This document shows positions 1 through 64,000 of a stretch of DNA of 64,000 nt, one piece after another. Every line of letters begins with the position of its first letter. Position 1 is the first letter of the stretch. Below the pieces are notes generated by a model. That model was not told where the DNA came from, did no database searches, and saw only the letters and a program-made list of their open reading frames with translations. This DNA comes from Pedobacter arcticus A12 (GTDB taxonomy: Bacteria; Bacteroidota; Bacteroidia; Sphingobacteriales; Sphingobacteriaceae): contig NZ_JH947127.1 in NCBI RefSeq assembly GCF_000302595.1, positions 700,126 through 764,125 on the forward strand, given 5' to 3'. The position numbers and the translations under genes are program-made.

Positions 1-143
1 ATTGCACCCGTTCCACAGCCGATATCTAAAACTTTAAGTCCCTTTGTTAATAGGGGGATTAATGTCGCATAATCATTTTCAAGAGATCTGTTGTCGAAGA
101 TTTTGGTTGCTTGTTGTCCGTCACGTTTGATTTCTTTGTTCAT
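1..143 (-). CDS. SAM-dependent methyltransferase, N-terminal part (runs off the window)
   Basis: Reading the minus strand from the ATG at 143 gives 47 codons that continue past the window edge. Residues 38-46 read VLDIGCGTG, the glycine-rich motif I that binds S-adenosylmethionine in class I methyltransferases. The preceding ~35 residues are charged and helical, as in small-molecule methyltransferases of this fold. The substrate cannot be told from this fragment. It lies downstream of the leuB terminator and has its own start region, so it is probably not part of the branched-chain operon. Confidence 0.75.
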   Translation of the reverse strand, partial: MNKEIKRDGQQATKIFDNRSLENDYATLIPLLTKGLKVLDIGCGTGA

Positions 144-189
144 ATACAATTATTTTTATTTAGTTAAGCTTGAAATAACTTATTCTAAA

Positions 190-224
190 AAACAAAAAAA
201 CCGACGATATTAATACCGTCGGTT
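190..224 (-). terminator. Intrinsic terminator after leuB
   Basis: An 8-bp stem (AACCGACG, 199-206, with CGTCGGTT, 217-224) is followed on the minus strand by a run of seven T then GTTTTTT. It lies 28 bases past the leuB stop and closes the long ilv-leu transcription unit. Confidence 0.8.
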
Positions 225-251
225 CTTCTATATCAAAAAACTTTTCGGTTT

Positions 252-1310
252 CTATATATTCTTAGCCAACCAATCACCAACTGCATTGGTTCCGTAAGCT
301 TTGTTCTTTCCTGATAAATCTTCCGTAACAATACCTTCTGCTAAAGATTTGTTTACTACTTCTCTGATTGCATCAGCTTCAGCTTGTAATCCGAAGGCAT
401 CTTCAAACATCATTGCTGCAGATAAAACTGTTGCTAACGGGTTTGCAATATCTTTTCCTGTTGCTTGTGGGTATGAACCGTGAATTGGCTCGTACAAAGA
501 AGTATGTAATCCTTTAGATGCTGACGGCATTAATCCCATTGAACCCGAAATTACAGAAGCCTCATCAGTTAAAATATCACCAAAAAGATTTTCAGTAATC
601 ATAACATCGTAGGAATTTGGCCATTGTACCAAACGCATCGCAACTGCATCCACAAACTCGTAACTTACCGTTACTTCTGGATAATCTTTTTCCATTGCCT
701 GTACGGTTTCTCTCCATAAACGTGAAGTTTCCAAAACGTTTGCTTTATCAACACAGCATAGTTTTTTGCTACGCGTCATCGCAAGCTCGAAACCCATTTT
801 AGCTAAACGCTGAATCTCTGCTCTGGTGTAAGTACAAGTATCAAAAGCAGTGTCACCATTATCTTTTCTTCCTCTTTCGCCGAAATAAATTCCACCAGTT
901 AACTCGCGTAAAATGATTAAATCTGTTCCTTCAATTCTTTCTCTTTTTAAAGGAGAATTATCAATTAAAGATGGGAAAGTAAAAGTTGGTCGTACGTTAG
1001 CAAACAAACCTAACTTCTGACGCATTTTCAATAATCCTTGTTCCGGACGAACCGTTGCTTTTGGATCGTTATCATATTTTGGATGACCGATTGCACCGAA
1101 AAGTACCGCATCTGCAGCCAAACAAACTTCATGGGTTGAGTCTGGATAAGGCTCACCACAATCGTCAATAGCACAAGCACCAGTAAGTGCAGATGTATAA
1201 TTGATTTCGTGGTTAAATTTAACAGCAATAGCGTCTATCACTTTAACCGCCTGATTTACGACCTCTGGTCCAATTCCGTCTCCCGCTAGTAGGGCAATGT
1301 TTAGTTTCAT
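252..1310 (-). CDS. leuB: 3-isopropylmalate dehydrogenase
   Basis: Oxidises and decarboxylates 3-isopropylmalate to 2-oxoisocaproate with NAD in the cytoplasm, the last specific step to leucine. The 352 residues are the usual length. GDGIGPEV at residues 10-17, the substrate arginines in NVRPTF (R107) and ILRELTGGIYFGERG (R135 and after), and the Mg-binding stretch ENLFGDILTDEAS are all visible. It is the last gene of the cluster, followed by a terminator. Because a citramalate synthase sits next to it, this enzyme probably also converts methylmalate to 2-oxobutyrate for isoleucine, as shared LeuB enzymes do in other citramalate-pathway bacteria (inference). Confidence 0.95.
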   Translation of the reverse strand: MKLNIALLAGDGIGPEVVNQAVKVIDAIAVKFNHEINYTSALTGACAIDDCGEPYPDSTHEVCLAADAVLFGAIGHPKYDNDPKATVRPEQGLLKMRQKLGLFANVRPTFTFPSLIDNSPLKRERIEGTDLIILRELTGGIYFGERGRKDNGDTAFDTCTYTRAEIQRLAKMGFELAMTRSKKLCCVDKANVLETSRLWRETVQAMEKDYPEVTVSYEFVDAVAMRLVQWPNSYDVMITENLFGDILTDEASVISGSMGLMPSASKGLHTSLYEPIHGSYPQATGKDIANPLATVLSAAMMFEDAFGLQAEADAIREVVNKSLAEGIVTEDLSGKNKAYGTNAVGDWLAKNI

Positions 1311-1533
1311 TTTTGTTTAGTATTTGTTTTTCAGTATCGAGTACTTAGTATCAAGACTTTATTCTGTTTTTTATTTAAAATTATTTTTTCAATCTAATTT
1401 ATAGTAAGTATTGAGTATCTAGACTTTTGCTACGTGTTTTATTTAAAAATTTATCTTCCAATCCAATTCATAAGCAACTTGATACTTGATACTCATATCT
1501 TTCTACTTCAATAAGCATCTTGATACTTGATAC
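1311..1533. repeat. TATCAAG-type intergenic repeat with internal duplication
   Basis: The gap between the citramalate synthase and leuB carries repeated AGTATCAAG / CTTGATACT words, at least six in ~200 bp. A blurred ~70-bp duplication is also visible: a block with TTTTATTTAAAA, CAATC(T/C)AATT and the TATCAAG words occurs at about 1366-1430 and again at about 1433-1500. The last repeat runs into the 3' end of the citramalate synthase gene and encodes its final residues (VNSIKI). The same words recur in the atpD-atpC gap (17041-17110). No promoter or ORF is seen. Confidence 0.6.
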
Positions 1534-3087
1534 TTAAATCTTGATACTATTTACCCGCTCCTGCTCACAAATAATATTCAGCATTTTCTCTGTTGCCTTA
1601 ATTGCACAAACCGTTTGGTCAGAATCTAAACCACGTGTGGTAAAAGTCTTTTTATCCGTTTTCCAAGTGATGGTGGTTTCACAGAGTGCATCGGAGCTAC
1701 TCCCCGGCGCAATACGAACGCTATAGTCAATTAAAGCAGGCAATTTTCTTCCTTTAGATTTATAAAGCTTGCTCAACGCGTTCATGAAAGCATCAAACTG
1801 TCCGTCACCTTGTGCGTGTTCTTCATAAAGCTTATCGTTAAACTTGATTGCAATTGTTGCAGCCGGTCTTAATCCGGAAGCGTGTGATAATAAATAAGAT
1901 TCTACCTTAACCTTTTCCTGGTAAGCGCTACTCGCCAAAACATCAGAAATAATGTAAGGCAAATCATCCTGAGTAACAGTTTCTTTTGAATCGCCAAGTT
2001 CAATTACACGTTGCGTAACTTTCTTTAAATCAGCATCGTTCAATTTCAAACCTAACTCTTGCAAGTTTTTTTCAATGTTGGCTTTACCAGAAGTTTTACC
2101 CAAAGCATACGAACGCTTACGTCCGAACCTTTCTGGCAGTAAATCACTGAAATATAGGTTCTTTTTATTATCGCCATCTGCATGGATTCCAGCCGTTTGC
2201 GTAAAGACATTTTCACCGACAATTGGCTTGTTTGCAGGTATTCTCACACCAGAAAAAGTTTCAACCAGTTTACTCACTTTGTAAAGCGATGACTCTTTCA
2301 AACCAACTTTCACATCGGGCAAAAAGTCATTGATTACCGCAATTACGCTAGCCAGAGGAGCATTTCCAGCTCGCTCTCCCATCCCGTTTACGGTCAAATG
2401 CAATCCGCTAACCTTTGATTTAATGGCTTCCATTACATTGGCAGTACCTAAATCATAGTCGTTATGTCCGTGAAAATCAAAATGCGTTTGCGGATATCTT
2501 TCGGTTACTTTTGATATAAATTCGCTGGTTTCTTTAGGTGTCAAAATCCCTAAAGTATCGGGCAACATCACACGTTCTACCTTTTGCTTGGTCAAAAAAT
2601 CAAGGTATTGAAATACATATTCTTGCGAATTACGCATTCCATTACTCCAATCTTCTAAATAAACATTGGTTTTTATTCCTTTTGAATTGGCTAGTTGGAT
2701 GTTTTCACCAATTTCGGCAAAATGCTGTTCTGGAGTTTTTTTAAGTTGATGAGTTAAGTGGTTAAGCGAGCCCTTGGTTAATAAGTTTTGCACTTTAACA
2801 CCGGCTTCAATCATCCAGTCAATAGAAACACCTTTATCAACAAAAGTTAAAACCTCTATTTGTTCAAGAAATCCATGTTTTTTAGCCCATTTCGCAACCG
2901 CTTTAACGGCTTCCAGTTCCCCTTCAGAAACTCTAGCAGAAGCAATCTCAATCCTGTCCACCTTTAATTCTTCTAACAATAACTGAGAAATAGTTAATTT
3001 CTCAGATACCGAAAAAGATACACCCGAGGTCTGTTCGCCATCCCGAAGGGTAGTGTCCATGATTTCTATTTTTCTTCTTTTCATCAA
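1534..3087 (-). CDS. cimA: (R)-citramalate synthase, Leptospira type
   Basis: A 517-residue member of the LeuA-like condensing family, about the length of Leptospira citramalate synthase. The TIM barrel starts with DTTLRDGEQ (R15, D16 catalytic), carries metal ligands in FHGHND (H206, H208), then NGMGERAGN, the linker with VFTQTAGIHADGD, and a C-terminal regulatory domain (about 400-510). From memory of the Leptospira enzyme, its pyruvate-selecting residues Leu81, Leu104 and Tyr144 correspond here to L80 (IEVL), L103 (NLLTKG) and Y143 (VYLEDWSNG), all kept. It would condense pyruvate with acetyl-CoA, feeding isoleucine synthesis via LeuCD and LeuB. A second true leuA lies upstream in the same operon, which fits a different substrate here. 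ATG pair at 3087 and 3084; either may start. Confidence 0.82.
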   Translation of the reverse strand: MMKRRKIEIMDTTLRDGEQTSGVSFSVSEKLTISQLLLEELKVDRIEIASARVSEGELEAVKAVAKWAKKHGFLEQIEVLTFVDKGVSIDWMIEAGVKVQNLLTKGSLNHLTHQLKKTPEQHFAEIGENIQLANSKGIKTNVYLEDWSNGMRNSQEYVFQYLDFLTKQKVERVMLPDTLGILTPKETSEFISKVTERYPQTHFDFHGHNDYDLGTANVMEAIKSKVSGLHLTVNGMGERAGNAPLASVIAVINDFLPDVKVGLKESSLYKVSKLVETFSGVRIPANKPIVGENVFTQTAGIHADGDNKKNLYFSDLLPERFGRKRSYALGKTSGKANIEKNLQELGLKLNDADLKKVTQRVIELGDSKETVTQDDLPYIISDVLASSAYQEKVKVESYLLSHASGLRPAATIAIKFNDKLYEEHAQGDGQFDAFMNALSKLYKSKGRKLPALIDYSVRIAPGSSSDALCETTITWKTDKKTFTTRGLDSDQTVCAIKATEKMLNIICEQERVNSIKI

Positions 3088-3103
3088 CGAGCTTTTTTAA
3101 ATT

Positions 3104-3700
3104 TTATAAAGGAAGCTGTTCCCCAAATGTTTTTATTTCTGATTTGATGTTCTGTAGGTAATCGATATCGTCGAAACCGTTGATCATATTATCTTTTTTG
3201 TATGAACTGATATCAAAACTTTCTGATTCGCCAGTGGTCGATAATGTAATTGTTTGCGCTTCCAAATTAATCTCCAATTCAGTTTCTGGATCTGCATGGA
3301 TTGCCGTGAAAATTTTATCCAAAAATTCGGCACTTACCTGTACTGGCAAAACACCAATGTTTAAACAGTTACCTCTAAAAATATCCGCAAAGAAACTAGA
3401 AACTACTGCTCTAAAGCCATAATCGTAAACTGCCCAAGCGGCATGCTCACGAGACGAACCCGAACCAAAGTTTTTACCCCCAACCAAGATTTTTCCTTTG
3501 TAAATTGGGTTGTTTAAAACGAAATCTTCTTTTGGAGAACCATCTGTATTGTATCTCCAATCTCTAAATAAATTATCGCCAAAACCCACACGCTCTGTCG
3601 CTTTTAAGAAACGAGCTGGGATAATTTGATCTGTATCTACGTTTTCTATCGGAAGTGGAACTCCCGTAGATTTTAATATTGTGAATTTATCGTATGCCAT
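3104..3700 (-). CDS. leuD: 3-isopropylmalate dehydratase small subunit
   Basis: Swivelling subunit of isopropylmalate isomerase, partner of LeuC. The 198 residues match the family. VDTDQIIPARFLK near the N-terminus and GSGSSREHAAWAVYDYGFRAVVSSFFADIFRGNC in the middle are the standard LeuD signatures. It starts 130 bases after leuC, with a palindromic repeat in the gap, and ends 17 bases before the citramalate synthase. The isomerase probably acts on both isopropylmalate and citramalate here (inference from context). Confidence 0.95.
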   Translation of the reverse strand: MAYDKFTILKSTGVPLPIENVDTDQIIPARFLKATERVGFGDNLFRDWRYNTDGSPKEDFVLNNPIYKGKILVGGKNFGSGSSREHAAWAVYDYGFRAVVSSFFADIFRGNCLNIGVLPVQVSAEFLDKIFTAIHADPETELEINLEAQTITLSTTGESESFDISSYKKDNMINGFDDIDYLQNIKSEIKTFGEQLPL

Positions 3701-3702
3701 AG

Positions 3703-3740
3703 TGCCTCACCCTAAATCCCTCTCCGAAGGAGAGGGACTT
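3703..3740. repeat. Dispersed palindromic repeat, copy 1
   Basis: GCCTCACCCT followed by the perfect palindrome CCCTCTCCGAAGGAGAGGG (3718-3736). The same unit recurs at 8513, 8621 (inverted), 48215 and 54804 (inverted). Here it lies in the leuC-leuD gap, where the 9-bp hairpin would form in the mRNA. Confidence 0.8.
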
Positions 3741-3803
3741 CTGGACTTTTGTTTTTAATTTAATTTTTCTGTTAACTAACATTAGTGCAATAAGCTTTTC
3801 GCC

Positions 3804-3833
3804 GTTGTCATCCTGAGCGGAGTCGAAGGATTA
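3804..3833. repeat. TCCTGAGCGGAGTCGAAGGAT dispersed repeat
   Basis: A TGTCATCCTGAGCGGAGTCGAAGG-type unit abuts the leuC stop codon. Related words occur inverted at 54575-54600 (CTTCGACTCCGCTCAGCCT) and direct at 58557-58577 (CAGGCTGAGCGGAGTC). This unit is scattered through many Bacteroidota genomes. Confidence 0.6.
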
Positions 3834-5237
3834 TGCCTCCACACTCATTAATTCTCTCGGATCCGTAACCTTACCAGTTACCGCTGCTGCTGCTGCAACT
3901 AATGGGCTGGCCAATAAAGTACGTGAACCTGGACCTTGACGGCCTTCAAAGTTTCTGTTTGAAGTACTTACCGCGTATTTTCCTGCTGGAATTTTATCAT
4001 CATTCATAGCTAAACAAGCTGAACAACCTGGCTGACGTAACACAAAACCTGCTTCGGTGAAAATATCCAATAAACCTTCGTCTTTAATAGCTGCTTCCAC
4101 AATGTGAGAACCCGGAACCAACCAAGCAGTTACATTATCTGCTTTATGACGACCTTTAACAATTGATGCGAAAGCTCTAAAATCTTCAATTCTACCATTG
4201 GTACAACTTCCGATAAACACATAATCAACTGGTTTGCCGATCATCGAATCACCTTGGTTAAAGCCCATATATTTCAAAGACTTCTCGTAAGTGGCAACGC
4301 CACCTTCAACTGCGTCAGCATCAGGAATATCATTAGAGATACCCATTCCCATTCCAGGGTTGGTACCGTAGGTAATCATCGGCTCAATTTTGCTTCCGTC
4401 AAAAGTATATTCTTTATCGAAAACAGCATCAGCATCGGTTTTCAGCGTTTCCCAATAAGCCATTGCTTTATCCCAAGCCTCGCCTTTTGGTGTAAATTCT
4501 CTTCCTTTAACATAGTTAAAAGTAGTTTCATCTGGTGCAATCATACCACCTCTTGCTCCCATTTCAATCGAAAGGTTACAAACAGTCATACGACCTTCCA
4601 TCGTCATTTCTTCAAAAACTTTTCCGGCATATTCTACAAAATAACCTGTAGCTCCGGAAGTAGTCAACTGCGAAATAATAAACAAAGCCACATCTTTTGG
4701 CGTAACTCCAAAACCTAAAGAACCGGTAATGTTGATTCTCATTGCCTTTGGCTTGGGCTGCATAATACATTGCGATGCCAACACCATTTCCACCTCAGAA
4801 GTACCGATACCAAACGCAATGGCTCCAAAAGCTCCGTGAGTTGAAGTATGTGAATCACCACAAACAATAGTAGCACCTGGTTGTGTAATTCCGTACTCTG
4901 GACCTACAACGTGTACAATCCCGTTTTTTTGGTGGCCTAAACCCCAGTGGGAAATGCCATACTCGTTACTATTAGACTCCAACGCTCTCAATTGATTAGC
5001 CGAAAGCGGGTCTTCAACAGGCAAATGCTGGTTAATAGTCGGTGTGTTATGATCTGCCGTTGCAAAAGTACGCTCAGGATGTAAAACCTTAATACCTCTG
5101 CTTTTTAAACCCAAAAACGCTACCGGGCTGGTAACCTCATGAATCATGTGACGATCTATAAAAACTACATCCGGCCCGCCTTCAATCTGGCGAACTACGT
5201 GGCTATCCCACACTTTGTCAAATAATGTATTGCTCAT
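3831..5237 (-). CDS. leuC: 3-isopropylmalate dehydratase large subunit
   Basis: Aconitase-family subunit that isomerises 2- to 3-isopropylmalate. It has 468 residues, the normal length. The 4Fe-4S cysteines are visible as IGSCTNG (C345) and [10 protein letters not shown] (C405, C408). [26 protein letters not shown] (126-150) is the substrate loop. It is followed by leuD in the order usual for the phylum. An intergenic repeat touches its stop codon. Confidence 0.96.
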
Positions 5238-5310
5238 TTTATTTGTTTTTTATGTCTTTGCGAGGTACGACTGTTTGTCGTTTTATCCTCTATTTTATTT
5301 TTTTTCTTCC

Positions 5311-5464
5311 CGTCATTGCGAAGCGGAAGCCTTGGCAAAAGCGTAAAGGCGCTGAAGCAATCTGTAAGTTCCTTTGCACCGTCCCAAATTTCGGCTTGTG
5401 CTTAAACTTTATTTATCCTTCGTAGCTTACAGATTGCCACGTCGTTGCACTCCTCGCAATGACG
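5311..5464. repeat. Inverted pair of CGTCATTGCGA-type repeats between leuA and leuC
   Basis: CGTCATTGCG at 5311-5320 is mirrored by CGCAATGACG at 5454-5463. Inside, GAAGCAATCTGTAAG (about 5354-5368) is mirrored by CTTACAGATTGCC (about 5426-5438). The two units face each other around ~60 bp, so the 232-bp leuA-leuC gap can fold into one long imperfect hairpin. No coding sequence is supported here. Confidence 0.75.
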
Positions 5465-5469
5465 CTCTA

Positions 5470-6981
5470 CTATATAAACTTATTCACAGCATCTAAATAC
5501 GCATTCGCGGATGCAGCAACGATATCGGTACTAAACCCATAACCATTATAATGCTTGCCATCGTACTTGATACGCATATTCACTTTACTTACATCATTAC
5601 TTCCACCGTGGATTGCATCAATATGGAAATCTTTAATATCTACTTCTTTTTCGATGATTGAATTAATAGCTTTAATAGTTGCATCAACCGGACCGTTACC
5701 AGATGAAACCGCTTCTTTCATTTCCCCTCTAATATCCAATCTTACAATTGAAGTCGGCACTAAAGGATCACCACACATTACTTGCAATAATTTAACGGTA
5801 ACACCGGCTTTGTAATTACGCTCAGAACCTTCGCCACTCATTAAAGCTAATAAATCGTCATCTTTAATCTCTTTCTTGCTATCAGCAACTACCAAGAAAC
5901 GTTCGTAAACATCATCAATATTAATTTTCTCTAAAACATATCCTAAACGTTCTAAATGATGCTTTAAAGCATGACGACCACTTCTGGCTGTCAAAATAAT
6001 TGAAGATTGATCAATCCCAACATCTTCTGGGTTCATGATTTCATAGGTTTCACGGTGTTTTAACACACCATCCTGATGAATTCCTGAACTGTGTGCAAAT
6101 GCATTTTTACCTACAATCGCTTTATTAGGTTGTACTGGCATACGCATCATTCTGCTCACCATGCCGCTCAATTCATAAAAATGCTTGGAGTTGATATTGG
6201 TATATTTACCTAAAGCCTGATGCGTTTTCAAAATCATCGCAACTTCCTCTAAAGCTGTATTCCCAGCTCTTTCGCCTATCCCATTAATGGTACACTCCGC
6301 TTGGCGAGCACCATTTTGGATACCTGCAATGGTATTTGCCGTTGCTAAACCTAAATCGTTATGGCAGTGTACAGAAATAATTGCCTGGTCAATGTTTTTC
6401 ACATGGTCCATCAAATACTTGATTTTCGCACCGTATTGGTCTGGCAAACAATATCCGTTTGTATCAGGGATATTAACCACCGTTGCACCTGCTGCAATAA
6501 CGGCTTCCACCATTTGCGCTAAAAAAGCATCATCTGCCCTACCGGCATCTTCCGCGTAAAACTCAATATCTTCTACAAATCGCTTTGCATATTTAACGGC
6601 ATCAACACCACGTTGCAAAATATCTTCGCGTGTACTGTTGAATTTGTATTTGATGTGCATATCCGAAGAACCGATTCCGGTATGGATACGTGGTCTTTTA
6701 GCATGCTTTAAAGATTCAACTGCGCAATCAATATCCTTGGTATTTGCCCTGGTTAAAGCGCAAATAATTGGTTCTCTAACCGCTTTCGAAAGTGCAACTA
6801 CACTTTCAAAATCGCCAGGACTAGAGATTGGGAAACCCGCTTCTATTACATCAACCCCTAAAGCTTCCAAACGTAGTGCAATTTCAATCTTTTCAGAAGT
6901 TGTCAATTGGCAACCAGGCACTTGTTCTCCGTCTCTAAGTGTGGTATCAAAAATGTAAATGCGATTTGGATCGTGTAACAT
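5470..6981 (-). CDS. leuA: 2-isopropylmalate synthase
   Basis: Condenses 2-oxoisovalerate with acetyl-CoA, the first committed leucine step. It has 503 residues. [10 protein letters not shown] (R16, D17), VHCHND (H205, H207 metal ligands) and [14 protein letters not shown] are the classical LeuA signatures, distinct from the FHGHND / APL versions in the citramalate synthase four kb downstream. The C-terminal ~120 residues are the leucine-binding regulatory domain, so feedback inhibition is likely. It is followed by leuC, leuD and cimA on the same strand. Confidence 0.95.
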
Positions 6982-7021
6982 GTTTTATTTTAATTATTTA
7001 GCTTTCGCTGGATTAAATATA

Positions 7022-8512
7022 TCACTCAACAATTGAGTACGCTTCTTCTAATATTCTATTTTTTATGATTTCTTCGTTGGCGATTACCTCGCCATCTTTA
7101 AGCACAATTTTTTTAGTTAAACAGCTGGGCAATTGTGCTTCAAAATGCCCAACGTAAATCACTGTCATTCCGTGATGGCTTAACTCATCTACCAACTGAT
7201 TAAATTGCGCCGTTTGTTGCTTATCCAATCCTTGGCAAGGTTCATCCAAAATCAACAGTTCTGGATTTTTTATAACTGTACGAGCTAATAAAACCAACCT
7301 TTGTTTGCCCAAAGGTAAGGAGCTCAATAGCTCTTTTTTATACTCGGTTAAACCGAAATATGCAACTAGCTCGTCAACATGTTTTGCCTTGGTATATGGC
7401 AATTGCTGGAATAACCCAACCGAATCATATAATCCTGATGCTACGCTATCCCAAACGGTGGCGGTTGCATCAAAATACCAATGAAACTCTGGCGATATTA
7501 AACCGATGTGCTGTTTAATATCCCAAATGCTTTCTCCACTTCCTCTTTTGTTTCCGAACAAATAAAGTTCATTTGCATAAGATTGCGGATGGTCGCCATT
7601 GATTAAACTTAACAAGGTTGATTTACCCGAACCATTATGTCCTTGCAACAACCACTTTTCGCCAGCTTTAACTTCCCAATTGATGTTTTTCAAAACTTGC
7701 TTATCCCCATAACTGATATTAACATCAATCATTTTAGCGATTTCACTCGAGCTATAAATTGGCGATTGCTTTAAAAATTCTGGAAGTGTTCTTTCAAAAT
7801 CTTCCTTAATAACTGTTATTTCTTTTGCACTTTCTAATTCTACCAGTTTGCCATCTTCTATTTCGGCAAATCGGTTGATACAAGTTGGCAACTCTTCATC
7901 ATTGCTAATCAAGATTAATGTGACACCTGCTTTAGCAATATTATCCAACAAAGTATTTAAACTTTTACGAGAAGCTATATCTAAACCGGTGTATGGTTGG
8001 TCGATAATGAGCAATTGGGGTTTTAGCCACAACGCTTTTACCAACTGTAATTTTTTGTGTTCACCACTTGATAATTCGATCAGTTGCGAATCTCTTAATC
8101 CCGAAAAACCGAGGGCTTTCAGCAATTTCTCAGCATCAGAAAAATTCAAATTTTCTTCCTTACCAAAATGCGCTAACTCTGCATTTACGGTTAAAGTTTC
8201 TTTTGCTTGTTGACTGGTATAGCGTTGCTGATAATAAAAATTTGCAACGCCTTCCACATTCTTAAACTGATACCAGCTCTCTACAAATAAAACCTGAGCT
8301 GGCAAGTTACTTTCAGTTTCGAAGTTGATTTCAACCTCTCCGCTAGCACTTTGTTTACCTGTAAGGATTTTTGCCAAAGCCGTTTTTCCGCTTCCGCTTT
8401 CTCCGCCTAAAACCCAGTTTTCTCCACGGTTGATGGTCCAGCTTAAATCAGAAAAAACTGATTTGTTTTGGAATCTTAAACCTAGGTTACTTATATGAAT
8501 TACTTGTCTCAT
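7022..8512 (-). CDS. ABC-type protein with two ATPase domains, ModF/PhrA-like
   Basis: About 496 residues holding two nucleotide-binding domains and no membrane segment. Walker A motifs are GESGSGKT (about residue 40) and GHNGSGKS (about 295). Each half has an ABC signature (LSSGEHKKLQLVKAL; LPLGKQRLVLLAR) and a Walker B (LLIIDQPYTGLD; LLILDEPCQGLD). This layout matches ModF, a soluble ATPase of unknown precise role. The ATG at 8512 is preferred, because the three-codon GTG extension starts inside a palindromic repeat. It sits between ilvC and leuA with no obvious link to amino-acid synthesis; there is no permease gene nearby. Confidence 0.8.
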   Translation of the reverse strand: MRQVIHISNLGLRFQNKSVFSDLSWTINRGENWVLGGESGSGKTALAKILTGKQSASGEVEINFETESNLPAQVLFVESWYQFKNVEGVANFYYQQRYTSQQAKETLTVNAELAHFGKEENLNFSDAEKLLKALGFSGLRDSQLIELSSGEHKKLQLVKALWLKPQLLIIDQPYTGLDIASRKSLNTLLDNIAKAGVTLILISNDEELPTCINRFAEIEDGKLVELESAKEITVIKEDFERTLPEFLKQSPIYSSSEIAKMIDVNISYGDKQVLKNINWEVKAGEKWLLQGHNGSGKSTLLSLINGDHPQSYANELYLFGNKRGSGESIWDIKQHIGLISPEFHWYFDATATVWDSVASGLYDSVGLFQQLPYTKAKHVDELVAYFGLTEYKKELLSSLPLGKQRLVLLARTVIKNPELLILDEPCQGLDKQQTAQFNQLVDELSHHGMTVIYVGHFEAQLPSCLTKKIVLKDGEVIANEEIIKNRILEEAYSIVE

Positions 8513-8513
8513 A

Positions 8514-8661
8514 AGCCTCACCCCAACCCTCTCCGAAGGAGAGGGAGTTAGAGCGTGAATATTTTGGGTACTATTCTATTTTTTTTTTAATATTATTTTC
8601 CTCTTCAACTTTCCACAATGCTCCCCTCTCCTTCGGAGAGGGGAATCAAAGGGGTGAGGCT
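8514..8661. mobile_element. 148-bp inverted-repeat element (paired palindromes, MITE/BIME-like)
   Basis: Ends are perfect inverted copies: AGCCTCACCCC at 8514-8524 and GGGGTGAGGCT at 8651-8661. Just inside each end lies the palindrome CCCTCTCCGAAGGAGAGGG (8528-8546) or its inverse (8624-8642), around an AT-rich core. It fills the ilvC-ABC gap exactly, ending five bases from the ilvC stop and one base from the ABC start codon. No ORF inside. It looks like two REP-type units paired head to head, mobilised in trans if at all. Confidence 0.75.
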
Positions 8662-8665
8662 CTTT

Positions 8666-10147
8666 TTATGCCGTTTTAATAGTTTTCATTGCGGTCATCG
8701 CTTTACGCAATTTAGTACCAATGATTTCTACTTCGTGGTTACGTAAAATTTCGTTGATTCTTACCAATTCTGAGTTATCAACTGCGCCATCTTTACCTTC
8801 GTTGAAGTTTTTACCAACTAAGTCAGTACCTACTTTTTTCATGAAATCAGCTAATAAAGGCTTACAAGCTTGGTCAAATAAGTAGCAACCATATTCAGCA
8901 GTATCAGAAATTACGCGGTTCATTTCGAACAATTTCTTACGAGCAATGGTATTTGCAATTAATGGAGTTTCGTGTAATGACTCGTAATAAGCAGATTCTG
9001 GCTTAATTCCAGCTTCAACCATCGTTTCGAAAGCCAATTCAACACCTGCTCTAACAAAAGCAACCATCAAAAGGTAATTATCAAAATACTCTTGATTACC
9101 AATTTTAACATCGCCAGCTGGAGTTTTTTCGAAAGCAGTTTCGCCAGTTTCAGCTCTCCAAGCCAATAAGTTTTTATCTCCATTAGCCCAATCTTCCATC
9201 ATGATACGGCTAAATTCGCCAGCCATAATATCATCTTGGTGCTTTTCGAATAAAGGACGCATAATGTCTTTTAATTCTTCCGAAATTTTGAAAGCTTCCA
9301 CTTTTGCAACATTGCTTAAACGGTCCATCATACCTGATACACCGCCATGCTTTAAAGCCTCAGTAATAACTTCAACTCCGTACTGCACCAATTTAGAAGC
9401 ATAACCTGCATCAATTCCTTTTTCAACCATTTTATCGAAAGAAAGGATAGAACCAGTTTGCAACAATCCGCAAAGGATAGTTTGCTCGCCCATTAAATCA
9501 GATTTTACTTCAGCAACGAAAGAAGATTTTAAAACACCTGCTCTGTGACCGCCAGTTCCAACGCAATAAGCTTTTGCCTGCGCCAATCCCTTACGCTCTG
9601 GGTCATTTTCTGGATGTACAGCAATTAAAGTTGGTACACCAAATCCTCTAACATATTCCGCTCTAACTTCAGAACCTGGACATTTAGGCGCAACCATAAT
9701 TACAGTTAAGTCTTTACGGATTTGCATTCCTTCTTCCACAATATTGAATCCATGAGAATACAATAAAGTAGAACCTTTTTTCATTAACGGCATAATTGCG
9801 TTAACAACTGCAGTGTGTTGTTTATCTGGAGTTAAGTTAACCACCACATCAGCAGATGGAATTAACTCTTCGTAAGTTCCTACTTTGAAATTATTTTCGG
9901 TAGCGTTTTTCCACGAATCTCTTTTACCTTCGATAGCTTCTTTACGTAAAGTGTAGCTTACATCTAAACCGCTATCTCTTAAATTTAAACCTTGGTTTAA
10001 TCCTTGTGCACCGCAACCAACAATTACAATTTTTTTACCTTTTAGCGCTTCTACGCCATCTAAAAATTCTGAATTGTCCATAAAGTCGCAAACGCCTAAT
10101 TGGTTTAATTGCTCTCTAAGAGGTAGTGTGTTGAAATAATTTGCCAT
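8666..10147 (-). CDS. ilvC: Ketol-acid reductoisomerase, long (class II) form
   Basis: Converts acetolactate and acetohydroxybutyrate to the dihydroxy acids with NADPH. The 493 residues match the long enterobacterial form (about 490) rather than the ~330-residue class I form. The Rossmann motif [17 protein letters not shown] starts at residue 44. The duplicated knotted C-terminal domain carries [17 protein letters not shown]. It serves both the valine/leucine and isoleucine branches. It lies downstream of the DinB-like gene and upstream of the paired-palindrome element. Confidence 0.96.
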
Positions 10148-10183
10148 TTTTCTTATCTGTTATTACTATTATTTTATTTTCGA

Positions 10184-10654
10184 CTATTTTTTTACTAATT
10201 TTCTTTGCGCCAAGGCATAACCAAAGTGTATATTATCATGGCCTACGGTGGTAATTAAAATTTCTTCAAAACTATTCATTTCTGCTTTGTAAGTAGATGT
10301 TGCAAAAGGCTGAATTGGTCCAAAAACTCCTTTTTGATAATCTTCTTTAATATTTTGGATGGTAGATAACGCCAGTGCTTTTAGCTCAGCAATTTCTTCC
10401 GTATGAATAAAACGAGTAGGTTTTGTGTCTTTTTTATATTCTTCATTATATTTCACAGCAACTGCATCTTCCAAAATGCCAGTACGAACGTAGCAAAGAG
10501 TCTGTGTACTCACCACAATGTGACCAAAGTTCCAGATAATGTTATTATTGAAACCTGCTGGAATTTCGTTCAACTCTTCCACCGTAAGTGAATCTAACAA
10601 GTGGATAAACGCCTGACGACTCTGAACGATAAAACTAAAAACTTGTACTGTCAT
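10184..10654 (-). CDS. DinB-family four-helix protein
   Basis: A 156-residue protein with a DinB/YfiT-like pattern. Three histidines sit where the family binds metal: H45 in WNFGHIVVS, and H139 and H143 in VGHDNIHFG. Members include thiol-dependent S-transferases (bacillithiol, mycothiol), but many have no known role and none is part of branched-chain synthesis. It sits between ilvN (2 bases upstream) and ilvC (36 bases downstream), so it is surely cotranscribed. The YtxJ gene elsewhere in this window implies bacillithiol, so a bacillithiol transferase is one possibility (inference). Confidence 0.75.
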   Translation of the reverse strand: MTVQVFSFIVQSRQAFIHLLDSLTVEELNEIPAGFNNNIIWNFGHIVVSTQTLCYVRTGILEDAVAVKYNEEYKKDTKPTRFIHTEEIAELKALALSTIQNIKEDYQKGVFGPIQPFATSTYKAEMNSFEEILITTVGHDNIHFGYALAQRKLVKK

Positions 10655-10656
10655 GA

Positions 10657-11259
10657 TTACATTGTGAAAATCTTCTCGCCTTTGTTTAAATATTGGTTCT
10701 CTACTACATCCTCACTTGGTTCACGTCTTTCGAATTCTCTCAACTTCACATGAAAACCATCGCTAGCTTTAATAATCGCTACTCTAGCACTTCTCACAAA
10801 CTCAATTAATCCGTATTTCTGTAATACTTTTACCAACCGGTCCGTTTCTTCGCGGTGACCAGTAGTCTCAAAAACTGTATAATCCTTTCTGATTACTACG
10901 GCTCTGGCGCCATGCTCTCGCAATAAGCGTTCAACACTTACCTGTTCTGCAATAATATCTGTAGGCACTTTGTATAATGCCATTTCTTGCCAAATTACGT
11001 CCTGATTGGTATTGTAATAAACTTTCAATACCTCAACCTGTTTTTCCAATTGGCGGGCAACTTTACGTACCACTTCTTCGGTTTCAGTAATCACGATATT
11101 GAAACGGTGAATACCATCAACTTCTGATGGAGAAGTATTCAAGCTTTCGATATTAAGCTTTCTACGGCTAAAGATAATCGCAATTCTATTAAGTAAACCA
11201 ATTTGGTTTTCGGTATAAACTGTGATGTTATATTCCTGCTTTTCTATATTTGATTCCAT
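10657..11259 (-). CDS. ilvN: Acetolactate synthase small regulatory subunit
   Basis: A 200-residue partner of IlvB. The N-terminal ACT domain reads YNITVYTENQIGLLNRIA then RRKLNIESLN at residues 10-50, the valine-binding type. The second half (KYGLIEFVRSARVAI and after) is the usual C-terminal domain. The length is larger than the ~165 residues common in Proteobacteria but normal for this phylum. It begins 46 bases after ilvB. It would make the synthase sensitive to end-product valine. Confidence 0.92.
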   Translation of the reverse strand: MESNIEKQEYNITVYTENQIGLLNRIAIIFSRRKLNIESLNTSPSEVDGIHRFNIVITETEEVVRKVARQLEKQVEVLKVYYNTNQDVIWQEMALYKVPTDIIAEQVSVERLLREHGARAVVIRKDYTVFETTGHREETDRLVKVLQKYGLIEFVRSARVAIIKASDGFHVKLREFERREPSEDVVENQYLNKGEKIFTM

Positions 11260-11305
11260 ATTAAATCAATTTATTGGTTTCCCCCAAGGGGGATTTAGGG
11301 ATGAA

Positions 11306-13051
11306 TTACTTTAATCTAATCTCACTTACACTACAACCTTGTGGCACCATCGGGAAAACGTTATTTTCCTTTTTTACCATTACTTCCAAAAGATATGGGC
11401 CATCATGGTTTAACATCGTGGTCAACGCGTCAATAACTTCAGATCTTTCAGAAATTCTTTTCCCATCTATATAATAGCTTTTCGCTAAGGCAACAAAATC
11501 AGGGCTGGTGATATCCACAAAAGAATAACGCTTATCGTTAAACAGCTCTTGCCACTGACGAACCATTCCTAAAAACTGGTTGTTAAGGATGATGATTTTC
11601 ACGTTAACTTTTGATTGCATAATAGTTCCCAACTCCTGTAAAGTCATCTGGAAACCACCATCACCAATAATGGCAACAACATCTTTATCTGGTGCACCAA
11701 ATTTTGCGCCGATGGCTGCTGGTAAAGCGAAACCCATTGTTCCTAAACCTCCACTGGTAACGTTGCTACGGGTGTTATTAAACTTTGCATAACGGCAAGC
11801 TACCATTTGGTGCTGACCAACATCCGTTACAATAATTGCATCGCCTTTGGTCAATTGGTTTAACTGATTGATGATTTCGCCCATAGAAAGTTCTCCTTCT
11901 GTCGGGTTGATCTCAGCATCAATACATTGCTCCATTTCTTCTCTGTCAAAGTCTCTAAACTTTTGTAACCATTCGGCATGAGATTTTTGATCAACCAACT
12001 CAGTCAACATTGGTAAAGATTCTTTACAGTCTCCCCAAACCGGAACGGTTGTTTTTACATTTTTGTCGATTTCTGCTGGATCAATATCTAAGTGAATAAC
12101 CTTCGCCTGTTTTGCATATTTATCTAAACGACCAGTTACACGGTCATCAAAACGCATTCCTATGGCAATTAAAACGTCACACTCGTTGGTTAACACATTT
12201 GGACCATAATTACCATGCATGCCTAACATCCCAACGTTTAAAGGGTGATCTGTAGGAATTGCTCCGGCACCTAAAATAGTCCAAGCTGCAGGAATCCCAG
12301 ATTTTTCAACAAACGCTTTGAATTCTTGCTCCGCATTTCCTAATAAAATTCCCTGTCCAAATAATACAAACGGTTTTTTCGCAGCATTAATTAGAGCTGC
12401 CGCCTCTTCTATATAGCTTTTTCTAACTATTGGCTTTGGCTTATAGCTACGGATATGCTCGCATTTTTTGTAACCAAAATATTCTGTCAACTGGATCTGA
12501 GCATTTTTAGTAATATCAACCAAAACGGGACCTGGTCGACCTGTCTGTGCAATATGAAAAGCTTTGGCCATTACTTCTTCAATCTCCGAAGCGTCTGTAA
12601 CTTGATGGTTCCATTTGGTAACCGGCGTAGTAATATTAATAACGTCAGTCTCTTGGAAAGCATCAGTACCTAAAAGATGCGCAAAAACCTGCCCGGTAAT
12701 ACATACCATTGGTGTGCTATCAATTTGTGCATCTGCTAAACCTGTAATTAAGTTCGTAGCACCGGGACCGCTTGTTGCAAATACAACCCCTACTCTTCCA
12801 GAAGTACGGGCATAACCTTGTGCGGCGTGTGTAGCGCCTTGTTCATGGCGAACCAAAATATGATTTAACGTTTCTTTATAATCATAAAGCGCATCATAAA
12901 TTGGCATAATAGCACCTCCGGGGTAACCGAAAATGGTTTCAACACCTTCCGCAATTAATCCGTTAAGTAATATCTGAGAACCTGTAAGTGTAGCAACTGC
13001 TTTTGGCTTTTGCTCTTCAGTTTTATTTTCTTTCATTTCAAGAGTATCCAT
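11306..13051 (-). CDS. ilvB: Acetolactate synthase large catalytic subunit
   Basis: ThDP- and FAD-dependent enzyme that condenses two pyruvates, or pyruvate with 2-oxobutyrate. The start is taken at the ATG at 13051 (MDTLEMKENK), giving 581 residues. An 18-codon extension upstream would overlap the end of the ORF6N gene, and the sequence AAAGAGATT just before 13051 looks like a ribosome site. GYPGGAIMPIYD and the catalytic Glu in VRHEQGATHAAQGYARTSG are near the N-terminus. The ThDP motif GDGGFQMTLQEL with LNNQFLGMVRQWQ is near the C-terminus. Confidence 0.95.
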   Translation of the reverse strand: MDTLEMKENKTEEQKPKAVATLTGSQILLNGLIAEGVETIFGYPGGAIMPIYDALYDYKETLNHILVRHEQGATHAAQGYARTSGRVGVVFATSGPGATNLITGLADAQIDSTPMVCITGQVFAHLLGTDAFQETDVINITTPVTKWNHQVTDASEIEEVMAKAFHIAQTGRPGPVLVDITKNAQIQLTEYFGYKKCEHIRSYKPKPIVRKSYIEEAAALINAAKKPFVLFGQGILLGNAEQEFKAFVEKSGIPAAWTILGAGAIPTDHPLNVGMLGMHGNYGPNVLTNECDVLIAIGMRFDDRVTGRLDKYAKQAKVIHLDIDPAEIDKNVKTTVPVWGDCKESLPMLTELVDQKSHAEWLQKFRDFDREEMEQCIDAEINPTEGELSMGEIINQLNQLTKGDAIIVTDVGQHQMVACRYAKFNNTRSNVTSGGLGTMGFALPAAIGAKFGAPDKDVVAIIGDGGFQMTLQELGTIMQSKVNVKIIILNNQFLGMVRQWQELFNDKRYSFVDITSPDFVALAKSYYIDGKRISERSEVIDALTTMLNHDGPYLLEVMVKKENNVFPMVPQGCSVSEIRLK

Positions 13052-13062
13052 AATCTCTTTAT

Positions 13063-13623
13063 TTATCTTTTTTGTTTGAAACCAATTCTTTCTCTTTCTT
13101 CCCACTTTTTCTGAGCGACTTTTTCATCAATGAGATTTTCCATTGCTTGATACAAGTGGTGTAGTTGTATATCGTGTTCACCGACTCGTTCCACAATCTC
13201 ATCCAACTTATCTTTGATATCAATTTGTTTGACCAGAATTTTCCTCACATCAACAAAAGCTCTCATGATAGCGATATTCATGCTGATAGCTTTATCACTA
13301 TTTAAAACACCACTTAACATGGCAACACCCTGTTCTGTAAACGCGTAGGGCAAATTCCATCTGTGTTTTTGCGAACTCATCACAATTTGTGATGAGTTGT
13401 CGTTCGTTTCGTATGCGGTCACAATTTGTGACTGCATGCTTTCAAATTCATTAGCTGTCAACCTGAACATAAAATCTTCAGGAAAACGTTTGCTATTTCT
13501 TTTTACAGATTGATTTAGAATCCTAGTCTCTACCTCATACAAAAACGCCAAATCAAAATCAAGCATCACCCGCTCGCCACGGATGTCGTATATTCTACTT
13601 TGTATGCTTTTAATGATTTGCAT
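13063..13623 (-). CDS. ORF6N-domain DNA-binding protein inserted in the ilv operon
   Basis: A 186-residue protein. Residues ~8-95 match the ORF6N domain (IYDIRGERVMLDFDLAFLYEVETRILNQSVKRNSKRFPEDFMFRLT), a KilA-N-related fold carried by phages and mobile loci but also spread in Bacteroidota chromosomes. The second half includes LPYAFTEQGVAMLSGVL and a helical tail. It lies between ilvD and ilvB, in the operon's direction, with an ~80-bp dispersed repeat just upstream. It has no recognised metabolic role and probably arrived by transfer (inference). Whether it regulates the operon is unknown. Confidence 0.85.
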   Translation of the reverse strand: MQIIKSIQSRIYDIRGERVMLDFDLAFLYEVETRILNQSVKRNSKRFPEDFMFRLTANEFESMQSQIVTAYETNDNSSQIVMSSQKHRWNLPYAFTEQGVAMLSGVLNSDKAISMNIAIMRAFVDVRKILVKQIDIKDKLDEIVERVGEHDIQLHHLYQAMENLIDEKVAQKKWEERERIGFKQKR

Positions 13624-13643
13624 TTTTATCTATTCAAATTATT

Positions 13644-13722
13644 TTGGCGTTTTAACACGCTATCCACTTATACTCCACAAGGCATTAACCTCTTGGCCGG
13701 TATCCGTTTCTATCGTTAACGC
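13644..13722. repeat. ~80-bp dispersed repeat, copy A
   Basis: Starts TTGGCGTTTTAACACGCTATCC and ends CCGGTATCCGTTTCTATCGTTAACGC. It aligns along its whole length with 58277-58355 (shared TTGG.GCGTT, GGCATTA, GCCGGTATCC, TTTC.ATC, TAACGC). It occupies the ilvD-ORF6N gap. Similar words are a common intergenic element in Pedobacter-like genomes as I remember them. Confidence 0.65.
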
Positions 13723-13726
13723 AAAA

Positions 13727-15406
13727 CTAATCTTCATCAGTTACACAACCTTCAGTTGCATTTTTCACTAATTTGAAGTACTTATACAACACGCCACTTT
13801 TGACAGGTGGTTCTGGTTGTTGCCATTCCTTTCTTCTAGACTCCAGTTCTTCATCAGAAACCAAAACATTCATGGTGTTTTTTGTAGCATCAATTTCAAT
13901 GGAATCTCCATCATTGATTAATGCGATGTTACCACCTTCAAAGGCTTCAGGTACAATATGACCAACTACAAATCCGTGAGTTCCACCAGAAAAACGACCG
14001 TCAGTAATTAACGCTACTGATGCGCCTAATCCAGCTCCGAAAATAGCCGAAGTTGGCTTTAACATTTCTGGCATTCCTGGTCCACCTTTTGGTCCGCAAT
14101 ACCTAATTACCACAACATCACCTGCTTTTACTCTTCCAGAAGAAATACCGTCAATCAACTCAAACTCACCATTAAAAACCCTTGCTGGACCAGTAAATTT
14201 TTCTCCTTCTTTTCCAGAGATTTTAGCCACACTGCCTTGTTGCGCAATATTTCCGTAAAGCATCTGTAAGTGACCAGTTTCTTTAATTGGTTTATCTAAC
14301 GGACGAATCACATCTTGCTGATCAAAATCCAAATCAACAGCTTCAGCAACATTCTCTGCAACAGTTGTACCCGTTACTGTTAAGCAGTCACCATGAATCA
14401 ATCCCATTTTTAAAAGATATTTCATTACTGCTGGCGTTCCACCAATGTCATGCACATCTTCCATCATATACTTACCACTTGGTTTCAAATCGGCAATTAC
14501 AGGCGTATTATCACTAATATCTTGGAAATCTTGTATCGTTAAATCAACGCCTACAGATTTTGCCATCGCAATCATGTGCAATACTGCGTTTGTTGATCCA
14601 CCTAAAACCATAATCACCACCATTGCATTATGAAATGCTTTTTTGGTCATGATATCTTTTGGCTTGATATCTTTTTCTAAAAGGATTTTGATGTATTTAC
14701 CAGCTTCTAAGCACTCATCTTTTTTCTCCTGACTTAACGCAGGATAAGAAGAACTGTAAGGCAAACTCATACCTAAAGCCTCAATTGCAGATGACATAGT
14801 ATTTGCGGTGTACATTCCGCCACAGGCACCAGCACCTGGGCAAGCATGTTCAATTACACCTTGGTAATCCTCATCACTAATATTTCCGGCTAATTTTTGC
14901 CCTAAAGCTTCAAAAGCAGAAACAATATTTAATGATTGTCCTTTATAATGACCTGAATGGATACTTCCACCGTAAACCATAATTGATGGCCGATTTATAC
15001 GAGCCATCGCCATAATTGAACCTGGCATATTTTTATCACAACCCGGAATGGTGATAACGCCATCATAAAAATGCCCGGCACAAACTGCTTCAATAGAATC
15101 AGCGATTAAATCGCGAGACACCAAAGAGTAACGCATGCCTTCTGTGCCATTGGTTAATCCATCGCTTATTCCAATCGTGTTGAAAGTTAAACCTACTAAA
15201 TCGTTGTTCCAGACACCCTGCTTTACAATCGCAGCCAAATCATTCAAATGCATATTACAGGTATTACCATCGTAACCCATACTTGCGATCCCAATTTGAG
15301 CTTTCTTTAAATCTTCTGTAGTAAGACCTAAGCCATACAACATTGCTTGTGTTGCAGGTTGTGTTTTGTCTTGTGTAAACGTTTTACTGTACTTATTTAA
15401 CTCCAT
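13727..15406 (-). CDS. ilvD: Dihydroxy-acid dehydratase
   Basis: Iron-sulfur enzyme that dehydrates the dihydroxy acids to 2-oxoisovalerate and 2-oxo-3-methylvalerate. The 559 residues are typical. Cluster cysteines lie in [12 protein letters not shown] (about residue 122) and [16 protein letters not shown] (about 190-205); [14 protein letters not shown] is the C-terminal signature. Its ATG overlaps the ilvE stop as TAATG, so translation is coupled to ilvE. Confidence 0.96.
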
Positions 15407-16296
15407 TATATTATAACTTCAAAACTTAATTTATCTAAAACAAGGCTTTTATAAACCCTTTGAATCATTGCTCCTAAACTTAAATCAAAAGCAAGTGGAA
15501 AAACATACTCATCTACGGATTCGACACCAAAAATCTCCACTGCTGTGCCGCAAACAAATGCGCTATCCGCATTCTTGAATTCTTCTACGGTAATATTTTT
15601 CTCTACCACCTCAATATCAAGTTGTTTTGCTATGTTAATTACTGTTGCTCTAGTAATCCCAGCTAAAACATTGTCTTTCAACGGCGTAAACAACTTCCCA
15701 CCTTTTTCGATAAAAACATTAGCAGATGTGGTTTCGCTGATATAACCATGTATATCAACCAATAATGCTTCATCATAACCCTTGCGCTTAGCTTCTGAAA
15801 TTGCTAACACAGAGTTTATATAATTTCCCGTAATTTTTGCTTTAATAGGTACGGCATTTGGTGTTGGCTTTTCGAAAGATGAAATACAGGTTTTCAGCAA
15901 ATCATCTCCATAAAACGAATCCCATTGCCAAGCCGTTATAATGAGCTGTGTTTTTTGAGAAGCTACCATAGACATATCTGTACCGGCAAAAACCAAAGGA
16001 CGTACATAAGCATTCTTTAACCCATTAATTTCCAGTAATTGGTACGTATCATGAATTAACTGATTAATATCCCAATTGAACAGCATATTAATCTGCCCGC
16101 AAGAATGCTTTAACCTTTCAAAATGTTCTCTTACTTTAAAAAGCTTTACACCGTTTGCAGTCTGATAAGATCTAATACCTTCAAAAGCACCAAAACCATA
16201 ATGAATTGTCTGGCTAAAAAAATCAATTCCAGCATCGGTTGCTTTCACAAAAACGCCGTCTTTGTATATGGTTTGATCTTTTATAAAACTTTCCAT
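15406..16296 (-). CDS. ilvE: Branched-chain amino acid aminotransferase
   Basis: PLP fold-type IV transaminase of 296 residues that makes valine, leucine and isoleucine from their keto acids. [28 protein letters not shown] near the N-terminus, the lysine in [10 protein letters not shown] that should hold PLP, and [13 protein letters not shown] are family signatures. It is the first structural gene of the locus and starts 25 bases after an attenuator hairpin, preceded by TAAGGT as a weak ribosome site. Confidence 0.94.
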
Positions 16297-16310
16297 ACCT
16301 TATCTAATTT

Positions 16311-16350
16311 TTTTATAAAAAAAACGCCTTCTTTAAAAGGAAGGCGTTTT
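16311..16350 (-). terminator. Attenuator terminator of the ilv-leu operon
   Basis: On the minus strand an 11-bp perfect stem (AAAACGCCTTC, 16350-16340, with GAAGGCGTTTT, 16331-16321) has an 8-nt loop and runs into TTTT then an A/T-rich stretch: an intrinsic terminator 25 bases before ilvE. Its 5' arm overlaps GCCTTCCTTT (16345-16336). That segment is the exact complement of AAAGGAAGGC (16389-16380), inside the 3' part of the leader ORF. The two pairings are mutually exclusive, so this is a terminator/antiterminator switch. Confidence 0.88.
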
Positions 16351-16366
16351 CTAATATTTTTTTGTA

Positions 16367-16444
16367 TTAATTAGCATATGCCTTCCTTTTACCGCCGATT
16401 ACCAGCAGAACAATAGTGAGCGGAATAATGACAACCAATAACAT
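16367..16444 (-). CDS. Branched-chain amino acid leader peptide (ilvL-like)
   Basis: A 25-codon ORF, ATG at 16444, TAA at 16369-16367. Residues 2-16 read LLVVIIPLTIVLLVI: five Leu, four Val and four Ile in fifteen positions. Residues 17-25 are GGKRKAYAN. The KRKA codons lie in the antiterminator strand, so a ribosome reaching the stop masks it and lets the terminator form. A ribosome stalled on Leu, Val or Ile codons leaves it free to open the operon. This is the geometry of ilv leaders in enterobacteria. A short membrane-peptide alternative is possible, since the composition is also hydrophobic, but it would not explain the RNA pairing. Confidence 0.85.
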   Translation of the reverse strand: MLLVVIIPLTIVLLVIGGKRKAYAN

Positions 16445-16736
16445 ATCTAATACAAACTTTATATTGCTTTATTTACAAAAACAAGATAGCGCAACAAACT
16501 TTATGTATCAATAGTAAATCAAAATAGTTTTAAAAAAAATAAAATTCTATTACTCGTCAAGAAACAGAATAAAATTCTAATTTATCAATATAAATACAAT
16601 TATAATTTTTACTTGCTTATACCGAACAACGAATTGGTATTCGGTACAAAAACATTCGACTAATCGCTAAAGAGATAATTTCTGCCTAAATTCTTTGCAC
16701 CTAGCAAAAATTTTAGTCAGGCACAAAAATTTAGTC
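16445..16736. other. Promoter-bearing gap upstream of the ilv leader
   Basis: About 290 bases of AT-rich sequence with no ORF, between the atpC terminator and the ilv leader. It should hold the ilv-leu promoter. The best match on the minus strand is TTG (16511-16509), 20 bases, TATCTTGT (16488-16481), which would start the RNA about 30 bases before the leader ATG. The match to TTTG-N19-TAnnTTTG is partial. Confidence 0.4.
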
Positions 16737-16737
16737 A

Positions 16738-16768
16738 TAAAAAAACCAGTGATTTCGCACTGGTTTTT
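16738..16768 (-). terminator. Intrinsic terminator after atpC
   Basis: AAAAACCAGTG (16741-16751) pairs with CACTGGTTTTT (16758-16768) around a 6-nt loop and is followed on the minus strand by a T run. It lies 20 bases past the atpC stop. Confidence 0.85.
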
Positions 16769-16788
16769 AAATAAAATTTAAGCGCTTA

Positions 16789-17037
16789 TTAACTTTCTTT
16801 GATACCTTCCGCAAGAACGATAACTTTATTATCAATAACCTCTACCACACCACCTTTAGTATAAAAATGCTGCTCACTTCCATTTCCTCTGATTACAACT
16901 TTTCCGTCATCTAAGGTTGAGATAATTGGAGCGTGGTTATTCAAAATTTCAAAAGAACCTTGCGCACCAGGAACCGTTACTGAAGTAACCTCTCCTTCAA
17001 AAATCTTTTTATCTGGTGTTAATATTTCTAATTTCAT
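16789..17037 (-). CDS. atpC: ATP synthase F1 epsilon subunit, short form
   Basis: The 82 residues hold only the N-terminal beta sandwich (MKLEILTPDKKIFEGEVTSVTVPGAQGSFEIL, then NHAPIISTLDDGKVVI). The C-terminal helical hairpin of the ~135-residue E. coli subunit, which inhibits ATP hydrolysis, is absent. Short epsilon subunits are usual in Bacteroidota. It follows atpD after a 79-bp gap with TATCAAG repeats. The rest of the ATP synthase genes are not in this window. Confidence 0.93.
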   Translation of the reverse strand: MKLEILTPDKKIFEGEVTSVTVPGAQGSFEILNNHAPIISTLDDGKVVIRGNGSEQHFYTKGGVVEVIDNKVIVLAEGIKES

Positions 17038-17040
17038 TTT

Positions 17041-17110
17041 TCAGTATTTAGTAGCAGGTATCAAGTATCAAGAAATTTGCAAGCCTTGCTACTTGATACT
17101 CATTACTTGA
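17041..17110. repeat. TATCAAGTATCAAG repeats, inverted pair
   Basis: GGTATCAAGTATCAAG on the plus strand faces CTACTTGATACTCATTACTTGAT within 60 bp in the atpD-atpC gap. The same words fill 1311-1533. The pair can fold as a loose hairpin. It may tune the ratio of beta to epsilon, but that is speculation. Confidence 0.55.
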
Positions 17111-17116
17111 TTCCTC

Positions 17117-18664
<1,548 letters not shown>

Positions 18665-18682
18665 TTACGGCTTTTATGTTTG

Positions 18683-18718
18683 AGTTCGCAAAATTACGTT
18701 TTATTAGTTAAAATCAAA
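18683..18718 (-). promoter_or_regulatory. Promoter of atpD-atpC
   Basis: On the minus strand TTTG (18718-18715), 18 bases, TAATTTTG (18696-18689) closely fits the Bacteroidota sigma consensus TTTG-N19-TAnnTTTG. Transcription would begin about 60 bases before the atpD ATG. Confidence 0.6.
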
Positions 18719-18875
18719 CATCAATTTTTAAAATGTTTTTACAGATTGGCAAAAAGTGCTTTATGGCTATTTGTAACCCGTTTTTATACTCTATCTACTC
18801 TCCTTTTCGTTGATTTTTAATTATTTGTACAATTTGCAAACAAATACTACAAATTATTCTTCCATTTGATATTTA

Positions 18876-18923
18876 AATTTATTATGTTAGCATAATAAAT
18901 TTACTATGCAAACATAGTAAATT
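18876..18923. promoter_or_regulatory. Two overlapping 26-bp palindromes upstream of the FadL-type porin
   Basis: Palindrome 1: AATTTATTATG (18876-18886), 4 bases, CATAATAAATT (18891-18901). Palindrome 2: AATTTACTATG (18898-18908), 4 bases, CATAGTAAATT (18913-18923). Both have perfect 11-bp arms, a 4-base centre and a 22-bp period. Such paired sites are typical of dimeric repressors (MarR- or TetR-like); no regulator gene is adjacent. They end 47 bases before the porin ATG. Confidence 0.7.
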
Positions 18924-18970
18924 CACCAAACCAATTATTAAACCAATTTAATCCATTAACAAAAAAATTT

Positions 18971-20191
18971 ATGATTAGAAAAATACTGTTGGGGGCTTGC
19001 CTAGCAATGCCTGCCACAATTTTAGCGCAAGGCTTTCAGGTAAATTTGCAAGGCCAAAAACAAATCGGAATGGCTGGTACTGGTGTAGGAACAGTAATGG
19101 ACGGTGCTTCCATATTTTTTAACCCAGGTGCTGTAAGCATGCTGAAAGAAAACCAAGTTAACCTCGGGGTAAGTCCGTTGTTTTTCAAATCGGCTTTTTT
19201 GCAATCGGGCTCTTCAACCGTAGAGAACAATAAAGACGAGATTGCACCACCTTTTGAAGCCTATGCAGTATGGGGTCCAAAATCTGGCAGATACAAATTG
19301 GGTATTGGTGCTTATACTCCGTTTGGAGGCTTGGTGAATTGGGGAGACGAATGGTCTGGCAAGTATTCGTTAATATCGCTTAGCTTAAAAGCGATCTACA
19401 TTCAACCAACAGTGAGTGTTAAAATCACAGACAACATTGGGCTTGGAGCTGGATTTGTTTATAACCATGGCGAAGTTAACTTGCAAAAAGCAGTTGCAAT
19501 TACGCAAGGCAACGGACAGGATAGCAGAGCAACTTTAAAAGGAACCGGTGAAGGCTATGGATGGAACGCAGGTATTTATTTCAAAACTTTATCAGGAGTT
19601 AGCATTGGTGTAACGCACAGATCAAAAGTAGTGACTAAACTAAATGATGGTGACGCTATATTTGACTTTCCAGCAAGCATTCCAGCAGCGAGTTTACCCA
19701 CCAAATTCACTTCGCAATTGCCTTTACCCGCAACAACAAGTTTAGGATTTGGATTTTATCCTTCTGCTAAAACAACTATTGCATTTGATGCGAGTTGGGT
19801 ACACTGGAGTGTTTACAAAGAATTAGCATTTGATTATAATGTAAACACAACCGTCCCCGACACTAAATCCCCAAGAAATTATGGCGATGGGGCTTCTCTG
19901 AAATTAGGCATCAACCAACAACAAACAGAAAAATTAGCTTTAAGGGCAGGAATTGGTTATGCTTTTACTCCCGTTAAAGACGGCTATGTAACGCCAGAAG
20001 CACCAGATGCCAATAGGTTTATATTGTCGGCTGGCTTAGGGTATGATATTTCAAAGAAATTTGTGATTGACCTTTCCTTCTTATACGAAGCTGTTAAAGA
20101 AAGGGAACAAACCAATTTAGAATCTAATTTATCTGGAACGTTTAAAACCCACGTTTATATCCCAGGAATTGGTGTATCATACAAGTTTTAA
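18971..20191 (+). CDS. OmpP1/FadL/TodX-family outer-membrane protein
   Basis: A 406-residue protein with signal peptide MIRKILLGACLAMPATILA, then QGFQVNLQGQKQIGMAGTGVGTVMDGASIFFNPG, the N-terminal hatch region of the FadL family. The rest is alternating amphipathic beta strands ending in aromatic YKF, as in a 14-strand barrel. The family takes up long-chain fatty acids or hydrophobic compounds; the substrate here is unknown. A lipoprotein follows after 21 bases on the same strand and is probably cotranscribed. Two tandem palindromes upstream suggest it is repressed until an inducer is present. Confidence 0.88.
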   Translation: MIRKILLGACLAMPATILAQGFQVNLQGQKQIGMAGTGVGTVMDGASIFFNPGAVSMLKENQVNLGVSPLFFKSAFLQSGSSTVENNKDEIAPPFEAYAVWGPKSGRYKLGIGAYTPFGGLVNWGDEWSGKYSLISLSLKAIYIQPTVSVKITDNIGLGAGFVYNHGEVNLQKAVAITQGNGQDSRATLKGTGEGYGWNAGIYFKTLSGVSIGVTHRSKVVTKLNDGDAIFDFPASIPAASLPTKFTSQLPLPATTSLGFGFYPSAKTTIAFDASWVHWSVYKELAFDYNVNTTVPDTKSPRNYGDGASLKLGINQQQTEKLALRAGIGYAFTPVKDGYVTPEAPDANRFILSAGLGYDISKKFVIDLSFLYEAVKEREQTNLESNLSGTFKTHVYIPGIGVSYKF

Positions 20192-20212
20192 TTATAATTT
20201 AGAACATACAAC

Positions 20213-21544
20213 ATGAAAAAATATAACAATTTAAAATTGGTGCTTGCTGGGTTAATCTTAATCACAGCAGCTTGTAAAACAGAAATTGATGTACCAGCAG
20301 CTAGCAAGGGGAGTGCAGATTTCTCAAAATATATCGCAGTTGGAAATTCTTTAACCGCGGGATATGCTGACAATGGTCTTTATCTAGAAGGTCAACTGAA
20401 TTCGTACCCAAGCATTATTGCTAAACAAATGAAGAGCGTAGGTGGTGGAGATTTCAAACAACCTTTATTTACAGAAGCGCAAAGCGATGGTTCGGGATAT
20501 TTAAAATTTGCAGGATTTAATGCTGATGGGACTCCTAATATTGTACCTGTCAAAGATAAACTAGCAGTAAGAGGCGAGTATGACGCTGGAGCATTTGGAA
20601 AAGTAACACTATACACAAAGTTTGCCGGCGACAATAACAACTTCGGTGTACCAGGTATCAAGCTTCAACAGATTACTTTTGCACCTTACGGAAATTTAAA
20701 TGGATATTTTGAACGTTTATTACCAGGGAATGCGGGAACAAACAATACTACTTATTTGGATTTTGTGACAGCCAAACCTTTTACTTTTTTTACCAGTTGG
20801 TTGGGCAACAATGATGCTTTAGGTTATGCAACTTCTGGCGGTGTTGGCGACGTTTTAACACCGAAAGACCAATTTCTAGGTTTGTATAATGCACTTATAG
20901 CAAAATTAACAGCTAATGGCGCTAAAGGTGCGATAGCTACCATTCCTGATGTTTCTTCTATCCCGTTTTTAACTACAGTTACAGTTAAAGCGCTGTTGGA
21001 TGGAGCAAAAAAACTAAATCCGGCTTTTCAAGCGGTTTATATTCAAACTGCAGCGGGTAATAGAATTGCTACAGATGAAGATTTAATTACTCTATCATTT
21101 AACTCTACTGGTCTATTTGGCAAGCCAAATGGAAGTATGCAATATTATGGTTTACATCCAAGTAACCCTATACAGTCTCAATATGTTCTGGATAAAACAG
21201 AAGTAGCAACGGCAAGAGATTATGTAAATAGCTATAATGCGACGATTAAGTCTATTGCTACCGCAAAAAAATTGGCCATTTTTGATGCTTATTCATTTTT
21301 GAATACGCTAAATGTTAAACATGTAAGTGAAAATGGCCAACCTTATACCGGAGTATTTATAAATGGAATTAATGTTAGTTCTTCTTTCATAACGGGAAAT
21401 GCTTTCTCTTTAGATGGAGTTCATTTAACACCTAAAGGCTATGCAATAGTGGCTAATGAGTTCATTAAAGCAATCAACGCTCAATATGGTTCAACTATTC
21501 CTCAAGCTAATCTATCTGATTACAGATCAGTAAAATTCCCTTAA
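20213..21544 (+). CDS. SGNH/GDSL-type lipoprotein hydrolase
   Basis: A 443-residue protein with lipobox LITAAC (Cys21), so it should be anchored to the outer membrane. The first block reads YIAVGNSLTAGYADNGLY, a GDSL box with Asn in place of Asp before Ser. The last block LDGVHLTPKGYAIVANEF holds the Asp-x-x-His of the catalytic triad. The centre has SWLGNNDALGYA, the GxND block. An esterase or lipase is likely, and its pairing with a FadL-type porin fits release and import of fatty acids (inference). A strong bidirectional terminator follows. Confidence 0.85.
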   Translation: MKKYNNLKLVLAGLILITAACKTEIDVPAASKGSADFSKYIAVGNSLTAGYADNGLYLEGQLNSYPSIIAKQMKSVGGGDFKQPLFTEAQSDGSGYLKFAGFNADGTPNIVPVKDKLAVRGEYDAGAFGKVTLYTKFAGDNNNFGVPGIKLQQITFAPYGNLNGYFERLLPGNAGTNNTTYLDFVTAKPFTFFTSWLGNNDALGYATSGGVGDVLTPKDQFLGLYNALIAKLTANGAKGAIATIPDVSSIPFLTTVTVKALLDGAKKLNPAFQAVYIQTAAGNRIATDEDLITLSFNSTGLFGKPNGSMQYYGLHPSNPIQSQYVLDKTEVATARDYVNSYNATIKSIATAKKLAIFDAYSFLNTLNVKHVSENGQPYTGVFINGINVSSSFITGNAFSLDGVHLTPKGYAIVANEFIKAINAQYGSTIPQANLSDYRSVKFP

Positions 21545-21561
21545 CAAGTTTTTCACCGCAT

Positions 21562-21598
21562 AAAAAAAGCTCCTCAGAATATCCTGAGGAGCTTTTTT
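21562..21598. terminator. Bidirectional intrinsic terminator
   Basis: AAAAAAGCTCCTCAG (21563-21577) pairs with CTGAGGAGCTTTTTT (21584-21598) around a 6-nt loop. It serves both the lipoprotein gene (plus) and gnd (minus), which converge here. Confidence 0.9.
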
Positions 21599-21619
21599 GC
21601 TATATGAATTTACGATTTG

Positions 21620-23074
21620 TTAAACTTCGTAAGTTGTAGAAGAAGTATCTCCACCTCTGCCAGTCCAGTTAGTATGGAAAAACTGACCTCTTGGCTTGTC
21701 TATTCTCTCGTAAGTATGTGCTCCAAAATAATCACGTTGCGCTTGCAATAAGTTTGCCGGTAAACGCTCTGTTCTGTAGCCATCGTAGAAATTTAAACCT
21801 GCGCTTAAGCAAGGAACAGGAACACCGTCCATTACTGCTGCTGCAATTACTCTTCTTAATCCAGCTTGGTGTTGCGTTACTTTTCCAGCGAAGAAAGGAT
21901 CTAACAATAAGTTAGCTAAATCAGGATTGTTATCATAAGCTTCTTTGATGTTGCCTAAGAATCTAGAACGGATAATACATCCACCTCTCCACATTAAAGC
22001 AATACCTCCGTAGTTCAGACTCCATTTAAATTCAGCAGCCGCTGCTTTCATTAATTGGTACCCTTGAGCGTACGAAATAACTTTAGCTGCATATAATGCA
22101 TCTCTCAAATCATCCAACATCGCCTTTTTATCTCCAGAAAAAGCTGGCTTAGGTCCTGTTAAAATTTTTGAAGCTGCTACTCGTTCGTCTTTTAAAGCAG
22201 ATAAGCATCTTGAAAACACGGATTCCGTGATCAAAGTCAATGGAACACCTAAATCTAACGCTACAGTACCAGTCCATTTACCGGTTCCTTTTTGCATTGC
22301 AGTATCCAAAATTTTATCAACCAATGGTTGTCCGTCTGTATCTTTAAAAGCAAGGATATCACGGGTAATCTCTACCAAATAACTATCTAGCTCACCTTCG
22401 TTCCATTCTTTAAACACTTCATGCATTTCATCAGCAGACATGCCTAAAACGTCTTTCATAATCTGATAAACCTCATTGATCAACTGCATATCACCGTATT
22501 CGATACCATTGTGGATCATTTTAACAAAATGACCAGCACCGCCTTCGCCTACCCAGTCGCAACATGGTGTTCCATCATCAACTTTAGCCGCAATTCCTTG
22601 AAAAATTGGTTTTACTGCTGGCCATGCTTCTGGGGAACCGCCTGGCATAATAGATGGACCTAATAAAGCGCCTTCTTCGCCACCAGAAACTCCAGCACCA
22701 ATAAACAAAAGACCTTTACTTTCCACATATTTTACTCTGCGCTCAGTATCGGGGAAATGCGAATTTCCTCCATCGATAATGATATCGCCTGGAGCCAATA
22801 AAGGAATTAATAAATCTATAAAAGTATCAACCGGCTGACCAGCTTTTACCATCAACATTACTTTACGCGGACTTTTTAAAGAGGAAACAAAATCTTCTAT
22901 AGTATGCGCACCATAGATATTTTTACCTTTTGCTCTGCCTTCAACAAAGTTTTCAACTTTATCAACTGTACGGTTAAATGCACTTACATGAAAACCTTTG
23001 CTTTCCATGTTAAGGATTAAGTTCTCGCCCATCACGGCGATTCCAATCACGCCAATATCAGATACTTCTTTCAT
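21620..23074 (-). CDS. gndA: 6-phosphogluconate dehydrogenase, decarboxylating
   Basis: Oxidative pentose phosphate enzyme making ribulose 5-phosphate and NADPH, 484 residues, the long form of the family. The dinucleotide site IGVIGIAVMGENLILNMESKG starts at residue ~7, IDGGNSHFPDTERR binds substrate, and GAGHFVKMIHNGIEYGDMQL holds the catalytic lysine. It stands alone between a convergent terminator and a 390-bp gap; zwf and pgl are not next to it. Confidence 0.95.
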   Translation of the reverse strand: MKEVSDIGVIGIAVMGENLILNMESKGFHVSAFNRTVDKVENFVEGRAKGKNIYGAHTIEDFVSSLKSPRKVMLMVKAGQPVDTFIDLLIPLLAPGDIIIDGGNSHFPDTERRVKYVESKGLLFIGAGVSGGEEGALLGPSIMPGGSPEAWPAVKPIFQGIAAKVDDGTPCCDWVGEGGAGHFVKMIHNGIEYGDMQLINEVYQIMKDVLGMSADEMHEVFKEWNEGELDSYLVEITRDILAFKDTDGQPLVDKILDTAMQKGTGKWTGTVALDLGVPLTLITESVFSRCLSALKDERVAASKILTGPKPAFSGDKKAMLDDLRDALYAAKVISYAQGYQLMKAAAAEFKWSLNYGGIALMWRGGCIIRSRFLGNIKEAYDNNPDLANLLLDPFFAGKVTQHQAGLRRVIAAAVMDGVPVPCLSAGLNFYDGYRTERLPANLLQAQRDYFGAHTYERIDKPRGQFFHTNWTGRGGDTSSTTYEV

Positions 23075-23403
23075 TATTTAAGGAATTTAAAATTTATTTG
23101 TCTGGAGAAAAAAATTGCTTGTTCAATTACCAAACTGTGTACTTTATTTTATGGAATCAAATCTAAGGATACATTCTTTAAAAGAGAGAAAAACGTCCAA
23201 TTAATTTACTCAACGCATTGCGAAGTACGAAAATGCGTCTTCGGATTTATAAATCAAGGACAAGCGGTATTTCTGTCATTTACAATAAGCTATGTCAATA
23301 GAAACAGAAAAAACCTTTAATAAACAAAGCTAAGCAGGTATGGCTAGAGTGTTCTTAGGATTGACCGATTACGTGTTAAAACGCACAAAACTTAATAATT
23401 AAA
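23075..23403. other. Gap upstream of gndA without recognised genes
   Basis: About 330 bases of AT-rich sequence. The longest ATG-started frame seen by eye is 17 codons at 23151 and is not convincing. It should hold the gndA promoter, but no good TAnnTTTG match was found. Confidence 0.4.
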
Positions 23404-23446
23404 AAGGCTTAAACCTTAATACTAAACGTAAAAAAGCTTAAGCCTC
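23404..23446 (-). terminator. Terminator after the Ohr gene
   Basis: AGGCTTAA (23405-23412) pairs with TTAAGCCT (23438-23445) across a 25-nt loop, with a five-T run on the minus strand. Weaker than the others in this window because of the loop. Confidence 0.5.
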
Positions 23447-23465
23447 TAGTAACAATCGTTCTCTA

Positions 23466-23879
23466 TTAAACAGCCTTAATCACTGTTTCAATATTTCCAC
23501 GAGTGGCTTTTGAATACGGACAACCCTTGTGGGCGGCATCAGCCAATTTTTGAGTTTTTTCTAAATCTAAACCTGGAATGTGCACATGAATCTCTGCAGA
23601 CAATTGGTAAGATGTTTCACCTTCTTGATTAAAGCTTACATGGACTTCTGCTGTAGCATCACTCACATCTACACCGTCGCGTTTCCCTACAGAACCTAGT
23701 GCGCCTAAATAACAGCTTCCCCAAGCACCGGCAAATAACAATTCGGGGTTTGCGTAACCGTCTTCGCCACCCATAGCCTGTGGAGCTTTCAATTGCATAT
23801 TAATAACACCATCCGCAGAGTTTATATGCCCATCTCTACCTCCTTTTGCAGTTACTACTGCAGTATATAACTTTTTCAT
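23466..23879 (-). CDS. Organic hydroperoxide resistance protein (OsmC/Ohr family)
   Basis: A 137-residue thiol peroxidase of the Ohr subgroup. The redox cysteines are C56 in FAGAWGSCYLGAL and C120 in HKGCPYSKATRGN, and the activating arginine is R15 in GGRDG, matching the known Ohr catalytic set. It reduces organic and fatty-acid peroxides in the cytoplasm. It follows the DUF892 gene, separated by a terminator, so both stress genes may be transcribed separately. Confidence 0.9.
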   Translation of the reverse strand: MKKLYTAVVTAKGGRDGHINSADGVINMQLKAPQAMGGEDGYANPELLFAGAWGSCYLGALGSVGKRDGVDVSDATAEVHVSFNQEGETSYQLSAEIHVHIPGLDLEKTQKLADAAHKGCPYSKATRGNIETVIKAV

Positions 23880-23897
23880 TTTATAATGATTTAATAA

Positions 23898-23926
23898 TAA
23901 AAAGCCGACTTCACCTTGAAGTCGGC
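23898..23926 (-). terminator. Terminator after the DUF892 gene
   Basis: GCCGACTTC (23904-23912) pairs with GAAGTCGGC (23918-23926) around a 5-nt loop, followed on the minus strand by TTTTTATTATT. Confidence 0.85.
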
Positions 23927-23952
23927 CCTGAAAATTTCATAGGTAGATGAAA

Positions 23953-24486
23953 TTATTCTTCGGATGCTTCTTCGTTTACAAACGATTCCGCAATTTTAGT
24001 TAAAGCAACGTCGGTTGTTTTTTCGTTTTCTAAAGTTTTAGAAAGCAAATCGTACACATCATTGTGGCCCATTGTTTTTGCAAACACACGCAATGTTCCG
24101 TAAGTCGCAATTTCGTAATGCTCCACTTTTTGTGCTGCCAAAATTAAGCCGGCATCTCTTACCATTGTCCCTTTATCGGTATCACTAATAATTTCATCTG
24201 CCTCGGCAAGCAAACCTGCCATAGCGTCGCACTTCTTTCCAGAGGCTTTTTCACCCAGGATCTCGAATACCTTTTCTAAAGTCTCGACATGTTTCTCGGT
24301 TTCACTCAAATGTTTATCAAACGCTTTTGCCAGTTCTTTACTTGTTGAAGCTTTCTTCATTTTAGGAAGCGCTTTTACCAAATGGCTCTCGGCCCAGTAA
24401 ATATCTTTTAACTCGTCGATAAAAAATTCATGAAACTCTGAATTTTTCATTTCTTTAGATACTTCTGATTTCTTTGCTGTTGTCAT
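23953..24486 (-). CDS. DUF892 (YciE/YciF-like) ferritin-like protein
   Basis: A 177-residue four-helix protein. FHEFFIDELKDIYWAESHLVKALPKM, HLSETEKHVETLEKVFE and AQKVEHYEIATYGTL carry the Glu/His pairs of the ferritin-like di-iron site. The ~20-residue N-terminal extension is rich in Lys, Glu and Ser. The family is induced by stress in many bacteria; the biochemical role is not settled. The next gene downstream is an Ohr peroxidase, which fits an oxidative-stress setting. Confidence 0.88.
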   Translation of the reverse strand: MTTAKKSEVSKEMKNSEFHEFFIDELKDIYWAESHLVKALPKMKKASTSKELAKAFDKHLSETEKHVETLEKVFEILGEKASGKKCDAMAGLLAEADEIISDTDKGTMVRDAGLILAAQKVEHYEIATYGTLRVFAKTMGHNDVYDLLSKTLENEKTTDVALTKIAESFVNEEASEE

Positions 24487-24777
24487 GATGTTTTATTTTA
24501 GATATATGATGCTTACAGAAAAACAACTAAAATGCCAAAAGCAATCAGCCTCGTTAAACGCGAAATGTTTTAACATCATGATAAAAATTTAAGCAAAAAC
24601 CTAAATAATCGCTAAATATTAACTTCAAGTTTTTAAACACTAATGAAGATTTGTAGCTTAAATAAGTCAACCCATAGATTTTACGGACTTAAGATCTTTG
24701 TGAAAAATTGTTAAATATGGGAATGATGCTTATATTAAGATAAGGTTTATTATTTTCGCAACATAATTATCGTTTTT

Positions 24778-25656
24778 ATGGAAGAATTTGAAGACAGCCG
24801 AGCATCTAAAAAAACCAAGACTATTTATGTATCTACTGTTGTAAGTATATCTTTAGTGTTATTAATGGTTGGTTTGCTTGGGCTTATCATTGTTCATGGA
24901 AGAAAGCTATCTAACTACGTTAAAGAAAACATTGTTTTAAATGTGATTATTAACGAAGGCACCAAAGAGGTTGATATTCTGCAATTGCAGAAACAGGTTG
25001 AAAAAAACAATTACGTAAAATCTACGCAGTACATCAGTAAAGAAATTGCAGCTCGTAACTTAACCAAAGATTTAGGCGAAGATTTTATTAAGTTTTTGGG
25101 TTACAACCCCCTTCTTTCTTCTATAGATGTTTACATGAAGGCCGATTACGCCAATAACGAGAGTATTGAGATGTTGAGCAAAGATCTGCGTAAAAACCCA
25201 ATGATTAACGAAGTGCGCTACCAAAAATCATTGGTAGATATGATCAATCAAAACATTAAAACCATTTCTATTGTAATTTTAGGCTTTGGTTTTGTTCTTT
25301 TAATTATTGCTGTTGGTTTAATAAATAACACCATCCGTTTAGCCATTTATTCTCAACGTTTCTTGATCAAAAGCATGCAACTGGTTGGTGCAACCAGAGG
25401 CTTTATACGTAAGCCTTTTATCAATTACGGTATTTTACATGGCTTTATAGCCGGATTAATCGCCGTAATTTTATTGGTACTTACTTTATACTTCGCACAG
25501 CAACAAATCCCAGAATTAGTTATTTTAACTAACTATTACGAATTCGGTTTGGTATTTTTAGGCGTAATTGGCGTTGGTATTTTAATCTCGGGCTTAAGCA
25601 CCTATTTTGCAGTAACCAAGTATTTAAAACTTAAAGTTTACGATTTATACAGATAA
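24778..25656 (+). CDS. ftsX: Cell-division ABC permease FtsX
   Basis: A 292-residue membrane protein with one segment near residues 20-45, an extracytoplasmic domain (about 50-165) and three C-terminal segments, the FtsX layout. It links the septal ring to cell-wall hydrolases with FtsE, whose gene is not adjacent. It opens a tight run: DUF3098 starts 4 bases after it, then uppP, truB and ribF follow. TATTTTCG 25 bases before the ATG may be its -7 element. Confidence 0.9.
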   Translation: MEEFEDSRASKKTKTIYVSTVVSISLVLLMVGLLGLIIVHGRKLSNYVKENIVLNVIINEGTKEVDILQLQKQVEKNNYVKSTQYISKEIAARNLTKDLGEDFIKFLGYNPLLSSIDVYMKADYANNESIEMLSKDLRKNPMINEVRYQKSLVDMINQNIKTISIVILGFGFVLLIIAVGLINNTIRLAIYSQRFLIKSMQLVGATRGFIRKPFINYGILHGFIAGLIAVILLVLTLYFAQQQIPELVILTNYYEFGLVFLGVIGVGILISGLSTYFAVTKYLKLKVYDLYR

Positions 25657-25660
25657 AATC

Positions 25661-25891
25661 ATGGCTCAAAAACCAAATACAACAGATCACAACGCAGCGC
25701 ACTTTGTTTTTGAAAAACAAAACTACATTTTAATGATTGCCAGTATTGTGGTAGTTATTATTGGTTTTATATTGATGAGTGGCACCACTGACATTTACAG
25801 TTTCACTAAAATAGTATTGGCGCCTATTGTAGTAATTGGCGGTTTTATACTTGGCTTTTTCGCCATTCTAAAGAAAAGATCTAAAAACTAA
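25661..25891 (+). CDS. DUF3098 small membrane protein
   Basis: A 76-residue protein with two transmembrane segments (about 25-42 and 48-66) and a Lys/Arg-rich C-terminus. HFVFEKQNYILMIASIVVVIIGFILMSG matches the DUF3098 family, which regularly lies between ftsX and uppP in this phylum. Its role is not known; its place suggests envelope or division work. Its stop abuts the uppP ATG. Confidence 0.88.
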   Translation: MAQKPNTTDHNAAHFVFEKQNYILMIASIVVVIIGFILMSGTTDIYSFTKIVLAPIVVIGGFILGFFAILKKRSKN

Positions 25892-26686
25892 ATGAATATT
25901 TTCGAAGTAATTGTATTGGCCATTATTGAAGGCCTTACAGAATTTTTACCGGTTTCTTCTACCGGCCATATGATTATTGCTTCGTCTCTAATGGGCATAC
26001 AGTCAGATAACTTTGTGAAACTTTTCACAGTTGCTATTCAGCTGGGCACTATATTATCTGTTGTAGTATTATATTTTAAAAGATTTTTTAGAACGTTTGA
26101 ATTCTACTTTAAATTGTTGGTGGCTTTTATACCAGCAGTTATTTTCGGTTTGCTTTTTAGCGATAAAATTGACGAACTTTTAGAAAGCCCAATGACGGTT
26201 GCCGTTTCTCTTTTAATAGGTGGAATAATTCTGCTTTTTGTAGATAAATGGTTTAAAGATGCAAATGTTGATGATGCAGATCAGATAAGCTATCCAACAG
26301 CATTAAAAATTGGTGTTTTCCAGTGTTTGGCGATGATACCTGGTGTTTCACGTTCTGGCGCTTCCATTGTTGGCGGTATGACTCAAAAGTTAACACGTAA
26401 AGCAGCTGCAGAATTCTCATTCTTTTTAGCAGTACCTACCATGTTTGCAGCAACTGCGAAAAAGCTGTTCGATTTTTATAAAGACGGACACACCATTACC
26501 TCGCAAGAACTCAATCTACTTTTAATTGGAAATGTAATTGGCTTTATAGTGGCTTTAATTGCTATAAAAAGCTTTATCGGCTTTTTAACAAAACATGGTT
26601 TCCGTGTGTTTGGCATTTACCGTATCGTTGTTGGTGCCATTATTATTGTATTGATTTTAAGCGGACATAGCTTAAAAGTGATTTAA
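25892..26686 (+). CDS. uppP: Undecaprenyl-diphosphatase
   Basis: Integral membrane phosphatase (BacA family, 264 residues) that recycles the lipid carrier for peptidoglycan. The two active-site blocks are visible: [17 protein letters not shown] (residues ~13-29) and [14 protein letters not shown] (about 150-163). Around eight hydrophobic segments follow the family plan. Translation is probably coupled to DUF3098 (TAAATG). Confidence 0.95.
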
Positions 26687-26688
26687 GC

Positions 26689-27417
26689 ATGAGCGAAGAA
26701 AATCCAAAAAAAATATTCCCGAAATTCAACTTTACACAAGGCGAGGTTCTACTATTAAACAAACCATACCAATGGACCTCTTTTGATGTGGTTGGCAAAT
26801 TGCGGAACTCTTTTAAACCTTTAAAGTTAAAAGTAGGTCATGCTGGTACGCTAGACCCTTTAGCAACGGGACTTTTAATTATTTGCACAGGTAAACTCAC
26901 CAAACAGATTGACACCTTTCAGGCAGAAGAAAAAGAATATACCGGTACTTTTACAATGGGAGCAACCACTCCTTCTTATGATTTAGAAACAGAAATTGAT
27001 CAAACCTTTGACATTTCTAATATTACCGATGAATTAATTTTAGCTAACTGCAAACATTTTATTGGCGATTTAGATCAATACCCACCGGCACACTCGGCAA
27101 TAAAAGTTGACGGCGAACGCTTATATTTAAAAGCAAGACGTGGTGAAGAAGTAACACTAAAAACCAGGAAAGTAAGTATCAGCGAATTTGAAATTACTAG
27201 AATTGAATTGCCAGAAGTAGATTTCAGGGTAGTTTGCAGTAAAGGAACTTATATACGCTCATTAGCAAAAGACTTTGGGGAGAAACTGGGAAACGGTGCC
27301 CATTTGTCAAAATTAAGAAGAACCAGAAGTGGTAATTTTAAAGTTGAAGATGCTTTTGAAATTATGGAATTGGTAAATCATGTGCGGGAGATTAAGGTAC
27401 AGGATAATTTTGAATGA
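26689..27417 (+). CDS. truB: tRNA pseudouridine-55 synthase
   Basis: A 242-residue enzyme that makes pseudouridine 55 in the T loop of tRNAs. The catalytic aspartate is in GHAGTLDPLATGLLI (about residues 52-66). YPPAHSAIKVDGERLY and KGTYIRSLAKDFGEKLG are family motifs. The C-terminal PUA domain of the ~310-residue E. coli enzyme is missing, as is usual in this phylum. It begins 2 bases after uppP. Confidence 0.95.
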   Translation: MSEENPKKIFPKFNFTQGEVLLLNKPYQWTSFDVVGKLRNSFKPLKLKVGHAGTLDPLATGLLIICTGKLTKQIDTFQAEEKEYTGTFTMGATTPSYDLETEIDQTFDISNITDELILANCKHFIGDLDQYPPAHSAIKVDGERLYLKARRGEEVTLKTRKVSISEFEITRIELPEVDFRVVCSKGTYIRSLAKDFGEKLGNGAHLSKLRRTRSGNFKVEDAFEIMELVNHVREIKVQDNFE

Positions 27418-27521
27418 GTGAAGGGTTGAATGATAGCATAAATGAATAGTAGAAAAAAATCTATCATTGATCTTTGTTCTTTACACCTTAATTCCTAATC
27501 CCTTTCTGCAAAAAACAAAAA

Positions 27522-28532
27522 ATGCAAATCTACCATCATATCACCGATTTTAAGTGCTTAAAAAACGCAGTGGTTACCATTGGTACTTTTGACGGTGTGC
27601 ATTTAGGGCATCAGCAAATTATCAAAGAACTTATTCAGCAAGCAAAGCAAAATGGTGGCGAGTCTGTTATTTTAACATTTTTTCCGCATCCTCGGATGAT
27701 TTTAAATCCCGAAAATCATGCGTTAAGAATGATTAACACCATGGCAGAAAAAGCAAATATTTTGCACCAATTGGGGGTCGACCATTTAATTATCACTCCG
27801 TTTACACGCGATTTCTCCAATCTCAGCGCCGAAGCTTATATTAAAGAGGTTTTAATTGAGCAGATTGGCATGAAACAAATGGTAATCGGTTACGATCATC
27901 GTTTCGGGAAAGATAGATGTGGTGGTTTAACGGAATTAAAGCAATTTTCAACAATTTACGATTATAGCGTAACCGAAATTGCCGAAGAAGATGTTAGAGA
28001 TATTGCTGTATCGTCTACACGGATTAGAACTGCTTTAAGTTTGGGCGATGTGGATACCGCAAACCAGTTAATGGGACATCCATTTACCCTATCAGGAAAG
28101 GTAATTAAAGGTGATCAAATTGGCAGAACTTTGGGCTACCCTACGGCAAACCTTTTTATCGAAGAAAGTTATAAAATCATTCCTTCAGATGGGATTTATG
28201 CGGTTACCGTTGAAATTTTAGAATCGAAAAATAAAAACCAAGAACTTTATAATCCCTACCAACCTAGTGGTTTAGAAACCGCTGAAAGTAAATCAAACGT
28301 TTATAGAGGTATGGCATACATCGGTCACCGCCCAACTATTAACGGAATGAGCCAGAACATTGAAGTCAATATTTTCGATTTTAGTGGAGACATTTATCAC
28401 CAGAACTTAAAAATGAAATTCCTTCATTTTATCCGTCACGATGTAAAGTTTGAAGGTTTAGAAAAACTAACGGAACAGCTTGGGAAAGATAAGGTTGCTA
28501 CTTTGAAATACTTCGAAAACACAGCACTTTAA
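27522..28532 (+). CDS. ribF: Bifunctional riboflavin kinase / FAD synthetase
   Basis: A 336-residue enzyme. The N-terminal nucleotidyltransferase domain has GTFDGVHLGHQQII (about 22-35) and the C-terminal kinase domain has GRTLGYPTANLF (about 203-214). An insertion rich in Asn, Lys and Pro separates the latter from GMAYIGHRPTING, making the kinase domain longer than average. It makes FMN and FAD; the lumazine synthase gene ribH lies 3 kb away on the other strand. It is separated from truB by 104 bases. Confidence 0.94.
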   Translation: MQIYHHITDFKCLKNAVVTIGTFDGVHLGHQQIIKELIQQAKQNGGESVILTFFPHPRMILNPENHALRMINTMAEKANILHQLGVDHLIITPFTRDFSNLSAEAYIKEVLIEQIGMKQMVIGYDHRFGKDRCGGLTELKQFSTIYDYSVTEIAEEDVRDIAVSSTRIRTALSLGDVDTANQLMGHPFTLSGKVIKGDQIGRTLGYPTANLFIEESYKIIPSDGIYAVTVEILESKNKNQELYNPYQPSGLETAESKSNVYRGMAYIGHRPTINGMSQNIEVNIFDFSGDIYHQNLKMKFLHFIRHDVKFEGLEKLTEQLGKDKVATLKYFENTAL

Positions 28533-28556
28533 ATTTTATCCTTATCTTAGTTATTG

Positions 28557-29612
28557 ATGAAACTGGATAACGATAAAGCCGAATTTCTAAAAGAAACCAT
28601 TCAACATTGGCAAAATAAAGGAATTATAAGTGCTGATAAAGCGGAAGAATTAAATAATAGTTTCACCGTCAAATCTTTCGACTGGCAAAAATTAGCCCAA
28701 TATGCCATCTACATTTCTTTAGCTTGTGGCGTTTTTGCACTAGGCTCTTTACTGCTCGACAAGCAAATTGCCAAAATCCTTTCTTCCTTATACAATACAC
28801 CAAATATTATCATTTGTGTTTTTTCATTGCTAGCGGCCACTTATTTTTTAATCGTTGGTAGTAAAAGAAGGCAGAAAAAGTCACATCGGGTTTTTAGTAA
28901 TGAGGCAATGCTGGTGGCAGGTGTTTTATTGATTGCTAATGGTTTGGCTTATTTGGGTAAAACCATCGACAAAAGTGCTGAGAACTATGCACTCCTGTTT
29001 TTGGCAGCTGTTCCCATATACGCGTTTTTAGGTTATTATTTCAAATCGAGGCTAATATGGATTTTTGCTTTATTCTCGTTAGGAGCTTGGTTTGGTACAC
29101 AAAGCAGCTATTTGAGTAAAAGCAATTTTTACTTTTTAGGAATGAACTATCCATTGAGGTTTGTTTGCTTTGGATTGGTTCTTACTACCCTATCTTTTCT
29201 TTTTGTTTATTTTAAAAAACTAAAGGATTTTCAGTTTGCAACCTATTTTGTTGGTCTGTTATATACTTTTATAGCGCTGTGGTTGCTATCCATATTTGGA
29301 AATTTTGGACGTATTGATGACTGGTATAAGGTTAGCCAGCTAAGTTTATACGGGTGGGCAGGTTTATCTATTGCGACATGTTTAATTACCTTTTATCTAG
29401 GATTTAGGTTTAAAGATGAACTGGCCAGAGAATTTGGAGCTACTTTCCTAATCATTAACTTATATTCTCGTTTTTTCGAATACTTTTGGGATACTTGGCA
29501 TAAAGCAATTTTCTTTTTAGTGTTAGCCCTGTCATTCTGGCTAATTGGCCGAAAAGCAGAAAAAATCAGGAACGTGGAGTTTTTAAAAGAAGAAACTGAT
29601 TTAAAAAACTAA
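28557..29612 (+). CDS. DUF2157-like multi-pass membrane protein
   Basis: A 351-residue protein starting with a cytoplasmic helix (LKETIQHWQNKGIISADKAEELNNSF) of the DUF2157 type, followed by about nine or ten hydrophobic segments. The ATG at 28557 is chosen over the TTG just before it. No catalytic motif is seen and the function is unknown. It follows ribF after 24 bases and is probably read from the same transcript. Confidence 0.7.
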   Translation: MKLDNDKAEFLKETIQHWQNKGIISADKAEELNNSFTVKSFDWQKLAQYAIYISLACGVFALGSLLLDKQIAKILSSLYNTPNIIICVFSLLAATYFLIVGSKRRQKKSHRVFSNEAMLVAGVLLIANGLAYLGKTIDKSAENYALLFLAAVPIYAFLGYYFKSRLIWIFALFSLGAWFGTQSSYLSKSNFYFLGMNYPLRFVCFGLVLTTLSFLFVYFKKLKDFQFATYFVGLLYTFIALWLLSIFGNFGRIDDWYKVSQLSLYGWAGLSIATCLITFYLGFRFKDELAREFGATFLIINLYSRFFEYFWDTWHKAIFFLVLALSFWLIGRKAEKIRNVEFLKEETDLKN

Positions 29613-29636
29613 GATTCAAAAACAATAAAGTATAAA

Positions 29637-29657
29637 AAAAGCCCCATTCGGGGCTTT
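29637..29657. terminator. Convergent intrinsic terminator
   Basis: AAAAGCCCC, ATTC, GGGGCTTT forms a tight 8-bp hairpin with a run of T on the minus strand. It closes the minus-strand ytxJ unit and probably also the ribF run. Confidence 0.8.
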
Positions 29658-29659
29658 CA

Positions 29660-29989
29660 CTATTTTATAAGCTCTAAGGTCTCTTCTATATTTATATCTC
29701 CGTGAGATTGATCTAAAATACACTCCCCGTCTTTAATCAAAAGCAATTGCGGAGACTCATGGTGAACATTAAAAAGTTCGGCTATTTCTCCAGAAATAGC
29801 TCTGTGCGAAAGTAAATCTAAAAAATAAGGCTTTACGTTCTCCGGCAAATCGTCCAAATCCATATCCACTCTTTTCTTAGCCATCATACTGATGGAGCAA
29901 CGAGTGCTATGTTTAAAAATAACGCTATAACCAACAGTTGCTTTGATACGCTCTAACTGTTCTGTACTATCTAATGGAATCCAATTCAT
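29660..29989 (-). CDS. ytxJ: YtxJ-type monothiol bacilliredoxin
   Basis: A 109-residue thioredoxin-like protein. The active-site stretch is IFKHSTRCSISMMAKKR, with C31 as the only cysteine there, close to the KHSTRCPIS box of YtxJ, which acts on bacillithiol-mixed disulfides. It implies that the organism makes bacillithiol. Its ATG overlaps the stop of the upstream lipoprotein gene as ATGA, so the two are translationally coupled. Confidence 0.88.
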   Translation of the reverse strand: MNWIPLDSTEQLERIKATVGYSVIFKHSTRCSISMMAKKRVDMDLDDLPENVKPYFLDLLSHRAISGEIAELFNVHHESPQLLLIKDGECILDQSHGDINIEETLELIK

Positions 29990-30723
29990 GGTTTTAAAAA
30001 TATGTTCTTATCTACCTTCTTCAAAACCTTTGCCACAGGATAGTTAATTGCACTTTTACCATCAATATTTACTTTTCTAGTAGAAAGCTTCAAACCGTTT
30101 CCTAAATCCTGGTAAGGCATCCAATTAAAAACAGATGGTTTAGGCTGTTTCTGCAATAAAAACTTCCACCTTATAATTTCGCCTGTTTTATCATTTACAT
30201 ACAGCCAATATTGATCGCCGGGTGTTAATCCTACTTTATCAAAATTAAGATGAATAACATTACATAATGCTCCGTCAACGGTTTCGTCTGCATCGCGGGT
30301 TGTGTTTACTCCTTCATCCTGCAATTTAAGCGGAACCATTAACCAATAAGTATCATTGATGAACGCTCCATAAGCCTTCTTTAAGATTTGATCTGCTTCT
30401 GTACCTTGTTGCAGCACATTATCCACATAAACAGTACCTGCTTTCGTATTAACATTGAACAACACAATGGTCTTTTTACCCGAAGCATCAGACGTTTCTA
30501 AACGGTAATCTCCACTGTACCTATCCCAAAGATGCTTTCTTGCCGGCACAGCTTTCCCGCCTCTTTCTGGTGCAAAATCAAACTGAAAATAACGGCTTTT
30601 ATCAAACTTAGATTTACCGCCTACAGCTTTCCACACTTTTTCAAATACCTGTTCTTTTGTTTGTGCTTTAGTGCAAGAGCTAAGCATTACACAAAATAGT
30701 GCGTATAGAAAGAAAATTCTCAT
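29986..30723 (-). CDS. Outer-membrane lipoprotein of unknown role
   Basis: A 245-residue protein with a lipoprotein signal (LFCVMLSSC, Cys17). The mature part is rich in beta strands with WDRYSGDYRLE, YINDTYWL-like and DQYWLYVNDKTGEIIRWKFL segments, reminiscent of LolA/DUF6503-like lipid-binding folds. I do not recognise a firm family. It overlaps ytxJ by four bases, and a 39-codon lipoprotein gene lies just upstream on the same strand. Confidence 0.7.
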   Translation of the reverse strand: MRIFFLYALFCVMLSSCTKAQTKEQVFEKVWKAVGGKSKFDKSRYFQFDFAPERGGKAVPARKHLWDRYSGDYRLETSDASGKKTIVLFNVNTKAGTVYVDNVLQQGTEADQILKKAYGAFINDTYWLMVPLKLQDEGVNTTRDADETVDGALCNVIHLNFDKVGLTPGDQYWLYVNDKTGEIIRWKFLLQKQPKPSVFNWMPYQDLGNGLKLSTRKVNIDGKSAINYPVAKVLKKVDKNIFLKP

Positions 30724-30754
30724 GATTTAAATAATTAAGAAATTTGGAGTTGAC

Positions 30755-30874
30755 TTATCGTCTTCCTCGCGATTCTGGATAAGAATTATATGCTGGACAT
30801 AATTTAGAGGAACAGGACTGTAAAACAGTTCCTAAAATCATTACCGAGAGTATAATGAAGACTAGTTTTTTCAT
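30755..30874 (-). CDS. Small lipoprotein, 39 residues
   Basis: ATG at 30874, TAA ending at 30755. The peptide starts MKKLVFIILSVMILGTVLQS and has Cys21 at a good lipobox (VLQSC). The mature part has just 19 residues, CSSKLCPAYNSYPESRGRR. CPAY after a lipobox recurs in small lipoproteins of this phylum as I remember. It lies 31 bases upstream of the 245-residue lipoprotein gene in the same direction. It is too short for standard gene calls. Confidence 0.7.
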   Translation of the reverse strand: MKKLVFIILSVMILGTVLQSCSSKLCPAYNSYPESRGRR

Positions 30875-30999
30875 TTTTGTATGGTTAACGTTTTAAACGG
30901 ATAAACATTATTACGATGGTCAGTCGATTTTGTTTCGAAAAGCAATTTACACAAATTTAATAATTTGATTCAGCAGAAATTACGATTAAACTTCAATAC

Positions 31000-31488
31000 T
31001 TAAAGTGCAGTAGTAAAAGCAGCCATCTTTAACGCTGTTATTGCCGCCTCATCTCCTTTATTTCCATGCTTGCCACCTGCCCTATCTAAAGCTTGTTGTT
31101 GATTATCTGTTGTTAACACCCCAAAAATCACTGGTTTGGTGTGCTTAATACCAACATTTGCCAATCCGTTTGCAACTGCATTACAGATAAAGTCAAAATG
31201 TTTAGTTTCTCCTTGGATTACACATCCCAGACAGATTACGGCATCTAATTCTTTATTGCTCAACATTAAATCAGCACCTGCAATTAACTCATAGCTACCT
31301 GCAACTTCAACAGAAACAATGTTCTCTTCTTTTACATGATGTTTAATCAAAGAATCATATGCTCCGCGGTACAAGGCGCCAGTTACTTCGGCATTCCAAG
31401 CTCCCACTACAATCCCAAACTTATAAACTGTGCCTAATGGCACTGTAGTATGTGAAAAATCGGAAAGGTTTTTAAGATCTGAAGCCAT
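31000..31488 (-). CDS. ribH: 6,7-dimethyl-8-ribityllumazine synthase
   Basis: A 162-residue enzyme that makes the direct precursor of riboflavin and assembles as 60-mers or smaller rings. VGAWNAEVTGALYRGA (substrate loop), VAGSYELIAGADLML, CLGCVIQGETKHFDFICNAV (with the catalytic His in KHFDF) and PVIFGVLTTDNQQQALDRAGGKHGNKGDEAA are all present. It follows the TPR gene with a terminator between, 14 bases before its start. Confidence 0.96.
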   Translation of the reverse strand: MASDLKNLSDFSHTTVPLGTVYKFGIVVGAWNAEVTGALYRGAYDSLIKHHVKEENIVSVEVAGSYELIAGADLMLSNKELDAVICLGCVIQGETKHFDFICNAVANGLANVGIKHTKPVIFGVLTTDNQQQALDRAGGKHGNKGDEAAITALKMAAFTTAL

Positions 31489-31502
31489 AATTAAATAAAA
31501 AA

Positions 31503-31527
31503 AGGTTAGCTGTGTGCAACTAACCTC
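31503..31527 (-). terminator. Terminator between the TPR gene and ribH
   Basis: AGGTTAG (31503-31509) pairs with CTAACCT (31520-31526), followed on the minus strand by seven T. It sits 15 bases before the ribH start, so part of the transcripts from the TPR promoter should stop before ribH. Confidence 0.7.
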
Positions 31528-31548
31528 TATATTTTAAAATTTTATAAA

Positions 31549-32223
31549 TTACAATTTACCTTGCGCCCTAGCGATATACATATCAATAGTAGTTGCCGTT
31601 GCACTTTCTGGATAATCAGTTTTAATTTTACTGTAAGTATCTACAGCTGCTTTAAAGTTTTTTTGCTCTTCATAAACTAAACCCAATTTCTTTAAGAAAA
31701 TTGGTGCAGCAAAAAGATTATCACCTTTTGAGCTCGCTTTTTTGTAAAAAGTAACAGCTTGGTCGTAATCCTTAAGTTCTACGTAAGCATCGCCTGCAGC
31801 GCCTAATGCTTCTGGAGCAAGGATAGCATCTGTACCATTATATTTTGTTAAGCTTTCTGCGGCTTTTTGGTACTCACCTTTGTTTAAGTAAGCAATACCT
31901 ACATAGTAATAAGCTAAATTAGCAGATTTGGTGTTATCGTATTCTGCAATTATTTTTTCGAAACCTGGGAAGTTTCCGTCTCCTTTAATGGCTTTATCCC
32001 ATTCTTTCTGCTCCCAATAAGACTGTGCTTTGTACATTTGATTTACAGCTTCAGTCTCGCGTGGAGCTAAATAAAATTTCTGATAAGCAAAAAACAATAC
32101 AACCAATCCTACGATTGTTGCCGCAATAACAATAAGACTTTTTTTATTCTCTTGTATAAAGTCACTGGTTTTACCCATTGATGATGCTAGATTTACTGAC
32201 TGTTCGTGTTGTGTATTCGACAT
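31549..32223 (-). CDS. Membrane-anchored TPR protein (YfgM-like)
   Basis: A 224-residue protein with one transmembrane segment at about 30-50 (KSLIVIAATIVGLVVLFFAY) and a periplasmic domain of tetratricopeptide repeats (ANLAYYYVGIAYLNKGEYQKAAESL, EALGAAGDAYVELKDYDQAVTFYKKAS, KKLGLVYEEQKNFKAAVDTYSKI). This is the layout of YfgM, a partner of the Sec translocon and periplasmic chaperones. A near-perfect promoter lies at 32246-32275. Confidence 0.85.
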   Translation of the reverse strand: MSNTQHEQSVNLASSMGKTSDFIQENKKSLIVIAATIVGLVVLFFAYQKFYLAPRETEAVNQMYKAQSYWEQKEWDKAIKGDGNFPGFEKIIAEYDNTKSANLAYYYVGIAYLNKGEYQKAAESLTKYNGTDAILAPEALGAAGDAYVELKDYDQAVTFYKKASSKGDNLFAAPIFLKKLGLVYEEQKNFKAAVDTYSKIKTDYPESATATTIDMYIARAQGKL

Positions 32224-32245
32224 TTTAGGGTTCTATTAAAGATTG

Positions 32246-32275
32246 CAAAAATAGTGTTTTAGTTAAAAACAACAA
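32246..32275 (-). promoter_or_regulatory. Promoter of the TPR gene
   Basis: Minus strand: TTG (32275-32273), exactly 19 bases, TATTTTTG (32253-32246). This fits TTG-N19-TAnnTTTG fully and would start the RNA within about 20 bases of the ATG at 32223. Confidence 0.7.
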
Positions 32276-32419
32276 CCAAATATTTAAATTATTGTAATAT
32301 AGTACTATTAACTGCATTTAACGTAAGCAGGAGCGCTATTTTTAAAATAATTTTGCTGATTATTGGCTAATAAAACGCTTAAAGCCGATTATCATCGGCT
32401 GATTTCTTAAATTCGCGTC

Positions 32420-33526
32420 ATGTATCTAAAAAAAATCACGCTAGTAAACTTCAAAAGTTACGACGAAGCCGAGCTTAGTTTTATTGATGGAGCAAATGCC
32501 TTTACCGGCAATAATGGCGCTGGCAAAACCAATTTATTAGATGCGATACATTACCTCTCTCTCTGCAAAAGTTATTTTAACCCAATTGATAGCCAGCAGA
32601 TCAAACAAGAGCGTGATTTGTTTATGCTACAAGGTGTTTTCGATAAAAACGAGAACGATGAATTGATTGCTTGTGGCGTAAAAAAGAATCAAAAAAAACA
32701 ATTTAAGCGCAACAAAAAAGAATATCAGCGCTTGGCAGATCATATTGGCTTGTTTCCGTTGGTGATGATTTCGCCGAACGACATTTCCTTGATTTTAGAA
32801 GGAAGTGAAGAAAGACGGAAATTTATTGACACTGTGATCTCTTTAACGGATGCCAAGTACTTGGACGAACTTATCATATACAATAAGACACTCCAAAACA
32901 GAAATGCTTTATTAAAACAGATTGCAGATAGCGGCAGGTACGATCCAACTTTATTAGAGATCTTTGATGAGCAATTGATTAGCTCTGGAAACAAGATATT
33001 TGCCAAAAGGCAGTCTTTTATGCAAATTTTTACACCGGTTTTTGACCAGCATTATCAGTATTTAACAGATGAGGCAGAAAGTGTTAGTCTGGTTTACGAG
33101 TCACCACTGCTACATGCAGATTTCGCCACTATTTTAAAGCAGAACCTAGAGAAAGACCGGATTTTACAACGCACTAGCCAAGGTATCCATAGAGATGATT
33201 TGGTTTTTCAAGTACATGAAAATATGCCTTTGAAAAAATTTGGTTCGCAAGGGCAACAAAAGTCTTTTTTAATTGCATTAAAATTAGCTAAATACTCTTT
33301 TATCTATCAGCAAAAAGGATTTAAGCCTTTGCTTTTATTAGATGATATTTTTGACAAGCTTGATGATTTACGAATCACAAAACTTATGAAAATGGTTTCG
33401 GCAGACAATTTTGGGCAATTGTTTATCACCGATACCAACGCCGAAAGGGTAAAGCGTATATTTGAAGACATTAAGGTTGATTTAAACTTATTTGAAATCA
33501 ATAACAGCATTGTAAGCCATGAGTAG
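32420..33526 (+). CDS. recF: DNA replication and repair protein RecF
   Basis: A 368-residue SMC-like ATPase that loads RecA at gapped DNA. Walker A is GNNGAGKTNLLDAIHYLS (about 30-47), the ABC signature is KKFGSQGQQKSFLIALKLA, and Walker B is PLLLLDDIFDKLDD. The first residues MYLKKITLVNFKSYDEAEL are typical. It overlaps the DUF721 gene by 8 bases. dnaA, dnaN and gyrB, frequent neighbours elsewhere, are not here. Confidence 0.95.
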   Translation: MYLKKITLVNFKSYDEAELSFIDGANAFTGNNGAGKTNLLDAIHYLSLCKSYFNPIDSQQIKQERDLFMLQGVFDKNENDELIACGVKKNQKKQFKRNKKEYQRLADHIGLFPLVMISPNDISLILEGSEERRKFIDTVISLTDAKYLDELIIYNKTLQNRNALLKQIADSGRYDPTLLEIFDEQLISSGNKIFAKRQSFMQIFTPVFDQHYQYLTDEAESVSLVYESPLLHADFATILKQNLEKDRILQRTSQGIHRDDLVFQVHENMPLKKFGSQGQQKSFLIALKLAKYSFIYQQKGFKPLLLLDDIFDKLDDLRITKLMKMVSADNFGQLFITDTNAERVKRIFEDIKVDLNLFEINNSIVSHE

Positions 33527-33809
33527 AGATAATGATAAAACGCTAAAGGAGGCAATGGACCAAATGCTAAAAGTTTATCGATTAAAACATAAATTTGATG
33601 AAACACATGCGGTAGAATCTTGGGAAACTATTGTGGGAAAAGCAGTAGCAAACCGTACCAAAGAAATCTTCATCAGAGATAAAAAACTTTTCGTACGCAT
33701 AGAATCGTCAGTTGTAAAAAACGAGCTTACTATTATGAGAGCCCAAATCATGGTCAATCTAAACGAAAAAGCAGGATCGGAAGTGGTATCGGAAATTATT
33801 TTTTTATAA
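33519..33809 (+). CDS. DUF721 protein (DciA-like)
   Basis: A 96-residue protein. DNDKTLKEAMDQMLKVYRLKHKFDETHAVESWETIVGKAVANRTKEIFIRDKKLFVRIESSVVKNELTIMR matches the DUF721 core, whose proteobacterial member DciA loads the replicative helicase. It overlaps recF by 8 bases, so translation is coupled. A role in replication or restart is likely from this pairing (inference). Confidence 0.88.
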   Translation: MSRDNDKTLKEAMDQMLKVYRLKHKFDETHAVESWETIVGKAVANRTKEIFIRDKKLFVRIESSVVKNELTIMRAQIMVNLNEKAGSEVVSEIIFL

Positions 33810-33823
33810 TTTAGCTTCTCAAA

Positions 33824-35029
33824 TTATCCAAACACATTATATTCTGGTTTCCAGCTTTGCAAGGTATTCGTGTACATTGCTTCGTTTGCCAAATGAACAC
33901 AAACAGCAGTAGTTGCGCCTGTTAATACGTTCGATGTTGGTTCCACTTGTTTATAAATGCAGTTATAAAAATCCTTTAAACAATACCAGCTTCCATCTTT
34001 TTCTTTATCAGCAATAATTGGCACACCGCCCTCTTTATTCCACTCAATTTTTGTAGCTCCAGTAACGCCATCTACGGTCTGTAACTCCTTTAAGGCTTTC
34101 TTTTCAGGATAAAAAACGGCATCATTAATCAACATTGAAATCATGCCTTTAGTTCCTTTAATTCTAAATAAGTAACCATCATGTTCATTGGATAAAGTAG
34201 AACCAAAATTACCGATCATGTTCTCTTTCCCATACCTAAACATTACCTGTATGTTGTCAAAAGTTTCTCTCCCGTCTTTATAATTATCAATTCCACCAGT
34301 TGCCATAATATGTGTAGGATGCGTATCAAAAGCCCAGTTGATAAAATCTATCTGGTGCGATAGCAGCTCAGCAGCCAATCCTCCTGAATATTCTTTGTAC
34401 ATCCGCCAATTTACTTGGCGCTCTAAATCTGGATTAGGAACAGATCGTCTCCAATTATTATTCCGATCCCAACGACAATCAATTTGCGTTATTTTACCTA
34501 AATATCCTTTCTGAATCATCTCCTTTACTTTAAAATACAAAGGTGCATATCTGTATTGATGACCGACCTGCAGAATTTGGTTGGGATGCTTTTCTTTTAA
34601 CTTAACCAATTCCAATGCTTGCGGAATGTTATAAGTCATGGCTTTTTCTAAATAAATATGCTTATTATTTAGTAAAGCAGCTTTTGCAATTTCAAAATGT
34701 TCGCTTAACGTAGTTGAAATAATTACCGCGTCAACATTTTTTGATTTTAACAGTACCTGGTAATCTGTGAAACTTTCAAACTTGGCGTTGCCCAATATCT
34801 TTTTAGCATTATCCAACCGAAAATCCAGTACATCACAAATTGCAGTCACCTCAAACCATTGAGGCATGGTTTGCATTGTCTTTATAAGCCCAGTTCCTCT
34901 ATCCCCACAACCAATTACGGCTATTTTAAGTTTAATGTCATCTGCTTCAATTGCTTTAACAATTGGATTTTGCAATAAAACGCCACCAGCTAATAAACTA
35001 GATTTTTGTATAAAACTTCTTCTTTTCAT
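33824..35029 (-). CDS. Gfo/Idh/MocA oxidoreductase, Tat-exported
   Basis: A 401-residue NAD(P)-dependent oxidoreductase. The N-terminus MKRRSFIQKSSLLAGGVLL is a Tat-type signal. The Rossmann motif IAVIGCGDRGTGLI follows at about 36, and the EKP-like catalytic box is IYLEKAMTYN. It ends the operon that also holds ApbE, a second Gfo/Idh enzyme and a DUF1080 hydrolase. Tat export would carry the folded enzyme with its bound cofactor. Likely substrates are glycosides or inositols oxidised at C3 (inference from context). Confidence 0.85.
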   Translation of the reverse strand: MKRRSFIQKSSLLAGGVLLQNPIVKAIEADDIKLKIAVIGCGDRGTGLIKTMQTMPQWFEVTAICDVLDFRLDNAKKILGNAKFESFTDYQVLLKSKNVDAVIISTTLSEHFEIAKAALLNNKHIYLEKAMTYNIPQALELVKLKEKHPNQILQVGHQYRYAPLYFKVKEMIQKGYLGKITQIDCRWDRNNNWRRSVPNPDLERQVNWRMYKEYSGGLAAELLSHQIDFINWAFDTHPTHIMATGGIDNYKDGRETFDNIQVMFRYGKENMIGNFGSTLSNEHDGYLFRIKGTKGMISMLINDAVFYPEKKALKELQTVDGVTGATKIEWNKEGGVPIIADKEKDGSWYCLKDFYNCIYKQVEPTSNVLTGATTAVCVHLANEAMYTNTLQSWKPEYNVFG

Positions 35030-35030
35030 T

Positions 35031-36074
35031 TCAAAATTTCTTAATCACAGGAAAACCAACACTGCATGTATCTCTCACAATTCCGTTCTCTCTGTAGACT
35101 AAATAAGCCGACAAGTCCTTCTGCTTAGCTAAAAAAGCCATGGCATTTTTGAAACCTAAGCCCATCAAAACATTATCATAGCCATCGGCAGTAATTGCAT
35201 CTTTTGCGTAAACCGTAACACTTATCATATCATTTTGCAAATAATACCCTGTTTTAGGATCAATTAAATGATTGATTTTTTTACTACCTGCTTGGTAAAA
35301 CTTACGGTAATTGCCCGAAGTGGTTATTGCACCGTTTTCAATTTCAATATACTTTTGTATTGGCGAAAAATCGCTATCATTCACGGCCTCAATCCCTACT
35401 TTAAACTTTTCGTTACCTGGTTTTTCTCCCTTCACCCTAAGTTCGCCACCAATCTCAACAATGTAGCTGTCTATCTTCTTTTCCTCTAAAAAATCTGCAA
35501 CTACATCAACGGAGTATCCTTGTGCAACACCATTAACATCTATTTTAACATCAGGATTATCTTTAATTAACTCATTTCCTTTGATTTTCAAATGCTGATA
35601 GCCTATATTTTTCAGGATAGCTTTTATCTCGTTTGAATCTGGCAGATTCGCGGGTTTAACTGGTCCAAACCCCCAAGCACTCACCAATGAATAAACAGTA
35701 ATATCAAAAATACCATCACTATTTTTGGAGATTTCCAACGATTTTTCTGCCACATTTTTAAAGTGCTCGTCCATTTTAACGCCACTTTTCGAATTGTTAA
35801 ATTCGGTTATTAGGCTGTATGATTTATAAACCGACATGGAACTATCAATTTTATTAAGAATGCTATCAACCTGATTTTTTGACACCAATTGCGATGCTGC
35901 ATAATAATTAATGGTGTAGCTTGTTCCTTGCGCAGAACCTGTTAGGGAATAAAGATTGAGTTTAGCGTGATTTCTAAATCCACTAAAAATTAACACAAAC
36001 CCAATTAAAAAAAACAAAAACACACTTTTAGCTTTATATATCCAACTAAAAACATGCAATAACATAAACTTCAT
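35031..36074 (-). CDS. apbE: FAD:protein FMN transferase (ApbE)
   Basis: A 347-residue enzyme with an N-terminal membrane segment (about 15-30) and the ApbE domain. DVNGVAQGYSVDVVADFLEE, NHLIDPKTGYYLQND and YAKDAITADGYDNVLMGLG give the flavin- and metal-binding residues. The family covalently attaches FMN to Thr or Ser of exported proteins. It lies one base after, and one gene before, two Gfo/Idh oxidoreductase genes. That is an unusual place; the usual partners (Nqr, Rnf, flavinylated reductases) are absent. Confidence 0.9.
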   Translation of the reverse strand: MKFMLLHVFSWIYKAKSVFLFFLIGFVLIFSGFRNHAKLNLYSLTGSAQGTSYTINYYAASQLVSKNQVDSILNKIDSSMSVYKSYSLITEFNNSKSGVKMDEHFKNVAEKSLEISKNSDGIFDITVYSLVSAWGFGPVKPANLPDSNEIKAILKNIGYQHLKIKGNELIKDNPDVKIDVNGVAQGYSVDVVADFLEEKKIDSYIVEIGGELRVKGEKPGNEKFKVGIEAVNDSDFSPIQKYIEIENGAITTSGNYRKFYQAGSKKINHLIDPKTGYYLQNDMISVTVYAKDAITADGYDNVLMGLGFKNAMAFLAKQKDLSAYLVYRENGIVRDTCSVGFPVIKKF

Positions 36075-36077
36075 TTA

Positions 36078-37433
36078 TTAATATTTAAAGATTTTTCCAT
36101 TTACCATTACTTCTTGTGTAGTTTCGTCAAAGGTTGCCTTATAACCGGTTCTAGCGGAAGCATTAGTCATAATATTTGCGATAGAGTGGTAGTAACCCGC
36201 TTCTACAGGTGCATGCGTTTCCTTTCTACTTCTTATGCACTCCATCCAATTGCGCATGTGGTTGGTTACCAAATCATCTGCACCAGCATCTGCAGCCGAA
36301 TCAACTTTTACCAGTTCGGCAAGTTTTAGGTTAGGAAGCAAATTGGGTTTCATACCCATTACAGAAGCATGGCGCTCGGTTAAACCGCCCGTTGGAGAAA
36401 CTGTATTGGTAATTAAATTTAGCTCACCGCCGTTGGCGTAATAAATCTCGGCCGGTTTTTCGTCGCCATTATGCATCCTGGAAGTAAACACTACTTGAAA
36501 ACCATCGTCTTTCTTGTTCTGTGGGCCGTAATCAAAAACAGCGGTTGTTGTATCCCAGTTTCTACGTCCATCTTTCCATTGGTAAATTCCACCATTTGCA
36601 ACAACACTCCGTGGATGCTGTAAACCTGTAAACCAATGTACTGTATCAATCTGATGACTCATCCATTGACCTGGCATTCCGGATGAATAAGGCCAGAACA
36701 ACCGATATTCCAAATACTTTCTTGGATCCCACGCCTCAAACGGACGGTTCATCAAAAAACGTTTCCAATCCGTATCCTGTTCCTTTATTTTAGCTACCAA
36801 ATCCGGGCGTCTCCAACGGCCGGGCTGGTTCACATTCCAGCTGAGCTCAACCATCGTAATATCACCAAACTTACCTTGCTGAATAAAATCGGCCGCAGCC
36901 TTATAGTTTTTTCCGCTCCGTCTCTGCGATCCAATCTGCACAATTTGCTTAGATGCTTTTACAGCCTTAAGCGCTGCCCGGTTATCAGACATGGTTTCTG
37001 CAAATGGTTTTTCGCAATAAACATCACAACCGGCATTTACCGCTTCTATGGTGTGCAAAGCGTGTTGAAAATCAGCTGTGCTTACAATTACAGCATCCAA
37101 ATCTTTCATCGCGTAAAGCTCATCGTTATTTCTGCAAGCCTTTATATCATGCCCGATTAACCCTTTGATATGGTTTACACCGAGTTCTCGGCGATAATTC
37201 CATAAATCAGAAACTCCCACGATATCAAAATTCAATTCTTTGTTGCTTTTCAAAAAGCTTGGCATTAGCGCCGATGTAAATCTATCTGAAAAACCGACTA
37301 CCCCTACCCTCACTCGATCATTCGCACCAATAATATTTCCGTAGCTTTTTGCGCTCAAACCCATTGTACCCAAATAAGTCCCAGCTGCGGCTATTGCCGA
37401 ATTTTTTATAAATTTTCTTCTAGTATTGTCCAT
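36078..37433 (-). CDS. Gfo/Idh/MocA oxidoreductase, Tat-exported
   Basis: A 451-residue enzyme. MDNTRRKFIKNSAIAAAGTYLG is a Tat signal with twin arginines. VRVGVVGFSDRFTSAL is the Rossmann motif, and CEKPFAETMSDNRAAL holds the EKP catalytic box. The substrate domain includes MSHQIDTVHWFTGLQHPRSVVANGG. It is a paralogue of the 33824-35029 product but clearly divergent. It begins 7 bases after the DUF1080 gene, so hydrolase and oxidase are cotranscribed. Confidence 0.87.
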   Translation of the reverse strand: MDNTRRKFIKNSAIAAAGTYLGTMGLSAKSYGNIIGANDRVRVGVVGFSDRFTSALMPSFLKSNKELNFDIVGVSDLWNYRRELGVNHIKGLIGHDIKACRNNDELYAMKDLDAVIVSTADFQHALHTIEAVNAGCDVYCEKPFAETMSDNRAALKAVKASKQIVQIGSQRRSGKNYKAAADFIQQGKFGDITMVELSWNVNQPGRWRRPDLVAKIKEQDTDWKRFLMNRPFEAWDPRKYLEYRLFWPYSSGMPGQWMSHQIDTVHWFTGLQHPRSVVANGGIYQWKDGRRNWDTTTAVFDYGPQNKKDDGFQVVFTSRMHNGDEKPAEIYYANGGELNLITNTVSPTGGLTERHASVMGMKPNLLPNLKLAELVKVDSAADAGADDLVTNHMRNWMECIRSRKETHAPVEAGYYHSIANIMTNASARTGYKATFDETTQEVMVNGKIFKY

Positions 37434-37440
37434 TTGGTAA

Positions 37441-38790
37441 TTAATTTAAGTCTTTAATTTTTAAGCTACGGAAAGAAACCTTATCGCCATGATCTTGCAA
37501 AAGGATATGGCCTTGTGGCGCCATTCCGAAATTGTCCCAGTCTTTATATTTACTGCCGGCAACTAAGTCTAAAAACTCTTTTGAACCACGAGTGTATTCC
37601 AAAATTTTATAGCCATTTAGCCAATATTCAATTTTATTATCGGGGTAAACCCTGATGATTCCTTGATTCCACTCGCCAATCTTCTTCTGCGAGGCGGGAA
37701 TCTTATTTGAGGTCATTAAATCGTAAAGTGACCCTAATGTTCTGTTTCCATTTTTGCCGAGTTTCGCATCAGGATGCCTCTCATCATCTAAAATCTGATA
37801 TTCTGGACCTATTGCAGAGCCTTTGTTCCCTTCAGATTCTGTTACGAAATACTTAACCCCACTGTTTGCCCCTTCGCTAAGCTTAAAATCAAACTTAAAT
37901 TCGAAAGCACTGTATTGTTTTTTAGTTACAATATCACCTCCGTTAGTAGATTCTGCGCCGTTAGATTTTTCGACAGATAAAACGCCGTTGCTTACCTGCC
38001 AACCGCTTTTAGGAAAATCTTTTTTATAGGCACCTCTCCATTGCTCAACACTTTTACCGTCGAATAATAGGGAATAACCATTGTACTTTTCCTGTGCAGA
38101 TAAACTGTTGGGGATTAAATTTACCACCTCAATATGATCTGGTGCGCTTGGCTTTAAGTTTTCGGTTTGAATTTTAATATTACGCCACCTTATTTGTTTA
38201 CCAGCCTTGCCATCTTTCCCAATTGCATGCACTTGCAATGCAATAAAACCCTTTGGAGTCAGGTCATCCACTAAATTTGCGGTAGGCACTCCGTTTACCC
38301 AGGTACGAATGGTGTTTCCAATTGCTTCGATCCTGTATTTATTCCACACCCCGTTTTTAAATGCCGTTTTTGCTTTAGGATTCAGTTCCATCGTGTAGAG
38401 CCAGTTTCTTCTAGCTTCATCGTAAATGCCACCGCTCCACGCTCTGGCAGACGGGTCAACTTCCATTTGGTAACCATGAACCCTTCCATCGCGGTAATCT
38501 TCCTTACTTTCACTTCTGAACTGTATTCCTGAGTTCATTTCTGGGTCAACTAAAAGTTCCAACTCCAAAATAAAATCGCCGTAATCTTTTTCAGTAGCTA
38601 AAAATGAGTTGGGTTCACCTGCTTTGGTAGTGCCTATTATTTCTCCTTTAGAGATCGTATAATCTGCTTTACCATTTAACTGTTTCCAACCTTTGAGATC
38701 TTTTCCGTTAAATAATGGCTTAAAATTTTGCGCACTTACAGACGTTGCTATACACAGCGCCAAGAGTATAAAACTGCTTATTCTGAACAT
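37441..38790 (-). CDS. Secreted protein with two DUF1080 domains (3-keto-glycoside hydrolase-like)
   Basis: A 449-residue protein with signal peptide [21 protein letters not shown]. Two concanavalin-like DUF1080 domains follow, at about 22-205 ([18 protein letters not shown]) and about 235-449 ([18 protein letters not shown]). Characterised members of this family hydrolyse 3-keto-glucosides made by Gfo/Idh-type oxidases. That fits the two downstream oxidoreductases: oxidise at C3, then cleave the glycosidic bond. It is the first gene of the operon. Confidence 0.87.
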
Positions 38791-39002
38791 GTAGATAAAA
38801 ATTTAGTTTATAATGGATTATAAATTTAATAACATTTAGCGACAAAACAGCTTCCTATGTAACATTTGACCACTAATAGCACTAGTTTTTCAAACGAGTC
38901 AAATTAATTTCCAATCCATTTCACCAACCACGCCGAAAGAAGACGTATTATTTAACTTAGCAGATAAATCATTATCATTGCCAATATATTATTAAAAGTT
39001 TA

Positions 39003-40106
39003 ATGCTCAATCGGCAAAACAAGTTCTTATTTCCAAAAATCAGTATCACTTATGAAGGGGCTAAGCATCATATCTTAGCACTAGATGGGCTACGGGGGAT
39101 TGCTATTCTACTGGTGCTACTGTTCCATACCTTTCATTTTATGTTGGGTTGGTGTGGAGTTGACTTGTTTTTTGTACTATCTGGCTTTTTGATTACTGGC
39201 ATCCTGATAGAGACCAAGAATCATCCATTTTATTTTCAGAATTTCTGGATTAAACGGGTACTCCGAATTTTTCCACTTTATTATTTCGTCTTAGCCATTA
39301 TTATTATTCCAAAAGTATTCTTTCGGGTTAACACAGTAACTCATACATCCTGGACATATTGGTTTTACCTACAAAACTGGGAGTACACCATCAAAGGCGT
39401 TTTCCCCGACGGGAAAGACACTATGAACCACTTTTGGTCTTTAGCAATAGAAGAACAGTTTTATTTCTTCTTCCCTTTTGTAGTTAAATATATAAAAGAT
39501 AGTCGAACGCCTTGGGTACTCTTGGCTTTCATAATTATAGCCATTGGTTTTAGGTTTTATTATTTTTCGGATGGAAATATTGGCTATTATGTAGGAACTT
39601 TTTCTAGAATGGACAGCCTAGCGATAGGTGCTATTATAGCGTATTTTATACGCTATAACCGTTTTTTATTAGAAAAATGGACGCTCACATTTTTCTACAT
39701 CTCTTTAACCTATATAGTGGCTGTACTAATATTTACCAAAAGTCTTCATTTTAGCAATCCTTATTTTGCGTCCCTTGGCTTAACTTTTTTTGCATTATTA
39801 TTTGGGAGTGTACTTATCCTGAGTATATCGGAACTTAAGAGTAAGTTTTTGGTTCGGGTATTAACGCTAAAAGCGTTGCTGTTTATTGGGAAAATCTCTT
39901 ACGGCCTATACGTTTTCCATTGGGTATTATATGTTTTTATAAAGCCTCCACTTGAAGCCATAATTTACAGCAACTTGCCATACAGCATATTTTCAAAAGT
40001 TATTACCTCATTAATCATTGGCATGATGAGTCTTGTGCTAGCTTATTTTTCTTTCCACTATTTTGAAAAAAGGTTTTTAAATCTTAAGAAAAAATGGGTT
40101 AGGTAA
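39003..40106 (+). CDS. Acyltransferase family 3 membrane protein
   Basis: A 367-residue protein with about ten transmembrane segments. ILALDGLRGIAILLVLLFHTFHF (about 24-46) contains the family's catalytic histidine region. VDLFFVLSGFLITGILIETKN and SLAIEEQFYFFFPF are standard. The family O-acylates sugars of LPS, exopolysaccharide or peptidoglycan. No glycan-synthesis genes are adjacent, so the acceptor is unknown. Confidence 0.9.
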   Translation: MLNRQNKFLFPKISITYEGAKHHILALDGLRGIAILLVLLFHTFHFMLGWCGVDLFFVLSGFLITGILIETKNHPFYFQNFWIKRVLRIFPLYYFVLAIIIIPKVFFRVNTVTHTSWTYWFYLQNWEYTIKGVFPDGKDTMNHFWSLAIEEQFYFFFPFVVKYIKDSRTPWVLLAFIIIAIGFRFYYFSDGNIGYYVGTFSRMDSLAIGAIIAYFIRYNRFLLEKWTLTFFYISLTYIVAVLIFTKSLHFSNPYFASLGLTFFALLFGSVLILSISELKSKFLVRVLTLKALLFIGKISYGLYVFHWVLYVFIKPPLEAIIYSNLPYSIFSKVITSLIIGMMSLVLAYFSFHYFEKRFLNLKKKWVR

Positions 40107-40121
40107 AATCCGAAGGAAATA

Positions 40122-40757
40122 TTATTCAACGAGTAATTGATCGATAAAATCTACGATTTTCTGGTTTTTGTAATCAGCACTGCCTTCATGCTTAAAGGAT
40201 AAACGTCCTTGCTTATCTAAAATTAGCGTTGTGGGCAAGGAGCCATCGAAAATATTATCGGGAACTGAACTTACCGCAATGGAAACGGGTAAATCATAAC
40301 CGCGTTTCTGCATAAATTTTGTCGATTTCTCATAATTACTATCAGCATCCACCATTAAAAAAACAATTTCTTCTTTGCCTTTGTACCGTTTCTTCAGTTC
40401 ATTTATACTCGGCATTTCTGCGATACAAGGCGGGCACCAAGTAGCCCAAAAATTCAAGAAAACTACTTTTCCTTTCAATTCCGACAAACTTACAGTGTTT
40501 CCGTTTCCGTCTTTAAAAACAACATCTTGAGTGTTTTCTTGAGTTAGGGCTTCCGTATTACTGTTTTGATTAACTGGAGGAACCGAAGGCTGAAACAGGC
40601 CAACTTTCATTAAATTCTGGATTACAAACGCTTTTACATTTGGAATAACAAGCATGGCCACAATAAAGGCAAGCATCACCATTGTAGAAATATTGGATAA
40701 AGTAAACCACTTTCTAAAGCTATTAGTCGTATTATTTTCAGGGTTAATGGTTTTCAT
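40122..40757 (-). CDS. TlpA/ResA-type membrane-anchored thioredoxin
   Basis: A 211-residue protein from the ATG at 40757. An upstream ATG would put the start inside the gdhA terminator hairpin, so it is rejected. One transmembrane segment (about 22-42) is followed by a thioredoxin domain with FLNFWATWCPPCIAEMPSI; CPPC is the active site. SLPTTLILDKQGRLSFKHEG carries the cis-proline. It reduces exported disulfides in the periplasm, for example in cytochrome c maturation; its target is unknown. Confidence 0.87.
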   Translation of the reverse strand: MKTINPENNTTNSFRKWFTLSNISTMVMLAFIVAMLVIPNVKAFVIQNLMKVGLFQPSVPPVNQNSNTEALTQENTQDVVFKDGNGNTVSLSELKGKVVFLNFWATWCPPCIAEMPSINELKKRYKGKEEIVFLMVDADSNYEKSTKFMQKRGYDLPVSIAVSSVPDNIFDGSLPTTLILDKQGRLSFKHEGSADYKNQKIVDFIDQLLVE

Positions 40758-40825
40758 AGAATCTAACTGTTTGTTATACAACGTTGGCTTAAAGGGTAAA
40801 TTATGTTGAAGAAAAATGGTGGTTA

Positions 40826-40867
40826 AAACAAAAATCACCCAGGCTAAAAACATTAACCTGGGTGATT
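40826..40867 (-). terminator. Intrinsic terminator after gdhA
   Basis: AATCACCCAGG (40833-40843) pairs with CCTGGGTGATT (40857-40867) across a 13-nt loop, with TTTTGTTTT next on the minus strand. It lies 26 bases past the gdhA stop and overlaps the rejected upstream start of the thioredoxin gene. Confidence 0.82.
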
Positions 40868-40892
40868 CCGAAAATTTTATGTTGAAAAAAGG

Positions 40893-42233
<1,341 letters not shown>

Positions 42234-42306
42234 TTAAAAAATATAGAATCAACTTGATTCGTGGCGTAAAAATATTCTAATTTATATTAAAACATAATTT
42301 TTTATG

Positions 42307-42355
42307 CAAAAATAAGAAAAATAGGCAATAAATGTGTTTCGAATTACATTTATTG
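42307..42355 (-). promoter_or_regulatory. gdhA promoter element and 30-bp dyad operator
   Basis: Minus strand -7 element TATTTTTG at 42314-42307, about 85 bases before the ATG. Upstream, CAATAAATGT (42326-42335) and ACATTTATTG (42346-42355) are perfect 10-bp arms around GTTTCGAATT, so 26 of 30 positions are symmetric. The dyad is centred about 40 bases before the expected transcription start, where a class-II activator would bind. No good -33 TTG is present, which also suggests activation. Confidence 0.55.
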
Positions 42356-42529
42356 TGGTTTTTAATTGAGAAAAATCAAAACAAGCTAAAAGCGAAATCG
42401 AAATTTAAAGTTATTTTGATTTATACGATGGGAGAAAAAAAGATTATCAAATAATCAACTGATAAATAGGAGGTTAAAAACCTACTGGTATAATTTTAAA
42501 AAATAATCTATTTTTTTTTGAAATATTTT

Positions 42530-42559
42530 TTGGAAATATGAATTTATACTCTACTTTTG
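42530..42559 (+). promoter_or_regulatory. Promoter of tRNA-Val
   Basis: TTG (42530-42532), exactly 19 bases, TACTTTTG (42552-42559). This is a full match to the Bacteroidota consensus, ending 43 bases before the mature tRNA 5' end. Confidence 0.8.
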
Positions 42560-42601
42560 CAATCCCAATCAACGACAAAACATTGTTTAAGATTGCCTAA
42601 A

Positions 42602-42676
42602 GGGAGATTAGCTCAGCTGGTTCAGAGCACCTGCCTTACAAGCAGGGGGTCACTGGTTCGAACCCAGTATCTCCCA
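42602..42676 (+). tRNA. tRNA-Val (anticodon TAC)
   Basis: A full cloverleaf: acceptor GGGAGAT with ATCTCCC, D-arm GCTCAGCTGGTTCAGAGC, anticodon stem CCTGC with loop CTTACAA, and T-arm CTGGTTCGAACCCAG. CCA is not encoded. A hairpin with a T run follows. Confidence 0.95.
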
Positions 42677-42680
42677 CGAA

Positions 42681-42703
42681 AGCCGACGAAAGTCGGCTTT
42701 TTT
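42681..42703 (+). terminator. Terminator after tRNA-Val
   Basis: AGCCGAC, GAAA, GTCGGCT then five T: a 7-bp stem with a GNRA tetraloop, 4 bases past the tRNA. Confidence 0.88.
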
Positions 42704-42871
42704 GGTTTTATGATTTTTTAAACCACTGATTTAGTCGGCTTATTTTTTACTAGGAAATAATCAAAAGCCAGCCTCTCCGAAAATTTTATAATAGATCACC
42801 CACCAGGATTATTGCGGACACAAAACAACCGAAATCGCTTAAATGAATAGTTATTTCTGAAAACCTGTAAA

Positions 42872-42908
42872 AAACATAAAGCCCTTCAAACAATGTTTGA
42901 AGGGCTTT
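42872..42908 (-). terminator. Terminator after the minus-strand tRNA cluster
   Basis: AAAGCCCTTCAAACA (from 42878) and TTTGAAGGGCTTT (to 42908) form a 12-13 bp stem with a short loop. On the minus strand it lies just past tRNA-Asn and ends in a T-rich run. Confidence 0.8.
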
Positions 42909-42914
42909 ATTTAG

Positions 42915-42988
42915 CTCCCAAGCCTGGACTCGAACCAGGGACCCTCTGATTAACAGTCAGATGCTCTAACCAGCTGAGCTACTTAGGA
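42915..42988 (-). tRNA. tRNA-Asn (anticodon GTT)
   Basis: A 74-nt cloverleaf on the minus strand: acceptor TCCTAAG with CTTGGGA, anticodon loop CTGTTAA, T-arm CCTGGTTCGAACCAGG. Last of three tRNAs read in this direction (Met, Arg, Asn). Confidence 0.95.
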
Positions 42989-43141
42989 ATTTCTGGTTAT
43001 TTCAAAAGCTTTTAAGCCTTTGCCCTTTCGGGATTGCAATGTTCGGGATTATAATCTTGTTTTCAAAAAATAAGTTGAAATATTTTTTGATCACCTCCCT
43101 GGTTAAAAAATTCTTATCTTTTTGAGACAAGATTTTTTTTG

Positions 43142-43215
43142 TGATCACATCAGGATTCGAACCTGAGACCTACTGCTTAGAAGGCAGTTGCTCTATCCAG
43201 CTGAGCTATGCGACC
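43142..43215 (-). tRNA. tRNA-Arg (anticodon TCT)
   Basis: A 74-nt cloverleaf on the minus strand: acceptor GGTCGCA with TGTGATC, anticodon stem ACTGC with loop CTTCTAA, T-arm TCAGGTTCGAATCCTGA. It reads AGA/AGG codons, which are frequent in this genome. Confidence 0.95.
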
Positions 43216-43339
43216 GTAATTTCAATCAATAATCAAACACTAAATCCGACTATTTCTACACTTTAAGCTTTGCTCTTCCCGATAAATCAAGAAAGTTGAG
43301 CTATGAAATCTTCATTCAAAGAATGATTATCTTTTTTTG

Positions 43340-43413
43340 TGCACCCACCTGGGCTCGAACCAGGGACCAAAAGATTATGAGTCTTCTACTCTAACCAACT
43401 GAGCTATAGGTGC
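43340..43413 (-). tRNA. tRNA-Met (anticodon CAT), elongator type
   Basis: A 74-nt cloverleaf on the minus strand: acceptor GCACCTA with TGGGTGC, anticodon loop CTCATAA, T-arm CCTGGTTCGAGCCCAGG. The first acceptor pair is a proper G-C, which argues against the initiator. A CAT anticodon could also be the lysidine-modified tRNA-Ile, which sequence alone cannot fully exclude. Confidence 0.85.
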
Positions 43414-43546
43414 CGAAATCATCACTGATTTGCGGATGCAATGTTAGCGTTTTTTTCTAAATAATACAAAAAAAATCCACGCTGTTTTTTCTATTAACGC
43501 TTTCTCTTAAAAAAATTGGACTTGCCAAAAGCTAAATCTCTCATTA

Positions 43547-45970
43547 TCAGAATATCGATTTAAACTGACTTGGCTTCGCGTTCTTTACAATTTCGTAAAC
43601 TTTCTCAATAATATCATCAACACTAGGCTTACTAAAGTAGTCACCATCCGAACCATAAGGCGTACGATGGTCTTTTCCGGTCATCGTTTCTGGTTTTGCA
43701 TCTAAATAAAAATAGCCATTTTGTCTTTCCAACACATCCCTCAAAATAAATGCGCTTGCACCTCCCGGCACATCTTCATCAACAATCAAAAGCTTATTGG
43801 TTTTCGCTAACGACTTCTGACAGTCCATCTCTAAATCAAATGGCATCAATGTCTGCGCATCTATCACTTCTACATCCACACCATAATCTTCCAGCTCTTT
43901 ACAGGCTTCCATCACCAACTTTAGCGTTGAACCATAAGAAATGATTGTTAAATCCTTACCTGTCCTTAAAACCTCTACTTTACCTAAGGGAACGGTAAAA
44001 TCACCTGGGTTTTCTGGCATTTTTTCTTTTAAACGATATGCGTTCAAGCACTCTATAACTAAGGCCGGTTCGTCGCCTTGCAAAAGTGTATTATACATAC
44101 CTGCGGCTTGCGTCATGTTCCTGGGTAAGCACAAATGGATACCTTTTAACGAATTTAACAGCATGCCTATCGGAGAGCCCGCATGCCATATACCTTCTAA
44201 ACGATGACCTCGCGTTCTAATAATCATTGGTGCTTTTTGTCCGGCTTTTGTTCTATAACTCAAGCTGGCCAAATCATCGGTAAGTACGTTTAGGGCAAAA
44301 ACCACATAGTCTACGTATTGAATCTCGGCAATAGGTCTAAAACCCCGCAAGGCTAAACCTATACCTTGCCCCATAATGGTCATCTCCCGAATTCCGGTAT
44401 CTGAAATCCGTAGCTCGCCATATTTAGCTTGTAAGCCGGCGAATCCTTGATTTACGTCGCCTATATTCCCTAAATCCTCGCCAAATGCAACTAAAAGTGG
44501 GTTCTTGGCAAAATTAGCATCAAAACAAGCGTTTAATAACTCTCTTCCATCTACCATATTACGTTCCTCACCGTATACCGGAGCAGTAATTTCTACCTTT
44601 AAAGGCGATTTTGGGGTATCTGAAAAAAGCTTTGTATTATAACGTTCATTATTTTCTCCAATCTGGTTTTTATACCAATCTAACAGTTCAGTTCTTTTTT
44701 TAGAAGGATTATTACGACTTAAACGGAGTGTTTTACGCACAGCAGAAATCACTTCTTTGCGCAATGGATCAATCTCTGATTTTAAAATCAAGGAAACCTT
44801 TTTCACTGCCTCCACATCCTCAGAAACTGCATCTATCAATGCTAAAGCTTCCTGCTTCTCTTCCTTAATTACCGTGGTTAAGTCTCTCCATGCTTCTCTT
44901 AGGCTTGTTTTTACAAACTTTTTGCCTTCATCTTCTAAAGTTAAAATTTCATCTTCATTTAAAATGGCCGACGAAAGTAGCCATTCTCTCATTTTAGCTA
45001 AGCAATCATACTCTTTTTCCCAAGCCAAACGTTCCTGAGACTTGTATCTTTCATGAGAACCAGAACTCGAGTGCCCCAGAGGCTGGGTTAGCTCAGTTAC
45101 GTGAATCAAAACTGGCACATGCTCTTCTCTACAAACTTTTATAGCTCGTTCATAGGTTTCGCACAAAGCCACGTAATCCCAGCCTTTAACTTTAAAAATT
45201 TCGAATCCAGGCTTTCCTTCTTCTCTCTGGAACCCTTTTAAAACTTCGGATATATCTTCTTTTGTAGTTTGATACTTTGCAGGTACAGAAATACCATAAT
45301 TATCATCCCAGATAGAGATTGCCATTGGAATCTGTAAAACGCCAGCGGCGTTTATCGCTTCAAAGAAAACACCTTCAGATGTTGAAGCGTTGCCAATAGT
45401 ACCAAAAGCAACTTCGTTTCCGTTTACAGAAAAATCAGAAAATTCTTTAAGATCTGGATTTTGACGATAGAGTTTTGAAGCATAAGCCAAGCCAACTAAC
45501 CTGGCCATTTGCCCAGCTGTGGGCGAAATATCGGAAGAGGAATTTTTCTTTTCTACCAAGTTTTTAAAAGAACCGTCTTCATTTAAAGAGCGAGTAGCAA
45601 AATGCGCATTCATTTGCCTCCCTACGGATGCTGGTTCCTTCTCAATATCTGGAGTTGCATACAGTTGAGCGTACATTTCTTTGATAGAGGTCATCCCGGT
45701 AGCAAACATAAATGTCTGATCTCTGTAATAACCTGCTCTCCAGTCGCCATTTTTAAAAACCTTGGCCATGGCCAATTGCGCAACTTCTTTCCCGTCGCCA
45801 AAAATCCCAAATTTGGCTTTGCCCGTCAAAACCTCTCTTCTCCCTAAAATACTAGCTTGTCGGCTTCTAAACGCTATATCGTAATCATTGACCACCATTT
45901 TCTTGAAATCATCAAATGTTAAATTTGAAGTTTCGTAAGCGTCTTCTGGTCTATAGTTAGTATTTATCAT
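43547..45970 (-). CDS. 2-oxoacid dehydrogenase E1, fused alpha and beta subunits
   Basis: An 807-residue fusion. The alpha part (about 1-440) has the ThDP region AFGTIGNASTSEGVFFEAINAAGVLQIPMAISIWDDNYGISVP. The beta part (about 470-807) has VAFGEDLGNIGDVNQGFAGLQAKYG, RISDTGIREMTIMGQGIGLALRGFRPIAEIQYVDY and VEVIDAQTLMPFD. Such fusions are common in this phylum and are thought to be the branched-chain or pyruvate E1. No E2 or E3 gene is adjacent, so the complex is assembled from separate loci. The substrate is not settled by sequence. Confidence 0.9.
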   Translation of the reverse strand: MINTNYRPEDAYETSNLTFDDFKKMVVNDYDIAFRSRQASILGRREVLTGKAKFGIFGDGKEVAQLAMAKVFKNGDWRAGYYRDQTFMFATGMTSIKEMYAQLYATPDIEKEPASVGRQMNAHFATRSLNEDGSFKNLVEKKNSSSDISPTAGQMARLVGLAYASKLYRQNPDLKEFSDFSVNGNEVAFGTIGNASTSEGVFFEAINAAGVLQIPMAISIWDDNYGISVPAKYQTTKEDISEVLKGFQREEGKPGFEIFKVKGWDYVALCETYERAIKVCREEHVPVLIHVTELTQPLGHSSSGSHERYKSQERLAWEKEYDCLAKMREWLLSSAILNEDEILTLEDEGKKFVKTSLREAWRDLTTVIKEEKQEALALIDAVSEDVEAVKKVSLILKSEIDPLRKEVISAVRKTLRLSRNNPSKKRTELLDWYKNQIGENNERYNTKLFSDTPKSPLKVEITAPVYGEERNMVDGRELLNACFDANFAKNPLLVAFGEDLGNIGDVNQGFAGLQAKYGELRISDTGIREMTIMGQGIGLALRGFRPIAEIQYVDYVVFALNVLTDDLASLSYRTKAGQKAPMIIRTRGHRLEGIWHAGSPIGMLLNSLKGIHLCLPRNMTQAAGMYNTLLQGDEPALVIECLNAYRLKEKMPENPGDFTVPLGKVEVLRTGKDLTIISYGSTLKLVMEACKELEDYGVDVEVIDAQTLMPFDLEMDCQKSLAKTNKLLIVDEDVPGGASAFILRDVLERQNGYFYLDAKPETMTGKDHRTPYGSDGDYFSKPSVDDIIEKVYEIVKNAKPSQFKSIF

Positions 45971-46046
45971 GTTAATTTACGGGCTCAAAATTCAAAAATA
46001 GCAAAATAATTTCTGCTCTGAAACTAAGTTCCTATGTTTAAAAAAA

Positions 46047-46077
46047 TTTGATTGCCGTATTGAATTGGCTATATTTG
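46047..46077 (+). promoter_or_regulatory. Promoter of the DUF1573 gene
   Basis: TTTG (46047-46050), exactly 19 bases, TATATTTG (46070-46077). This is a perfect Bacteroidota promoter. The RNA would begin about 90 bases before the DUF1573 ATG, leaving room for a short upstream ORF. Confidence 0.8.
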
Positions 46078-46173
46078 ACTAAACAAACAATAAGAAATGA
46101 AACCATCATGGGTTTTGGCAAAGCGCACAAGGACATGATTGCTTCATCACCTTTAAAAAACAATTAAAAAGAG

Positions 46174-46569
46174 ATGAAAAAGATTTTGTTATTATGTTCG
46201 GTAATTATTGGTTTCGTTGCGTTTACAGCGATGCAAGATAACAAAGCTGAATTTAAATTTAACGAAGAAACACATGACTTTGGCAAGATTGTACAAGGCA
46301 AGCCAGTTTCTTTCGTATTTAAATACACAAACGTAGGCGATGAGCCTCTTATTATTACTGCAGTAGAATCTACTTGTGGTTGCACTGTACCAAGTGTAGA
46401 ACCAAAACAAGGTACACCAGTTTTAAAAGGCCAATCTGGCTCAATTACTTTGACTTATAATGCGGCGGTTGCAGCACCATTTAACAAGTTTGTAAAAATT
46501 ACTTCGAACTCAAAAACTCCTTTAAAAATGCTTTACGTTAAAGGAGAGGTAGAAGCTGCGAAGCAGTAA
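46174..46569 (+). CDS. DUF1573 secreted protein
   Basis: A 131-residue protein with signal peptide MKKILLLCSVIIGFVAFTA and one Ig-like DUF1573 domain: FNEETHDFGKIVQGKPVSFVFKYTNVGDEPLIITAVESTCGCTVP, with the conserved TCGCT. The fold resembles ASH/MSP domains. Many copies per genome are usual in this phylum; the role is unknown. A good promoter precedes it and a terminator follows. Confidence 0.9.
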   Translation: MKKILLLCSVIIGFVAFTAMQDNKAEFKFNEETHDFGKIVQGKPVSFVFKYTNVGDEPLIITAVESTCGCTVPSVEPKQGTPVLKGQSGSITLTYNAAVAAPFNKFVKITSNSKTPLKMLYVKGEVEAAKQ

Positions 46570-46588
46570 TTTTTTACACACGATTTAC

Positions 46589-46620
46589 AAGCCATTTCAT
46601 TTTTGAAATGGCTTTTTTTA
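46589..46620 (+). terminator. Terminator after the DUF1573 gene
   Basis: AAGCCATTTCA and TGAAATGGCTT form an 11-bp stem with a TTTT loop, then a run of T. Confidence 0.88.
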
Positions 46621-46642
46621 TATCAAAACCGAGGAATAACAA

Positions 46643-47272
46643 GTGGATAGAAACATCAAGAATATTATATTTGACTACGGAAACGTAATTTTTAAAATTG
46701 ATTTTAAACGCACACAAAAAGCTTTTGAAGATTTAGGTGTACAAAATGTAGAATCTTTTTTCGCACATAAAGGGCACCACTCCATTTTTGATAAATTTGA
46801 AACTGGGCAAATTACAGCGGCTGAATTTAGAGACGGAATTAGAGCTTTGGTAAGTAATCCAAATTTAACCGACCAGCAAATTGATGATGCGTGGAACTCT
46901 TTATTGGTGGGCGTAATGGACGGAAATCACGACTTATTGCTTAAGCTAAAAAACAAATATCGTACGTTTTTGCTGAGTAATATCAACGAAACCCATTTAA
47001 ATTTTATCACCAAGTATTTGAAGAAAGAATTTGGATTAGATGGCAATGACGGATTTTTTGAAAAGATTTACTATTCGCATTTGGTAGGAAAGCGCAAGCC
47101 AAACGTAGAGATTTTTGAACAGGTGCTTTCAGAAAACGGATTAAAACCACAAGAAACATTATTCATTGACGATAGCCCGCAACATTTGAAACCTGCTGGC
47201 GAACTCGGGATAAACACTTATTTACTAACTTATCCAGACAGTATTTTAAAACTATTTAAAGACGAACTGTAA
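46643..47272 (+). CDS. HAD-superfamily phosphatase
   Basis: A 209-residue HAD hydrolase with a GTG start at 46643, preceded by GAGGAA at a proper distance; no ATG is available upstream. Motif I is [14 protein letters not shown], where the family's second Asp is replaced by Asn-Val as in YihX-type members. Motif II is LLSNINETH, motif [12 protein letters not shown], and motif [12 protein letters not shown]. YihX-like enzymes dephosphorylate sugar phosphates; the substrate here is unknown. It is followed 16 bases later by queG. Confidence 0.88.
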
Positions 47273-47288
47273 GCTCGGACGACAAAAA

Positions 47289-48272
47289 ATGACCACTGCT
47301 AGAGAAAAAAATGCAATATTAATTAAAGCCGAGGCAGAACGACTCGGCTTTGCTTTTTGCGGAATTTCTAAAGCTACGTTTTTGGAAGAGGAGGCCCCAA
47401 AGTTGGAGAACTGGCTAAAAAACAGCTTCAATGGCAAAATGGATTATATGAATAACCATTTTGACATGCGCTTGGATCCCAGATTACTGGTTGATGATGC
47501 CAAAAGCGTGATCTCCGTTAGCCTGAACTATTTCAGCGATGCTAAACAGGAAGACTCTACCGCTCCCAAACTTTCCAAATATGCTTACGGAACTGATTAT
47601 CATTTTGTTTTTAAGGATAAACTAAAAACTCTAATGCAGTTTATTGAAGCAGAAATTGGCGAAGTAAATGGTAGAGCTTTTGTAGATTCGGCACCGGTGC
47701 TTGATAAAGCTTGGGCACAGAAAGCAGGTTTGGGTTGGCGAGGAAAGCATACCAATTTGATTTCTAAAAAAACCGGTTCTTTCTTTTTTTTAGGTGAATT
47801 GATTGTTGATTTAGATTTACAGGAAGACCAGCCATTCACTGCAGACCATTGCGGAAGTTGCACAAAGTGTATTGATGCCTGCCCAACCGAAGCTATCGTT
47901 GGTCCTTATATTGTTGATGGCAGCAAGTGTATCTCTTACCTTACCATCGAACTAAAAGACCAATTGCCATCAGAATTTAGCGGAAAAATGGATAATTGGA
48001 TGTTTGGTTGCGATGTTTGCCAAGATGTTTGTCCTTGGAACCGATTTGCAGTACCTAACAACGTACCAGAATTTCAACCTCACCCAGATTTATTGCACTT
48101 GAAAAAGCAGGATTGGGAAGATATCACCACAGAAGTTTTCCAGAAAGTTTTTAGAAAATCGCCCGTTAAACGAACAAAATTTGAGGGCTTGAAAAGGAAT
48201 ATTGATTTTTTGAAAGCCTCACCCCAGCCCTCTCCGAAGGAGAGGGAGCTACCTGCTAACGGCAATGGCTAA
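47289..48272 (+). CDS. queG: Epoxyqueuosine reductase, with repeat-encoded tail
   Basis: A 327-residue cobalamin and iron-sulfur enzyme for the last step of queuosine synthesis in tRNA. Two 4Fe-4S motifs are visible: [17 protein letters not shown] (about 195-211) and [13 protein letters not shown] (about 239-251). The family ends near FEGLKRNI. The remaining ~20 residues, [19 protein letters not shown], are encoded by a copy of the dispersed palindromic repeat (48215-48248). The insertion removed the original stop or lengthened the tail without touching the domains. Confidence 0.93.
48215..48248. repeat. Dispersed palindromic repeat inside the queG 3' end
   Basis: AGCCTCACCCC then GCCCTCTCCGAAGGAGAGGG. 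It is in the coding frame of queG and supplies the [10 protein letters not shown] segment. The palindrome core is at 48228-48246. Confidence 0.85.
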
Positions 48273-48460
48273 TGGGTAATGAATGAAATGATTTAGTTAG
48301 CCTACAAAGCCTAATGAGGAATAAGTATAATGAACTGAGTTAGTCACCTGGCAAAACCTAATGACTAATGAACAAATGAACTCCTCATTTGGCGTATCGG
48401 CAAGACCTAACAATCTACCCACCTAAACCCTAATCACCTAACGGAATCCTAACAAACTAC
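48273..48460. repeat. CCTAATGACTAATGA-like degenerate repeats between queG and panB
   Basis: The convergent gap holds several CCTAATGA, TAATGAACAAATGAA and CTAATGGGTAATGAATGAA words. It looks like decayed simple repeats; no ORF or clear hairpin. Confidence 0.45.
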
Positions 48461-49276
48461 CTAATACTGCTCCTTCTCGTTAGGGAAATCGCCACTTTTC
48501 ACATCTTTGATATAAGATTGCACCGCTCCATTAATTTGGCTATACATATCTAAATATTGACGTAAAAACCTCGGAGAAAAACCTTTAGTTAAACCAATCA
48601 TATCATTTACTACCAAAACCTGTCCGTCGCAGTGTTGACCGGCACCTATTCCAATAGTTGGAATAATTACACTTTTAGTAACCTCTTCGGCAAGCTTAGC
48701 TGGTATTTTTTCCAACACAATCGAAAAACAACCCGCTTCTTGTATACGGAGCATATCTTTTTTCAATCGCTCTGCTTCGGCTTCTTCCTTTGCTCTAACA
48801 GTATAGGTACCAAATTTATAGATAGATTGTGGTGTTAAACCCAGATGCCCCATTACAGGGATGCCAGCTGCTACAATACGTTCGATAGATTCGGCAACTT
48901 CACCACCGCCTTCTAATTTCACTGCATGAGCACCAGATTCTTTCATAATGCGGATAGCAGAATTTAAGGCTTCTTTAGAATTACCTTGATAAGTACCGAA
49001 AGGTAAATCCACTACCACCAAAGCTCGCTTTGTACCTCTAATTACCGACGACGCATGGTAAATCATTTGATCAAGCGTAATTGGCAAGGTGGTTTCATGC
49101 CCTGCCATCACCATCGATGCAGAGTCGCCCACTAAAATCGCGTCGATACCGCCTTCATCAACTACGGTTGCCATAGAATAATCATAGGCGGTGAGCATCG
49201 CAATCTTCTCGCCCCTACTCTTCATCTCCTGTAAACTGTGCGTTGTTATACGTTTAAGCTCCTTATGTACCGACAT
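48461..49276 (-). CDS. panB: 3-methyl-2-oxobutanoate hydroxymethyltransferase
   Basis: A 271-residue enzyme that adds a hydroxymethyl group to 2-oxoisovalerate, the first step to pantothenate and coenzyme [43 protein letters not shown] (metal and substrate site) and [32 protein letters not shown] are present. Its substrate is made by IlvD, so it drains the branched-chain pathway. It is a single gene with TAACTTTG (49313-49306) as a likely -7 element. Confidence 0.95.
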
Positions 49277-49376
49277 ACCTGTTGATTTTTATGATTGATA
49301 ATTAACAAAGTTAAAAAATGATTGTACTTATATTTAAAAAATCAGAAAACATATTAAATATTCCATTAAAAAATCA

Positions 49377-49384
49377 TAGTTTTG
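49377..49384 (+). promoter_or_regulatory. -7 element of carA
   Basis: TAGTTTTG matches TAnnTTTG; the -33 box is poor. Transcription would begin about 49390, almost at the ATG of the upstream ORF, so that ORF would be nearly leaderless. Confidence 0.5.
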
Positions 49385-49393
49385 CACCCCGAG

Positions 49394-49501
49394 ATGAACA
49401 ATAAGAATTCCTTATTTCCTACACTTACATCCACGGAAGCATCTTCCTTATTTTTTCTTTTTTTCAATACAACCAACACAAAAATTACATTTTTAAGATG
49501 A
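49394..49501 (+). CDS. 35-codon leader ORF overlapping the carA start
   Basis: ATG at 49394, TGA at 49499-49501 overlapping the carA ATG (ATGA). The peptide is rich in Ser, Thr, Asn and Phe, with SLFFLFFN in the middle. Within it a small hairpin (GGAAG, CAT, CTTCC, 49435-49447) runs directly into a U-rich stretch of about 16 bases. That is an intrinsic-terminator-like signal inside a translated leader, as in UTP-sensing pyrBI attenuation. The hairpin is only 5 bp, so its strength is uncertain. Confidence 0.5.
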   Translation: MNNKNSLFPTLTSTEASSLFFLFFNTTNTKITFLR

Positions 49502-50595
49502 GCGCATACTACACCAAATTACCCGCAGTACTTCTTTTAGCAGACGGAACCGTTTACCACGGCAAAGCAGCCGGAAAAATTGGAACTACTACAGGTGAAA
49601 TCTGTTTTAACACAGGCATGACGGGCTATCAGGAGGTTTTTACTGACCCATCTTACTTCGGACAAATTATGGTGACCACCAATGCACATATTGGAAATTA
49701 TGGCGTAACCAATGAAGAAGCTGAGTCTGGAGCTATTAAAATTGCTGGTTTGGTTTGTAAAAATTTCAACATCCCATTCAGCAGAAAACAGGCAGAACAA
49801 TCTATCCAAGATTATTTTCAGGATGAAAACTTAGTAGGCATTTCTGATGTTGATACCCGGGAATTGGTAAGACATATTAGAGATAAAGGCGCAATGAATG
49901 CCATTATTTCTTCCGAGATTTTAGATATCGAAGAGCTAAAAGCAAAATTAGCTCTGGTGCCTTCAATGGATGGCTTAGAGCTTTCTTCAAAGGTGAGCAC
50001 TAAAGAACCTTATTTTGTTGGTGATGAAAACTCTAAAATAAAAGTTGCTGTTTTAGATTTGGGCGTAAAGAAAAATATTTTGAGAAATTTCTCTGAAAGA
50101 GGAGTTTATGCAAAAGTTTTCCCCGCAAAAACTACGTTTGCAGAAATGGAAAAATGGGCACCAAACGGATATTTTATATCTAATGGACCTGGCGATCCAT
50201 CGGCCATGCCTTATGCATTGGAAACAGTAAAAGACCTTTTAAAATCTGACAAACCCATGTTTGGGATTTGCTTAGGTCACCAGTTATTAGCATTGGCTAA
50301 CGGAATTGCTACTAAAAAAATGTTTAACGGCCACCGTGGCTTAAATCACCCGGTAAAGAACATCATTAAAGATCATTGCGAAGTAACTTCTCAAAATCAT
50401 GGTTTTGGTGTAGTTGAAGATGACGTTAGAAATTCTGAAACGGTCGAAATCACCCATATCAACTTAAATGATAAATCCATTGAGGGAATTAGAATGAAAG
50501 GCCGAAACGCATTTTCTGTGCAATATCATCCAGAATCTTCTCCAGGTCCGCATGACTCAAGATATCTATTCGATGATTTTATAGCAATGCTGTAA
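49498..50595 (+). CDS. carA: Carbamoyl-phosphate synthase small subunit
   Basis: A 365-residue glutamine amidotransferase subunit that feeds ammonia to CarB for arginine and pyrimidines. The N-terminal domain has ETGEICFNTGMTGYQE-like residues (about 28-43). The class I amidotransferase domain has GICLGHQLLALA (catalytic Cys about 254) and QYHPESSPGP (His, Glu). carB is not downstream; a terminator and a peptidase gene follow. The start is coupled to the upstream leader ORF. Confidence 0.95.
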   Translation: MSAYYTKLPAVLLLADGTVYHGKAAGKIGTTTGEICFNTGMTGYQEVFTDPSYFGQIMVTTNAHIGNYGVTNEEAESGAIKIAGLVCKNFNIPFSRKQAEQSIQDYFQDENLVGISDVDTRELVRHIRDKGAMNAIISSEILDIEELKAKLALVPSMDGLELSSKVSTKEPYFVGDENSKIKVAVLDLGVKKNILRNFSERGVYAKVFPAKTTFAEMEKWAPNGYFISNGPGDPSAMPYALETVKDLLKSDKPMFGICLGHQLLALANGIATKKMFNGHRGLNHPVKNIIKDHCEVTSQNHGFGVVEDDVRNSETVEITHINLNDKSIEGIRMKGRNAFSVQYHPESSPGPHDSRYLFDDFIAML

Positions 50596-50602
50596 TAATT
50601 CA

Positions 50603-50634
50603 AGAGCCCAATCCAAAAAAGATTGGGCTTTTTT
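50603..50634 (+). terminator. Terminator after carA
   Basis: AGCCCAATC and GATTGGGCT form a 9-bp stem with a CAAAAAA loop, then six T. Confidence 0.9.
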
Positions 50635-50715
50635 AATATATTAGATTTTTAAATACACCTCCAAATCCGCCGATGAAATCACTTTTAAAAAATCTATGCT
50701 AACCTTGTATTTGAG

Positions 50716-51459
50716 ATGAGGTTATACTTTACAGTTATATTCTGTTTCTACTTAACATTTGGGTTTGCCCAAAAAATAACTTTTAATCCCGTTGGCTTCG
50801 AGCTAAAACCAGAAGACAGTGCCAAAATCCACAGAATGGCTTCATTCGAAGCTAAAATTTTCAACGGCTTATACAACAATCTGATTAATGACAGCTTAAA
50901 AATAACTTTAAACCTGTACAATAAGCGTAAGGATTTTAAAATATTACTTGAGCAACACGGAATAAAAGGCTTAACCGAATCCGGGTTCTATAGTCCCAGC
51001 ACTAACCAGTCGTACGTTTATTTTGAAGGAACCGAAAACCTTAGCACCATATTGCATGAACTCAGCCATGCCTTTTTAAAAAACAACTCCAAGTATTACC
51101 CAAGATGGCTTACCGAGGGTTTAGCTGAGTTTTTAGAAACTTTAGAAGAAAAGCAGTTTAATATCCAGATTGTTTCTCAGTATAATCGTCTGGAAAAAAT
51201 GAAAGAATTTCAGCGAGGAAAAAAACTTAATTTAGAAGCATTTTTAAAAGATCAAGCGAGTTGGCGGGATAAAAACCGAATTAATTACATGTACACCGTT
51301 TCTTACGCCCTAATTTATTACCTGTACAAAAAAGACCCCCAGCTTATCTCTAAAATGACCCAACTTTACCGAAAGGGTTATTCAAATGAGTATGTTTTTA
51401 AAAATTCAGTGGGCGACATTTACCAGTTAGAGAACGGCTTTAATATTTATTTTAGATAA
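50716..51459 (+). CDS. Secreted gluzincin metallopeptidase (peptidase MA-like)
   Basis: A 247-residue protein with a signal peptide (MRLYFTVIFCFYLTFGFAQ). HELSH at 114-118 followed by E134 in WLTEGLAEFLE gives the HExxH-x15-E zinc site of gluzincins. The surrounding ILHELSHAFLKNN and PRWLTEGLAEFLE are close to the peptidase MA family. The substrate is unknown. It is a separate unit after the carA terminator. Confidence 0.82.
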   Translation: MRLYFTVIFCFYLTFGFAQKITFNPVGFELKPEDSAKIHRMASFEAKIFNGLYNNLINDSLKITLNLYNKRKDFKILLEQHGIKGLTESGFYSPSTNQSYVYFEGTENLSTILHELSHAFLKNNSKYYPRWLTEGLAEFLETLEEKQFNIQIVSQYNRLEKMKEFQRGKKLNLEAFLKDQASWRDKNRINYMYTVSYALIYYLYKKDPQLISKMTQLYRKGYSNEYVFKNSVGDIYQLENGFNIYFR

Positions 51460-51575
51460 TTATCCGACCAAAAAAACACCATCTATTAATATCCGTTGGT
51501 TAAATAGATTGGTCAAAATATACTGACTCCTCAATTTCGTCCAAAATTTATGATAAAGTTAGGCTGTTTCATCTT

Positions 51576-52955
51576 TTAATTTTTTACTGGCGAAACGAAC
51601 AATTTTAAACCAATCATATCAGTTGGGAGCGGTTTAGTGTTCCAATGCTTGTGTATAGCCACCGCTGCCCCCATAGCAGTTGCCTGTGCCATTGAGGCAG
51701 CATAAACTTCGATATCTGGAAATACCATTGCTAACAAATTCATAAAAATCTGATTCTTTGAAAAACCGCCATCTACAAATATCCTTTTTACCGAGGTATT
51801 TTTTAATACTAATTGGGTTGATTTGTACTGTTTGAAAACGAGTGTGAAAATCAAATAGTGGTAGGCTTTTTCATCGTCTGCAAAATCTGATAATTGCTTA
51901 TCGGTAAATTTCAAATCTCCATCATTTAGCGTATCAAAATAATCAGCCAATTTATCTTTAGGCAAATATTGTTTAATAATTGATAGCAACAACTTAGTGC
52001 TTTTGTATTTACTTACGTTTGTATCAAAATATTCCGCAATACGTTTTACTTCTTGCTCATGCTCAAAGCCAGAAAAAACACGAGATGCTTTGATGGGCTT
52101 TGCTTGGTATGATAAATAACAAAGACAATCTTTATCCAACTCCGCTTTTGTAAGCGGTTGATTGTTAAATGGATTTAAACTAATACACCAAGTACCCGTA
52201 GATAACAAGATAAAAGGTTCTTTAAAACTTTCGATGTACGGAATTAAAGCTGCGGAACTATCGTGTAGGCCAACACCTGTTAAGTAGTTTTCGCTAGGAA
52301 AAGTGGAGTGCATTACGTCATCGCCCGGAAAAATCGGAGGCAGTTTATCAATCAAACCTTCGGCGTAAACCCATTCATGGTAATCTTGTTTTTCAAAATC
52401 CCAAAAATTAGTATGGCAACCAATACTGGTAATATCACTGTGCATTTCGCCGGTAATAATCGAACTCATATACTGCGGTAGGTGCAGGGCGTACTTTATT
52501 TTATCGAATAATTCTGGCTTTTCGTATTTAACTCGGTAAAACTGCATTCCGGAATTTAAACTACCCAATACTGGTGACGCAGTGCTTACAGCAACTTTTT
52601 CTTCGCCACCGTAACTATCGTAGAACTGCTTTTTTAAGGCTTCTGGATATTCTTTTAGGTAATTATAAAGTGGTGCTAAAGGTTTCCCATTTTCGTCCAC
52701 ATAAACCAAACTCGCTCCGTAAGTGGAGAAGTTGATCGCCTTTATATCGTATTGTTTGTTTCTTAAAACTTCATGTAACGAGTCAAAAACAGAAAGCCTC
52801 AAACTTTCCAAATTTTCGCAAGTATCGCCATCCTCGTCTTTGGTTTCTATAAACCTAGCCGTTCTTTCAAAAACTATCTTATAGTCCTCATCAAATAAAA
52901 ATAGCTTTTTATTGGTTTTTCCAATATCAAATATGGCTATAACAGGGGTTTTCAT
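51576..52955 (-). CDS. FGGY-family sugar kinase, probable rhamnulokinase
   Basis: A 459-residue kinase. FDIGKTNKKLFLFD (about 9-22) is phosphate motif 1, STYGASLVYVD and VGLHDSSAALIPY (catalytic Asp) follow, and LLSTGTWCISLNPF and FVDGGFSKNQIFMN complete the ATPase core. Its place at the end of a rhamnose operon points to L-rhamnulose as substrate (RhaK/RhaB role), though fuculose or other 6-deoxyketoses cannot be excluded from sequence. Confidence 0.82.
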   Translation of the reverse strand: MKTPVIAIFDIGKTNKKLFLFDEDYKIVFERTARFIETKDEDGDTCENLESLRLSVFDSLHEVLRNKQYDIKAINFSTYGASLVYVDENGKPLAPLYNYLKEYPEALKKQFYDSYGGEEKVAVSTASPVLGSLNSGMQFYRVKYEKPELFDKIKYALHLPQYMSSIITGEMHSDITSIGCHTNFWDFEKQDYHEWVYAEGLIDKLPPIFPGDDVMHSTFPSENYLTGVGLHDSSAALIPYIESFKEPFILLSTGTWCISLNPFNNQPLTKAELDKDCLCYLSYQAKPIKASRVFSGFEHEQEVKRIAEYFDTNVSKYKSTKLLLSIIKQYLPKDKLADYFDTLNDGDLKFTDKQLSDFADDEKAYHYLIFTLVFKQYKSTQLVLKNTSVKRIFVDGGFSKNQIFMNLLAMVFPDIEVYAASMAQATAMGAAVAIHKHWNTKPLPTDMIGLKLFVSPVKN

Positions 52956-53015
52956 TTTTGTTTAATAAGTATTGAGTACAGCATATTAAGATGATTATAA
53001 GTTTTTTAAAGAGGT

Positions 53016-53114
53016 GTCGTCATGTTGAACGATAGTGAAACATCTCACAAATAGGTGTTACATGCTATATGTAGAATTTGCTTGTGAGGTGTCTCGTATC
53101 CTCGACATGACGAC
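53016..53114. repeat. GTCATGTTGAACGA-type inverted repeat pair
   Basis: GTCGTCATGTTGA...GTGAAACATCTCACAA (53016-53050) faces TTGTGAGGTGTCTC...CGACATGACGAC (53082-53114). The pair folds into a long hairpin in the isomerase-kinase gap. It is related to the CGTCATTGCGA units at 5311 and 54659. Confidence 0.75.
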
Positions 53115-53238
53115 GAGTAGTGAAAAGTCTCTTAAATAAAAAAATTTCTTCTTTCTATTATTAACGTAAAAGATAAAAACATGAGATTTGGTAGCATCAA
53201 AGGCTCTCAAATCTCCTGTCTTTAATCTCAAATATCAA

Positions 53239-54513
53239 TTACAGTCCCGTTGCTTTAGTTTCTGAGCCTCTTTCTGCAACTAGACTTTCTCTAACTTTAG
53301 CAGATCTAAATAATTTTACTGGCTCTAATGCGCCACCACTCTGCAACCTTGCTTCTGCAATTAACGGACGAACATCTGTACGGTAAGCTGCTTGCAAAAT
53401 TTCTTGTGCTAAACTTACATCATTTTTCTGTTGTGCTTCTTTTAATGCTTTTCTGTCAACCAATAGAGCCTGCGCATACGCCATCATGATAGCTTCTACA
53501 GATTGCAACAAATCTTCTAAAGGATCTTTCACGTTATGCGATGCATCAATCATCCACGCTAAACCAGAGGCGTGGTTCATTTTGGCATGATCCATACCAT
53601 CTACCAATTCGTTGAAAATCAAGAATAATTGGTAAGGTTTGATAGCGCCTGTTGTTAAATCATCATCGCCATATTTTGAATCGTTAAAGTGGAAACCGCC
53701 CAACTTGCCTTCCATCAATAATAAAGAAACAATTTGTTCGATGTTGGCATTTGGTAAATGATGACCTAAATCAACCAAAGTATAAGCTTTTGGACCTAAT
53801 TTATTGGCGTACAATAAAGACTGACCCCAATCTGCAACCGTAGTTGAATAGAAGTTAGGTTCGTTAGATTTGTATTCTACAAACATTTTCCAATCTGCTG
53901 GCAACGCAGCGTAAATCTCTTTTAAGCTAGCTAAAGTATTTTCAAAAGCTTCTCTAAAATTCAATTGACCAGGAAAACTAGATCCATCTGCCAACCAAAC
54001 CGTTAAGGATTTAGAACCTAAAGCTTCGCCATGCTTAATCACTTCAATATTATGTGCAACAGCTTGGTCTCTTACGTTTTTATCAACGTTTTGTAGGGAA
54101 CCGAATTTGTAGCTGTATTTTTGGTTCGCCTGATCCTGGAAAGTGTTTGAATTAATGGCGTCAAACTTTAAATTTAAAGATTTTGCCAAAGCCATAATTT
54201 TTTCTGCATCTTCTGGGATATCCCAGGGAATGTGCAAAGATATAGCTCCGCTGCTTTGGTTCAATTGGTGCAATAAACCAATATCCGCCATTTTTTCTTC
54301 TAAATTACTTGGCTCGCCACCGCCAGAAAAACGACCGAAACGAGTTCCACCAGTACCTAGAGCCCAGCTAGGTATCCCAATTTGAAAATCTTTTAGCTTT
54401 TGAATATGTGTGTTAGCGCCTTCATTTTCTTCTAAGAAGTGAGCTAGTTTTGTTTTGTGCTTTGTTGCTAAACTTTCGTTGTGCGCCACAATTACATTTT
54501 TGTCTAATTTCAT
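53239..54513 (-). CDS. rhaI: L-rhamnose isomerase, RhaI type
   Basis: A 424-residue TIM-barrel isomerase of the Pseudomonas stutzeri/B. subtilis YulE type, not the enterobacterial RhaA. Metal ligands are visible in FVEYKSNEPNFY (Glu), YTLVDLGHHLPNANIEQ (Asp) and KLGGFHFNDSKYGDDDL (His, Asp). It converts L-rhamnose to L-rhamnulose in the cytoplasm. It lies between the aldolase-dehydrogenase and kinase genes in the operon. Confidence 0.88.
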   Translation of the reverse strand: MKLDKNVIVAHNESLATKHKTKLAHFLEENEGANTHIQKLKDFQIGIPSWALGTGGTRFGRFSGGGEPSNLEEKMADIGLLHQLNQSSGAISLHIPWDIPEDAEKIMALAKSLNLKFDAINSNTFQDQANQKYSYKFGSLQNVDKNVRDQAVAHNIEVIKHGEALGSKSLTVWLADGSSFPGQLNFREAFENTLASLKEIYAALPADWKMFVEYKSNEPNFYSTTVADWGQSLLYANKLGPKAYTLVDLGHHLPNANIEQIVSLLLMEGKLGGFHFNDSKYGDDDLTTGAIKPYQLFLIFNELVDGMDHAKMNHASGLAWMIDASHNVKDPLEDLLQSVEAIMMAYAQALLVDRKALKEAQQKNDVSLAQEILQAAYRTDVRPLIAEARLQSGGALEPVKLFRSAKVRESLVAERGSETKATGL

Positions 54514-54574
54514 AATTGGTTGTTATGATGATGGTTTTTCAAAATCCTAAATTGCCAAATTAAGCGGAATCGTT

Positions 54575-54834
54575 GAACTTAGCTTCGACTCCGCTCAGCC
54601 TAACAAGATGGATATTTTAAACCTCGTTAATTCATATTTATTTCTAATCATTGCACCTCGTCATTTCGAGGTACGAGAACAGAGTTCATTGCAAATAAAT
54701 CTCGGTATATGTGCACTCTGCTTTGTGGGATGCCTCATTATCATTCGACATGACGGCGTGGTTAGCAGTCCTACTGCTTTCCACAATACATTCCCACAAT
54801 AATCCCTCTCCTTCGGAGAGGTTAGGTGAGGCTT
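54575..54834. repeat. Three repeat families packed in the aldolase-isomerase gap
   Basis: The 321-bp gap has CTTCGACTCCGCTCAGCCT (about 54575-54593), a CGTCATTTCGAGGTACGAGAA unit with its inverse TCATTCGACATGACGGCG (54659-54757), and an inverted palindromic unit CCCTCTCCTTCGGAGAGG...GGTGAGGCT (54804-54833) one base from the aldolase stop. No ORF here is convincing. Confidence 0.7.
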
Positions 54835-56955
54835 TTACCTCGCAAAAGCCATTGCTACACCGCCATCAACGTTCAGCATGTTACCTGTTGATTTTGACAA
54901 TAAGCCACCAGTGAACGCAAAACAAGCGTTTGCAATATCGACCGGAAGGATGATTTTGTTCAGCAATGTTCTTTTTGCATAATAAGCAGGAAGTTCTGCC
55001 ACGGTAATTCCGTAAGCTTTTGCTCTTCCTTCAGCCCATCCGCCTGCCCAAATATTGCTGTCGCTGATTACCGCATCTGGGTTAACTACGTTTACTCTAA
55101 TTCCAGCCTCACCCAATTCGGCAGCATTTAATCTGCTTAAATGCAATTGTGCCGCTTTCGCACTTCCGTAACCTGCGTTATTTGGACCGCTAACTAAAGC
55201 ATTTTTACTTACAATATTAATGATATCACCACCCATATCTTGCTGTTTCATCAACTTTGTAGCCGCTTGAGTCACTAAAAACTGACCTTTCACCAATACA
55301 TCATATAATAAATCCCAATCTTTTTGGCTATGACCTTCAATGGTTTTTGAAATTGATAAACCAGCGTTATTTACAATAATGTCCACACCACCAAAACTCA
55401 AAGCGGCAATCTTTATTGCTTCTTCAATTTGAGTCTGACTGGTTACATCTAAAATTGCTGTTGTATAAACGTCATTACCAAAATCTTTTTTAAACTCCTC
55501 TCCCGCTTCTGCTAAACGCTCCGCATTCATGTCGTTCAAAATTACGCAAGCGCCTTCTTCCACAAATTTTCTAGCAATCGATTTTCCAATTCCGCCAGCA
55601 CTGCCGGTAATCATGGCGACTCTACCAGACAAAGCTTTTGGCTTAGGCATACGCTGTAATTTTGCTTCTTCTAACAACCAATATTCAATATTAAACGCTT
55701 CTTGACGAGGTAATGAAGTGTATTCAGAAACTGCTTCAGATCCTTTCATTACGTTGATTGCATTGGTATAAAATTCGGCAGCAACACGGGCGGTTTGTTT
55801 GTCTTTCGCAAAAGAGAACATTCCCACACCTGGGTATATAATAATTACCGGGTTCGCATCTCTAATTGCAGGGCTGTTATCATGCTTGCAGGTATTATAA
55901 TAAGCTGCATACATTTTACGGTAAGCTTCAAAAGCTGGTGCAAGTTTGGTTTTGATTGCTTCAACATCACTTAAATCTTCATCTTTAGCTAAATCTAATA
56001 CTAAAGGGCTAATTTTAGTTCTTAAAAAGTGATCTGGACAGCTGGTACCCATTGGTGCTAACCTTTCCAAATCATTAGAATTGATGTATTCTAAAACGCG
56101 GTCATCATCAGTAAAATGACCAATCATGGAGCGTTCGTTTGAACAGAAGCCTCTTAATATCGGTGCTAAATCAGCAGCTTTAATTAATCTATCTGCTTTT
56201 ATTAAGCTTTGGATTTTTTGTCCGCCAAAAACAGGACCTTTTTTACCGTAACTCTGCTCTAAGTATTCCGCACATTTCTCAACCACTTCTAATGTATTGA
56301 TGTAGCTTTCGTAAGCTGTATCGCCCCAAGTAAACAAGCCATGTGAACCCAACATAATCCCTTTAATTCCAGGATTTTTATCCAAGCATTCTTTCAACTG
56401 CAACCCTAAATCGAAACCTGGCTTTTGCCAAGGCACCCATCCAATTGCTCCGTTAAAAAGCTCTTTGGTTATTTTTTCGCCGTCTTTAGCTGCTGCAATA
56501 GCAATAGCCGCATCAGGATGTAAATGATCTATATGAGCAAACGGCAAAAACCCGTGTAAAGGCGTATCAATTGATGGTGCTTTTGAAGCTAAATCGTAGA
56601 TACAGTGGTTAAACAATTCCACCATTTCGTCCTCATGATCAATGCCTCTATAAACATTTTTTAAAGACCTTAACCTATCAACATACAAAGCCGCTAAACC
56701 GCTTTTCTTTAAAGTACCAATATCTCCGCCCGAACCTTTGATCCACATAACCTCAGTTTCTTGACCAGTTAGAGGGTCTTTTGCCATAGCTTTACAAGAA
56801 GTGTTTCCTCCACCGTAATTTGTTAACCTTAAATCGGCACCCAACAAATTTGAACGGTATATTAACAATGCTACTTCATCTCCAGCAAGTTTGGCTGCTT
56901 CAGCCTCGTTCCACAAATAGCTTACGTGTTTAAAAGAAGATTTATTTAATGACAT
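54835..56955 (-). CDS. Bifunctional rhamnulose-1-phosphate aldolase / lactaldehyde dehydrogenase
   Basis: A 706-residue fusion. The N-terminal class II aldolase (about 1-420) has the zinc-site stretches DTPLHGFLPFAHIDHLHPDA and MLGSHGLFTWGD. The C-terminal short-chain dehydrogenase (about 435-706) has VAMITGSAGGIGKS, NNAGLS and GYGSAKAAQLHLS (Tyr, Lys catalytic pair). The fusion is known in rhamnose gene clusters as RhaEW/RhaD-type. It cleaves rhamnulose 1-phosphate to DHAP and L-lactaldehyde, and the second half oxidises the latter to lactate. Confidence 0.9.
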   Translation of the reverse strand: MSLNKSSFKHVSYLWNEAEAAKLAGDEVALLIYRSNLLGADLRLTNYGGGNTSCKAMAKDPLTGQETEVMWIKGSGGDIGTLKKSGLAALYVDRLRSLKNVYRGIDHEDEMVELFNHCIYDLASKAPSIDTPLHGFLPFAHIDHLHPDAAIAIAAAKDGEKITKELFNGAIGWVPWQKPGFDLGLQLKECLDKNPGIKGIMLGSHGLFTWGDTAYESYINTLEVVEKCAEYLEQSYGKKGPVFGGQKIQSLIKADRLIKAADLAPILRGFCSNERSMIGHFTDDDRVLEYINSNDLERLAPMGTSCPDHFLRTKISPLVLDLAKDEDLSDVEAIKTKLAPAFEAYRKMYAAYYNTCKHDNSPAIRDANPVIIIYPGVGMFSFAKDKQTARVAAEFYTNAINVMKGSEAVSEYTSLPRQEAFNIEYWLLEEAKLQRMPKPKALSGRVAMITGSAGGIGKSIARKFVEEGACVILNDMNAERLAEAGEEFKKDFGNDVYTTAILDVTSQTQIEEAIKIAALSFGGVDIIVNNAGLSISKTIEGHSQKDWDLLYDVLVKGQFLVTQAATKLMKQQDMGGDIINIVSKNALVSGPNNAGYGSAKAAQLHLSRLNAAELGEAGIRVNVVNPDAVISDSNIWAGGWAEGRAKAYGITVAELPAYYAKRTLLNKIILPVDIANACFAFTGGLLSKSTGNMLNVDGGVAMAFAR

Positions 56956-56981
56956 ATTATTTTGATAATGATTTTTATTTT

Positions 56982-58058
56982 TTATTTAATTGAGTTTCCG
57001 TAGCCTACCACCAGAATGGATATTAATATAATAACGATCCCAGCGATTACTGTTCCTAAGGTTTTGGTACGTACGCCTTTCCATTCCTTTAAAACAAGTC
57101 CCCAAAGATTTGCTACTAAAATGATGAATGCCATATGTAAAATCCATGAGCTCGCACCGTTGCCTAATAAGCTTTCGCCCATTCCGTAGAAAAAGAACTG
57201 TAAAAACCATGTTGTTCCAGCGATGGCAGAGAAAATATAATTTCTGGTTAATGGTGTTTTTTTGTTGGTATAATCGCCAAAACTTTTATTTCTGCCGTTC
57301 AAAATCATACACCACACAAAGTTGGTTAACAAACCACCCCACATGATAATAATATAGGTAACGTTGTTTTGGTATAGGAATTCACCCTGACCAGGATTGG
57401 CTGCTTTCCAAGCTACGTTTGCAACATCAGCCATTGATTTGCCAGCGTCAATCCCAAAAGCAAAACAAGCACTTAAAACGCCCGAAACAATGGCCACAAA
57501 TAAGCCTAAGCCAATTTTAAACTCAGTATTTGATGCGTCTTTTTCGGCATGACCCAAATCTTTATCTTTCATGCTACCGGCAACAGCGCAAACTGTAATC
57601 CCCAATAAACAGATAAACAGCCCCAATAAAACCAACTGCCCCCAAGGCGAGCCAGCAATCATGCTGATAGAGTCTTTACCCGCTTCTGGATAGTATTCAT
57701 AAAAGATAGACGGAATTAACGCTCCAAACACAGAACACAATCCCAAGATAATTGAGCTACCTAAAGCAACACCTAAATATCGGACACCCAAACCATAAGT
57801 TAAGCCACCAATTCCCCAAAGAGCACCGAACAAAAATGTATAAAATAGAATAGTTCCAGATGCTTCCTTAATGATATCGGCAAAACCCGGAATGGTTAAG
57901 TAAGCAGCCAATGGTGGCACAATAAGCCATGAAAAAATCCCACCTACTATCCAGTAGCTCTCCCAAGACCAGCCTTTAACCTTTTTATAAGGGATGTAAA
58001 AACTCCCCGAAGCAAAGCCTCCAAAGAAATGATAAATAACACCTAACAATGCGCCCAT
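56982..58058 (-). CDS. rhaT: L-rhamnose/proton symporter
   Basis: A 358-residue permease with ten hydrophobic segments. GVIYHFFGGFASGSFYIPYKKVKGWSWESYWIVGG at the N-terminus and TTWFLQFFFYGMGESLLGNGASSWILHMAFIILVANLWG near the C-terminus match the RhaT family. It is the first gene of the operon and starts 27 bases before the aldolase gene. The regulator is not in the window; a long gap precedes it. Confidence 0.92.
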   Translation of the reverse strand: MGALLGVIYHFFGGFASGSFYIPYKKVKGWSWESYWIVGGIFSWLIVPPLAAYLTIPGFADIIKEASGTILFYTFLFGALWGIGGLTYGLGVRYLGVALGSSIILGLCSVFGALIPSIFYEYYPEAGKDSISMIAGSPWGQLVLLGLFICLLGITVCAVAGSMKDKDLGHAEKDASNTEFKIGLGLFVAIVSGVLSACFAFGIDAGKSMADVANVAWKAANPGQGEFLYQNNVTYIIIMWGGLLTNFVWCMILNGRNKSFGDYTNKKTPLTRNYIFSAIAGTTWFLQFFFYGMGESLLGNGASSWILHMAFIILVANLWGLVLKEWKGVRTKTLGTVIAGIVIILISILVVGYGNSIK

Positions 58059-58670
58059 AAATATGTATTAGATTTAAGTTTTATTGGTATTGCTAATGTA
58101 AGTGGTGTTAACTACAAAACTGTTATGTACTGTCATGCATTATAGAGAACCATTAAAATTGACTAATTTCTTTTGAGATTTTCGGGATCGGTAACCTTAC
58201 GAGTCAATTAAGGAGATTTTCCTACCGAACCAGCTCGCAGAACATAACTATAAAGAAGATAAAAAAAATTAAACTTTTGGGCGTTCGGGCGGGCTGTACA
58301 TTCATACTGCACAGGCATTAGCCACAATGCCGGTATCCATTTCCATCCCTAACGCAGAATTTTCGTTTCATAAACATTATCCTGATAATGGGTTTGACCA
58401 ACAAAGCTAAAAACGAATTACAGCTAATCAACACATTAAAAATTGCTTTAAAAAGCATTTTAACCTTAGAAGCTGTCAAAAAATGATTCAGCAGAATTCT
58501 TAAAGCAGACAAATGTTCCATTAGGAACATAAGAAGGCGTCTAGAATCATCGCTTGTCAGGCTGAGCGGAGTCAGAACCTCATTCAGTGCTATTCAGAAT
58601 ACATTTCTAACTCCGTTCAATGTGACAGTTCGATGTTTTTAGGCAGATTCTTAGTATTTGTTTAAAATAA
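58059..58670. other. Long gap upstream of rhaT and blaI, with dispersed repeats
   Basis: About 610 bases without a supported gene. It should hold the rhaT promoter near 58060-58160. It carries copy B of the ~80-bp repeat (58277-58355) and a CAGGCTGAGCGGAGTC unit (58557-58577). A 32-codon plus-strand frame (ATG at 58388, TGA ending 58486) has coding-like residues but no homology I recognise; it may be a gene remnant. Confidence 0.5.
58277..58355. repeat. ~80-bp dispersed repeat, copy B
   Basis: TTTTGGGCGTTCGGGCGGGC to CCGGTATCCATTTCCATCC, TAACGC. It aligns along its length with 13644-13722 in the same orientation. Confidence 0.65.
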
Positions 58671-58735
58671 AACTATCTAACTAGTTACAAAACTATAAAA
58701 ATAGTTGCAAAACTAAAAACTTAGTTATATATTTG
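58671..58735 (+). promoter_or_regulatory. blaI promoter with three BlaI-type operators
   Basis: Three 16-bp inverted repeats of the form AACTA-N6-TAGTT start at 58671, 58691 and 58711, exactly 20 bp apart: AACTATCTAACTAGTT, AACTATAAAAATAGTT and AACTAAAAACTTAGTT. The promoter core is TTG (58705-58707), 20 bases, TATATTTG (58728-58735), so the third operator lies between -33 and -7. This is the arrangement expected for autorepression by a BlaI/MecI dimer. Confidence 0.82.
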
Positions 58736-58759
58736 ATTAAGCATTAAAAAAAATCAATT

Positions 58760-59131
58760 ATGGGGATTAAGGAATTAACAAAAGCAGAAGAACAATTGAT
58801 GCAGGTTTTATGGGATTTAAAAAAAGCCTTTGTAAAAGAGGTGATTGATGAATTACCAGAACCTAAACCTGCTTATAATACCGTAAGTACGGTGATAAGA
58901 ATTTTGGAGAACAAAGGATTTGTTGACCACACTACTTTTGGTAAAAGCCACCAGTACCATCCCATTATCAGTAAAGAAGAATACAAAAACTTTGCTACAG
59001 AGAAACTCCTAAACGGCTACTTTGAAAACTCAGTAGAAAGTATGTTCTCCTTTTTTGTAAAAAAAGAGAAAATAGATTTAGCCGAAGCAGATGAGATTAT
59101 GAAACTGATTGAAAAAATGAAAAACAAATAA
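58760..59131 (+). CDS. BlaI/MecI/CopY-family repressor
   Basis: A 123-residue winged-helix repressor. LTKAEEQLMQVLWDLKKAFVKEVIDELPEPKPAYNTVSTVIRILENKGFVDH is the DNA-binding domain, and FGKSHQYHPIISKEEYKNF leads to the dimer helices. BlaR1 partners cleave such repressors after a signal. It overlaps nothing and is followed 3 bases later by its M56 partner. Three matching operators lie just upstream. Confidence 0.92.
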   Translation: MGIKELTKAEEQLMQVLWDLKKAFVKEVIDELPEPKPAYNTVSTVIRILENKGFVDHTTFGKSHQYHPIISKEEYKNFATEKLLNGYFENSVESMFSFFVKKEKIDLAEADEIMKLIEKMKNK

Positions 59132-59134
59132 GTC

Positions 59135-60766
59135 ATGAACTGGACAAGCTACCTTATCCAAGCGAACCTATATTTGGTATTATTTTATACCTTCTATCGG
59201 TTGGTTTTAAGAAAAGAAACTTTCTTTAACCTAAACAGATATTATCTTTTATTCGTTGCATTCGCTTCGGGGTTAATTCCACTGATTAAGATAACCTGGT
59301 TTAGCCAAACAGCACAGCCTGTACAGCAACAATTTGTTAATGTAACGGCGATTGTAATGGACGGCTATGCCTCTCCCGTTAAAGACAGCTGGACTTTGGG
59401 AGACATTTTAACACTTGTTTACTTCGGTGTGGTGCTGTTAATGAGCATACGGCTAATTTATAAGCTGATTAAATTAAACCTGATATTGAAGGATAAAAAC
59501 CAGCCAGAAGCATTCTCCTTTTTTCAGAAAATCAGGATCAACAGCAACCTGCCACAACAGACCGCCATAGAAAAGCATGAGCTTACACATGCCAGGCAAC
59601 TTCACTCTGCAGATGTACTTTTTTTTGAAATACTGTCAATAATTAACTGGTTTAATCCTATAATCTACTGTTTTAAAAATTCCATCAAACACATTCACGA
59701 ATTTATTGCTGATGAAGCAGTTCTAAAAACTGAAACCGACAAAACTCCTTATGTGCTTTTATTATTGAGCAAAACATTTGGTGTTAGTCCACACACTTTA
59801 ACCAATAATTTTTTCAATAAATCCTTATTAAAACGAAGAATAGAAATGATGAACAAAACCAAATCCCGAAAAACAGCCATCATTAAGTATGGTTTGTCGG
59901 CACCGCTATTTTTGTTAGCCTTGGTGCTGTCTTCTGCTAAAATCAGCAAAAGTAAAATGATCAACAGCCTTTCTGAAACGATAAAACCAGAGAGACATCT
60001 GAGTGAGATAATAGTACCTGGAGTAGCTAGTGATTTTATAGACTTCGAATCAATTAGGAAGCCCAATCGATCTCATACGACTTTGATTGTTGCTAACCTA
60101 AAAACAAAAACAACAAAGACAGACTCAGTTGTAAAACCACACAAATTTCCGACAGCGATCAGAGAGGTTTCGGTAAACCAGTCTGCTTCTGGCGATACCA
60201 GTGCGGTTTTTACAAATGTCGAAGTACTCCCTTCTTTTCCAGGTGGAATCCAAGCATTTGGGCAGTTCTTATCTAGCAACTTAGTTTACCCAAAAGGAGC
60301 TCGCGACGCAAATATACAAGGAAGGGTATTCTGCCAATTTATTGTTGAAAAAGACGGGAGCTTAAGCACTATTAAAGTTGTAAGAGGAATTGGCGGAGGC
60401 TGTGACGAGGAAGCAGTAAGAGTCTTGGCAATCTCCCCAAAATGGAATTCTGGCGTCCAAAAAGGAAAAATAGTGAGAGTAAGTTATACTATTCCTATTT
60501 TTTTTCAAATAAAAGAAGACAAAGTAGAATCCATACCTTTTAGTAAATTAGCAACTCCTCCACCCCCTCCGATTGAAATACCCTCTGATAACAAGGCGCT
60601 TTTCATAATAAATGGCAAAGATTTTACGGGGGATAAGGATAAATTAAAAGAAGATATAAAATCTTCGATTGAGACTATAAATGTTCTGAAAGGAGAAGCC
60701 GCTACAAAAAAATACGGTGATAAAGGAAAAAATGGCGTGATTGAGATTACCACTAAAAAGAAATAG
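59135..60766 (+). CDS. BlaR1-type M56 peptidase fused to TonB C-terminal and plug-like domains
   Basis: A 543-residue membrane protein. The N-terminal part has about three transmembrane segments and the zinc site HELTH (148-152) with HEFIADEAV as third-ligand helix, the M56 peptidase of BlaR1/MecR1. A further segment (about 250-265) is followed by an extracytoplasmic part. That part has a TonB C-terminal domain (about 362-456, FPGGIQAFGQFLSSNLVYPKGA) and a last ~55 residues resembling the plug end of TonB receptors (INVLKGEAATKKYGDKGKNGVIEITT). There is no penicillin-binding sensor domain, so the signal is not a beta-lactam. Confidence 0.9.
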   Translation: MNWTSYLIQANLYLVLFYTFYRLVLRKETFFNLNRYYLLFVAFASGLIPLIKITWFSQTAQPVQQQFVNVTAIVMDGYASPVKDSWTLGDILTLVYFGVVLLMSIRLIYKLIKLNLILKDKNQPEAFSFFQKIRINSNLPQQTAIEKHELTHARQLHSADVLFFEILSIINWFNPIIYCFKNSIKHIHEFIADEAVLKTETDKTPYVLLLLSKTFGVSPHTLTNNFFNKSLLKRRIEMMNKTKSRKTAIIKYGLSAPLFLLALVLSSAKISKSKMINSLSETIKPERHLSEIIVPGVASDFIDFESIRKPNRSHTTLIVANLKTKTTKTDSVVKPHKFPTAIREVSVNQSASGDTSAVFTNVEVLPSFPGGIQAFGQFLSSNLVYPKGARDANIQGRVFCQFIVEKDGSLSTIKVVRGIGGGCDEEAVRVLAISPKWNSGVQKGKIVRVSYTIPIFFQIKEDKVESIPFSKLATPPPPPIEIPSDNKALFIINGKDFTGDKDKLKEDIKSSIETINVLKGEAATKKYGDKGKNGVIEITTKKK

Positions 60767-61172
60767 TTCTAATCTTTTTTATTGGTAAATCTGTAGAATG
60801 AACTCTTAATAAGTGTTCTATTAAGTTTTCACTAAGAATTACTAATACAGTTTTTCTTTACAAGTACTGATCTTATAGATACTTTAAAGCTTTGAGATCC
60901 CAATCCCGAAAAGATTGGGATTTTTCACATTAGATTTTAAGAAATTTCCCTCTAAAAAACCAAGAAACTTTTAAAGTTTATAACAATAACAGATAAAATT
61001 GTACGTAAATGCATAAAATATCTTTCTTTAACATTTTGCATTTAGTCGTAAATAGGTCGACTTCGAATCGAATAAAAAACATACTATTAACTAGCTTCTC
61101 TTGTCTGAAAATTTTACAGTATGCCAAATAAAAAACCAATAAATAAGGTATTTATTTTCGTATAATTGAATT
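60767..61172. other. Gap between the BlaR1-type gene and the histidine kinase
   Basis: About 400 bases with a terminator at 60897-60925 and a TATTTTCG -7 element near 61151-61158, about 15 bases before the kinase ATG. No ORF is supported. Confidence 0.5.
60897..60925 (+). terminator. Terminator of the blaI-blaR1-like unit
   Basis: ATCCCAATC (60897-60905), CCGAAAA, GATTGGGAT (60913-60921) then TTTT. Confidence 0.85.
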
Positions 61173-63476
61173 ATGACGAGTACAGAGTCGATTGGTATTG
61201 CCAATTTGCAAAAGCAGGAAGAAAAAAAGAATATAATACAGCTAGCATCAATAGCGATTCTTATAAGCTTGATAATATCATTTCTCTTTTTTCAAATTGG
61301 AGCAAATTACCTCGCAATAGATGTCTCATTATACGGTATAACAATGGTCATCAATGTCCTGCTATACAAAAAAAGCAATAGAGAAGACCCGGGTTTGGCT
61401 ACCGTCATCATATCAAATGTTTTTATTGCAGGCGGCATTATACTATCCGGCTTGAATTCAGGGCTCTACTTATTCTTTTTATCGCTTTTTGTTGCCTTTC
61501 CATTTCTTGTTAATACATCTCGACCATACCGGAAGAAACTGATTTTCTATTATGTTTTAACATCGCTAACTTTCATAGGTTGCATTTTATTAGTGCCAGA
61601 AGTAAGCAATTTGGAGTCGATATCCGCTACCCAGTATAGACTTTTATTCTTAGTAAACTCCGGCGGCGCTCTTTTCGTCGCTTTAGCTTTTTCATACAAA
61701 GGCATTTTATTCACACGGAGCCACGTGGTAGCTTTACTAGAACAAAAGACAATAGCAGAGCAACTAAATTCAGAGTTAGTAATTAGCTCTGCAAAAACAC
61801 TTGAACAATCCAATGCGCTGCAACAGCTAAACAAAAGATTGCAGTTGCAATCTAAAGAATTGCAGGAACAGTCGAAAGAATTACAAGTGCAGTCCGATAA
61901 CTTGGTAAAAGCCAACGAAAAACTAAAAGTGGAAAGAGAAAGAGCAGACGAGGCAAATAAAACCAAGGGTGTTTTTTTGGCGACCATGAGTCACGAAATT
62001 AGAACTCCAATGAACGGCATTATTGGGATGAATAATCTACTAGCAGATACTCCCTTAACGGCAGAGCAATTGGAATATGTTCAGATTATTAACACGAGTG
62101 GTGATGCGTTACTTTCTATTATTAATGACATTTTAGATTTCTCGAAAATAGAATCGGGAAGTGTTGAATTAGAGTTTTATGATTTTGACCTTCGTAAAGG
62201 AATTGAAGATGTTTTCGACTTATTTGCAACCAAAGCATACGAGCAAAACATCGAACTATTCTATGACATCGACGCAAGCATCGAGAAAACCATTAAGACA
62301 GACGGTTTACGCCTTCGCCAGATTTTAGTTAATTTGGTGGGTAATGCGGTTAAGTTTACGCAGCATGGGCAAATCTACGTTAGCGTAATTCCAAAAGAAA
62401 ACATTTCGGGAAAACAAGTTTTGCTATTTAAAGTAGCCGATAGCGGAATTGGAATTGCTCCAGACAAAATAGAGCGGCTATTTAAGGCATTTAATCAAGT
62501 AGATTCATCTACAACACGTAAATACGGTGGAACAGGATTAGGATTGGCAATTAGCAAATCGCTAGTTAAATTGTTTGGAGGCGACATAAATGTGGTAAGT
62601 GAGCCCAATGTAGGCAGTACCTTTAGTTTCACCATTAACGCAGAATATGTAATTAATTTAGAGCCTATTTTAGAAAACTCTTTATTGCCTAAGACTGTAT
62701 TGCTTTTCGACAATAATATTGTGGGTTTAAATACCCTAGAAACCTGGTTAAGTCGTCTGAAAATTAAAACCATCCTAGCCCACTCTGCCGAATCATTAAT
62801 GACGGTAATAAATGATGACAACACAATTGATTTAGTTATCGTGAATTTAGAAACAAACTCCGCGAACGATACCAATTTTTTAAATATGCTTCGCGATGTC
62901 AACTCAAAAGTACCTGTTGCCGTTTTAGCCTATCCACAAATTAAGCTTTCTCATGAAGTGACTTCAGAATTTTCTTCGATACTCACAAAACCTATCAAAC
63001 AGGAACGTTTTTATAAACTACTAAGCTCCTTTACAACAAAAGAAATACAGCCTTTAACAGAATTCAAACCTACTTATTCAGAAGAATTCTCCAAAAAATT
63101 CCCCTTAAAAATACTCATTGCAGAAGACAACATCATTAATCAAAAATTGATTAGTAAAATACTCAATAAATTCGGCTACGATCCGGAAATTGCTTCTGAT
63201 GGCAACGTGGTTATCAGTATGTGTAAAACAACCGATTTTGACTTAATTTTAATGGATGTTTTGATGCCAAAGATGGATGGTTTAGAAACAACTCGCTATA
63301 TCCGTAAAAATCTTAACCACCAGCCTAAGGTTATTGCAATGACAGCTAATGCGATGCCTAAAGATAGAGAGGATTGCATGAGCGCAGGAATGGATGATTA
63401 TCTATCAAAACCTTTTAAACTAAATGATTTAATACAAGTTTTAGAACAGGTAGCTATCGACAAAGGACTCTTATAA
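61173..63476 (+). CDS. Hybrid sensor histidine kinase with a pseudo-receiver and a receiver
   Basis: A 767-residue protein. About six transmembrane segments fill residues 20-180. A coiled coil with QSKELQ/EQSKELQ repeats follows (about 190-265). HisKA carries H274 in MSHEIRTPM. The ATPase domain has NLVGNAVKFT, ADSGIGI and YGGTGLGLAI. Residues ~508-618 have a receiver-like fold, but N558 (VIVNLE) replaces the phospho-acceptor Asp, although K606 (LTKP) is kept. The last domain is a complete receiver with D695 (LILMDVLMP). There is no DNA-binding domain and no partner regulator adjacent. The signal is unknown. Confidence 0.93.
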   Translation: MTSTESIGIANLQKQEEKKNIIQLASIAILISLIISFLFFQIGANYLAIDVSLYGITMVINVLLYKKSNREDPGLATVIISNVFIAGGIILSGLNSGLYLFFLSLFVAFPFLVNTSRPYRKKLIFYYVLTSLTFIGCILLVPEVSNLESISATQYRLLFLVNSGGALFVALAFSYKGILFTRSHVVALLEQKTIAEQLNSELVISSAKTLEQSNALQQLNKRLQLQSKELQEQSKELQVQSDNLVKANEKLKVERERADEANKTKGVFLATMSHEIRTPMNGIIGMNNLLADTPLTAEQLEYVQIINTSGDALLSIINDILDFSKIESGSVELEFYDFDLRKGIEDVFDLFATKAYEQNIELFYDIDASIEKTIKTDGLRLRQILVNLVGNAVKFTQHGQIYVSVIPKENISGKQVLLFKVADSGIGIAPDKIERLFKAFNQVDSSTTRKYGGTGLGLAISKSLVKLFGGDINVVSEPNVGSTFSFTINAEYVINLEPILENSLLPKTVLLFDNNIVGLNTLETWLSRLKIKTILAHSAESLMTVINDDNTIDLVIVNLETNSANDTNFLNMLRDVNSKVPVAVLAYPQIKLSHEVTSEFSSILTKPIKQERFYKLLSSFTTKEIQPLTEFKPTYSEEFSKKFPLKILIAEDNIINQKLISKILNKFGYDPEIASDGNVVISMCKTTDFDLILMDVLMPKMDGLETTRYIRKNLNHQPKVIAMTANAMPKDREDCMSAGMDDYLSKPFKLNDLIQVLEQVAIDKGLL

Positions 63477-63682
63477 GTAAATATTTTTAATAGTTTTCAA
63501 TTTCTGTTCTGTATAAAAAACAGTGCTGAAACACGCGTTAGATTTATTTTTAATCCTTAAATAAGAATGAATTTCTAAGGTAATTTCACCCTCCGGAGTT
63601 TCTTCCTAAAAAAACAAAGACAGTCTATACAGATTTGGCACAAAAATCGTCAAGTATTTTTGTTAACAAAATAAGAAACCTA

Positions 63683-64000
63683 ATGTCAAACAGTTCATCA
63701 TCAAACAAACTCAAAAACATTGAAGCCATCTCTAAGCTATTGGATAGTCAATTCAAAATAGGGAATTTTCGTTTTGGCTTAGATCCAATTCTTAACTTTA
63801 TTCCTTTTGCTGGTGATGGAGCCTCTGCACTAATTTCTGTAATGCTGGTTTACACCATGTCCAAACACGGGGCAAGTAACAAATTAATTGCTCGGATGCT
63901 ACTGAATGTATTTATAGATTTTGCTTTAGGAGCTATCCCGATTTTAGGTTGGATTTTCGACTTTTACTACAAAGCAAACGATAAAAATGTTCAGCTGCTA
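63683..64000 (+). CDS. DUF4112 protein, N-terminal part (runs off the window)
   Basis: ATG at 63683, 106 codons to the window edge. Residues ~30-60 read FGLDPILNFIPFAGDGASALISVML, and ~90-105 ALGAIPILGWIFDFYYKANDKN, the two halves of the DUF4112 signature. Two short hydrophobic segments suggest membrane association. Function unknown. Confidence 0.85.
   Translation, partial: MSNSSSSNKLKNIEAISKLLDSQFKIGNFRFGLDPILNFIPFAGDGASALISVMLVYTMSKHGASNKLIARMLLNVFIDFALGAIPILGWIFDFYYKANDKNVQLL

Follow-up and report, generated by a model that had tools for sequence, protein, structure and literature searches.

An ilv-leu gene run preceded by a leader ORF and a terminator

Genes for the synthesis of leucine, valine, and isoleucine lie on the minus strand at one end of the window, the whole 64-kb stretch of DNA that was analysed. 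Their order on this one strand is ilvE, ilvD, an ORF6N-domain gene, ilvB, ilvN, a DinB-like gene, ilvC, an ABC-ATPase gene, leuA, leuC, leuD, a cimA-like gene, and leuB, so that the genes downstream of the element described here make the amino acids that it is proposed to sense. The features, all on the minus strand, are as follows.

16483-16511, minus: likely promoter of the leader transcript, TTGATA-N17-TATCTT(G), predicted from a scan match of 9/12
16367-16444, minus: leader peptide ORF MLLVVIIPLTIVLLVIGGKRKAYAN, 25 codons, ATG to TAA; I/L/V-rich leaders occur in 14/18 congeneric genomes
16397-16441, minus: regulatory codons 2-16, of which 13/15 are Leu, Val, or Ile
16380-16389, minus: antiterminator strand AAAGGAAGGC in leader codons 19-22, exact complement of 16345-16336 in the terminator arm; the two covary in relatives
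16317-16350, minus: intrinsic terminator, stem 16350-16321, eight T at 16324-16317; hairpin -16.4 kcal/mol
16336-16345, minus: terminator 5' arm GCCTTCCTTT, common to antiterminator and terminator
15406-16296, minus: ilvE, branched-chain aminotransferase, first gene after the attenuator; Aminotran_4; best NCBIfam models NF005146 and TIGR01122, each slightly below its curated cut-off
13727-15406, minus: ilvD, dihydroxy-acid dehydratase
11306-13105, minus: ilvB, acetolactate synthase large subunit
10657-11259, minus: ilvN, acetolactate synthase small subunit
8666-10147, minus: ilvC, ketol-acid reductoisomerase
5470-6981, minus: leuA, 2-isopropylmalate synthase
3831-5237, minus: leuC
3104-3700, minus: leuD
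1534-3087, minus: cimA-like gene, citramalate or isopropylmalate synthase paralogue; best model NF042433 (CimA), 678.9 bits against a cut-off of 950
252-1310, minus: leuB
192-231, minus: strong terminator 3' of leuB, likely end of the unit (custom and simple scans)

The leader ORF starts 148 nt upstream of ilvE and is followed by the intrinsic terminator, whose T run stops 20 nt short of the ilvE start. The first-pass annotation had placed an 11-bp terminator with a T run here; the terminator is present, but its stem measures 12-13 bp in folds and in the scan. The complementarity that it described between AAAGGAAGGC (16389-16380) and GCCTTCCTTT (16345-16336) was checked on slices of the sequence, and the two are exact reverse complements. 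Folded singly, the antiterminator hairpin reaches -18.7 kcal/mol vs -16.4 kcal/mol for the terminator. Both strands of the 64 kb were scanned for a leader ORF, a terminator, and complementarity between them, with 15 residue sets and thresholds of our own setting, and the ilvE leader locus was the sole match. The likely promoter has counterparts in relatives, with a TTGA..TA..TTG pattern upstream in 13/18 congeneric genomes (9/14 with the leader and 4/4 without it).

On the minus strand from position 17200 down, the custom scan found three hairpins scoring at least 13: the attenuator, one within the cimA-like gene, and the strong one immediately after leuB, at 229-194. A simpler scan placed 8 weaker minus-strand terminator sites between the attenuator and the leuB terminator; over both strands it returned 16 sites vs 12.0 in shuffles. 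Because so few strong hairpins lie between the attenuator and the leuB terminator, a single ~16-kb ilv-leu transcription unit is plausible. Promoter-like sites number 50 vs 46.7 in shuffles, and internal promoters may exist in the unit. The ORF6N-domain gene (13063-13623), the DinB-like gene (10184-10654), and the ABC-ATPase gene (7022-8521) lie inside the ilv-leu run.

Composition and codon usage of the leader

Translation and residue counting confirmed that the ORF has 25 codons and that 13 branched-chain residues fall among residues 2-16, as first annotated: 5 Leu, 4 Val, and 4 Ile. Codons for the amino acids of the downstream pathway are therefore clustered in a short ORF, a property that recurs in relatives. 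At the local base composition, for which the expected I/L/V fraction is 0.33, the chance of at least 13/15 such residues is 2.6e-5. Across all 24 residues the chance of the observed I/L/V content is 0.025, so composition by itself is not decisive.

Regulatory codons 2-16 include CTG, CTG, CTC, and GTC, all of which are infrequent among the operon genes. Leu is written as CTC or CTG in 3/5 codons of the window leader, and CTC, CTG, and CTA together make up 24/329 Leu codons across ten operon genes of the window and 4/24 in ilvE. Pooled over 14 leaders, these three codons account for 29/74 Leu codons vs 67/340 in ilvE, and GTC for 11/22 Val codons vs 15/231 in ilvE, counts for which Fisher values are not independent because the 14 leaders are kin to one another. 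Ile ATC showed no excess in the same 14 leaders (10/76 vs 74/408 in ilvE).

The leader end and the terminator arm change together in relatives

An IlvE search of the genome contigs returned 3 loci, and the nearest named record was Pelobium manganitolerans, with an IlvE 77% identical. The family set comprised 111 distinct ilvE upstream regions, each covering ~300 nt, and drew on 111 of the 141 genomes with an IlvE match among 251 searched. To count as positive, a region had to hold a terminator preceded by a leader that starts with ATG and contains at least 7 I/L/V residues. By this measure a leader and terminator precede ilvE in 53/111 regions: 14/18 in the genus, 37/38 in sister genus g14, 1/1 in g13, and 1/3 in g21, with the g13 and g21 positives doubtful. 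These counts retain three doubtful rows, L040 (in which the model runs in the opposite direction), L044, and L059, and leave out L036 as a duplicate of L108. Within ~300 nt of ilvE, no such element was found in g17 (35/35), g4 (9/9), g5 (4/4), or three further genera with one member each.

The four congeneric genomes in which the element was not found within ~300 nt upstream of ilvE (L016-L019) form one group with support of 100/100 on the IlvE tree and retain the promoter pattern. By eye, the same stretch in these four contains repeated AAATCAYAAATC-like units. In one g14 genome (G084; L149, L030) the ilvE attenuator was not found, and an I-rich ORF with a TTG start and a different terminator stands before ilvD, the region starting 54 nt upstream of that gene; relocation of the attenuator to ilvD is possible.

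Complementarity was not used in picking the 53 regions, and therefore concerted change in the two elements could be assessed without circularity. Three types of terminator arm occur: GCCTTC in 16 regions, GCGTCC in 28, and GCGCC in 9. The leader end tracks the arm type, for example with GAAGGC in the genus and CGGACGCA, GGGTCGCTA, or GGCGCT in g14. For the types of 16, 28, and 9 regions, respectively, duplexes of each leader with its own arm average -12.3, -11.7, and -12.6 kcal/mol vs -8.2, -8.4, and -10.8 kcal/mol with arms of other types; overall, the own duplex averages -12.0 kcal/mol vs -9.8 over all foreign arms. The own arm beats most other-type arms in 51/53 regions and every one of them in 21/53. 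Leaders of the GCGCC type discriminate least, at -11.4 kcal/mol with GCCTTC arms vs -12.5 with their own type.

Within the genus, an alignment of 13 distinct rows has 86.3% paired cells in the antiterminator helix, and its covariation score was reached by 2/500 shuffles, although related sequences may score high with this covariation tool without any structure. Two of five measures for the helix fail against shuffles: 127/500 shuffles matched it in pairs altered at both positions, and 499/500 in how many pair types occur. The clearest column pairs the wobble base of an Ala codon with the arm, as A-U in 6 rows and G-C in 6; the one unpaired row is the window, which breaks the covariation with GCA against CGCC. 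Mapped onto the IlvE tree, A-T takes 2 changes and G-C takes 3. At the arm column that faces the Ala wobble base, the terminator pair fails in 7/13 rows, and thus it is the leader, rather than the terminator, that the arm follows. Conserved Leu/Val/Ile codons with covarying stems had been put forward at first annotation as the pattern that would support attenuation, and Leu/Val/Ile leaders and terminators do recur with compensatory change, with 4/18 congeneric genomes being without the element.

Similar arrangements upstream of ilvD across Bacteroidia

The class survey took regions of at most 1,500 nt upstream of ilvD, 99 in all, from the 98/396 class genomes that matched at E 1e-150 or better, and a positive could lie anywhere within those 1,500 nt, whatever gene stands between. 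The I/L/V scan found 42/99 on the sense strand, 0/99 on the antisense strand, and 0/297 in dinucleotide shuffles. After 6 were set aside by eye, 36 positives remained, and the arrangement recurs upstream of ilvD in 11/20 sampled families. Their peptides are unlike one another, for example MNNVTITSISRLFTAVIIVVVVIIPVISGGGNSM and MYPLVILLSFIILIGFTK, and the leaders may be either ancient and rapidly changing or invented anew. L192 (TTG start) and L174 are weaker and were retained, and the survey took in one of the two ilvD copies in G455.

These controls bear on the reading in which an AT-rich intergenic stretch happens to hold an ORF and a terminator. The 0.025 chance for I/L/V content over 24 residues leaves some room for coincidence, yet the scan found nothing in 297 shuffles or on 99 antisense strands, and the element stands in 14/18 and 37/38 genomes of the two genera, which makes chance scarcely credible.

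Among the regions set aside, L122, L167, and L154 contain the 3' end of a gene and its terminator; this gene, probably atpC, is like the one whose end lies upstream of ilvE in the window. L153 has a GTG start and a peptide that is not leader-like. L134 and L138, from family f11, have a 62-63-aa ORF. Together with L135, L136, and L141, which appear only at a looser cut, these f11 loci carry a 40-63-aa hydrophobic ORF and a terminator directly before ilvD; the ORF has the look of a small membrane protein, not of a leader peptide.

The f11 genomes with a 62-63-aa hydrophobic ORF and terminator before ilvD, along with the hydrophobic character and basic tail of the window's own peptide, lend some weight to the idea that the ORF before ilvE codes for a small membrane peptide that is itself functional, the hairpin being the ordinary terminator of its transcript. 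However, the peptide sequence varies widely in relatives while its I/L/V content and the leader-arm complementarity are kept, the KA near the C terminus in the genus is accounted for by RNA pairing, and infrequent Leu and Val codons are enriched in the leaders. We regard a membrane peptide as very unlikely.

A riboswitch or protein-binding leader could also govern the terminator, with the ORF incidental, since terminators before biosynthetic operons occur with riboswitches too. No Rfam family reached its gathering score on the window's leader, nor on any of ten loci searched (the ilv leaders of the window and of 8 relatives, plus the thr leader described below). In relatives of unrelated sequence, too, an I/L/V ORF has the antiterminator strand at its end, and we judge this reading to be even more improbable than a membrane peptide.

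Predicted effect of ribosome position on the leader RNA

In the working model, RNA polymerase would initiate near 16476, trailed by a ribosome that enters the leader ORF. If amino acids are plentiful, the ribosome would reach the stop codon and cover most of AAAGGAAGGC in codons 19-22; the covered strand could not pair, and the terminator would form. Scarcity of Leu, Val, or Ile would stall the ribosome at codons 2-16 and leave AAAGGAAGGC free to pair with the terminator 5' arm ahead of 3' arm synthesis, so that polymerase would read into ilvE.

We folded the window RNA with a mask in place of the ribosome and with the 5' arm just made. The predicted probability of the antiterminator is 0.99-1.00 with the A site at codons 2-14, 0.79 at codon 15, 0.46 at codon 16, and at most 0.01 at codons 17-25. 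With the ribosome at the stop codon, before the 3' arm exists, the value depends on the mask: 0.46 with 15 nt masked upstream of the A site and 0.00 with 17 nt. Over the 53 family regions, the mean antiterminator probability is 0.79 for ribosomes stalled on I/L/V codons vs 0.01 at the stop codon, and the stalled value is the higher in 52/53, the window among them. A looser readout, in which the arm may pair with any upstream RNA, gives 0.65 stalled vs 0.25 at stop over the 53 regions, and the stalled value exceeds the stop value by more than 0.2 in 45/53 family regions and 20/29 of the class set. Masked folds thus bear out the ribosome logic of the first-pass annotation, in which the antiterminator strand is covered at the stop codon and free on a Leu/Val/Ile stall, and folding and covariation both point to an antiterminator that excludes the terminator.

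For the full window transcript at equilibrium, the terminator is favoured at every stall position except codons 2 and 3. Therefore, the switch must be kinetic; timing decides the outcome in other attenuators too.

We consider it highly probable that the element is a ribosome-mediated attenuator that senses charged Leu/Val/Ile tRNA and controls one ~16-kb ilvEDBNC-leuACD-cimA-leuB unit. The comparative evidence is strong for ribosome-mediated attenuation of branched-chain amino acid synthesis in a phylum with few described attenuators.

A leader without a predicted protector hairpin

The locus had been described as holding all parts of a classical ilv attenuator. The leader, terminator, antiterminator, geometry, and gene context are there, but folding predicts no protector hairpin for the window leader, and by the same model it falls outside the E. 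coli trp/ilv subtype with a protector (1:2) hairpin. The folding model gives a probability of 0.66 that the terminator arm of the window is sequestered without a ribosome, and the value exceeds 0.5 in 43/53 family regions and in 19/29 of the class set outside the family. When the assumed 5' UTR was varied from 0 to 60 nt, 41-47/53 regions stayed above 0.5. The E. coli leaders without a ribosome give 0.01 (thrL), 0.11 (leuL), 0.07 (ilvL), 0.06 (trpL), and 0.35 (hisL). Two of these controls mark the limits of the folding model, as hisL shows no stall effect and the ilvL value at stop, 0.50, is as high as the stall value, 0.46. For 6 leaders, shuffling the codon order left the value without a ribosome nearly unchanged. 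Random codon order thus also yields no protector, and its absence here is a simple lack, not a designed feature.

Because no protector is predicted, an untranslated leader should read through here, whereas it should terminate in E. coli. We offer tentatively, and with more doubt than conviction, the wider proposal that Bacteroidia have widespread, repeatedly re-invented attenuators of branched-chain amino acid synthesis that lack a protector hairpin and are on by default. If this were so, only a ribosome that had completed the leader would turn the operon off; such attenuators would sense translation of the leader and not stalling alone, and would behave opposite to those of E. coli when translation fails to start. 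The behaviour of an untranslated leader is the prediction by which this protector-less, default-on design can be tested.

Relation to known attenuators

Leader-peptide attenuators are a textbook kind of regulation, and those of E. coli ilvL and leuL work by the logic of the stalled ribosome. Attenuators in Bacteroidetes/Chlorobi are reportedly mentioned in the abstract of a 2004 article by Vitreschak et al. in FEMS, which would lessen the novelty of the present one. The window element is like E. coli ilvL-ilvGMEDA and leuL-leuABCD (NC_000913.3) in having leader codons for the pathway amino acids and a terminator before the operon. It differs in that the E. coli arm is predicted to be free without a ribosome (sequestered 0.11 in leu and 0.07 in ilv, against 0.66 here), and no sequence likeness is claimed.

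In 2010, leader peptide systems were described as known only in Proteobacteria and Actinobacteria, the atypical ermC aside, ahead of that paper's own find in bacilli (PMC2965389). The ilv leader of Staphylococcus aureus is described as encoding a Leu-rich attenuator peptide (PMC5794164); a branched-chain amino acid operon stands under a leader peptide there as here, but in another phylum and in combination with CodY. Closer to the window, the Bacteroid-trp RNA (RF01692) is listed as a cis-regulatory RNA of Bacteroidetes in Weinberg 2010 (PMC2864571). It serves a different amino acid and has a different sequence from the ilv leader, which scores below the gathering score of RF01692. Short leader-like ORFs have been noted in Bacteroides thetaiotaomicron (PMC7366714). 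For Flavobacterium psychrophilum, one study reports strong clues that amino-acid operons are preceded by leader-peptide attenuators (PMC9723704); phylum and mechanism are shared with our proposal, and section 19 of that paper names no ilv leader and leaves the operons unspecified. Leader-peptide attenuation has thus already been suggested in print for the phylum. Its attenuators had been called little described at first annotation, a wording that holds, but Bacteroid-trp and the F. psychrophilum proposal (PMC9723704) mean that they are not unknown. A literature search with most subscription journals outside its coverage returned no description of an ilv leader peptide in Sphingobacteriaceae.

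Other leaders in the same genome

The genome has a Bacteroid-trp (RF01692) match at C2:586339-586459 (L217), with a Trp-rich ORF, leader MIRININTIWWWHYENS, and a terminator; among the 18 congeneric genomes, only 3 have a match above the family cut-off. Before an aspartate kinase gene (L226, C4, gene 426194-427564) lies a Thr-rich leader, MILISTYTTTTTVTLLA, followed by a terminator, AGCGCCTTCC...GGAAGGCGCT. A GGAAGG strand after the stop codon of this leader forms a duplex of -12.7 kcal/mol, and L226 is likely a thr attenuator with a GCCTTCC core in common with the ilv attenuator. The presence of a trp attenuator and a Thr-rich leader in the same genome was counted in favour of ilv attenuation. 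A His-rich ORF, MKLILTPTHHLHHR, precedes hisG (L225, C2, 227805); the scan placed no terminator between this candidate and hisG, and a small CATCGC/GCGATG hairpin spans the stop codon of the ORF, which is a possible his leader.
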